Origin: a virus
Strand: one strand, 5' to 3'
Virus record (IMG/VR): IMGVR_UViG_3300030382_001359
Coordinates: 1-32,470 of that record
Length of the DNA: 32,470 nt
In this document: in pieces, positions 1 to 32,470 of the stretch
How the letters are laid out: each line of letters opens with the position of its first letter
How positions within the stretch are numbered: the stretch's first letter is position 1
Notes under the pieces: model-generated
Told to the model about the DNA's origin: nothing
The model's input: only the letters and a program-made list of their open reading frames with translations
The model's database searches: none
Position numbers and translations under genes: made by a program

Positions 1-87
1 ACAGATTGGACCTTCGATGTCACGCTGTAGCCCAGCGGCATCTTCCTGAACCATTCGCCCGACGCGGGCTACATAATCAAACAGCAT
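1..87 (-). CDS. Partial phage gene running off the left edge (unknown)
   Basis: An ATG at position 87 on the minus strand opens a frame that stays open for 29 codons to the window edge (begins MLFDYVARVGRMVQED). A good ribosome-binding site, GGGAGCGAG, lies directly before the ATG. The start overlaps the last 11 bases of the 77-304 gene, which is the tight coupling usual in phage operons. Only the N-terminus is visible and no domain can be recognised. The call rests on the open frame, the RBS and the overlap. Confidence 0.55.
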   Translation of the reverse strand, partial: MLFDYVARVGRMVQEDAAGLQRDIEGPIC

Positions 88-304
88 CTCGCTCCCTTGC
101 CTCGTCGCGTTGTCGGTCCGGGTCTGGTTCTTGTGCCGGTTCGCTTCCAATGCCGTCGCACCTGGGGCAGTCAACAACCTCATGGACGTGTAATCGGTGG
201 ACCTTACCGCTAACGTCGGTCACACTGTTCACCGCGACGGTGCATAGACCGTCACACCATGTGCAGGCCATTGGCTCGTCTGGTGGTTCCAATTTATAAT
301 CCAT
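77..304 (-). CDS. Small Cys-rich zinc-finger-like protein
   Basis: A 75-residue protein with two CxxC knuckles: C14/C17 (CTWCDG) and C46/C49 (CPRCDGIG). Both resemble the CxxCxGxG repeats of DnaJ-type zinc fingers, so it probably binds one zinc ion. The C-terminal 20 residues are highly charged (Asp, Glu, Arg). The ATG at 304 follows a strong GAGGAGAG Shine-Dalgarno. A TTGACA promoter with an 18-bp palindrome (324-341) sits just upstream, so the gene can be transcribed separately from the genes to its right. Its 3' end overlaps the start of the next minus-strand gene by 11 bp. The function is unknown; a protein- or nucleic-acid-binding accessory role is only a guess from the zinc motif. Confidence 0.7.
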   Translation of the reverse strand: MDYKLEPPDEPMACTWCDGLCTVAVNSVTDVSGKVHRLHVHEVVDCPRCDGIGSEPAQEPDPDRQRDEARERDAV

Positions 305-323
305 CCTCTCTCCTCTCGCTTTG

Positions 324-369
324 GTATCTTACTTCAGATACACTAGCATAGTAAATCTAGACCTGTCAA
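324..369 (-). promoter_or_regulatory. Promoter P1 with 18-bp palindromic operator candidate
   Basis: On the minus strand a perfect -35 (TTGACA, 364-369) is followed at 18 bp by a weak -10 (TAGTGT, 340-345). Next comes GTATCT-N6-AGATAC (324-341), an inverted repeat with perfect 6-bp arms located around the expected transcription start. The same GTATC...ATAC element recurs at two other promoters in this arm. It lies 20 bp before the 77-304 start codon. The -35 and palindrome are clear; the -10 is poor. Confidence 0.5.
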
Positions 370-611
370 GACCCTTTTTGTTTAGCCTCCCGAACCCACA
401 GTCGTTTGTGACAGGCCGGACATTGCTGGGGATTATCCGTTCGTGGACGCCAGATATGACCGCATTTGGAATGAGGGCACTCGCGAAACTTTTGCTCAAC
501 TAGCTTGGTGATTAGGGGTGCTTTGTTTAGGAATGTTTTATTAGGTATCATAGTATCTAAGATACTACAGGGCGATGATGTTGTCAACGTGTTAGACTTA
601 GACCGCGTCAT
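366..611 (-). CDS. Small zinc-ribbon protein
   Basis: Taken from the ATG at 611, which has an AAAGGAGAGG ribosome-binding site 8-9 bases upstream, the product is 81 residues. The C-terminal half is a zinc ribbon: C45-x4-C50 (ECPHSKCGHIW) and C64-x2-C67 (CPACHKR). The N-terminal 20 residues are low in complexity (Ser/Thr rich). A second start is possible at ATG 551 (61 residues, beginning MIPNKTF): a sigma70-type promoter at 559-587 would put the transcription start at or one base before that ATG, giving a leaderless message. The zinc ribbon is intact in both forms. Phage proteins of this type often bind DNA or RNA polymerase, but nothing here shows which. Confidence 0.65.
   Translation of the reverse strand: MTRSKSNTLTTSSPCSILDTMIPNKTFLNKAPLITKLVEQKFRECPHSKCGHIWRPRTDNPQQCPACHKRLWVREAKQKGS
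552..587 (-). promoter_or_regulatory. Promoter P4 overlapped by a 15-bp perfect palindrome
   Basis: Minus strand: TTGACA (582-587), 17-bp spacer, TATCTT (559-564). The -10 lies inside the perfect palindrome AGTATCT-A-AGATACT (552-566), a likely operator. The predicted start of transcription falls at about 551-552, on or next to an in-frame ATG. A further GATACC follows at once. The promoter lies inside the longer version of the 366-611 reading frame. Confidence 0.6.
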
Positions 612-632
612 ATGACGTACCTCTCCTTTCGT

Positions 633-662
633 GGGGGTCACAGCCTTGTTGCTGTGGCCCTC
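633..662. other. 12-bp hairpin in the leader of the 366-611 gene
   Basis: The arms GGTCACAGC and GCTGTGGCC (one G-U pair), extended outward by GC pairs, close a 6-base loop (cttgtt). On the plus strand the hairpin is followed by CTCCTTTTATG, a weak terminator-like tail. On the minus strand it sits about 20 bp before the AAAGGAGAGG Shine-Dalgarno of the 366-611 gene. It could end plus-strand read-through or be a leader hairpin; no plus-strand gene lies upstream, so the second reading is somewhat more natural. Confidence 0.45.
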
Positions 663-681
663 CTTTTATGTTATCGTGGTT

Positions 682-769
682 GGACTAGCCGTCCTGTTTC
701 TCGGCCAGCTAGTGGATGGGCAACCATCATGAAACAGCACTAGTTGGTTGGGGAATTGGACGGCTTTTT
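682..769 (+). ncRNA. Candidate structured small RNA ending in a U tract
   Basis: No coding frame is apparent. An 8-bp outer helix AGCCGTCC/GGACGGCT (687-694 with 758-765) is followed directly by TTTT, as at an intrinsic terminator. On the 5' side it continues into a second helix TGTTTC/GAAACA (695-700 with 731-736). Inside that is GATGG-GCAA-CCATC (715-728), a 5-bp stem with a GNRA tetraloop. CTAGTG (709-714) and CACTAG (738-743) could pair as a pseudoknot. The U tract exists only on the plus strand. It matches no RNA family I recognise. It could be a free small RNA or a leader attenuator for the 1074-1373 gene. Confidence 0.4.
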
Positions 770-1073
770 ATCGTTCACGGATAGTCGAGCTTAGGTCGAG
801 ACTTAAAATTGACCTGGAGTTTTAGCCCAGTGATGGGATAGACGGTAAGGGGCACACCGGGACTAAGTGCAAGCTGACCACCGTAGCCAAGAAAGATGTC
901 GGTAGTTGATGGTAGAACGTTCCTAGACAGGCTGACGCTCTACTCGATGAGGGCTAGTCCCGGCGTGATAAGTCACGAACTTCCATACCTCCAGCTAAAT
1001 TAGAATTAGCTACGGGGGGTAGGGGGGCCGTGATAATAGCTACTGCGTACTGGAGCAGTGGAGACGGGTTGTT
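770..1073 (+). other. Gene-free, hairpin-rich leader region
   Basis: No supported gene on either strand. Short inverted repeats are dense: AGGTC/GACCT (793-797, 811-815); CCCA-GTGA-TGGG with a GNRA loop (826-837); ACGGT/ACCGT (842-846, 880-884) enclosing GCAC/GTGC (852-855, 867-870); GTAGA/TCTAC (912-916, 939-943); CGTGA-TAAG-TCACG (964-977); AGCTAA/TTAGCT (993-1011); ACTGC/GCAGT (1042-1059). GGCTAGTCC (952-960) is complementary to GGACTAGCC (682-690). Two runs of six G flank TA near 1014-1027. The last part holds the GGAGAC ribosome-binding site (1060-1065) of the next gene. The region may be a long structured leader or ncRNA; individual short pairings can arise by chance. Confidence 0.35.
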
Positions 1074-1373
1074 ATGACGTTAGCAGAGATACTGGAGTAC
1101 TTAGAAGAGTTCGGAGACGGGGCTTTGTTGATGGAGCCGCGCCAGGACTACGATGATTGCATCGTTGGAATCGGTGGAAGGTTCCACGATGGTCCACTCG
1201 CGATTTACAGTGTCGAGCGCGTGCTGGCGGTGCTGATGCAAGATGACGAGGTCGATGAGGAGACGGCTATGGAATGGTTCGACTTCAACATCATCGGTGC
1301 TTGGAACGGCCCAGGCACACCGATATATGTTGAGGAGTCGGCGATGCGCGTAGAAAAGCCCCCGGCTGATTAA
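1074..1373 (+). CDS. Conserved-looking small phage protein, lone plus-strand gene in the arm
   Basis: A 99-residue acidic protein that starts MTLAEILEYLEEFGDGALL and has a conserved-looking core (DDCIVGIGGRF, PLAIYSVERVL, EWFDFNIIGAWNGPGTPIYV). It resembles short phage early proteins I have seen annotated as hypothetical; I cannot assign a function. GGAGAC lies 8 bases before the ATG. The gene runs against all of its neighbours, follows a structured noncoding leader, and its stop codon lies inside a terminator hairpin. It therefore looks like an independent transcription unit of the moron type. The minus-strand frame over the same bases is less protein-like and has no ribosome-binding site. 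Confidence 0.75.
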   Translation: MTLAEILEYLEEFGDGALLMEPRQDYDDCIVGIGGRFHDGPLAIYSVERVLAVLMQDDEVDEETAMEWFDFNIIGAWNGPGTPIYVEESAMRVEKPPAD

Positions 1374-1391
1374 GCTAGGGGCTTTCTTGTT
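1354..1391. terminator. Bidirectional intrinsic terminator between convergent genes
   Basis: AAAGCCCC (1355-1362) pairs with GGGGCTTT (1378-1385). The inner stem GGCT/AGCT extends it, closing a GATTA loop. The plus-strand tail reads TTTCTTGTTGT; on the minus strand the 3' arm ends in TTTT. The hairpin contains the stop codon of the plus-strand gene and lies just past the stop of the minus-strand 1393-1578 gene, so it can serve both. Confidence 0.8.
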
Positions 1392-1392
1392 G

Positions 1393-1578
1393 TCATGATT
1401 TATCCTCGTCTTCAATGGTGTCTACCAGAGTCTCGGTTACGTTGCAGTCTCCAGCCATCGCATTTATTAAAGCTTCTCCTCCCCAGTCGGCTGGTGTTGT
1501 TTTAGAACTGAGTGGGCCACCAAAATCTTGGTCCACGACAAAGCCCTCTATCTTGATGCGGTAAACTTTGATGCTCAT
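1393..1578 (-). CDS. Small unknown phage protein
   Basis: A 61-residue protein starting MSIKVYRIKIEGFVV and ending in an acidic tail (TIEDEDKS). The N-terminus looks like a beta strand. I recognise no domain. The start is fixed by AAGGAGACACC abutting the ATG, the same leader found at several other genes of this arm. It lies 22 bp after the upstream 1601-1825 gene and stops at the bidirectional terminator, so it is the last gene of its minus-strand unit. Confidence 0.7.
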   Translation of the reverse strand: MSIKVYRIKIEGFVVDQDFGGPLSSKTTPADWGGEALINAMAGDCNVTETLVDTIEDEDKS

Positions 1579-1600
1579 GGTGTCTCCTTTTTGATTAAGA

Positions 1601-1825
1601 TTATTTCGTGTCGATTAGAACCGGGACTAGGTCATAGCTTTCGTGGTCGCAGTAGCAGGTGCCGATGCAGTCGCACTCAGGCCAGCGTGAGACTATCTGT
1701 TCGTTGGTCGAGTCATCTATGTAATAGACCCAATCATTGATGGTGATGTACACGCACCCTGCGATTGCGTCATCGACCTCGACTACTAACGGTTCTTTGC
1801 CGATTCTTCGGATGTCTACTTTCAT
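1601..1825 (-). CDS. Small Cys-cluster protein, unknown
   Basis: A 74-residue protein. The first 40 residues are alternating hydrophobic and polar, suggesting a small beta sheet (MKVDIRRIGKEPLVVEVDDA). Then comes a cysteine cluster, C51, C53, C57, C59 and H61 (CDCIGTCYCDH), which could hold a metal. AAGGAGACACC precedes the ATG at 1825. Function unknown. It sits between other tiny genes with the same leader and is probably co-transcribed with them. Confidence 0.7.
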   Translation of the reverse strand: MKVDIRRIGKEPLVVEVDDAIAGCVYITINDWVYYIDDSTNEQIVSRWPECDCIGTCYCDHESYDLVPVLIDTK

Positions 1826-1851
1826 GGTGTCTCCTTCTCTTTAGCTTAGGC

Positions 1852-2109
1852 TTACTCGTCTTCTTCGATTTGCTGGTGTTCATCCGCAAACGCTTGGCCG
1901 ATTAGTTTGAACAGGTTGGTCCGTCGTTCCTCAGCCGCTTCGTCGGTGTCAAAGCTGCTTCGTTCTGCCCATAGGGTATGCCCATCCTTAAAGGTTAGCT
2001 GGAACATCACTTTCTGGCTCTGTACGTAAGCGAAAGCGCGAGTGACCGTGGCTCTCAGCCCTACTCGCTTGCCGTATTGCATCTGGACTTGCTCTCCCAG
2101 ATTTATCAT
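1852..2109 (-). CDS. Small unknown phage protein
   Basis: An 85-residue protein from the ATG at 2109 (MINLGEQVQMQYGKRVGLRA), chosen because GGAGACACC abuts this ATG; the frame is open 13 codons further upstream but with no ribosome-binding site there. The first half looks beta-rich. The C-terminal half has a helical, charged stretch (DTDEAAEERRTNLFKLIGQAF) and an acidic tail. No family recognised. It begins about 40 bp after a perfect hairpin (2149-2178) separating it from the 2188-2373 gene. Confidence 0.7.
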   Translation of the reverse strand: MINLGEQVQMQYGKRVGLRATVTRAFAYVQSQKVMFQLTFKDGHTLWAERSSFDTDEAAEERRTNLFKLIGQAFADEHQQIEEDE

Positions 2110-2148
2110 GGTGTCTCCTTCGGTTTGGTTTAGGTCTAACCGGACCAA

Positions 2149-2178
2149 GCCAATCCCTGAAAAGATTCAGGGGCTGGC
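2149..2178. other. Intergenic hairpin without U tract
   Basis: CCCTGAA-AAGA-TTCAGGG (2155-2172) is a perfect 7-bp stem with a 4-base loop. Beyond a two-base mismatch on each side, it is extended by GCCA/TGGC. No T run follows on either strand, so it is not a standard intrinsic terminator. It lies between two minus-strand genes and may serve mRNA processing or stability. Confidence 0.55.
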
Positions 2179-2187
2179 TGAAGCGGG

Positions 2188-2373
2188 TTAGGCTCGTTGC
2201 GGGTATGGCCGGGCCTCCCGGCTAGTACCTTGCACGTACTCCTTCATTTCCTCCTCACTTAGACTTGCTACTTCCTTCCCTAGACTGACCTCGTCCCTGG
2301 AAATATTGTCGTACCGTCGATTGATTTGGTGGTACTGGTTAACGAGTCGCTCTACCTTGGTTTTGAATAACAT
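2188..2373 (-). CDS. Small charged helical protein
   Basis: A 61-residue protein, MLFKTKVERLVNQYHQINRR at the start, rich in Lys, Arg and Glu and predicted by eye to be helical or coiled-coil through about residue 48 (EVSLGKEVASLSEEEMKEYV). GAGGAGAG lies 4 bases before the ATG. It is the first gene after promoter P2 (2406-2434), which is the best sigma70-type match in the window. No family recognised. Confidence 0.65.
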   Translation of the reverse strand: MLFKTKVERLVNQYHQINRRYDNISRDEVSLGKEVASLSEEEMKEYVQGTSREARPYPQRA

Positions 2374-2405
2374 GGTCTCTCCTCTCTTTTTAATGTGCCT
2401 TAGTC

Positions 2406-2434
2406 AGTATAGTTGATCTGATACATCTTGTCAA
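2406..2434 (-). promoter_or_regulatory. Promoter P2, TTGACA-N17-TATACT
   Basis: Minus strand: TTGACA (2429-2434), 17-bp spacer, TATACT (2406-2411). The spacer and -10 contain GTATC-N9-ATAC, an 18-bp element shared with promoters P1 and P3. It lies downstream of the 2448-2816 gene and drives 2188-2373 and the genes beyond it. Confidence 0.8.
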
Positions 2435-2447
2435 ATGGTTCCGCAAA

Positions 2448-2816
2448 TTACAATGCCCAGCCAGCAAATAAGTACTGGCCCTTCGCTAGTTCGATTGCGA
2501 GTGCCGGGGCCGCTTTGCTGTCGTAGACCTCAAACATTTTGGCGATAGGCAACCTAGGATATTTGGCCTGTACCTTGTCGGTCTTCGGGTTGCCGTCATC
2601 GTCTTTGCCGATGCGACCTAAGTCGCGTACCGCTTTGATTACCGTAACCCGTCGCATCCCTTTGGGCCGTGGGAATTCGACCATGCTCCGCTTCTCTGCG
2701 ATAGTCCCAGTGTAACCGGCGTGACCGTGGTCCCACTGGGCCTGCTTCACTAGATTGTCAAAGGCTACTTGTGCCGTCTTTCCCTTGCCTACGTTCATGA
2801 ATTCTGAACCGCCCAT
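2448..2816 (-). CDS. Conserved-looking phage protein (HGHAGYTGTIAEK motif)
   Basis: A 122-residue protein. Residues 26-46 contain WDHGHAGYTGTIAEKRSM, a motif that I recall from small uncharacterised phage proteins. The middle is basic (RPKGMRRVTVIKAVRDLGR) and the C-terminus hydrophobic (YLFAGWAL). AAAGGAGGGAAGCACCAT precedes the ATG at 2816. A Gly/His-rich loop of this kind might be a metal or nucleotide site, but no catalytic role is shown. It lies upstream of promoter P2 and is likely the end of the transcript that begins at P3. Confidence 0.7.
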   Translation of the reverse strand: MGGSEFMNVGKGKTAQVAFDNLVKQAQWDHGHAGYTGTIAEKRSMVEFPRPKGMRRVTVIKAVRDLGRIGKDDDGNPKTDKVQAKYPRLPIAKMFEVYDSKAAPALAIELAKGQYLFAGWAL

Positions 2817-2843
2817 ATGGTGCTTCCCTCCTTTCGTTTAGGT

Positions 2844-3233
2844 CTAACTTAACTGATTATTTAGCTCCATAAGTATTTGGTAATCGCAAACACCGTTGCA
2901 ATCGGGGGCGTGGCCCTCACATAGAAATTGACTTATCTCGTATGTCCACTCTGGCTCATCGTCAATGCACCCGTCTTCATCTTGAAGCTCTTCGGCGTTC
3001 TCGTCATATGTGCGAACCACCCAATATATCTCGTCGGGACAGTCCCTAGACGATTGGTAATCCTTCATCATGGATTCGGGCAGGACGGTAAATCCGTGGC
3101 CCTCGTATTGACAGTCCCTGCACTCAAATCCGTCTTCGTATTTCAGGTCATCCAGTTTCCGTTGGAGGGACCTGACTGCACGTTCAACAGTTTGGTGCGT
3201 TACCTCTATGATTTCCTCGTCTTTCGTTGTCAT
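2844..3233 (-). CDS. Acidic Cys-containing phage protein, unknown
   Basis: A 129-residue, strongly acidic protein. An N-terminal helix (about residues 5-35, THQTVERAVRSLQRKLDDL) is followed by C38xxC41 (ECRDCQYEGHGF) and, near the C-terminus, FLCEGHAPDCNGVCDYQ. The spacing would allow a zinc site built from both halves. GGAGACACC abuts the ATG at 3233. It shares a transcription unit with 3256-3597 (22-bp gap). No family recognised. Confidence 0.65.
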   Translation of the reverse strand: MTTKDEEIIEVTHQTVERAVRSLQRKLDDLKYEDGFECRDCQYEGHGFTVLPESMMKDYQSSRDCPDEIYWVVRTYDENAEELQDEDGCIDDEPEWTYEISQFLCEGHAPDCNGVCDYQILMELNNQLS

Positions 3234-3255
3234 GGTGTCTCCGCGCTGTTTAGAT

Positions 3256-3597
3256 TTAGGTTATCGGCACAAATTGTCCGGTATGATTGTTGGTCAGTCG
3301 GATGCCGTAGTCATCAAACGTCGGTCCGAAATTATCCCAGAGTGCCTTCATCAATCGGGAGTAGCGAGGCCCATCCCTTAGAGCGGTATCGCCTACTGAC
3401 CGAAACCGTATCTCCCATTGGTCATCGACGTACCCTTCCACGCCGTGAGCTTCTATGACATCGTGGAAGGCAGGCTCTGGGAAAAGGGTTGTTAGTGCCC
3501 TATTCCAGCCATCGTGGCTATTGGGAGTAGCCTTGAAGCAATATTTCTGACGCTTCAGCATCTTCATGCTTTCAGCCGCGCTGTGCTTTGGTATCAT
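3256..3597 (-). CDS. Unknown phage protein, first gene after promoter P3
   Basis: A 113-residue protein starting MIPKHSAAESMKMLKRQKYC. It has a basic N-terminus, aromatic residues throughout (WNRALTTLFPEPAF, QWEIRFRSVGD, ALWDNFGPTFDDYGIRL) and no obvious motif. GGAGACACC abuts the ATG. Promoter P3 lies 33-62 bp upstream, so this is the first gene of a minus-strand transcript that probably includes 2844-3233 and 2448-2816. Confidence 0.65.
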   Translation of the reverse strand: MIPKHSAAESMKMLKRQKYCFKATPNSHDGWNRALTTLFPEPAFHDVIEAHGVEGYVDDQWEIRFRSVGDTALRDGPRYSRLMKALWDNFGPTFDDYGIRLTNNHTGQFVPIT

Positions 3598-3629
3598 GGT
3601 GTCTCCTTGCTTTTTAATATCGCCTGTTG

Positions 3630-3659
3630 AGTATATTAGGTCTGATACTTAACGGTCAA
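3630..3659 (-). promoter_or_regulatory. Promoter P3, TTGACC-N18-TATACT
   Basis: Minus strand: TTGACC (3654-3659), 18-bp spacer, TATACT (3630-3635). It holds the same 18-bp GTATC...ATAC element as P2, with its right half overlapping the -10. It drives the 3256-3597 gene. Confidence 0.75.
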
Positions 3660-3691
3660 GCGGTCTGGTCTAGTCGGTCCGATTCGGTGAG

Positions 3692-3907
3692 CTATGGTTG
3701 CATCTGCAAGAGACAATCGCCTTGATTGTCAATGTGGACGTACACACGCCCGTTACAGTCTCCCGGTTTGCGGCGTGTGCCCTTGGCCGCAAACTTGTGG
3801 GCGTCAACGCCACAATCGATTAAATCGACACGCTCGCCGCAGGCATAGCAGGCGCGATAACTTGGGCGGCGTGGGCGTTTGCTTAATTGCCTGTTATTGA
3901 ATCCCAT
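3692..3907 (-). CDS. Small zinc-binding protein candidate
   Basis: A 71-residue protein from the ATG at 3907, chosen because AGAGGA lies 8 bases upstream; the frame is open a little further upstream into the ASCH gene but without a better site. The N-terminus is basic (NRQLSKRPRRPSYR). Then C20xxC23 (CYACGE), C32 (DCG), H37, C51 (DCNGR) and C65 follow, a pattern fitting one or two zinc sites. It could be a nucleic-acid-binding protein by its charge; no family is recognised. It is the last gene before promoter P3. Confidence 0.65.
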   Translation of the reverse strand: MGFNNRQLSKRPRRPSYRACYACGERVDLIDCGVDAHKFAAKGTRRKPGDCNGRVYVHIDNQGDCLLQMQP

Positions 3908-3926
3908 AATATCCATTCCTCTGGTA

Positions 3927-4295
3927 CTAGATTTGTGTTTGAAAGATTCCAAGCATTCCCCGGCATGGAATCGAATCGGTGTAGGCTACCGGGTCGGCTA
4001 GTTCTATGCCTATTGGACCCTCAAACCACGGCGAGTCGGATTCTGTGACCGTGCCGGTTATCGTGGCCTCGCCTACGATGGCACCTGTGGGCAGGTTTGC
4101 GGGTATCTCAATACCCAGGCTGGCTATGTAGTCACGTTGGGCCTTAAAGCGGCTTGTATCGCTGTCTCTGCGCTTTCCTGCGTGTATCCTGACGCGGCCC
4201 CGGTGCTTGTAGTGCCAGCGGGAGCGGTTCTCCACGTCTTTCCCGTGATTGAGTATCAACCAGGCCCATGGCTGTTGGATGCTGATGGTCTCCAC
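3927..4295 (-). CDS. ASCH-domain (PUA-like) protein
   Basis: A 122-residue protein that fills a single ASCH domain. The hallmark ISIQQPWAWLILNHGKDVEN (residues 4-23) is followed by RSRWHYKHRGRVRIHAGK (24-41), then TGAIVGEATITG in the middle and PCRGMLGIFQ at the end. ASCH domains share the PUA-like RNA-binding fold; members have been linked to RNA binding and some to nucleotide or modified-base hydrolysis. Here the role is open. The start is GTG at 4295, whose first G is also the last base of the upstream stop (TAGTG), so translation is likely coupled; AGGATGG lies upstream. Family call from motif memory. Confidence 0.85.
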   Translation of the reverse strand: METISIQQPWAWLILNHGKDVENRSRWHYKHRGRVRIHAGKRRDSDTSRFKAQRDYIASLGIEIPANLPTGAIVGEATITGTVTESDSPWFEGPIGIELADPVAYTDSIPCRGMLGIFQTQI

Positions 4296-4603
4296 TATTC
4301 GCCATCCTTGACAAACTGCGCCCAGCCTCCGACGTAATGGCGGTTGATGCCTGCGTGTACCCGTTTGTCTGACAGTCTGGGAATGTCGGCCCCGTCAATG
4401 TCGCGCCATAGGCACTCAGATACCCAGACTCGTGCCTGCTCCAAGGTTTCAGCGTCGGCTGTAATGTCGATTATCATCCACCATGCCTCGCATTTTGTGC
4501 ATTCCTCGCGTGATACGGTCCGGCCAGGCTCTGGAATCGTGCCTGTGATGATATTCGTGTGGTTGCAGTCGTATTGTTTATTTGCGAGTGTGTTCCAAGC
4601 CAT
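4295..4603 (-). CDS. Small protein with CxxC knuckle, unknown
   Basis: A 102-residue protein from the ATG at 4603, which has TTGGAGAGTCTCAAG directly before it; a five-codon upstream extension would start inside that ribosome-binding site and is rejected. C13 and H15 (DCNH) and C35xxC38 (CTKCEAWW) form a plausible zinc ribbon in the first half. The second half is helical, then basic (RLSDKRVHAGINRHYVGGW). It is translationally coupled to the ASCH gene (TAGTG junction), suggesting that the two act together. Confidence 0.7.
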   Translation of the reverse strand: MAWNTLANKQYDCNHTNIITGTIPEPGRTVSREECTKCEAWWMIIDITADAETLEQARVWVSECLWRDIDGADIPRLSDKRVHAGINRHYVGGWAQFVKDGE

Positions 4604-4647
4604 CTTGAGACTCTCCAATCGTGCAGATTCGGTCTAGTCTGACCGTG

Positions 4648-4674
4648 TCAGCGGCTGAGACTCTCAGCCGCTGA
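4648..4674. repeat. 27-bp perfect palindrome (13-1-13)
   Basis: TCAGCGGCTGAGA (4648-4660), one centre base, then its exact reverse complement (4662-4674). As RNA it forms a stem of about 11-12 bp. There is no T run, so it is not a usual terminator. It lies in the gap between the 4684-4884 and 4295-4603 genes. Its centre GAGAGTCTC (minus strand) is repeated in the ribosome-binding leader of the next gene. Confidence 0.85.
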
Positions 4675-4683
4675 ACCAGTGGA

Positions 4684-4884
4684 CTAGCTAACGGCTAATT
4701 CGCCACGTCCGTTTACGTACAAGCTTTGATAGATAGCAGACAATTCGTGAGACTGTGCCCACGGGTACTCTGATTTTGCCTGATATTTTGCAATCTCTAC
4801 CGCATCCGGCGCGGCGTCGGCTTTGATGTGGTAATCGTGGGAACCGTAGCCGTGGCTGAATATCTGAACTATGAACCGTTCCAT
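4684..4884 (-). CDS. Small unknown phage protein
   Basis: A 66-residue protein from the ATG at 4884 (MERFIVQIFSHGYGSHDYHI), chosen because TTGGAGAGACTCAAA lies directly before it. The first 20 residues look like a beta strand with several His and Gly. The middle (APDAVEIAKYQAKSEYPW) looks helical, giving a small alpha/beta fold. No family recognised. It is flanked on both sides by palindrome-bearing gaps. Confidence 0.65.
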   Translation of the reverse strand: MERFIVQIFSHGYGSHDYHIKADAAPDAVEIAKYQAKSEYPWAQSHELSAIYQSLYVNGRGELAVS

Positions 4885-4914
4885 TTTGAGTCTCTCCAAA
4901 TATAGATTTATTAT

Positions 4915-4957
4915 CGGCTGATTCAGCCGCGCCAGAGGCTCAGAATCTGAGCCTCTG
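4915..4957. repeat. Tandem perfect palindromes (7-1-7 and 12-1-12)
   Basis: CGGCTGA-T-TCAGCCG (4915-4929) is followed three bases later by CAGAGGCTCAGA-A-TCTGAGCCTCTG (4933-4957). Both are perfect and centred on a single base, like the palindrome at 4648-4674. They lie in the gap upstream of the 4684-4884 gene, after the stop of the GP88-like gene. No T tract follows on either strand. Confidence 0.85.
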
Positions 4958-4977
4958 AATCAGTGAATCAGGTTAGA

Positions 4978-5850
4978 TTAATGAATCGCTATCGCGATGG
5001 GTATCGTCAATTGGGCGTTGCCGCAGGCGTGGGCTTTGATGCCACAATCGCCACACTTGCCAGGACATACGAACACCTTGCCGTAACCTGCCGCCTGTGC
5101 CGCCTGACGTACAGCCGCCTGATAGGGTATCCAATCAACCGACGCCCTAATATCTTTCGACGTTTTGCCTTTCGGCATGGGCAAGGCTGAATCTACGCCT
5201 ATGAACTCGCCGCGCACTATTGGCAATTTAGCCACAGCCTGACGATAGATATTGTCATATCTGGAACCGCTCGAAAGATTCAAGATATAGTTTGATGGGA
5301 AAGGCCGACCGGATTTATTCCATTCTAGGAATAGTGCCCACGATTTAGAATATCCGTAGACTTTCAAGTCTGGACGCATAGCGATTAGACCAAACCAAAA
5401 ACGCATGGTTTCCATACTGTCAAAATCGCCGTCAACGTAAAGCCTGACGGTTTCGCCTTGCGGTATAGATTGCCAGGCTTTAACTATCTGATTGCGCCCA
5501 GTGACGCTATGCAATCTGAGCGTGTTGATTAGTTGGCGTAGCCATGCGAACGGATTGCGCCAGGATTTGAGGCTATAGCAGAAAATACCGCATTCACCTA
5601 ATCCGGGGCACGTAATCACTGGCAATGTCGAAAGAGCGTAGAAAGGCAATTTACCGTTTCCGTCACTGGCAAAAACTGCCGATTGCGTGATTGGTTCATC
5701 ATTCCAGAATCGGACTAATACCGCATAAGCTTTACCGTAGTCACTGCCCGCCCATTGACTAGGCATTGTCGGAATCTCGCCTTGTGCCTTGTAGGCTCTC
5801 AAACAATCTTGACTGAATCGCATTAATTCTTTCCTGCTAGTTATTGCCAT
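4978..5850 (-). CDS. GP88-like cysteine-rich phage protein
   Basis: A 290-residue protein from the ATG at 5850, which has GGAG 8 bases upstream (a GTG three codons earlier is less well placed). The motif order matches what I recall of the GP88 (mycobacteriophage gene product 88) family: N65-GKLPF then CPGLGECGIFCY (C81, C87, C91), VDGDFDS (about 139-145), YGYSKSW (165-171), LNLSSGS (190-196) and a C-terminal VCPGKCGDCGIKAHAC (C262, C266, C269, C276). Seven ordered cysteines suggest a bound metal or Fe-S centre. The biochemical function of this family is not known to me. It is the largest gene of the left arm, in a tight minus-strand operon with 5871-6691. Confidence 0.65.
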   Translation of the reverse strand: MAITSRKELMRFSQDCLRAYKAQGEIPTMPSQWAGSDYGKAYAVLVRFWNDEPITQSAVFASDGNGKLPFYALSTLPVITCPGLGECGIFCYSLKSWRNPFAWLRQLINTLRLHSVTGRNQIVKAWQSIPQGETVRLYVDGDFDSMETMRFWFGLIAMRPDLKVYGYSKSWALFLEWNKSGRPFPSNYILNLSSGSRYDNIYRQAVAKLPIVRGEFIGVDSALPMPKGKTSKDIRASVDWIPYQAAVRQAAQAAGYGKVFVCPGKCGDCGIKAHACGNAQLTIPIAIAIH

Positions 5851-5870
5851 GATGGACACTCCAATTTAAA

Positions 5871-6104
5871 TTAGGCTAATTCTGATAATTTTTGTGTGTA
5901 TTTATCCGTTAATTCTTCTGCGCCATAATTGCGGATGATTATCCTGATTAATTCTTCGCCAAATCTACTGGCAGTATCCGCACCCATAGAATCGATTAAT
6001 CTTTGCATTCGACGCTCAAAACGTGGGTGCCCGTAATTCGTTTGGTAGTAGCGCAATTCGCGAGTAGTTAATCTGTCTTGTTGTGCTTGTGTCAATAATT
6101 CCAT
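5871..6104 (-). CDS. Small basic helical protein, unknown
   Basis: A 77-residue protein (MELLTQAQQDRLTTRELRYY). Arg, Glu and Gln are abundant, and the sequence reads as helical with a basic middle (HPRFERRMQRLIDSMG). GGAG precedes the ATG by 7 bases. The A of its ATG is the last A of the upstream stop (TAATG overlap at 6104), so it is translationally coupled to 6104-6280. No family recognised; a DNA-binding role is possible from charge only. Confidence 0.7.
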   Translation of the reverse strand: MELLTQAQQDRLTTRELRYYQTNYGHPRFERRMQRLIDSMGADTASRFGEELIRIIIRNYGAEELTDKYTQKLSELA

Positions 6105-6280
6105 TATTTAACTCCAATCGAGACTAATAGACGTTGCCATATTGCTACGTGTTCCGACTCTGGGAATTTGGCATTCATGCGCTCTTGAACCACTGCGGAT
6201 TTCATAGGCTCGCGTTGCCATTCACGGGATATATTCAGGATGAATGCCAAGTGTTCAGATGTAAGATTTATGCTGGACAT
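6104..6280 (-). CDS. Small unknown phage protein
   Basis: A 58-residue protein from the ATG at 6280 (MSSINLTSEHLAFILNISRE). GGAGTTTAAAAAA precedes this ATG; a five-codon extension from TTG would begin in the ribosome-binding site and is rejected. It is mostly helical by eye, with no motif. It overlaps the next gene by one base (TAATG) and follows 6296-6691 by 15 bp, so it belongs to the first minus-strand operon. Confidence 0.65.
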   Translation of the reverse strand: MSSINLTSEHLAFILNISREWQREPMKSAVVQERMNAKFPESEHVAIWQRLLVSIGVK

Positions 6281-6295
6281 TTTTTTAAACTCCAA

Positions 6296-6691
6296 TTAAT
6301 TCTTGTAGATTTCGCAACCTGTGGCACCAAACCACAGGCTGACATTGCTAGGGAATGCGACACGCTCGCCGCTAGCAAGTACCATCAGGAAAGATTCAGC
6401 CTGTAAATCTAGCGTCAATCTTCCCAAGTATTTTCCCGTAGGTTTAGACTCGCCTATCGTGCCACCGACTAGAGCCACCACTTCCCGACATTTTGCCTTG
6501 ATACGCTTGCACCCCTTAGCAATACTTGACGGATTATTTATCAGGATATTGGAAAGGCTGAAATTAACGCCGTGAGTCACTCCGGTTTCCTTGACTAGAT
6601 AGCCATTGGATGCGTGAGCATTGGCAATCGTCCAAATATCTGAGCCTTGATTCGCTTTCTTAGCGTTTAGGTTTCTATAGATGCCTTTCAT
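6296..6691 (-). CDS. Unknown phage protein, first gene of the leftward operon
   Basis: A 131-residue protein starting MKGIYRNLNAKKANQGSDIW. It is basic and looks beta-rich, with conserved-looking stretches (GYLVKETGVTHGVNFSLS, CKRIKAKCREVVALVGG, GERVAFPSNVSLWFGATGC). It resembles uncharacterised early phage proteins I have seen but no domain is recognised. GGAGCGGCACCA precedes the ATG. It starts at the divergent intergenic region and is the first gene transcribed leftward. Confidence 0.7.
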   Translation of the reverse strand: MKGIYRNLNAKKANQGSDIWTIANAHASNGYLVKETGVTHGVNFSLSNILINNPSSIAKGCKRIKAKCREVVALVGGTIGESKPTGKYLGRLTLDLQAESFLMVLASGERVAFPSNVSLWFGATGCEIYKN

Positions 6692-6726
6692 TGGTGCCGC
6701 TCCAATTAATTTGATATTGGTTTTAT

Positions 6727-6760
6727 ATCATAGATAATATACAGATTGCACGCCTAACAA
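6727..6760 (-). promoter_or_regulatory. A+T-rich zone, probable leftward promoter
   Basis: The leftward operon must start here. On the minus strand TTGTTA (6755-6760) is followed by several possible -10 boxes: TATTAT (6734-6739, 15-bp spacer), TTATCT (17-bp spacer) and TATGAT (6727-6732). None is ideal with its -35, so the exact promoter cannot be fixed. Confidence 0.4.
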
Positions 6761-6831
6761 AACGAATATTAAACCAATTTTGCCAAAAAACGTATATTTC
6801 CTGTGATATTTAGGCCGAGGTGGATGATATT

Positions 6832-6840
6832 TGATATAAT
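6832..6840 (+). promoter_or_regulatory. Extended -10 promoter candidate for the packaging operon
   Basis: TG-A-TATAAT matches the extended -10 consensus exactly; no recognisable -35 lies 17 bp upstream, as is common for extended -10 promoters. It points toward terS and would give a leader of about 195 bases containing the hairpins described for 6857-7010. Confidence 0.5.
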
Positions 6841-6856
6841 TGAGGCTAAATATCCT

Positions 6857-7010
6857 GCTAATGGAAGTTATCCAACATTAGCGGCGAGGCGTGTCTACGT
6901 GGATAGGCTAGCGATAGGAGCGGCTTAATTGGGCGGGTTCCCTAGTGATAGGGGCCGCAGTGCTAGCGAGTAGGCGATTGTGACTTAACCGAGCCGCAAT
7001 CTAGCGCAAA
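6857..7010 (+). other. Hairpin and repeat cluster upstream of terS (cos/pac candidate)
   Basis: No gene is seen. GCTAATG/CATTAGC (6857-6863, 6876-6882) encloses TGGA/TCCA. GCGGCT/AGCCGC (6920-6925, 6992-6997) could enclose CCCTA-GTGA-TAGGG (6940-6953, GNRA loop). GCTAG/CTAGC (6962-6966, 7001-7005) nests ATTG/CAAT. CTAGCG occurs three times (6908, 6963, 7001), the first two as GCTAGCGA(G)TAGG direct repeats. In many phages the packaging site lies just upstream of or within terS, so iterated repeats here could be TerS binding sites; they could equally be a structured mRNA leader. Confidence 0.4.
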
Positions 7011-7040
7011 AAGAATGCTATATATTCACAGGGAAGAAAC

Positions 7041-7514
7041 GTGTCTAAATTAACTAGTAAACAGCTTATATTCTGCGACTCTATCATCAGTGGATTGAAT
7101 CAGACCGATGCCTATAAGGCGGCATATGATACGGAAAATATGCTACCTGCTACCATTTCAAACAATGCTTATATGCTGATGAATCACAGCGACATCACAG
7201 CGAATATACAAGCACAAAGAGACAGTATATTAGCCTCTGTGACGTTAACTAAAGAACGTGCTATTTCAGAGGCTATGACTAATCTCAGTATGGCTAGAGA
7301 CTTGGCACAGATAGGGCCTGCTAATCAGTCATTAAAGCTAGCGGCTGAATTCTCAGGACTGACTCAGTCTGTACAATCATCAGCTCAATTAGTTACACAA
7401 GTCACAGTGGTATTGAATCGTGCTACTGATACTGATTCAGTGGTGATTGAGGCTGAATCACTGAGCCTATCAGAGCCTGATACTAGCTTAGAACTTGAGA
7501 CTGGCACAGAGTAG
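7041..7514 (+). CDS. terS: Terminase small subunit (DNA-packaging recognition)
   Basis: A 157-residue protein. The N-terminal domain LTSKQLIFCDSIISGLNQTD (4-23) followed by AYKAAYDTENM and a TISNNAYMLMNHSDI segment is the classic small-terminase helix-turn-helix layout (LTxKQxxFxxxxxxGxNxTxAxxxAY). It binds the packaging site and regulates the large subunit. The C-terminus (from about residue 115) is Ser/Thr/Glu-rich and looks disordered. The start is GTG with AGGGAAG upstream. The position, first rightward gene and before terL with one small gene between, agrees. The gap to the next gene is 161 bp, with a weak terminator-like hairpin. Confidence 0.8.
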   Translation: MSKLTSKQLIFCDSIISGLNQTDAYKAAYDTENMLPATISNNAYMLMNHSDITANIQAQRDSILASVTLTKERAISEAMTNLSMARDLAQIGPANQSLKLAAEFSGLTQSVQSSAQLVTQVTVVLNRATDTDSVVIEAESLSLSEPDTSLELETGTE

Positions 7515-7547
7515 CATTAGAAAGATACATAGGGTGTGTATACCCCC

Positions 7548-7567
7548 CGGCAGGGCTTAGCCGTTTT
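7548..7567 (+). terminator. Weak terminator-like hairpin after terS
   Basis: CGGC (7548-7551) and GCCG (7560-7563) enclose eight bases and are followed by TTTT (7564-7567). The stem is only 4 bp, so at most it causes partial termination. The rest of the 7515-7675 gap is A+T-rich with no gene. Confidence 0.25.
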
Positions 7568-7678
7568 GCGATGTAGCGTATTAGGTCACCGTAAATATTT
7601 TTTACAGTTTTCAAAGACCTTTTCTGTATATGTTTCTAGTTGCTGAAGGGTCACAGTGTTGATATTTAGGAGTTGATG

Positions 7679-7897
7679 ATGCTTGAGGATTGTGGAGAGG
7701 AGGGTCATACGTTCACTTGGGTGTCTTATGTGAGGGATGAGAGGCCACCTTCTGGGGTATATCCGTGTGATGGGTGTGGTATGAAGGTCAGGATTGAGGA
7801 AGATGGCAATTGGGAGGTTGTCGAGGAGGAGGTATATGGTGTTTGTGGGCAGCATTACGTGCCTATAGAGGACTGTCAGTGTCTGTGGAGGGAGTGA
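7679..7897 (+). CDS. Small Cys/His-rich protein between terS and terL
   Basis: A 72-residue protein with C5, H10, C30xxC33 (YPCDGCGMKV), C56-x2-H59 (CGQHY) and C66-x-C68 (CQCLW), enough ligands for one or two zinc ions. It is acidic in the second half. AGGAG ends 6 bases before the ATG at 7679; another ATG one codon earlier is only 3 bases away and less likely. Its place between the terminase subunits suggests a packaging accessory or nuclease-associated role, but that is context only. Confidence 0.65.
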   Translation: MLEDCGEEGHTFTWVSYVRDERPPSGVYPCDGCGMKVRIEEDGNWEVVEEEVYGVCGQHYVPIEDCQCLWRE

Positions 7898-7940
7898 TTG
7901 GGGTCGGTGTGGTAGAATCGGCTTAGAAAAGGGGGTTGGT

Positions 7941-9335
7941 ATGGTCGCTTTTCCTGAGATAAAGCCTTTTTATGATGTTGATGAGACTGGGCATCTTTGG
8001 TTGAATCTGCATCCTGGGCAGACTGCGGTGTATGAGGATACGGCGCATGTGGTTTGTCTTCTTTGTGGGTCTCAGTACGGGAAAACGACCATTGGTCCTT
8101 GTTGGTTGCATCGTGAGATGTATGAGGAAGATGGTACGACGCCGATATTCGGGGATTATCTGGTGGTTACGGCTACTTTCCCGTTGTTAAGGAATAAGAT
8201 GCTGCCGGAACTTAGGAAATATTTCGAGACTTATCTGAAATGGGGGGAATGGAAGGCGGGGGAGAAGGTATTCGAGTCGTTCGAGAAGCATCATGGGGCA
8301 CCGGGGCAGAGGATAATCGTTGGGTCGGCTACCAGTCCAGAGTCTTTGGAGTCGGCAACGGCGATAGCGGCGTGGTTAGACGAATGTGGACAACATCAAT
8401 TCACTAGGGAAGCGTGGGAAGCGGTCAACAGGAGGTTGGCGGTTGCTACGAGGATTGGGAAAGGTAGGATGCTGTTAACGACTACGCCGTATGAGTTCGG
8501 GTGGTTCAAGTTCGAGGTCTATGACCGGTGGAAACAGGGAGACACCAATATATCGGTCATACAGGGGGATAGTAAGGATAACCCTGCTTTTCCGGAAGAA
8601 GAATATGAGAGGCAACGGGGGCTGCTTCCGAGGTGGAAGTTCAATATGTTCTATAGGGGCATATTCGAGAAGCCTGCGGGTCTTATATATGATGCGTTCG
8701 ATGAGAATGTGTGTTTGATTCCGAGGTTCACGCTGCCGGAATCCTGGCCTAGGTATGTTGGACATGACTTCGGACCTAATAACACCGCTGCTGTTTGGTA
8801 CGCGCAAGACCCGGCAACGTCTTTCTTGTATGTCTATAGGGATTATCATGATGGTGGGCTAAGTGCTTATGACCATGCTCAGAAATGGAAGACACTTTCG
8901 GTTGGGGAGAATATAATCAAGAGAGTCGGGGGCGCGGTCCATGAAGATGGATGGAGAGAAGCGTTCACCATAGCCGGGTGGCCTATAGGTAAACCTCGTG
9001 AGCGCGGCGTAGAGGTTGGAATCAACACGGTTTATGGGTATCATCAACAGAATAAGATGTTCGTGTTCAATGATTTGACGGGATATCTAGACGAAAAGTT
9101 GAGTTATTCCCGTGAATTGGACGAGAATTATGAGCCAACGGCTAAGATTGACAGCAAATCGACGTTCCACAGGATGGACGCTGAACGCTATATAATCTCG
9201 GATTTGATGCCAGAAAGGGCTAATTATAACCAGACGGCTAAGATTGTCAGCCATCATAGCAGGGACGAATATCGTCATAGACCGTCAGATTTCAGCGATG
9301 TCCGTTCTAATACGGCTCGGGTAAAGAGGCATTAA
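7941..9335 (+). CDS. terL: Terminase large subunit (packaging ATPase-nuclease)
   Basis: A 464-residue protein, the motor that pumps DNA through the portal and cuts it. Walker A is CGSQYGKT (42-49). Walker B is AAWLDE (143-148) with D147 and catalytic E148. LLTTTPYE (178-185) fits the coupling motif. The C-terminal RNase H-like nuclease has YVGHDFG (D276), an acidic pair near RDYHDGG (300-306) and HRMDAERYI (D413). The length is usual for the family. AAAGGGGG lies before the ATG. The first half uses many G-ending codons (GGG, AGG, TTG), unlike the A/T-ending genes after the portal, which hints at a different history. Confidence 0.93.
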   Translation: MVAFPEIKPFYDVDETGHLWLNLHPGQTAVYEDTAHVVCLLCGSQYGKTTIGPCWLHREMYEEDGTTPIFGDYLVVTATFPLLRNKMLPELRKYFETYLKWGEWKAGEKVFESFEKHHGAPGQRIIVGSATSPESLESATAIAAWLDECGQHQFTREAWEAVNRRLAVATRIGKGRMLLTTTPYEFGWFKFEVYDRWKQGDTNISVIQGDSKDNPAFPEEEYERQRGLLPRWKFNMFYRGIFEKPAGLIYDAFDENVCLIPRFTLPESWPRYVGHDFGPNNTAAVWYAQDPATSFLYVYRDYHDGGLSAYDHAQKWKTLSVGENIIKRVGGAVHEDGWREAFTIAGWPIGKPRERGVEVGINTVYGYHQQNKMFVFNDLTGYLDEKLSYSRELDENYEPTAKIDSKSTFHRMDAERYIISDLMPERANYNQTAKIVSHHSRDEYRHRPSDFSDVRSNTARVKRH

Positions 9336-9352
9336 TAGCAAGAGAGTGAAAC

Positions 9353-11275
9353 ATGGCGATACGAAGCCCAGAAGACATAATCGAGATAGTCAATCAGAAA
9401 GAACAAGATACCCAATTGCTCAGAGAGCGGATGGACTTCGACTACGGTCTCTGGCGGCTGGATAGATACACCGGCTCTGAAGAAGACGGGCTAGCCGGGT
9501 ATATGACCTATACGACCAACGAACCTCGTACCTTCGGAAGGAAGATGGTCGGTATCCTTGGTAGTGCTGCGATGACCATCCAGGTCCCGGTGGAAGCGAA
9601 CCAGGAAGAAGGCCGGTCAGTCAGGGACGATAACTCTGACAAAGAAAGATTCTTGGCTGGGAACTTCAAGGCTAACGACGAACGCCTGGTCCTTGGAGAC
9701 CGACCCCCGCTCAGAGATACCATGTCCTGGCACCTCGCTATCAGAGGCCGTACCTGTGGGCGCTCCCAGCTAGTGAAGAAGAATACCGGGGAGGTCTACG
9801 CTGACGCTACCCCATTCGACCCCAGGAACGTCATGTACGAGAACGGAGAGGACGGGTTGATGTGGCTCTGTCATAAATACTACCGCCTCCGCTCTGAGGT
9901 CGAAGATACACTATCGACCAAGAATGTCAGCCTGCTCAATGAGACGGCTGGTAAGTCCAATGATTTGGTAATCGTCTACGATTATTATGACCGGACACAT
10001 AATACACTCATAATTCCGGCGGTCAAAGAAGGATTCATCCATCGCCGTAGACACGGCATGAACAGGGTTCCGTGCTGGAACGTGGCTTCCACCCTTCAGC
10101 CAGTCGTGATGTCCGTAATCAATGAGGATGCCTTTGGCCGACAGAACTCCGGCTCTGCCTTCGGCCCTGATTTAGGCACACTATCTGCCGCTCACTTCGG
10201 GGCGTCGATGGCCGACTACGGAGAGAGCATCTACGCAGAGAACCGTGGACAATATGAGACTCATAATTTCATGATGTCTATCCTGAAGAACCTAGCCGCA
10301 CGAAGTCTGAAACCCGTCTTTGGCATCCAAAGTGAATCCGGCACCAAGATGGTCGAAGGTAACCCGTTCGAAGACGGAGCCGAGATTCCTCTAGGGGCCA
10401 ATGAAAAACTAGAGGTCTATGATTTCTTGAGGTCTGCCCCTGACCTTGTCACCTACGAGACCGTGGTATCCGGGGCCATGCAACGCGGTGGCCTACCGGT
10501 CATAATGTTCGGTGAGACACCGGCGGCAATCTCCGGGTTCGCTATGCAGAACCTGAAGGGCGGGGCGGCTGATAAGGTCATACCCCTAGTCAAAGCTCTA
10601 TCGATGGCCCTTAGACAGATATGTAATAACTGGAGCGACCATTTCAATACGGGCGCATTCGGACAAGGGATGCAAATGAGCGGCCAAGATAATAACCGCA
10701 AATGGTTCTCGTCAGAGATTACGGTTGAAGGGATTAGGGACTTACCCCAAGCAGAGATAACCCTAGTCCCAGAACTCCCAGAGGACCAAGCTGGTAAGAT
10801 AGAGATGGCGGCAAGACTGTCATCACCGATGGCCGATGGTATGCCGACGTTATCTAGAAGAGATATATTAGAGGACGTACTAGAACGCCAGGACCCTGAC
10901 GCAGACATGGATAAGGTCTTAGAACAGATGGCTGCGGAGTTCCCATTAGTCAAAGCCCATAGGATGGCTGACGCTCTCTTCAAGGCTGGTGACATAGAAG
11001 GTGGGCAATACTGGCAGGCTTTCTGGGAAAGACAGGTGCAGGAATTCTTCCAAGTTGGTGGTAATATAGATAATCTAGTACCACCAGGGGAAGGAGACAA
11101 TGGAGACGGAAGTGATGGTGGCGGTACTGGATTCAGTCCACAGACACTTCCGCAGGCCGCTCAAGGGGTTCCGCCCCCGGTTCCAGGTATAGGAACGCCG
11201 TTCCAGGCTGGGCCTAACGTCCCACCTGGTATGCCACGTCCCGGCGCACAGATTAATGGACTAAGTCCCCTTTAA
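9353..11275 (+). CDS. Portal protein
   Basis: A 640-residue protein directly after terL, where the portal gene normally lies. Portal proteins form the dodecameric ring at the capsid vertex through which DNA passes. The N-terminal half has the expected mixed fold (LRERMDFDYGLWRLDRYTG, NEPRTFGRKMVG, DATPFDPRNVMYENG), followed by helical stretches such as LKGGAADKVIPLVKALSMAL (crown and stem region) and a Gly/Pro-rich tail from about residue 575 (GEGDNGDGSDGGG, VPPPVPGIG). AGAGAG precedes the ATG. The subfamily cannot be fixed by eye; identity rests on position, length and general pattern. Confidence 0.82.
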   Translation: MAIRSPEDIIEIVNQKEQDTQLLRERMDFDYGLWRLDRYTGSEEDGLAGYMTYTTNEPRTFGRKMVGILGSAAMTIQVPVEANQEEGRSVRDDNSDKERFLAGNFKANDERLVLGDRPPLRDTMSWHLAIRGRTCGRSQLVKKNTGEVYADATPFDPRNVMYENGEDGLMWLCHKYYRLRSEVEDTLSTKNVSLLNETAGKSNDLVIVYDYYDRTHNTLIIPAVKEGFIHRRRHGMNRVPCWNVASTLQPVVMSVINEDAFGRQNSGSAFGPDLGTLSAAHFGASMADYGESIYAENRGQYETHNFMMSILKNLAARSLKPVFGIQSESGTKMVEGNPFEDGAEIPLGANEKLEVYDFLRSAPDLVTYETVVSGAMQRGGLPVIMFGETPAAISGFAMQNLKGGAADKVIPLVKALSMALRQICNNWSDHFNTGAFGQGMQMSGQDNNRKWFSSEITVEGIRDLPQAEITLVPELPEDQAGKIEMAARLSSPMADGMPTLSRRDILEDVLERQDPDADMDKVLEQMAAEFPLVKAHRMADALFKAGDIEGGQYWQAFWERQVQEFFQVGGNIDNLVPPGEGDNGDGSDGGGTGFSPQTLPQAAQGVPPPVPGIGTPFQAGPNVPPGMPRPGAQINGLSPL

Positions 11276-11285
11276 GGAGTAAGTC

Positions 11286-12278
11286 ATGGCAGTATATATC
11301 GACATAGGAACTGGTAAAAAACAAAACTATGCCATAGGCGTAGACCCGTCTGGCGGAGACCCTCAGTCAAGATTTCAATTAGTAATGGCAGATGGGACAT
11401 TTGAAAATTCAAATGCCGATGTCATGGCAGCGCAACGGAAAGTCATGGCCAGCCCAGAATATCAAGCGGCTAATCCAACACAGAATCCAACAGCTAATGC
11501 GGGAACGGATTCATTTCAGATAAGTGCTGGAGACAGAGAGCTACAGCAAATCATCGCCGCAGTATTAGATGCATGGAACCGCGGTGACTACGGAAGCAAT
11601 GCGAACCAGGCTTTGCAAGCTATATCTCGGCAGTCAGGTATGTCTGTAGATGAGTTGATAGCACCGGGTGGGGTCTGGGATACGGTCAAAGGTTCGTTTG
11701 TAGCCCCTGATGGTTCTCAAAATATCCCTACACCAGTAGAGTCTGCCACAGTCGTTCCAGTGCCACCAGTAGTAAATCTTAGTCGTGCAGACTTAATCCG
11801 TGAACAAGGAGACCAAGAGGCTCTCCGTAGGATACGTGCAACGAATTTTGGTCCACTAGCTCCACTGGGTCAAAGAGCGGCAAACAGTATACTTAATCAA
11901 TTCTTTGGTCAACAGCCCATCACTAACTTTGGTAGAGATATACCTCGTGAAGAAGCCTTTAGTCAATTCCGGCAATCCCCACCCACAGCGGCTAGCTTAA
12001 CTAGTGCTTTAGGTGATATACGTGCTGCCGGAACTAGTGATGCTCGGTGGATGGAAAGATACCTTGATGAATCAGGTCAACCGCTTGCCGGTGCTGCACG
12101 AGATGCTTTTGATATGTCTATACAACCATTATTATCAAATATCAATCCATTATATAGAGCGAGATATGGAAGGATGCTTGGTAATCAATTTGCCGACCAA
12201 GCTGCAATAAATCCGGGTTCGTATCAAACTCCAGACCAAATCATGGACTTAATGACCACAGCCTTTACAGGATTCTAA
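11286..12278 (+). CDS. Virion-associated protein of unknown function
   Basis: A 330-residue protein. The N-terminus (MAVYIDIGTGKKQNYAIGVD) looks beta-rich. The middle is Ala/Gln-rich and helical, with a VPVPPVV linker near residue 160, and the last 100 residues are helical with many Arg, Gln and Asn (TSALGDIRAAGTSDARWMER). AAGGAG lies before the ATG. It overlaps the next gene by one base (TAATG) in the portal-to-scaffold block, so it is probably packaged or portal-associated. No family recognised. Confidence 0.7.
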   Translation: MAVYIDIGTGKKQNYAIGVDPSGGDPQSRFQLVMADGTFENSNADVMAAQRKVMASPEYQAANPTQNPTANAGTDSFQISAGDRELQQIIAAVLDAWNRGDYGSNANQALQAISRQSGMSVDELIAPGGVWDTVKGSFVAPDGSQNIPTPVESATVVPVPPVVNLSRADLIREQGDQEALRRIRATNFGPLAPLGQRAANSILNQFFGQQPITNFGRDIPREEAFSQFRQSPPTAASLTSALGDIRAAGTSDARWMERYLDESGQPLAGAARDAFDMSIQPLLSNINPLYRARYGRMLGNQFADQAAINPGSYQTPDQIMDLMTTAFTGF

Positions 12279-12640
12279 TGACTACTCAAGGATTCGGAGC
12301 GTTTCAACCGAATACGTTCTTTAATCAATTCGACCAAAACTTCTTTGATAAACCCTCAGGCTTCCCTGGATTCGAGGATTTTCTTGAAGAAGAGCCTGAT
12401 ATCGCTTTTCAAGGCGCATTATCTAGGTCCAATATGCCCTTTAATCAGCGTCAAGCTGCTCAAAAACAACGCGAAGAGATATTCAATAGATTCCAGGGAT
12501 TGCAACGCTTCGACCCAAAGCTTAGGTTTACTGAGTACATCGATGCTTTTGACTTTGGTCGAGACCGATTCCGTACTCCTTTAGGGCAGCGCGGAGAAAT
12601 CGGAAGAACATTCAATCCTAGAGCTAGTTTTGTTAGATAA
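12278..12640 (+). CDS. Phe/Gln-rich small virion-associated protein
   Basis: A 120-residue protein rich in Phe, Asn, Gln and Arg (FQPNTFFNQFDQNFFDKPSG, RQAAQKQREEIFNRFQGLQR). It is coupled by one-base overlaps (TAATG) to the genes on both sides, so its dosage is tied to the 330-residue protein and to the giant protein that follows. Composition suggests an extended, interaction-prone polypeptide. No family recognised. Confidence 0.7.
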   Translation: MTTQGFGAFQPNTFFNQFDQNFFDKPSGFPGFEDFLEEEPDIAFQGALSRSNMPFNQRQAAQKQREEIFNRFQGLQRFDPKLRFTEYIDAFDFGRDRFRTPLGQRGEIGRTFNPRASFVR

Positions 12641-15600
12641 TGGCTGACCCAGAATCTGAATCTGAAAAGCTTATCGCTAGTCTTTTTGCTGAAAAAGAGC
12701 GAGCTGCGGGTGCGCCTATTGCTACGGCTACCCCAGAGCCTACTTCAGAGCCTACTTCGCAAGAGATAATCGCTGGATTATTTGCAAATAAAGATGCCTC
12801 AACCGAAGCATCAACAGATTCACAAAAAATCATCGCTGAGGCATTTGCGAATAAGGCTGTTTCACAAGTTCCTCAAGTTCCTGAAGTTCCTCAAGTTTCT
12901 CAAGTTCCTGCCGATATCGAAGTGGCACCTCCTCAGGTTACAGAAGAAGCCACTCGTCGTAAGAGCCAAGCAGAATTAATCGAAGAGTACGAAGCTCGAC
13001 GCGCACCAGCCCCTGGTTCTGTATTTGAAGGACGGGAACCTCTACCCTTTGAAGAACGCCCTCCTGACAGAGACCCGTTAGGCCGGGCAATGAATTATGC
13101 CAGGATACCTGCTCGCGTAGGTGCTGCGTATACATCAGAATTGATTGGCTTACAGCGTGCCCTTGCTGAACAACTTGGCATACACGGACGCATCGTAGAC
13201 CCATTAGACATATCTCCTGACACTGCTATACAACGGTTATACCGTGGAGAAGCAGGTGCAAACCCTGGTTTAAGAGAGTTGGTAGATGCTATCAACCAAC
13301 GCGCTTCCGAAAGAAATTTTGGGCAAAACTTTTTATTGGAAGCTGGAAGCGACCCATTGAACTTAATCCCAGGAGTAGGATTTACACAGCTTGGTAGACG
13401 CGGCCTTGGAATATCTGGGCCTCGTAACTTTGTTGATGACGTTACAATTGGTCGCGCTAGTAACCTTATCTCTGAAGCACCACCGTCCATTCAAAGACAA
13501 ATCGCATTACGCGATGCCGTACAGAATGTGCAGAATGTAGGGCTAGATGCTCGTGGCATACCGACAAGAACCGAAGGCGTAGCATCAGCGATAAACACGC
13601 GAGCGCAACTGGCTTTGCCACCTGGACGAACTCAAGTTCCCGATGACCTTAGCTTTGTACTGTTGACTAATGATAATCCGTCTGGAATAAGGGTTCATTT
13701 TGCTACCGTAGCGGAAAAAGAAAAAGCATGGGCTGAACTTGGGCCGCTAGGGGGCAGAGGGAACGAGGTCCAAGTTCTTCCAGGCAATGCTACTGCTGCC
13801 GATGTAAAACGTGTCTCTGAATTACTGCCACGAGAGGTCCCTGTTGGAGGGGAAGTTCGTACTGCCGTCACAAGAAGAAGTGGCGGCAAAGATGTCACTC
13901 CCCGTACTACTCAAACTCAGTTCATCGGACGATTAAACACTGAGGGCACAAGGGAATTACGTCTTAAACTTCGTAATATTCAAGCTAAGATTGCGAGAAT
14001 GACGGTTGAGGTTGAAAGCCTGACCGGAGTATCTCGCGCAAATGCACGTAGACAAATCGCTAATCCTGATATCAGTAATCCTAAAAATAGTCGTTCTTAC
14101 ATAATGGCTAAACATCTAGAAGATGCAGCATCTCTAGAGAAGCAGATTGCAGATATCGCTACGCCGCCTTCAAGGCCGTTAGAGCAGACAGGGAGTATGC
14201 GCGGTGGCTTGTTTGAAGGATTTTCTCAAAAGGCTAAGATAAGTGAGCTAGACCTGCCTGGAGCTATTGGATGGGAACCGTTCAAAGAGACTCCTCCTAT
14301 CCCTGTCGTTAGAAAAACAGGTCAAGCCGGGGCTAGTCCAAGGGTTATGGGCAAATCTGTTACTACAGATGCAACTCAGTTTCCTCAGGGAATTCAATCT
14401 AAGACTCCTAGTACTACTCACTCATGGCGTTCTATGAGCGAGTTTGAATATAACAAGATGGCTCAAGGGGAAAACTTTGGGAGAGAATTTCAAGCTGGCC
14501 CGGACGGGGAGCTTATACCTGATTATCTTGCTTATTGGTCTGATAGCCCTGGAGGAGCAGGCTGGGGCGGAGGATTAGAAGAAGCAGGGACTTTGCAATC
14601 TGGGATTAGGCCAGATGCTCCGATGTACTTGGTTGAAGTAGAGATACCACATAGGGTATGGCGGGGAGAAAGACTTCCATCTGGTCAGCGTCCAGTAAGA
14701 GATATGGTTCCAACCATATCACGCGAAGGAACCGCTGCTGATATTCGCGCTGTATGGAAGAATGAAGGTCAAGGCTGGAAAAGACAAGAACTTCCGCCAC
14801 AGTCATCAATGCCTAAAGCTCCAGAAACTGTGAATTCAGGTAGATATCCATTTTCTGAGCAATTTATTCGCCCTAGTCAAATCCCGTATGAAGCTAGTAC
14901 CCCAGAAGCAGTGGCGCGACTTCGGGCGCAGGTACGTCAAGCGAACCAAGCAAAGAATGCCCAGATTGACTCAGCCATACCTGATGGTAGTAAATCTCCT
15001 CCTGTGACTGACGAGGTTACTGTGCCACCGGCTGGCTCTAGTCATATGCCATCTGTCGAGAACCGATTGCTACGGAAGTCTATAGCTGCCCAGCAAAGCG
15101 ATGAACGTCTTGACCAGACTATCTTGGGTTTGCATGAAGCTGCGATTGCTGAAGCTATCCAAGAGGCTGACGGTGTGGTTGTTCGTGGCAATCAATTACT
15201 ACAATCCGCAAATATCGGCGTCCGGCGCGGTAATACCATAGCAGCACGGGAAGAAGACATACCTATCCTAGACCATCTTTATAATGCTTTACATAATCCA
15301 AGTAAGGTTGCATCTGGCGAGATAAAACTAGCCAACCGAGTCAAAGAAATCTACGATAATCTACGTCAAGAGATGGACTTTGAATCTGCTCTCCGCATTG
15401 ATTTTGAACCTAACATGGCTACACGTGATGATTATTTCTATCGCGGGTGGAAGCCACCAAAAGGGATGTTTGAATCAAGGCGTGGAAGATTAGTCACAAA
15501 GCCTGGTTTTAAGAAGCCTCGTAATGGCGCGACCTATCAAGAGATGAGAGAACTTGGGTTCGAGCCACTATTCTGGAATCCTTACGAGCAATTGCGTGTA

Positions 15601-17373
15601 GCCAAGCTTCAAGGTATCAGATTTCGAGAGCAAACAGAGCTAGTTGAAGCTTTGAAGACTCTTGGTGACGATATGATTAAGCCACATCAGACAGGCCCAT
15701 TGGAGGTTGGTTGGCGTGTTCCTGAAGTCGGGCCTGCATTTGAGGGGAAGCCTATAGCTTTTAGAAACAAGGCTACTGGAGAACTCCAGCAGGCTACCGT
15801 AGGTCGCTGGCAGGTTAGAACTGAGATGGCAAATCCTTTAGAGAATATGTACGGAAAGAAGCCTAAAGGATTAGAGGTTTCCGTAGGTGGGCGTGATTTT
15901 AATCTTATAAAGTATATCGACTGGTTAACCTTCATGCCTAAACGGGCTAAGCTATTCGGCTCATTCTTTCAGCAGTCTGACTTTCTTACGCGAAGCGGCA
16001 TAGGTTCATGGCACGGCATGGTCAATGCTATGCGTAAGGGCCACCCGTTTGAAGCAGTCAGTCACTTAGCTCATTACCCTATGACGGTCAAAGATATCCT
16101 TCATGCCAACTTCTCGCCTGGTAAACGATTAAGTTTGATGGAGCAACTGAAAAGCACAAAACCTATCGTTGAAGGTAGGCCGGGCATCAATCTGCAAGAA
16201 ATCAGTCGTTCTGGCCTTGGCTTGACTGACGTGACCATCTTTGATGGAGCGGTTGATGATATCGTCCGTGATGTTGCCACCGAAGTGGGATGGGTAAAGA
16301 AAGGCAAAGCAATCCCCCGTGCATTGATTGCCTTAGAAGGGTCTATGAGACGTGGTTTGTTTGATGGTGTTTACCGCGCCGCCATCATCAATGACATTCG
16401 GCATAATATCGCTCCAGTGATGGCTCGTACCTATCCGAATGACACTGATGCACAGATAGCACGCAGGATTGCCATAGCAGCGAATAAACGGTTCTCTACC
16501 ATACCGGCATCCCAAAGCGTGATTCAGGATAGAACCATACGTGAGACAGCAAAACGGTTGTTCTTTTCCATCAATGAATCTGAAGGATTGCTTCGCCAAG
16601 CTACTGGATTGTTACGTGGTCCGAATAAACAATTTTGGTTAGAGAACTGGCTGGGTACATGGCTATTCATGATTACCACTGCTGAAATCATCCACTTTGC
16701 TAGCACTGGAAAGTATCTTCCATTCGATAGATTCTCACCGATAGCAAGCACGGAATACGGTCCATTGCCCATTGGCTATAACCGTGACTTCGCTTCTCCT
16801 GATTTACCATTCAGGGGTACAGGTGACAATAAGATACAACTCGACATTGCTGGCCAGATGGATACAGCTTTCCGTGTCCTTGACCCAGAAGGATTCGTAG
16901 AAGGCAGATTCTCTGTACCTATACGTGCTGGAATCAATCAAAAAACAGGGGAGAATTTCTACGGTAATGACATCACGACATTAGGACCCGGCGGTGTTGC
17001 TTCTCGTACCGCACAGCTTGCTCAGGATTTAGGTGCCCCCATTGGCTTTGGACAATCTGCGATGGAGATATTACGACCCAATCTACCTGAAGGATTAGTT
17101 GCTGAGACCGAATCACGCATCGGCTTAGTGGGTCAGCTTATTCAAGCTACAGGACAGAATGTTCGTAGTGAATTGTTAAATGACCAACTCAAACGGGAGA
17201 ATCCTGACTGGAGAAACTGGTCTGACGCAATCTACGAAAGGGAAAAGAAAAACCTTATCGTGCGTTTATTCGGAGAACAGACTGAAAGAGAAAAGGAATT
17301 ACGTAAAAAAGAGATAGAAGAATTACTGGGCGGGAATAAAGAAGAAAAAGCTGATAAGTTCTTTGGCAGATGA
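12640..17373 (+). CDS. Giant virion protein, probable internal or ejected protein
   Basis: A 1577-residue protein. The N-terminus carries three 12-residue repeats of the type (E/Q)(K/E)(L/I)IAxLFAxK near residues 9, 42 and 63, then a VPQVPEVPQVSQVP stretch. Residues 596-670 (WRSMSEFEY ... YLVEVEIPHRVWRG) resemble an ADP-ribosyltransferase-like fold. The C-terminal third is helical (FFSINESEGLLRQATGLLRG, WLGTWLFMITTAEIIHFAST), similar to the large polyvalent or internal virion proteins of environmental phages, with one strongly hydrophobic segment. Its place between portal and scaffold fits an ejected protein rather than a tape measure. It overlaps its neighbours at both ends. Domain calls are inference. 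Confidence 0.75.
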   Translation: MADPESESEKLIASLFAEKERAAGAPIATATPEPTSEPTSQEIIAGLFANKDASTEASTDSQKIIAEAFANKAVSQVPQVPEVPQVSQVPADIEVAPPQVTEEATRRKSQAELIEEYEARRAPAPGSVFEGREPLPFEERPPDRDPLGRAMNYARIPARVGAAYTSELIGLQRALAEQLGIHGRIVDPLDISPDTAIQRLYRGEAGANPGLRELVDAINQRASERNFGQNFLLEAGSDPLNLIPGVGFTQLGRRGLGISGPRNFVDDVTIGRASNLISEAPPSIQRQIALRDAVQNVQNVGLDARGIPTRTEGVASAINTRAQLALPPGRTQVPDDLSFVLLTNDNPSGIRVHFATVAEKEKAWAELGPLGGRGNEVQVLPGNATAADVKRVSELLPREVPVGGEVRTAVTRRSGGKDVTPRTTQTQFIGRLNTEGTRELRLKLRNIQAKIARMTVEVESLTGVSRANARRQIANPDISNPKNSRSYIMAKHLEDAASLEKQIADIATPPSRPLEQTGSMRGGLFEGFSQKAKISELDLPGAIGWEPFKETPPIPVVRKTGQAGASPRVMGKSVTTDATQFPQGIQSKTPSTTHSWRSMSEFEYNKMAQGENFGREFQAGPDGELIPDYLAYWSDSPGGAGWGGGLEEAGTLQSGIRPDAPMYLVEVEIPHRVWRGERLPSGQRPVRDMVPTISREGTAADIRAVWKNEGQGWKRQELPPQSSMPKAPETVNSGRYPFSEQFIRPSQIPYEASTPEAVARLRAQVRQANQAKNAQIDSAIPDGSKSPPVTDEVTVPPAGSSHMPSVENRLLRKSIAAQQSDERLDQTILGLHEAAIAEAIQEADGVVVRGNQLLQSANIGVRRGNTIAAREEDIPILDHLYNALHNPSKVASGEIKLANRVKEIYDNLRQEMDFESALRIDFEPNMATRDDYFYRGWKPPKGMFESRRGRLVTKPGFKKPRNGATYQEMRELGFEPLFWNPYEQLRVAKLQGIRFREQTELVEALKTLGDDMIKPHQTGPLEVGWRVPEVGPAFEGKPIAFRNKATGELQQATVGRWQVRTEMANPLENMYGKKPKGLEVSVGGRDFNLIKYIDWLTFMPKRAKLFGSFFQQSDFLTRSGIGSWHGMVNAMRKGHPFEAVSHLAHYPMTVKDILHANFSPGKRLSLMEQLKSTKPIVEGRPGINLQEISRSGLGLTDVTIFDGAVDDIVRDVATEVGWVKKGKAIPRALIALEGSMRRGLFDGVYRAAIINDIRHNIAPVMARTYPNDTDAQIARRIAIAANKRFSTIPASQSVIQDRTIRETAKRLFFSINESEGLLRQATGLLRGPNKQFWLENWLGTWLFMITTAEIIHFASTGKYLPFDRFSPIASTEYGPLPIGYNRDFASPDLPFRGTGDNKIQLDIAGQMDTAFRVLDPEGFVEGRFSVPIRAGINQKTGENFYGNDITTLGPGGVASRTAQLAQDLGAPIGFGQSAMEILRPNLPEGLVAETESRIGLVGQLIQATGQNVRSELLNDQLKRENPDWRNWSDAIYEREKKNLIVRLFGEQTEREKELRKKEIEELLGGNKEEKADKFFGR

Positions 17374-17522
17374 CATCTACTCAAGCACATTGCCCAAAAT
17401 GCGATATCAAATGGCCTATACGCCTAGAGAAAGGAAGTAGGGTGGAGTTCTTCTGCCGTAGCAAAAGGTGTGGTGGTATATGGGTAGTGATTGACACAAG
17501 ACTACCAGTACTGGTAGCGTAA
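17370..17522 (+). CDS. Tiny zinc-ribbon protein (Com-like)
   Basis: A 50-residue frame whose ATG overlaps the stop of the giant gene (ATGA). It starts MTSTQAHCPKCDIKWPIRLE. C8xxC11 (CPKC) and C29-x4-C34 (CRSKRCGG) form a zinc ribbon with a beta-rich core (VEFFC, GGIWVVID). Size and pattern recall Com, the zinc-finger translational activator of Mu mom, and many short phage zinc ribbons, though no mom-like gene is near. The overlap, the motif and the termination just before a strong terminator make it a real gene despite its size. Confidence 0.75.
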   Translation: MTSTQAHCPKCDIKWPIRLEKGSRVEFFCRSKRCGGIWVVIDTRLPVLVA

Positions 17523-17560
17523 TTCCTACAAGTACATATTTGGTATAGATAGAGCGCATG

Positions 17561-17593
17561 GTCGCATATCTCTTTGGAGAGTGCGACTTTTTT
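17561..17593 (+). terminator. Strong intrinsic terminator before the scaffold gene
   Basis: GTCGCA (17561-17566) pairs with TGCGAC (17582-17587), with an inner TCTC/GAGA stem and a TTTG loop, followed by six T (17588-17593). It separates the terL-to-zinc-ribbon block from scaffold and capsid. The capsid genes lie directly after it, so either a promoter lies very near or antitermination or read-through sets capsid expression. Confidence 0.85.
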
Positions 17594-17615
17594 ATTTGCC
17601 AAATTTTGAGGCTTT

Positions 17616-18437
17616 ATGACGCAATCAAATGAAATACAAGATAACTCTGAACTAGAAGTCAATCCAATCACAAACACGGTAATGCCGATGTTTGCTGACG
17701 AGGAGCTTGCTGCTCTTGAAACTCCTACAGATACCCCTGCGCCTGCTGAAGTTGTTGAACCCGTTGAACCTGGTACGCCTGATTCAACGCCCGTTCCGCC
17801 GGTAGAAGACCTTTATACCGTTCCAGCAGATGCTCAACTTCCTGTAACCGAGACTCAGCCCAACACTCTTTCCGAGGCAGACCAACGAGAACTTGCTGAG
17901 TTACGGGCTAACAGAGATGAAATCCTGCGAGTCCAGGCTATCAACCAGAATGCGACTCAGGCACAGACACTTCAGAATGAGATAACCCAGAAGTATATCA
18001 ATCTTGGGTATGACCAAGATACTGCTCAGCGGTTTGCCGTAGACATGGCTCAAGAGCGAATGGCTGGAGATGTCAGGGCGCAACAGATATACGAACAGAC
18101 TAGGCTTAATGAAGAATACAATGGTCGTAAACAACGAGCCATTGCGGCGTTTAGCACTAAGTACGGTGTTGACCCTGCTGCTCTCGCCGGTTTTAATGAT
18201 GCTCCATCAATGGAAGCCTACGCATTGTTATTGAAAAACAATGGCGAGACTTCTCGTCGATTAGCGAAGCTTGAAGGCAATCTAGTCGATGATGGCACGC
18301 CCGATGGCGGTCTACCCTCTGGTAGCGCACCTATGACTACCGCTCAACTTTTGGCAGCTACAGGTGCGAATCCAGATATGGTAATAAGCCCTGAGCAGAA
18401 AGCTCTGCTTGATGCATACGTACAAACTCTTACATAA
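17616..18437 (+). CDS. Scaffolding protein (capsid assembly)
   Basis: A 273-residue acidic protein directly before the major capsid gene. The first 90 residues are Pro/Glu/Thr-rich and disordered (TPTDTPAPAEVVEPVEPGTP). Residues about 85-175 are helical or coiled coil (QRELAELRANRDEILRVQ, GRKQRAIAAFSTKYG). The C-terminus holds a short helical tail (SPEQKALLDAYVQTLT). Such an architecture and location are typical of phage scaffolds, which guide procapsid assembly and then leave. TTGAGG lies 5 bases before the ATG. Identity rests on composition and context. Confidence 0.75.
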   Translation: MTQSNEIQDNSELEVNPITNTVMPMFADEELAALETPTDTPAPAEVVEPVEPGTPDSTPVPPVEDLYTVPADAQLPVTETQPNTLSEADQRELAELRANRDEILRVQAINQNATQAQTLQNEITQKYINLGYDQDTAQRFAVDMAQERMAGDVRAQQIYEQTRLNEEYNGRKQRAIAAFSTKYGVDPAALAGFNDAPSMEAYALLLKNNGETSRRLAKLEGNLVDDGTPDGGLPSGSAPMTTAQLLAATGANPDMVISPEQKALLDAYVQTLT

Positions 18438-18449
18438 TCGGAGGGAACA

Positions 18450-19331
18450 ATGGCTGTAGGACGAACTACCACTGACTCACTGGATGCTTCTTTGCCGACA
18501 ATTGTCGGGGCGTCTAGGAATGTTCGTGAGAATGAAGGCGAAATCATGTCCACGGTGGACCGGCAAACCCTTGGTAAAGGAATGGGTATCACATGGCACG
18601 AGGTTTCTTATGCCAAGGTTACTGCCCAGGCCATCACCGAGGATACGATTCTCGACAACCCTCAGCAAATGTCGGATACTGACTTCCCTCTGACCCCAAC
18701 CGTGGTAGGTATTGAAACACTTATCACTGACCGGGTAGGAGAGCGTATCGTCCAACACGGGGTTGCCAAACTAGGGGTTCTGGCTCAAAACGCCATGACT
18801 CGCAAGAAGAATCAAGACGGCTTGACTCAACTAGATAGTTTTACTACTTCTCTAGCTGGAGCAGGTACTACTTTGACTTATGGTCATATCATGGCTGCTT
18901 CAGTACGGATTACTGGTAACACTACCGAGCCAGGTCCTGCCCCGCTCCATGCCCAATTACACGCTTTCCAGATAAAGGACATCACTGACGAGATGACTTC
19001 CCCTGTGGGAACTTATGACATCAGCAGCGGTGGCCTGAGTGCAGATGCATTCCGCAACGGATTCAAGGGTATGATTGGAAACGTCTCCATCCATGAGAAT
19101 AACGAGATATCAATTGATAGCTCTTCAAATGACGCGAAAGGCGGAGTTTATTCCAAGATGGCTCTTGTCCTCGTTCAGGGCCGTAGCCCACGGGCTGTAG
19201 CGGTTCGACGTGAAGACATCGGCGGTGGCGCGACTATCATGTACCACTATGATGAGTACGTGTACGGGGAACGGTCTTCGGGTAACTGGGGATATGAAAT
19301 CCTGAGTGACGCGACTACGCCGACTTCGTAA
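18450..19331 (+). CDS. Major capsid protein
   Basis: A 293-residue protein with a strong GGAGG ribosome-binding site, right after the scaffold. The N-terminal arm (SLDASLPTIVGASRNVRENE) precedes a helix-turn-strand mix (TDFPLTPTVVGIETLITDRV, LAQNAMTRKKNQDGLTQLD). The end has the beta-rich pattern of an HK97-like P domain (ALVLVQGRSPRAVAVRREDI). Length and place fit the coat subunit of a tailed phage. Its stop overlaps the next start (TAATG). No catalytic motif is expected. The fold itself cannot be proven by eye. Confidence 0.8.
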   Translation: MAVGRTTTDSLDASLPTIVGASRNVRENEGEIMSTVDRQTLGKGMGITWHEVSYAKVTAQAITEDTILDNPQQMSDTDFPLTPTVVGIETLITDRVGERIVQHGVAKLGVLAQNAMTRKKNQDGLTQLDSFTTSLAGAGTTLTYGHIMAASVRITGNTTEPGPAPLHAQLHAFQIKDITDEMTSPVGTYDISSGGLSADAFRNGFKGMIGNVSIHENNEISIDSSSNDAKGGVYSKMALVLVQGRSPRAVAVRREDIGGGATIMYHYDEYVYGERSSGNWGYEILSDATTPTS

Positions 19332-19534
19332 TGAATTCCCGGCGTGAAGCCTGGGCAAAAGCACATGGTCCTATTCCTAAAGAATGGGTTGTGCATAATT
19401 TGAATGGTGACCCTTCGGACATACGGATAGAGAATCTAGCCGCTGTCCCTAGGAATAACATCTTTTTGGCAGTGGCTCCCTACAGGGAGCGTATACGAAA
19501 TTTAGAGCTAAAGCTTAAACAAGTAGGTGAATAA
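19331..19534 (+). CDS. Degenerate HNH-like short protein
   Basis: A 67-residue protein, REAWAKAHGPIPKEWVVHNL followed by NGDPSDIRIENLAAVPRNN. This is the core of an HNH homing-type nuclease (usual form GPIPxGxxVHHxDGxxxNNRxENLxxxxR). The usual His-His pair reads His-Asn (VVHNLNG) and the family's DNA-binding extensions are absent, so activity is doubtful. The A of its ATG is the last base of the capsid stop. It may be a domesticated remnant or a small DNA-binding protein. Confidence 0.75.
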   Translation: MNSRREAWAKAHGPIPKEWVVHNLNGDPSDIRIENLAAVPRNNIFLAVAPYRERIRNLELKLKQVGE

Positions 19535-19535
19535 A

Positions 19536-20276
19536 ATGGCTCAATCAGCTAACGGCAGAATTAGACTTTTTGAAGATTTCTTTGCGGAAGACCCCGTCTC
19601 AAATACTGCAACGGATAGGGCACTTGGTAATTTCACTGTTGCTGGTCAAGGTTCCGAAGATACAGATTCGGGCATCCCCCTCTTGCACGCTGATGCGATT
19701 AGCGGTGTCGGCGTTATGACTACTACAAACGAAGACAACCACACGATTCTGATAGGAACTCCTGTTGCCTTTGATGTAGGGTTGATGGGTACAATCGTGG
19801 CAGAGACTCGCGTTCGATTCGTAGACCTTGACACTAAAGAGGTCTTCTTCGGATTCACCGATATTGACCCAAGTACTCTCAGCATAGAAACCGATGTGAT
19901 GACCGGTGCTACAACAACTTTGACGTTGACAGCTTCGGATATATGTGGATTCTTTCTCTCAGCAGAACTTTCTGATGACGAAGACTGGCACACCGTATAC
20001 AACGGCGGGACTACTACCGGAGAAACTGATTCCACGGCACTAGACTGCGATGATGATGCAGTAACTGGTGAGTGGCAGGTCCTTCGTTTGGAGTTGGCCC
20101 CTAATGGTACGGTCCGTTGGTTCTTGGATGGAGTTCTAGTAAGAACGGTCACCGGAGCGGTTTCTACAAGCGTTGACCTGTCGTTGATTCTTGCCCTTGA
20201 AGCCAAGGGTGCTGCCAATGAGATTATGCACGTTGACTATCTGATGGTAGAAGCCAACCGGGACTGGACGGCCTAA
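19536..20276 (+). CDS. ConA-like (LamG-like) virion protein, probable capsid decoration
   Basis: A 246-residue protein from the ATG at 19536, with AGGTG 6 bases upstream; a GTG start three codons earlier lies in the preceding gene and is less likely. The layout resembles concanavalin-like jelly rolls: RIRLFEDFFAEDP at the start, ETRVRFVDLDTKEVFFGFTD mid-protein, and GEWQVLRLELAPNGTVRWFL then DGVLVRTVTG near the end, closing with a strand (HVDYLMVEANRDW). It sits two genes after the capsid, where decoration proteins are usual. Such domains may bind glycans. Fold call by pattern only. Confidence 0.65.
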   Translation: MAQSANGRIRLFEDFFAEDPVSNTATDRALGNFTVAGQGSEDTDSGIPLLHADAISGVGVMTTTNEDNHTILIGTPVAFDVGLMGTIVAETRVRFVDLDTKEVFFGFTDIDPSTLSIETDVMTGATTTLTLTASDICGFFLSAELSDDEDWHTVYNGGTTTGETDSTALDCDDDAVTGEWQVLRLELAPNGTVRWFLDGVLVRTVTGAVSTSVDLSLILALEAKGAANEIMHVDYLMVEANRDWTA

Positions 20277-20738
20277 TTGAAACTAGGCGTTGAAGAATAC
20301 ATTCACCCCAATACAGGGTTTAACCGACTCCCCTCAGTCTATGAGATAGACACGGACGAGAAGGCATACACCTTAGTTGAGTTGAATCTGTCTCCCGCAC
20401 TGGGAGGGCTTCTTCACCGATTCCAGATAATCATCGTTTGGCGAGATGGCCAGCGATGCCAATATATCGAGGACATGGGGGTCGCAGAGCTATGGCCGAG
20501 CGGCCCCAAGTGTATCCAATCGGCTTCGCATACCGATGCTCCACCAGAAGAATGGGTGCATTGCGTATCTGAGTTGAAAGACCTGGCGAATGAACTCCGT
20601 GAGATAGACATGGAGAAAATCCTAGGACCGGAGCATGAAGATTTAGTAGAGGGATTCCATAACAGGGTTGATGAATTCTTCTTGAATAAAAAGCGTGTTT
20701 CTGTATCTGGTCCGTTAGTAAGTATTGAGAGAGGGTAG
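20277..20738 (+). CDS. Structural-module protein, unknown
   Basis: A 153-residue protein. The only available start that keeps the N-terminus is TTG at 20277, directly after the upstream stop (TAA-TTG), with only a weak GGAC site; initiation is probably coupled to the gene before. The N-terminal half looks beta-rich (YTLVELNLSPALGGLLHRFQ, IIIVWRDGQRCQYIEDMG). The C-terminal half is helical and acidic (ELKDLANELREIDMEKILGP). No family recognised. It may be a head completion or neck protein by place. Confidence 0.65.
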   Translation: MKLGVEEYIHPNTGFNRLPSVYEIDTDEKAYTLVELNLSPALGGLLHRFQIIIVWRDGQRCQYIEDMGVAELWPSGPKCIQSASHTDAPPEEWVHCVSELKDLANELREIDMEKILGPEHEDLVEGFHNRVDEFFLNKKRVSVSGPLVSIERG

Positions 20739-21506
20739 ATGACTACAGCATCTAATGAAGCAAGGATAATGGCAGCGGAACGCGCTCTTCAAACTGCCCC
20801 TGAACCGGGCGGGATGCAGGGCATGAATACTGGAGACGAGGACGTTCCCATCACTAACACCAGAGTTACGTCGGCTGGGTACGTGACTATGTGGAATACC
20901 GACACCAAAGAGCCGTCTATCTTCAACATGAATGGAGTTCGGGCGAAACTTAAAGAGGTATTCCCTAACGACTACGTCAATAACCCTGCCATGAGAGGGC
21001 TTGCTTGCTGGACCCCTGACCAGCCAAATGAATCTCCCTGGCGTGGTAACGTTACCTGCCCCCTTCATGCTGACCGTCCTGAACGGGCGGCTTTTGATGC
21101 AGTAGGCTACCCACGGTGTCACAAGAACAATATACCCAATGAGATGGAAGCACAGCGTCATTTACTCAGAAAGCATCATCAAGAATGGGAGATGATGAAC
21201 GCTCAACGACTTGAGATTGAGCGCATCGCCCAAGAGGAAGACCGTTCACTGAACCGAAAGATTCTTGCTCATTTGTCTGGAGTGCCGGAAGAGGTAGCTC
21301 CTGTTGATGTGATTGAGACACCTCAAGCCCCAGAAGCCCCAGAGACCATTGAGGCTCCTGACATTCCTGATATTCCTGATATCCCTGAGGCTCCGGCATC
21401 CCCTGAGCCTACGTCAGATATGGTGTATCTCTGTAACAAATGCAAGTCTAACCACCGATTAGATTCTAGTATTGGTCGGCGGCATAAGAGACACAAGCTG
21501 GATTAA
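20739..21506 (+). CDS. Zinc-finger protein with Pro-rich linker
   Basis: A 255-residue protein with two metal modules. Module 1 (about 107-147) has C107, H110, C127, H128, H141 and H146/H147 (TCPLHADRPERAAFD ... RHLLRKHHQEW). Module 2 at the C-terminus is C232-x2-C235-x13-H249-x2-H252 (LCNKCKSNHRLDSSIGRRHK), a C2H2-type finger. Between them lies an acidic, Pro-rich linker of APE and PDI repeats (about 195-225). GAGAGAGGG precedes the ATG. It lies inside the structural block, yet it looks like a nucleic-acid or protein-binding factor. Function unknown. Confidence 0.75.
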   Translation: MTTASNEARIMAAERALQTAPEPGGMQGMNTGDEDVPITNTRVTSAGYVTMWNTDTKEPSIFNMNGVRAKLKEVFPNDYVNNPAMRGLACWTPDQPNESPWRGNVTCPLHADRPERAAFDAVGYPRCHKNNIPNEMEAQRHLLRKHHQEWEMMNAQRLEIERIAQEEDRSLNRKILAHLSGVPEEVAPVDVIETPQAPEAPETIEAPDIPDIPDIPEAPASPEPTSDMVYLCNKCKSNHRLDSSIGRRHKRHKLD

Positions 21507-21508
21507 TG

Positions 21509-21546
21509 AGGGCTGTTAGCCCTATTTCAAGTGCTGCCTTGCAGCA
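21509..21546. other. Two tandem hairpins between genes
   Basis: AGGGCT-GTT-AGCCCT (21509-21523) and TGCTGC-CTT-GCAGCA (21532-21546) are both perfect 6-bp stems with 3-base loops. ATTTC follows the first, which may be a weak terminator. The second ends just before AGGAG of the next gene. They may set relative expression of the upstream and downstream virion genes. Confidence 0.55.
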
Positions 21547-21559
21547 ATAGGAGAACATA

Positions 21560-21946
21560 ATGGCTGATTCAGGACGAATGCGTGGATGGAAATACGACCA
21601 CGAAAACTCCAATCTAGAAGTTTGGGTCAACGGGACTAATGTCGGCGTATGGGATGACGCTACCAATGACCTAGTCCTTCCCACCAATGGCCTTACTGTC
21701 ACTGCTGGCGGGGCAACGGTCACTGCCGGTGACCTGACTGTCACTGCTGGTGATGCCCACGTTGTTGCACAGAACCTCTACATGGGTGCGGAAACAGCGT
21801 TCGCTACCACAGAACCCACAAGCGCAATCATCTTCAAAACAGGTACACAAGCCGCTGGAGCAATCGTTACTTCAAGTGCTTTGTTTGCTAATGATACTGT
21901 GTTGAGAAAGATAATCGCTGATGGCACAGTCTCTAACGTAGGATAA
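21560..21946 (+). CDS. Small virion protein with TVTAG repeats
   Basis: A 128-residue protein. The N-terminal part (GWKYDHENSNLEVWVNGTNV) is followed by a short repeat block, GLTVTAGGATVTAGDLTVTA and GDAHVVAQ, a beta-helix-like pattern also seen in fibre proteins. ATAGGAG lies before the ATG. It is likely a surface or fibre-related structural protein. The repeat pattern and place support a virion role; the exact site is unknown. Confidence 0.7.
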   Translation: MADSGRMRGWKYDHENSNLEVWVNGTNVGVWDDATNDLVLPTNGLTVTAGGATVTAGDLTVTAGDAHVVAQNLYMGAETAFATTEPTSAIIFKTGTQAAGAIVTSSALFANDTVLRKIIADGTVSNVG

Positions 21947-21948
21947 CT

Positions 21949-22344
21949 ATGTTAGGTACTCTTCTTCTGCTGGAACACATCCCTGAGATACGTTGGGAAC
22001 ACGGCGATGACTTATGTGATTGCACATTCCAGCGTATCGGGTATTGGACTAATCCATATCTTGGCAGAACATTAGAGTTTCGTATCTGTTGCTCTTGGTC
22101 AAAATTGATTGAGTTGCATCCTGAGTTGCAGGAATTTGTACGGGAGATTCCAGCGTTTGATAACTATAATGCTGGCCGGTGGGAGACTGAACCCGCCCCG
22201 TGGAATTCTGACAAGCATGATATGCCAGATGCGCTTTGGCATAGACAGTTAGCGATTCAGCAAGGCATCACGGTATCCGAAGCCAGAGAAAGATATGGGC
22301 ACTTACAACCTCCGCGTAAGGTGATTAATAATGACCCAACCTAG
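21949..22344 (+). CDS. Conserved-looking structural-module protein, unknown
   Basis: A 131-residue protein with many Trp, Cys and His (RIGYWTNPYLGRTLEFRICC, WSKLIELHPELQEFVREIP, DMPDALWHRQLAIQQG). The C-terminus (SEARERYGHLQPP) reads as a helix. It resembles short proteins found among head-tail genes of environmental phages that I have seen only as hypothetical. AGGA precedes the ATG. Its end overlaps the next gene by 14 bp. Confidence 0.7.
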   Translation: MLGTLLLLEHIPEIRWEHGDDLCDCTFQRIGYWTNPYLGRTLEFRICCSWSKLIELHPELQEFVREIPAFDNYNAGRWETEPAPWNSDKHDMPDALWHRQLAIQQGITVSEARERYGHLQPPRKVINNDPT

Positions 22345-22705
22345 ACGAGAATCACTGACCATAGCTAATGGTGAGGCGGTCTCGACAAGCTTTGAATTCA
22401 ATGGACAACGTATCGTTGCCGTGGTGACTCCAGGGGCGTGGACAGCAGGCGATGTGACGTTTGAGGTAGAAGAACCTTCTGGAACCTACGTCAAGGTCGT
22501 TGACCGAGGCGGGGCTATCTACAAGTTGACTGGCATAGCAACCGGAGCTTCTGAGTATCATGCGGTTTCTGGCGATGCTAACCAGGCTGACATCGTTATC
22601 ACATCGGTTGGATTCGGTAGAGTGGTCTCTACTAATACCAGCAGTGAAGCCGACGTAAACCAAGGTGCTGACCGCACTATTGTTCTTTACTTGGCAGACG
22701 TGTAA
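22331..22705 (+). CDS. Small beta-rich virion protein
   Basis: A 124-residue protein, almost all beta strands by eye (RIVAVVTPGAWTAGDVTFEV, QADIVITSVGFGRVVSTNTS, ADRTIVLYLADV). AAGG precedes the ATG at 22331, which lies inside the end of the upstream gene. The composition fits a small jelly-roll structural or fibre-accessory protein. No family recognised. Confidence 0.7.
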   Translation: MTQPRRESLTIANGEAVSTSFEFNGQRIVAVVTPGAWTAGDVTFEVEEPSGTYVKVVDRGGAIYKLTGIATGASEYHAVSGDANQADIVITSVGFGRVVSTNTSSEADVNQGADRTIVLYLADV

Positions 22706-22708
22706 TTT

Positions 22709-24001
22709 GTGGCTGTCACACAAGGAAATACCCGCCAAGAACTACGAGAGAAGGTAGGATACCTCCTTGGAGATGCGTTTCGTAAGATAACCGGAGCTGC
22801 TTCAGGGTCCACCACTACGCTTCTGATTGACGATGTCCCGAATAAGACTGCCGATGATTTCAATGGCAATTTCTTGCAATTCACCTCTGGTTCAAACAAT
22901 GACGGTCTGACTCGTGTGGTCACGGACACCTCTGTTTCTTCTAGCCGGGTGACGATGACTTTCTTTCCTGCTGTTTCCGACGCTACAGCGACGAATGACA
23001 CAGCCGAATTGTGGAGTCCGGCTTACGACCCAGATAGAATCCATAACCTCTTTAATCAGGCTGTGGACTCCGTTACGTCCCATATATATGACCCAACCGA
23101 AGACATCACCCTTCATTCAGGTGGACGCTCTCGCTTTGACATACCCACGACATTCGAGATGGTGAATTCTATAGAGATGCGTACATCTATGAATTCGCTG
23201 CAAATCATCGAGGGCGGGAATGTTTGGAATGAATCGGTTGATTCAGACATCACAATCACTCAGGACGATAACGATAAGATTTTCGGCAAAGTCGCTACGA
23301 AGTTTAGTTTTGCCGGGTCTTTAACTGACGGTGATTTCGCATCTCAAAGCATCGGCTCGATTGACCTATCGGACTTTGATTTCATTGAATTCCCTATCAA
23401 GGTGAACGCAGCGGTTGCTGCCAGTGACTTGGTATTAAGGCTTTCTGCTACGGCTAATGGGGCTGATACAGACAAGATTATCGCCATACCTGCTTTAAGC
23501 GTGGGCGAAGATACCTGGGTCCGTGTAGCTATGACGGAGGCAGCAAGTGGATTCGCGCCTTCAGAAGCTACGGCTATCATATCGGTGGCCCTAGAATATA
23601 ACGCCAATAAGAAGGTCAACATCGCCTGGGTAGGCAAGATTGAGGCTACGCGAAACGATTCATATGAATGGAAGATGGTGCCGTCCAATCTTTGGTCGAT
23701 AGATAAAGAGACTAGAGATTTGATATTCACTCCAGCCGGAGTGGACTATCTTGGCTGGCGATTGCTGAAGATTAAGGGCGGGGATAACCCAGCACAGTTC
23801 ACTGCTGACTCTGACGTGACCGAGATACCAGAGAGATACATGGTTAACTGGGTGGTTGGGACCCTACAGAACAGAGTTGTCAAAGGTGAGGATGAGGGCC
23901 AGGCTAGGGTTCGTATCGGTCAGGCTAATGGGAATCTCGCTACGGCTGCTTTTGCTATGAGAAACTTCCCGATGCTGAAGAACGCTAGAACGGTGACGTA
24001 A
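22709..24001 (+). CDS. Tail or neck structural protein with jelly-roll-like insert
   Basis: A 430-residue protein. The N-terminus (RQELREKVGYLLGDAFRKIT then SGSTTTLLIDDV) and the segment AELWSPAYDPDRIHNLFNQA resemble head-tail adaptor proteins. Residues about 190-310 look like a carbohydrate-binding jelly roll (FSFAGSLTDGDFASQSIGSI, DDNDKIFGKVATK, VNIAWVGKIEATR). The end returns to a mixed fold (ERYMVNWVVGTLQNRVVKGE). The start is GTG at 22709. It is coupled to the next gene by TAATG. It may be a connector or tail hub; the call is by context. Confidence 0.65.
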   Translation: MAVTQGNTRQELREKVGYLLGDAFRKITGAASGSTTTLLIDDVPNKTADDFNGNFLQFTSGSNNDGLTRVVTDTSVSSSRVTMTFFPAVSDATATNDTAELWSPAYDPDRIHNLFNQAVDSVTSHIYDPTEDITLHSGGRSRFDIPTTFEMVNSIEMRTSMNSLQIIEGGNVWNESVDSDITITQDDNDKIFGKVATKFSFAGSLTDGDFASQSIGSIDLSDFDFIEFPIKVNAAVAASDLVLRLSATANGADTDKIIAIPALSVGEDTWVRVAMTEAASGFAPSEATAIISVALEYNANKKVNIAWVGKIEATRNDSYEWKMVPSNLWSIDKETRDLIFTPAGVDYLGWRLLKIKGGDNPAQFTADSDVTEIPERYMVNWVVGTLQNRVVKGEDEGQARVRIGQANGNLATAAFAMRNFPMLKNARTVT

Positions 24002-25914
24002 TGACCACCGCTACAGTTACTAAAGAACAAGAAATCGTTTTAAATGGCATTCGTTATCCTATCCGGGGCAACGTCCAATCAGGACTGATTTCCACTGACC
24101 CGCAGAAGATTGTCACCGCTGATACCAGCAGGGACACCCACCGCAACCTATCGGTGCAGTCGTGGGCTAACTGGACTGGCGGCGTAGGCATCGACAAATT
24201 TGACGGCGAAGACATGAATCGCCGATATCGTTCTTGGGATTCAGACTGTCAGCAACGATTCGAGGGTCACTTGGTATTGCCCGGCTTGGCTAATGTGACT
24301 GCGGCAGGGGCGGCTGCTGACATCGGGGTTATCACTGAATACAACAATGTCATCTATGCGGCTTTTGGGACAGACCTACGGTCTTATAGCGATACAACCA
24401 ACGTTTGGACAAATGTAGCTACCCTGCCCAATTTCGCTACTGATGAGATTCATGACTGTCGATTCAATGACACGGTCTATATGGCTATTGCTTATGACAG
24501 CGGGTGGACTTACTACAATGGCTCATCTTTTGTAAATGACACCACTGATGCCAAGTTCTTGGTCCATCACGATGAGCGTCTTTGGGGAATCGACTCCACC
24601 GGGCAACTATGGTGGGTGTTTGAGCCTGGAGAGGCCGAGACTAATGACGCAAAGATACAGCTAGGAAACAATTCAGTAACGTCGATGTTCGTAGGGTATG
24701 ACAACCAGGGCAACGACATAATATATGTGGGCACCACCCGTGGCTTGTTTGCCCATGATTACGGCAATAGACGTTTCGTAGAGACACGACTTCACCTTCC
24801 CTTTCACCCAGACAATGGTAAGGGTGCTGACTCCTGGCGCACATCTATGTTCTTCTCAGCGGGTCTGGGGGTGAATAAATACGACATCGACACTAGTAAG
24901 GCCCAGGTTAAACAGATGGGACCGGATAGAGATGATGGATTGCCGTCCTCTCGACGGGGCACTATTCGTCAATTAGTGCCTAGCCATAATGAATTATTGG
25001 CTATCATCGATGCTACCTCTATCGCTTCAGCGGGTGCAGCATTCCAATCTCAGGTGCCTGGAGATGCTGATTTCGCTGATTCCGACCAGGGATTTTCCCA
25101 TATCATGGGGTGGGATGAGTTTGGCTGGGAAAGGAAATGGTTGTCTGACAATGACACTGGGTCCATAACCTGGCTCCACGTCTCAGATGCGTATAACCAG
25201 TACCGTATGTGGTGGGGGCAGAACCAACGTGTCTACCATATGCAGATACCGCCCAACATCATCAACCCGGTCTATGTCACAGATTTGCCTTATGCGACCT
25301 CTGGAAGCCATGAGACGCCTGATTTCACTGGAGGGCAGTCCGAGGTAGATAAGTTGGCCGTAAGGCTACAGGTGGAAGTCTCAGGGATGACTAGCTCAGA
25401 GACAGTCATCATGTCCTTTGCATTGAACGGTTCTTCTACGTTTACGACCATGAATGACACTTATTCTTCTTCAGTGAACTCTAGCGGAGCGATAACCTCA
25501 GACGGCAAGGTGACTTACTATTTCCCGGCAGAGGCAGCACCGGCTGGCACAGAGTTTCGGTCCATCAGATTCAAAGCCACTCTGGCTCGTGGGACAACAA
25601 CCACTTTAACGCCGGATATCTTAAAGATAGACTTAGAATGGCGGAAGAAATTGCCTGCCCTTTGGGGTCATCAGGTCGTTATCGATATGTCTGAGCCATA
25701 CGGGGGCCAGACTTTAGAGCAGATGTTTGAGAATATACGCATCGCGACTGAGAATAACACCCTTTCACGATTCACTTTTAGGAATAGAAGTGCCGACGAT
25801 GCTGGCAACTCCAACCCGTGGGTCTATTATGTCGATGTACTTGACCTTAAAGCGGTAGAGCATACCGGCAACGTTTGGGCTGGAGAATTCTTACTTACAC
25901 TTGGTGAGGTCTGA
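24001..25914 (+). CDS. Beta-propeller-like tail protein (nozzle or hub candidate)
   Basis: A 637-residue protein. Residues about 85-430 carry blade-like repeats, each with a strand, a Trp or Tyr and a turn (YNNVIYAAFGTDLRSYSDTT, NDTVYMAIAYDSGWTYYNGS, DERLWGIDSTGQLWWVFEPG, GNDIIYVGTTRGLFAHDYGN). The second part (about 440-560) is a beta sandwich. Tail hub or nozzle proteins of short-tailed phages, such as P22 gp10, contain a beta-propeller, so a tail nozzle or hub role is reasonable. The blade count and fold need modelling. One-base overlaps join it to both neighbours. Confidence 0.65.
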   Translation: MTTATVTKEQEIVLNGIRYPIRGNVQSGLISTDPQKIVTADTSRDTHRNLSVQSWANWTGGVGIDKFDGEDMNRRYRSWDSDCQQRFEGHLVLPGLANVTAAGAAADIGVITEYNNVIYAAFGTDLRSYSDTTNVWTNVATLPNFATDEIHDCRFNDTVYMAIAYDSGWTYYNGSSFVNDTTDAKFLVHHDERLWGIDSTGQLWWVFEPGEAETNDAKIQLGNNSVTSMFVGYDNQGNDIIYVGTTRGLFAHDYGNRRFVETRLHLPFHPDNGKGADSWRTSMFFSAGLGVNKYDIDTSKAQVKQMGPDRDDGLPSSRRGTIRQLVPSHNELLAIIDATSIASAGAAFQSQVPGDADFADSDQGFSHIMGWDEFGWERKWLSDNDTGSITWLHVSDAYNQYRMWWGQNQRVYHMQIPPNIINPVYVTDLPYATSGSHETPDFTGGQSEVDKLAVRLQVEVSGMTSSETVIMSFALNGSSTFTTMNDTYSSSVNSSGAITSDGKVTYYFPAEAAPAGTEFRSIRFKATLARGTTTTLTPDILKIDLEWRKKLPALWGHQVVIDMSEPYGGQTLEQMFENIRIATENNTLSRFTFRNRSADDAGNSNPWVYYVDVLDLKAVEHTGNVWAGEFLLTLGEV

Positions 25915-26216
25915 TGGCTAGGCCACTGGCTGACTCTATCGATGTGCCCTCTGCTGGTACACGGGTACAGATTAGTACTAAGAAAGAACAGGTACTCAGC
26001 ATCATATTCACTGCTCGTAAAGGTAATTCAGGGAATATCTTCTTGGGGGATTCGGCGGTTTCTGCTACGGTAGGATTTCAATTAGCTCCAGAAGATTCAA
26101 TCACACTGAATCCTTCCCTGGCATTGGAGCATAGAACGGTGGTTTTGCTGAGTGATTTCTGGGTCGATGCTGCAACGAATGGAGATGACTTAGATTTTAT
26201 AGCATTAGTTAAATAA
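25914..26216 (+). CDS. Small beta-rich virion protein
   Basis: A 100-residue protein (MARPLADSIDVPSAGTRVQI). It has a regular strand pattern (VLSIIFTARKGNSGNIFLGD, GFQLAPEDSITLNPSLALEH, LDFIALVK). It resembles small phage proteins thought to sit at the fibre base or as an adaptor. The A of its ATG is shared with the upstream stop (TGATG), tying its translation to the tail gene. Function unknown. Confidence 0.7.
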   Translation: MARPLADSIDVPSAGTRVQISTKKEQVLSIIFTARKGNSGNIFLGDSAVSATVGFQLAPEDSITLNPSLALEHRTVVLLSDFWVDAATNGDDLDFIALVK

Positions 26217-26243
26217 CGTAGCTAATAATACTGGAGACTATGA

Positions 26244-28451
26244 ATGGCTGTTCGATTAACAGGAAATTTTTACACTTCGGCTGGTGTTGCAACCTGCGGG
26301 GCGGCGGTAGCCATCTTCCCTGCCAGCACAGCGGCCACTCAGTCCACCAGTGTGTGTAGTGCTACGGCCACTACTACAACCAACTCCACTGGCGTATGGG
26401 ACGAACTGACCCTTGCCGCCAATACCTACGATGTACGCATCACAAGCGGCTCAAGCGTCAGGTGGCGTCGGTATAACGAAGAGGTCCAGCACACCACATT
26501 CCAGACCGGAGATGACGGAAACTTCTACCTTGGGAATGGAGTAGACGTTGGACATCGTTGGTCTACTGGAGATGCCAGCAACCACGCCTATGTCATCGGT
26601 ATCGGTGACACTTCCCAGCAGATGCACATCACTGACCTAGGGGCCATTGCGACTGACTGGGCTAGAAGTGCGGGAACTCACCCAGAGTTGGCGATTCACT
26701 CCAATACGACTCCGATTACTGACTACATGGCAATCGGAAACCATGACGGTACTACCGGAAACATAGATGTAGTCGGTGGAACCACCCTGGCTTTGAAGAT
26801 TGCAGGGAATACAGAGGCGTCGATTACGGCGGCGGGGCTTGTGCTTCCTGCCTGCTCTGACCTGAGTTTCACCGGCTCTACCGGAACCAACGACATAGTC
26901 CTGACAAATGGCCTGGCTGACGCTCTAAGCATCACTGACGGCTCTGCCGATGTTGTGGTAGTGGATACGTCTACTGCGGGAAATGTCATCACAATGACAT
27001 CCGCAGTGACAGTAAGTAATGGCCTGACATCTACAGCCGCAGCCAACACACTGGGAGCCACTAGTTTCAACGATGCGGATGTTACTAACGTTGGAGACAT
27101 AGCTCTAGATAGCATCAGTGCAGACAACAATGTTATTAACATAGCGGTCACTGATAACCAGGCTACGGCTCTGACCATCAAGCAGGGTAGCGATGCATAC
27201 CTAATCATAGATACCGCTAACTCCAGTGAATCAGTGAGCATCGGGACCGGGATATCCGGTACTGCTATCACGCTGGGTCACGGCACTTCTGAAGTCACGG
27301 TGGCAGACAACCTTACAGTCGCTGGCGATATGACCGTGAACGGCACGACTACCACGGTCAACAGCACGACTCTAACGGTTGATGACCCCATCATCACCCT
27401 TGGCGGTGATACCGCTCCTGGGTCCGATGACAACAAAGACCGGGGCGTAGAGTTCCGGTATCACGACGGCTCTTGCGCTCGCGTAGGCTTCTTTGGGTAC
27501 GATGATTCGGCTTCAGTGTTCACTGGATTGACTGCGGCAACCAACTCGTCTGAAGTATTCTCAGGCACTGTGATGAACGCTGTATTCGGTACTATCGGGG
27601 GCACCCTTACTACTGCATCTCAGACTAATATAACCAGCCTCGGTACTCTGGGTTCGATAGATATCAATGGAGGTGCTGTAGATGGCGTTACCATAGGCAC
27701 TAACGCCGCAGCCACTGAACTTCAAGTGGACTACATCAATGCCAACGCTTCCACACTTACTATCACAGATAGCAGTGACACTGGGGACCTGGCCTCCTTA
27801 GCCGTCACTACCCACGGGGCAACGACCCTGACTACCACAGATGATGATGCCACCGCTGCCCACCTTACGCTTGATGCAGACGGTAACATCACCCTGGATG
27901 CAGCCACTGGTATCGTAACTATAGAAGATGCTGGCACTGAGATTCTAAGACTTACAGAGTCTTGCTCAGGCGATGTGACTGTCAAACTAGTCACCAATGC
28001 TAAGGACCTTATCTTCACCGACAACGGTGACGCAGAGGGCTTCAGGATTCTGGATGCCGCCGTTGGCGTCAAGGTTGCTGGCACACTGGATTTAGGCCAC
28101 GCAACAGCAAATACTTTAAGCGCATCGAGTGGCGTTCTAAGCATCGAAGGCAACCGTGTATTTCATGCTTGTGGAACTGATATTCCAGTGGCAGATGGCG
28201 GGACAGGAGCATCGACCTTTACTGCAAACGGCATCCTCGTTGGCAACGGGACATCTGCTATTGCGGTAACGGCTACGATGGCAACAAAAGGCCATCTGAT
28301 GATTGGCGATGGCTCAGGAGTTCCATCTATGCTGGCAGTTGGTTGTAACAATCAACTGCTAACCGCTTGCAGCAGTGAAGCTACTGGAGTTAAATGGGCA
28401 GCAGCAGCCGCCGCAGGCGTAGGACTTGGCCTTGTAATCGCACTATCGTAG
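26244..28451 (+). CDS. Tail fibre protein
   Basis: A 735-residue protein. The N-terminal 100 residues form a small beta domain (FYTSAGVATCGAAVAIFPAS, NTYDVRITSGSSVRWRRY) that may attach to the virion. The shaft consists of Thr/Asp/Gly-rich strands (LTITDSSD, DADGNITLDAATGIVTIEDA), with the fibre-type motif TVNGTTTTVNSTTLTVDDPI near residue 370. The C-terminus has VADGGTGASTFTANGILVGN and an Ala-rich end. Such shafts are usually trimeric. GGAG lies before the ATG. Receptor specificity cannot be read from the sequence. Confidence 0.8.
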   Translation: MAVRLTGNFYTSAGVATCGAAVAIFPASTAATQSTSVCSATATTTTNSTGVWDELTLAANTYDVRITSGSSVRWRRYNEEVQHTTFQTGDDGNFYLGNGVDVGHRWSTGDASNHAYVIGIGDTSQQMHITDLGAIATDWARSAGTHPELAIHSNTTPITDYMAIGNHDGTTGNIDVVGGTTLALKIAGNTEASITAAGLVLPACSDLSFTGSTGTNDIVLTNGLADALSITDGSADVVVVDTSTAGNVITMTSAVTVSNGLTSTAAANTLGATSFNDADVTNVGDIALDSISADNNVINIAVTDNQATALTIKQGSDAYLIIDTANSSESVSIGTGISGTAITLGHGTSEVTVADNLTVAGDMTVNGTTTTVNSTTLTVDDPIITLGGDTAPGSDDNKDRGVEFRYHDGSCARVGFFGYDDSASVFTGLTAATNSSEVFSGTVMNAVFGTIGGTLTTASQTNITSLGTLGSIDINGGAVDGVTIGTNAAATELQVDYINANASTLTITDSSDTGDLASLAVTTHGATTLTTTDDDATAAHLTLDADGNITLDAATGIVTIEDAGTEILRLTESCSGDVTVKLVTNAKDLIFTDNGDAEGFRILDAAVGVKVAGTLDLGHATANTLSASSGVLSIEGNRVFHACGTDIPVADGGTGASTFTANGILVGNGTSAIAVTATMATKGHLMIGDGSGVPSMLAVGCNNQLLTACSSEATGVKWAAAAAAGVGLGLVIALS

Positions 28452-28460
28452 GAGAATGAA

Positions 28461-28784
28461 ATGGGCGACCTATTAAAGAATAAATTCGGTATAACTAAAA
28501 CAGACTCAAACTATGAGGAGACAGCAGGGTCAGGTGAAACTTGGACTGTTCTCAGCATCAGTATCTGTAATACCGAAGATGATGATGATGCCACTTTTGA
28601 CTTGTACGTAGATACCAACGGTTCTGGTGCCGACGCTTATATATATAAAAATCAAAGCCTTCCAGCCGATGCCACCTTTATTCATTCCGACAAGATAGTT
28701 TTGACTACAGGTCAAAAGTTAGGGTTCGTTGCAACTGCTAACCAAGATATTGACGTTTTCATCAGCTATCTAGAGCAAACTTAA
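28461..28784 (+). CDS. Small beta-rich fibre-associated protein
   Basis: A 107-residue acidic protein (MGDLLKNKFGITKTDSNYEE). Strands with Asp-rich turns (TEDDDDATFDLYVDTNGSGA, GQKLGFVATANQDIDVFISY) suggest a small jelly roll. It lies between the fibre gene and the Gly-rich genes with AGGAG upstream, so a fibre accessory or adaptor role is likely. No family recognised. Confidence 0.7.
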   Translation: MGDLLKNKFGITKTDSNYEETAGSGETWTVLSISICNTEDDDDATFDLYVDTNGSGADAYIYKNQSLPADATFIHSDKIVLTTGQKLGFVATANQDIDVFISYLEQT

Positions 28785-28786
28785 AC

Positions 28787-29761
28787 ATGAGCGGCCTAGT
28801 AACAACAACCACCCGTAACGGTAAAGGCTCTGGCTACGCTGACGGGAATCCTACGTTCCGACGCTACTCCTCGTCTGGCACCATCCAGAAGCCTTTGGGT
28901 TGCACCATCATCGTGATGGAAGTCATCGGAGGTGGAGGTGGAGGTGGCGAAGGTGGCGATGGTCATTTGTCAGGCTCAGGAGGAGGCGGTGGTGGAGGGG
29001 CCATGGCTCGTGCAACTTTTAATGCTGAGTCGCTTGGTTCAACGTTGACGTTGGCTGTCCCTGCTGGCGCTAGTGGTGCAGGGGCAGGCACATCAGATTC
29101 AGGGTCGATTGGTGGCACTGTTACCGTAACCGATGACGCTACCAGTAAAGTTATTCTTTCAGCATATGGCGGTGGTGGTGGCGACTCAGGCACTGGTGGG
29201 TTTTCTGCTAATACAGGTGCCGCTGGAGGTGGCGGCGGAGGCACTGGAGCCGCTGGCACTTCTGCATCAACAGTAACACAAGGTGTTGGCGGAAACCCTA
29301 CTATACAAGGCTCGACACAAGGCGATTCTTTGGGTGGACGCGGCGCGGAAGGTAGTGCTGGCACAGGAGGTGCCGCCCATCAAGCAGAATATGGCGGCGG
29401 TGGCGGTGGGGCTGGACATGGTGGGTCTACTGCTGGCTCCAGTGGTGGCAGTTCTATATTTGGAGCAGGCGGAGGTGGCGGTGGCGAGAATGAGAGCCGC
29501 GCCCGTCGTTCTGGCGGTGCTTGGGGTCAGTACACTAGCCCAGGCACTCTAGGTTCTTCTGGAAACGTGGCTGGGACAGATGGCGATGACCACCCATTTG
29601 GTTGTGGTGATGGCGGTTCTGGCGGTGCAGGAACTGGTGGCGGAGGAAACGGTGGAGTGCCAGGGGGCGGAGGTGGAGCCGGAGGTCAGAATACAGGCAT
29701 ATCTGGCGGAGGAACTGCTGGGAATGGCGCACGCGGCGAAATCAGGATGTGGTTTTACTGA
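28787..29761 (+). CDS. Glycine-rich adhesin-like protein 1
   Basis: A 324-residue protein. A short N-terminal domain (about 1-45, ending IIVMEVIGG) is followed by poly-Gly runs (GGGGGGGEGG, SGGGGGGGAMARATFNA), a strand motif (LTLAVPAGASG), then conserved blocks PTIQGS, SLGGRG, AEYGGGGGGAG, SSIFGAGGGG, GGAW, FGCG, GVPGGGGGAGG and a closing RGEIRMWFY. This layout matches glycine-rich tail-tip adhesins, in which polyglycine II helices display loops that bind the host receptor. It is the first of three tandem paralogues and ends with a TGATG overlap. Confidence 0.75.
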   Translation: MSGLVTTTTRNGKGSGYADGNPTFRRYSSSGTIQKPLGCTIIVMEVIGGGGGGGEGGDGHLSGSGGGGGGGAMARATFNAESLGSTLTLAVPAGASGAGAGTSDSGSIGGTVTVTDDATSKVILSAYGGGGGDSGTGGFSANTGAAGGGGGGTGAAGTSASTVTQGVGGNPTIQGSTQGDSLGGRGAEGSAGTGGAAHQAEYGGGGGGAGHGGSTAGSSGGSSIFGAGGGGGGENESRARRSGGAWGQYTSPGTLGSSGNVAGTDGDDHPFGCGDGGSGGAGTGGGGNGGVPGGGGGAGGQNTGISGGGTAGNGARGEIRMWFY

Positions 29762-30753
29762 TGAGCGGATTGATTAGAAAAAATCAAGCTGGCGTTAGTG
29801 GACTGGTTGGGACAGACATGGACTTCCAGCGTTTCACAACCACCAGCGCAACATGGACTAAGCCAGACGGCGTTTCTGTTGTCTGGATAGAGTGCATCGG
29901 AGCAGGTGGTGGTGGCGGTGGAGGCATGGGTTCTGGTGGGTCAACTAGGAACGCAGGCGGTGGAGGCGGCGGGGCTATGGCCTGGGCTTGTTTTTCTGCT
30001 GACGCATTACCAGCCACATTAGCTATCGTTGCGGGCGATGGCGGCAATGCTGGTTCCGCTGGTTCTTCTGGCGGTGCTGGAGGAAACGGCGTAGCAGGAG
30101 GCAATTCCACTGTCACTGATGCTGACCCCACCCCAGATAAAATCATACTGCAAGCATTTGGTGGAGGGTTTGGGGCAGGAAGCTCAAATGGCACTTACGG
30201 AGGTGGCGGTGGCGGTGGGGGTACTGGAGCCGTAGGCGGTAACGCTTCTGGCGCAACAGAAGGTGATGGTGGCGACCCTACTATACAAGGCTCGACAGAG
30301 GGAAATTCACTAGCAGGCCGTGGTGGTAAGGGCGGCGATAATAGTGCCGCTGGTGGCAATGCAGAATATGGCGGTGGAGGCGGTGGTGGAGCCGCCGCTG
30401 GAGGAAGTTCGCTACACGGCGCAGGTGGCGGGGGTGCCGGTGGAACACTTGCAGACAATGGTACTGCTGGAGGGGCATGGTCAAGCTATGCCGTAGGCGG
30501 TGGAGGAGCCGCCGCTGATACTTTTGGAGAAGCTGGTACAGCAGGCCCCGATAGTGAGTTTGGTTGCGGCGGGGGCGGTGGCGGTGGTGCATCCAGTGGT
30601 TCAGCAGGCGGTGTCAATGGTGGCGCAGGAGGGGCAGGCGGTGTGCCTGGAGGCGGTGGTGGTTCCGGTGGAGTAGGAAGCACAGGTCAAAGTAAATCTG
30701 GCGGCGCAGGTGGAGCAGGTGGCAGAGGCGAGGTGAGAATATGGGCCTGGTAA
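29761..30753 (+). CDS. Glycine-rich adhesin-like protein 2
   Basis: A 330-residue protein from the ATG at 29761, whose A is the last base of the upstream stop; an ATG four codons earlier lies within the upstream gene and breaks the MSGL(V/I) N-terminus shared with its paralogue. It begins MSGLIRKNQAGVSGLVGTDM and passes through FQRFTTTSATWTKPDGVSVV and the same blocks as paralogue 1: PTIQGS, SLAGRG, AEYGGGGGGGA, SSLHGAGGGG, GGAWSSY, FGCGGGG, GVPGGGGGSGG, ending GEVRIWAW. Loops between blocks differ from the neighbours. A probable receptor-binding role is inferred from the family pattern. Confidence 0.75.
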   Translation: MSGLIRKNQAGVSGLVGTDMDFQRFTTTSATWTKPDGVSVVWIECIGAGGGGGGGMGSGGSTRNAGGGGGGAMAWACFSADALPATLAIVAGDGGNAGSAGSSGGAGGNGVAGGNSTVTDADPTPDKIILQAFGGGFGAGSSNGTYGGGGGGGGTGAVGGNASGATEGDGGDPTIQGSTEGNSLAGRGGKGGDNSAAGGNAEYGGGGGGGAAAGGSSLHGAGGGGAGGTLADNGTAGGAWSSYAVGGGGAAADTFGEAGTAGPDSEFGCGGGGGGGASSGSAGGVNGGAGGAGGVPGGGGGSGGVGSTGQSKSGGAGGAGGRGEVRIWAW

Positions 30754-31712
30754 ATGCAAACGCAGTAGGAATGTCTGGCCTGGTTGCCGCTCCTGTCACT
30801 GTCCACACGGTCACGACTGACGGCTCCACGGCATATGTGATTCCAGCAGGGGCTACGCGGATTTACATTGAATGTATTGGAGCAGGTGGCGGTGGTGGTG
30901 GCGGTTCAAACGGCAACACCGATGCAGGGGGAGGCGGAGGGGGCGGTGCGATAGCGCGTGGTGTCTACGATGCCAAATCCATTCCAGCATCATTGACTAT
31001 TGCTGTAGGTGCAGGTGGAAATGGTGGCGCACTAGATACTTCTGGCACCATAGGCGGAAATTCATCAGTCACTGGTGGTACGTTTGCTCTGAAAGCATTT
31101 GGCGGTGGGCTGGGCTTTAAGTCCGGTACTGGTGCAAATGAAAGAGGCGGTGGTGGTGGTGGAGGCGGCACAGGTGCGGCTGGTTTGCCTGGGGCGGAAA
31201 ATGCAGGTGGTGCTGGCGGTGGCCCGACTATCCAAAGCTCATCTGTAGGTAATTCTCTAGGTGGTCGTGGCGGTGCAGGCTCAGGAACTAGCGGCACCGC
31301 TGGTTTCTCTGCCGAATATGGAGGCGGGGGTGGTGCGATTGGTTCGTCTGGTGCCCATTCCGCACACGCTGGAAGTTCCATATTCGGAGCAGGCGCGGGT
31401 GGTGCTGGGGGTGCTGGCAGTTCCGCCGGAGGACAAGGCGGGGCTTGGAGTTCATATACTGCTGGTGGGGCAGGAAATGCTGGAGGTCGTGCGGCGGCTG
31501 GGACTGCTGGTACAAGTAGAACCTACGGTTGCGGTAATGGCGGCGGCGGTGGTGGTGCTGGTCAATCTGGCACTGCTGGAGGCGCAGGGGGCGCAGGGGG
31601 AACTCCTGGCGGCGGAGGCGGTGGCGGCGGAGCGCATGGAGATGGCGGAGATACAGGTGCTGGCGTAGGCGGCGCAGGCGCAGACGGCGCAGTTAGAATC
31701 TATACATGGTAG
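30741..31712 (+). CDS. Glycine-rich adhesin-like protein 3
   Basis: A 323-residue protein. The ATG at 30741, with GAGG upstream, lies 13 bases inside the end of the previous gene. A second ATG at 30771 would align with the MSGLV start of the paralogues but has no usable spacing to a ribosome-binding site. Blocks: IECIGAGGGGGGG, PTIQSS, SLGGRG, AEYGGGGGA, SSIFGAGAGG, GGAWSSY, YGCGNGG, GTPGGGGGGGG and a terminal GAVRIYTW. Between blocks the sequence differs strongly from the other two, as expected for variable binding loops. Confidence 0.75.
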   Translation: MGLVNANAVGMSGLVAAPVTVHTVTTDGSTAYVIPAGATRIYIECIGAGGGGGGGSNGNTDAGGGGGGGAIARGVYDAKSIPASLTIAVGAGGNGGALDTSGTIGGNSSVTGGTFALKAFGGGLGFKSGTGANERGGGGGGGGTGAAGLPGAENAGGAGGGPTIQSSSVGNSLGGRGGAGSGTSGTAGFSAEYGGGGGAIGSSGAHSAHAGSSIFGAGAGGAGGAGSSAGGQGGAWSSYTAGGAGNAGGRAAAGTAGTSRTYGCGNGGGGGGAGQSGTAGGAGGAGGTPGGGGGGGGAHGDGGDTGAGVGGAGADGAVRIYTW

Positions 31713-31719
31713 GTAGATA

Positions 31720-32115
31720 ATGGGCAGATACGCAATGGTAGTAACGGCAAGCGGTCTGGTGGACAACGTGATTGTTTATGACGGTGTGTCTCCATTCACG
31801 CCACCGACAGGCATGGAACTGATTGAGGATACGGGTAGCGGAGTACCAGCGGAGCCAGGTGGCACATGGAACGGTTCGGCATTTGTTCGCGCTCCTGTGG
31901 TTGAAGTGCCAGCCGATGAAGCTCGTACTAGAGTATTGATGAATGAAGTAACTACCACTAAGAAATACGACGATGATGGCAACGAAGTAGACAAGACTGC
32001 TGATGAGATAGCCGCAGAGAAACTGGAGCTTAAAAACCTGCTGTTGAAAGAACTTGATGCTGGTGATTTGGCACAGGACAGGACGCAGATGCTACTCAGG
32101 TTAGAGCGTGAATAG
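31720..32115 (+). CDS. Fibre-associated small protein (chaperone or accessory candidate)
   Basis: A 131-residue protein. The N-terminal 60 residues (MGRYAMVVTASGLVDNVIVY followed by DGVSPFTPPTGMELIEDTG, then GGTWNGSAF) match the short domain common in proteins encoded beside phage tail fibres. The C-terminal half is helical and charged (AADEIAAEKLELKNLLLKEL type pattern, about 90-131). Such genes often encode fibre assembly or attachment factors. GGTA lies upstream of the ATG. Role inferred from context. Confidence 0.7.
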   Translation: MGRYAMVVTASGLVDNVIVYDGVSPFTPPTGMELIEDTGSGVPAEPGGTWNGSAFVRAPVVEVPADEARTRVLMNEVTTTKKYDDDGNEVDKTADEIAAEKLELKNLLLKELDAGDLAQDRTQMLLRLERE

Positions 32116-32123
32116 GAGAAAGT

Positions 32124-32426
32124 ATGTCGGACCAAGCAAATAAATTGAGCGCAGACATAATCGAAAACTTATTGAATGAAGTAGACCGACTGCAAAAATT
32201 TGAACAATTAGGCCCACGGGTAGCTGAACTTCAAAACTTCTTGAATCAAGTTATCCCTGCCTTTAAGAGTGGGGATATCACACCTGATAGAATTCAGATT
32301 CTAGAGAACGGAGACTTGCGTATCCTTCCTCCGCCTCCGGTAGACGCACCAATCACTGAAGTTTGTGTGCAAGAACCGAAAAAGAATGGGCAGAAACCTG
32401 ACAAGGCATTGTCCAATGCAAGCTAG
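32124..32426 (+). CDS. Small coiled-coil protein, unknown
   Basis: A 100-residue protein. Residues about 8-50 are helical with a heptad-like pattern (SADIIENLLNEVDRLQKFEQ, VAELQNFLNQVIPAFKSGD). They are followed by a short strand (IQILENGDLRIL), a PPPP turn and a Lys-rich tail. AGGAG precedes the ATG. It could be a small structural or lysis-region protein; no transmembrane segment is seen, so it is not an obvious holin. Confidence 0.65.
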   Translation: MSDQANKLSADIIENLLNEVDRLQKFEQLGPRVAELQNFLNQVIPAFKSGDITPDRIQILENGDLRILPPPPVDAPITEVCVQEPKKNGQKPDKALSNAS

Positions 32427-32470
32427 CCAGCAGACTTACGAGGACGCCCAGTATCAAGCTTCTGAACCAA
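32416..32470 (+). CDS. Partial gene running off the right edge
   Basis: An ATG at 32416, within the end of the previous gene (11-bp overlap), opens a frame that reads MQASQQTYEDAQYQASEP to the edge of the window. AAGG lies about 9 bases upstream. Only 18 codons are visible, so the product is unknown and the call is tentative. Confidence 0.4.
   Translation, partial: MQASQQTYEDAQYQASEP

Follow-up and report, generated by a model that had tools for sequence, protein, structure and literature searches.

An 18-bp dyad repeated at promoter-like sequences of a phage record is a probable operator of a single regulator

Five copies of an 18-bp dyad lie at promoter-like sequences of the virus record analysed here, and they are probably operators of a single dimeric DNA-binding regulator, most likely encoded by the phage itself in a part of its genome that the record lacks. 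The window, i.e., the whole stretch of DNA under analysis, is the complete virus record of 32,470 bases. Small leftward genes occupy its first 6.7 kb, and the terminase and structural genes run rightward from 7 kb.

The element GTATCWGA-N6-ATAC occurs without mismatch at 324-341, 2407-2424 and 3631-3648, in each case on the minus strand and at a leftward promoter. These are the three promoters for which the preliminary description had reported it, and the 32.5-kb record contains no other exact match. The element is built on the dyad GTATC-N8-GATAC, which is perfect at 324 and carries one mismatch each at 2407 and 3631. We built a symmetric matrix from the three exact sites and scanned the record with it. 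The top match outside the training sites was 6725-6742, followed by a weak match at 7511 and then by 6792-6809. Both 6725-6742 and 6792-6809, which the preliminary description had missed, fall into the divergent region that extends from the start of a leftward gene at 6691 to the terminase small subunit gene at 7041. The match at 7511-7528 was left out of the set, as its score of 13.4 lies inside the range of shuffled sequence. The consensus of the element approximates GTATATT-N3-TNTGATAY, that is, GTATM and KATAY half-sites placed 8 bp apart. The five sites are as follows.

324..341, minus strand: predicted operator 1, GTATCTGAAGTAAGATAC, a GTATC-N8-GATAC dyad without mismatch, covering the estimated start point of P1
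2407..2424, minus strand: predicted operator 2, GTATCAGATCAACTATAC, in the spacer and -10 of P2, upstream of gene 2373-2188
3631..3648, minus strand: predicted operator 3, GTATCAGACCTAATATAC, in the spacer and -10 of P3, upstream of gene 3597-3256
6725..6742, minus strand: predicted operator 4, GTATATTATCTATGATAT, overlapping the leftward extended -10 TGATATAAA, upstream of gene 6691-6296
6792..6809, plus strand: predicted operator 5, GTATATTTCCTGTGATAT, immediately 5' of the rightward extended -10

The candidate promoters to which these sites relate, together with a further possible one (P4), are listed below.

369-364 and 345-340, minus strand: P1 (likely), TTGACA and TAGTGT separated by 18 bp, read from the sequence
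2434-2429 and 2411-2406, minus strand: P2, TTGACA and TATACT
3659-3654 and 3635-3630, minus strand: P3, TTGACC and TATACT
587-582 and 564-559, minus strand: P4 (possible), TTGACA and TATCTT
6722..6730, minus strand: P5, leftward extended -10 TGATATAAA, which operator 4 overlaps
6832..6840, plus strand: P6, rightward extended -10 TGATATAAT, 5' of the terminase small subunit gene and lacking a recognisable -35

In P2 and P3, the -10 hexamer (TATACT at 2411-2406 and 3635-3630) shares bases with the right half of the element, as had been described before. At 324-341 there is no -10 overlap of this kind, and the element sits over the start point of the likely P1. With transcription starts estimated (near 2399, 3623, 6715 and 6847 for P2, P3, P5 and P6, respectively), its register is approximately -25 to -8 in P2 and P3, -27 to -10 in P5 and -8 to +11 in P1, and operator 5 is centred near -46 relative to the extended -10 of P6. 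Judging from their positions, the sites overlap promoter elements in a way that could in principle let binding block or help the polymerase. The record contains eight sigma70-like sites that match at 10 or more of 12 positions. According to our gene list, five of them lie inside genes, including the promoter at 552-566, and all three outside genes overlap an element. The extended -10 motif TGNTATAAW occurs three times, which is about the chance expectation, and two of these occurrences adjoin operators 4 and 5. Because the leaders and promoters of P2 and P3 are 75% identical over 57 bp, from the start codon to the operator, these two sites are not fully independent, and their similarity may be owed partly to duplication.

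The preliminary description had counted the sequence at 552-566 (minus strand, AGTATCTTAGATACT; AGTATCTAAGATACT on the plus strand) as a fourth site. It is indeed a clean palindrome over the possible -10 of P4, but its half-sites are spaced by 3 instead of 8 bp, which is a different geometry, and its best 18-bp score of 12.5 lies inside the range of best matches in shuffled windows. If P4 is real, its start would lie next to the ATG at 551 and give a leaderless message; a rival ATG at 611 has a good ribosome-binding site and would instead place 552-566 inside a gene. The palindrome was excluded from the operator set on account of its spacing, its score and its possibly intragenic position, and its membership is doubtful. 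The gene in question (366-611) encodes a zinc-ribbon-like small protein with these two possible starts, i.e., ATG 611 with its ribosome-binding site or leaderless ATG 551 from P4. Next to it, 612-1073 comprises ~460 bases that hold no convincing gene on either strand, in surroundings that are densely coded, and a rightward terminator-like hairpin is located within this stretch at 633-662.

The recurrence of the element exceeds chance in several comparisons. With up to two mismatches to GTATCWGA-N6-ATAC allowed, the record holds 15 matches, compared with a mean of 4.3 and at most 12 in shuffles. A matrix rebuilt from all five sites ranks those sites 1 to 5 with scores of 15.9 to 20.1 (in-sample), while the next match scores 13.4 and 20 shuffled windows yielded best matches between 10.3 and 15.4. 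The preliminary description had proposed to check whether such a matrix matches genes as often as promoters. It does not: all five sites, which are the best matches, are intergenic, although only ~6% of the record is intergenic by our gene list. As the pattern had otherwise been chosen after being seen, we also ranked all 1534 intergenic 18-mers by the look-alikes that each has in the rest of the intergenic sequence. The ribosome-binding and start context came first and the element second; of the five look-alikes found for its seed 18-mer at 3631, four are the remaining operators. The element reached a score of 14, compared with 10 or less for the best 18-mer of any kind in shuffles (mean 6.6; n = 60, dinucleotide shuffles per region). 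Recurrence of one site at several promoters beyond chance is what the operator set of a single regulator should display.

Viral contigs were then searched with a promoter-operator composite, which returned two near-identical relatives (L006 and L008). Three other composite matches (L004, L005 and L007) stem from phages without DNA similarity to the window and were taken as chance. A protein search found no relatives of the P1 and P4 gene products. Another relative, L010, is ~95% identical to the window over 4.4 kb. Its counterpart of gene 6296-6691 differs at 79 of 396 positions (20%), and the 78-bp block 6693-6770, containing operator 4 and the leader of this gene (6691-6296), is unchanged. 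Both sites of the divergent region, operators 4 and 5, are present in L010. Operator 5 carries a single G-to-A change, which brings it closer to operator 4 and raises its score from 15.9 to 17.7; this one change in 18 positions compares with 10 in 63 neighbouring positions, a difference that is not significant on its own. At the position expected for a -35 of P6 four bases are changed, and TGNTATAAT is changed only at N.

More distant relatives keep the genes and lack the element. L011, whose terminase is 77% identical, retains the gene downstream of P3 with a different gene in front and no element. L052 retains the gene downstream of P2 (85%) behind a canonical promoter, TTGACA-17-TACGAT, again with no element, and none was found at two further strong promoters of L052. 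Because the promoters of these more distant relatives lack it, the element is, by this comparison, dispensable for such promoters and an add-on to them, not core promoter. Regulation is evidently different between the relatives, as is common in phage control circuits. Apart from the element, G+C-rich hairpins of the type CTGAGNCTCAG recur between the small leftward genes (2148-2180, 4640-4680 and 4918-4960), and the same type occurs many times between the genes of L052 (e.g., 381-443, 843-905, 1355-1417 and 2901-2963). These hairpins are perhaps terminators or RNA-processing sites.

A phage-encoded helix-turn-helix protein, as envisaged in the preliminary description, or any other regulator was not recognised in the window. 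No DNA-binding match was obtained among the proteins of the leftward region (Pfam, PHROGs) or among ten other proteins (Pfam), and the predicted structures of the P5 and P2 gene products are of too low confidence to reveal a DNA-binding fold (mean pLDDT of 31 and 68, respectively). The neighbours of the divergent region are a 131-aa protein that has no family match and the terminase small subunit. Since none of the proteins scanned with Pfam and PHROGs was recognised as an integrase, polymerase or repressor, the record is probably an incomplete genome fragment, and the missing regulator gene is therefore weak evidence against phage ownership of the site. No contig extending the window was found when its left end was used as query.

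Relatives of the terminase in cellular genomes were confined to three contigs from Chloroflexota metagenome bins (45% identity), and the best matches in cultured phages are only ~24% identical. We therefore infer that the phage is an uncultured one whose host probably belongs to the Chloroflexota. Two observations concern the structural region: a small HNH endonuclease is encoded between structural genes at 19331-19534 (HNH_3, E 1.2e-12), and three successive glycine-rich proteins of 323-334 aa, alike in sequence and apparently tandem duplicates, are encoded near the structural genes at 28787-31712.

A protein that lies over the spacer and -10 of a promoter excludes RNA polymerase, as is established promoter biology. 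A dimer of the proposed regulator would cover these parts at P2, P3 and P5 and the start site at P1, so that the early leftward genes could be shut off together. At operator 5, just upstream of an extended -10 lacking a -35, the same protein might activate rightward transcription of the terminase and structural genes. Such an operator set may serve lysogeny control or early-late switching. The earlier proposal that one regulator controls several small operons remains the best reading, and it has gained two additional divergent sites, a score reached in none of 60 shuffles and relatives whose promoters are free of the element; what did not hold up is the shared geometry of 552-566 and the full independence of P2 and P3, and no regulator was recognised within the window that would decide between phage and host.

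Downstream of P6 and ahead of the terminase small subunit gene, the stretch 6907-7001 resembles a structured leader RNA. Relative to L010, both partners are substituted in four base pairs, which belong to two helices, and 21 of 21 proposed pairs remain possible; GCGGC/GCCGC is replaced by GCAAT/ATTGC, and one more G-C pair by A-U. The helices were proposed after the changes had been seen and from two sequences only, and 36 of 500 shuffles in a control attain an equal value. The folding energy is ordinary (z -0.7), no Rfam family matches 6907-7001, and the RNA model matches near relatives only. A structured leader RNA at this position is thus a possible assignment. An unlikely, more far-reaching reading joins these parts into an early-to-late switch, in which one new Chloroflexota-phage regulator, with a fold outside current family libraries, would silence four early leftward promoters and activate P6 as the terminase promoter, with a new structured leader RNA at the start of its transcript. 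In partial literature coverage we found no study of gene regulation in Chloroflexota phages. A defined operator could serve for isolating the regulator in a DNA pull-down and as a basis for predicting early-expressed genes, and fragments of one phage could more easily be joined through the control sites that they share.

The site could also be owned by a host transcription factor and have been borrowed by the phage to read the state of its host, with the same operator mechanics. This would agree with the failure to recognise a DNA-binding protein among the scanned proteins of the record and with the differing presence of the site in near relatives. However, five sites within 7 kb, two of them between divergent units, form an arrangement that is usual for regulators encoded by the phage itself, and the absence of the gene from a probably incomplete record says little, so that we regard a host owner as improbable. 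Somewhat further from the evidence is the view that there is no operator at all, and that P2 and P3 arose by copying of a single promoter-leader cassette while the other sites are chance AT-rich look-alikes. The 75% likeness of P2 and P3 over 57 bp and the coincidence of the right half with the -10 in both speak for this view, but the sites at 324, 6725 and 6792 sit in unrelated sequence and in other registers, the left half lies outside the -10, and the best shuffled intergenic 18-mer of any kind scores below the element. Moreover, the dyad is kept while its flanks drift in L010 for operator 4 and, weakly, for operator 5. Copying without an operator is thus quite improbable.

The constant position relative to the -10 in P2 and P3 would also suit another alternative, in which the element, instead of being an operator, belongs to an unusual class of promoters recognised by a sigma factor or polymerase of the phage. 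Against this stand the different register at P1 and P6, the dyad nature of the element, the near-consensus sigma70 hexamers retained in P2 and P3, and the L052 promoters of the same type that do without it; we consider such a class very improbable. Taken together, an operator of a single dimeric regulator accounts best for the five sites.

This operator set can be compared with several known phage systems. In lambda, the CI/Cro operators, which are dyads of 17-18 bp, cover the -10 and spacer, and through them one protein can repress one promoter and activate its neighbour. The lambda-type immunity layout is not found here: no repressor gene was recognised next to the divergent operators, the divergent region holds only two sites, and the sequence is another one. 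The stoperators of cluster A mycobacteriophages are asymmetric sites with a 13-bp core, mostly in one orientation and dispersed over the genome (PMC6550527). They resemble our set as repressor sites dispersed over a phage genome, whereas the window has five dyads restricted to promoter regions of the first 7 kb. Because stoperators are asymmetric, membership in this class was ruled out. In phi29, four p4 sites (CTTTTT-15 bp-AAAATG) lie in one region between the early promoters A2b/A2c and the late promoter A3, and p4 represses the early promoters and activates the late one, which has a poor -35 (PMC3100819). Inverted-repeat sites between early and late promoters, overlap with the early promoter and a poor -35 on the late side are features that the layout of P5 and P6 appears to share. 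The element differs from CTTTTT-15 bp-AAAATG, however, and is also present at three distant promoters, and activation would here be a proposed role. In the Bacillus phage SPbeta, the 15-bp motif SPBRE is found at many promoters and is bound by the master repressor MrpR, a tyrosine-recombinase-like protein; SPBRE was first predicted by sequence alone and later confirmed, with the shut-off of lytic genes as its proposed role (PMC10516654). SPBRE differs from our element in length and apparently also in sequence, and its repressor is known, whereas the protein for the 18-bp dyad is a predicted one, and no integrase-like protein was recognised among the proteins scanned. The likeness lies in one short element that is repeated at many promoters of one phage and was found from sequence. 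The strategy itself, one regulator governing early genes together, is a familiar one and is new only in this phage.
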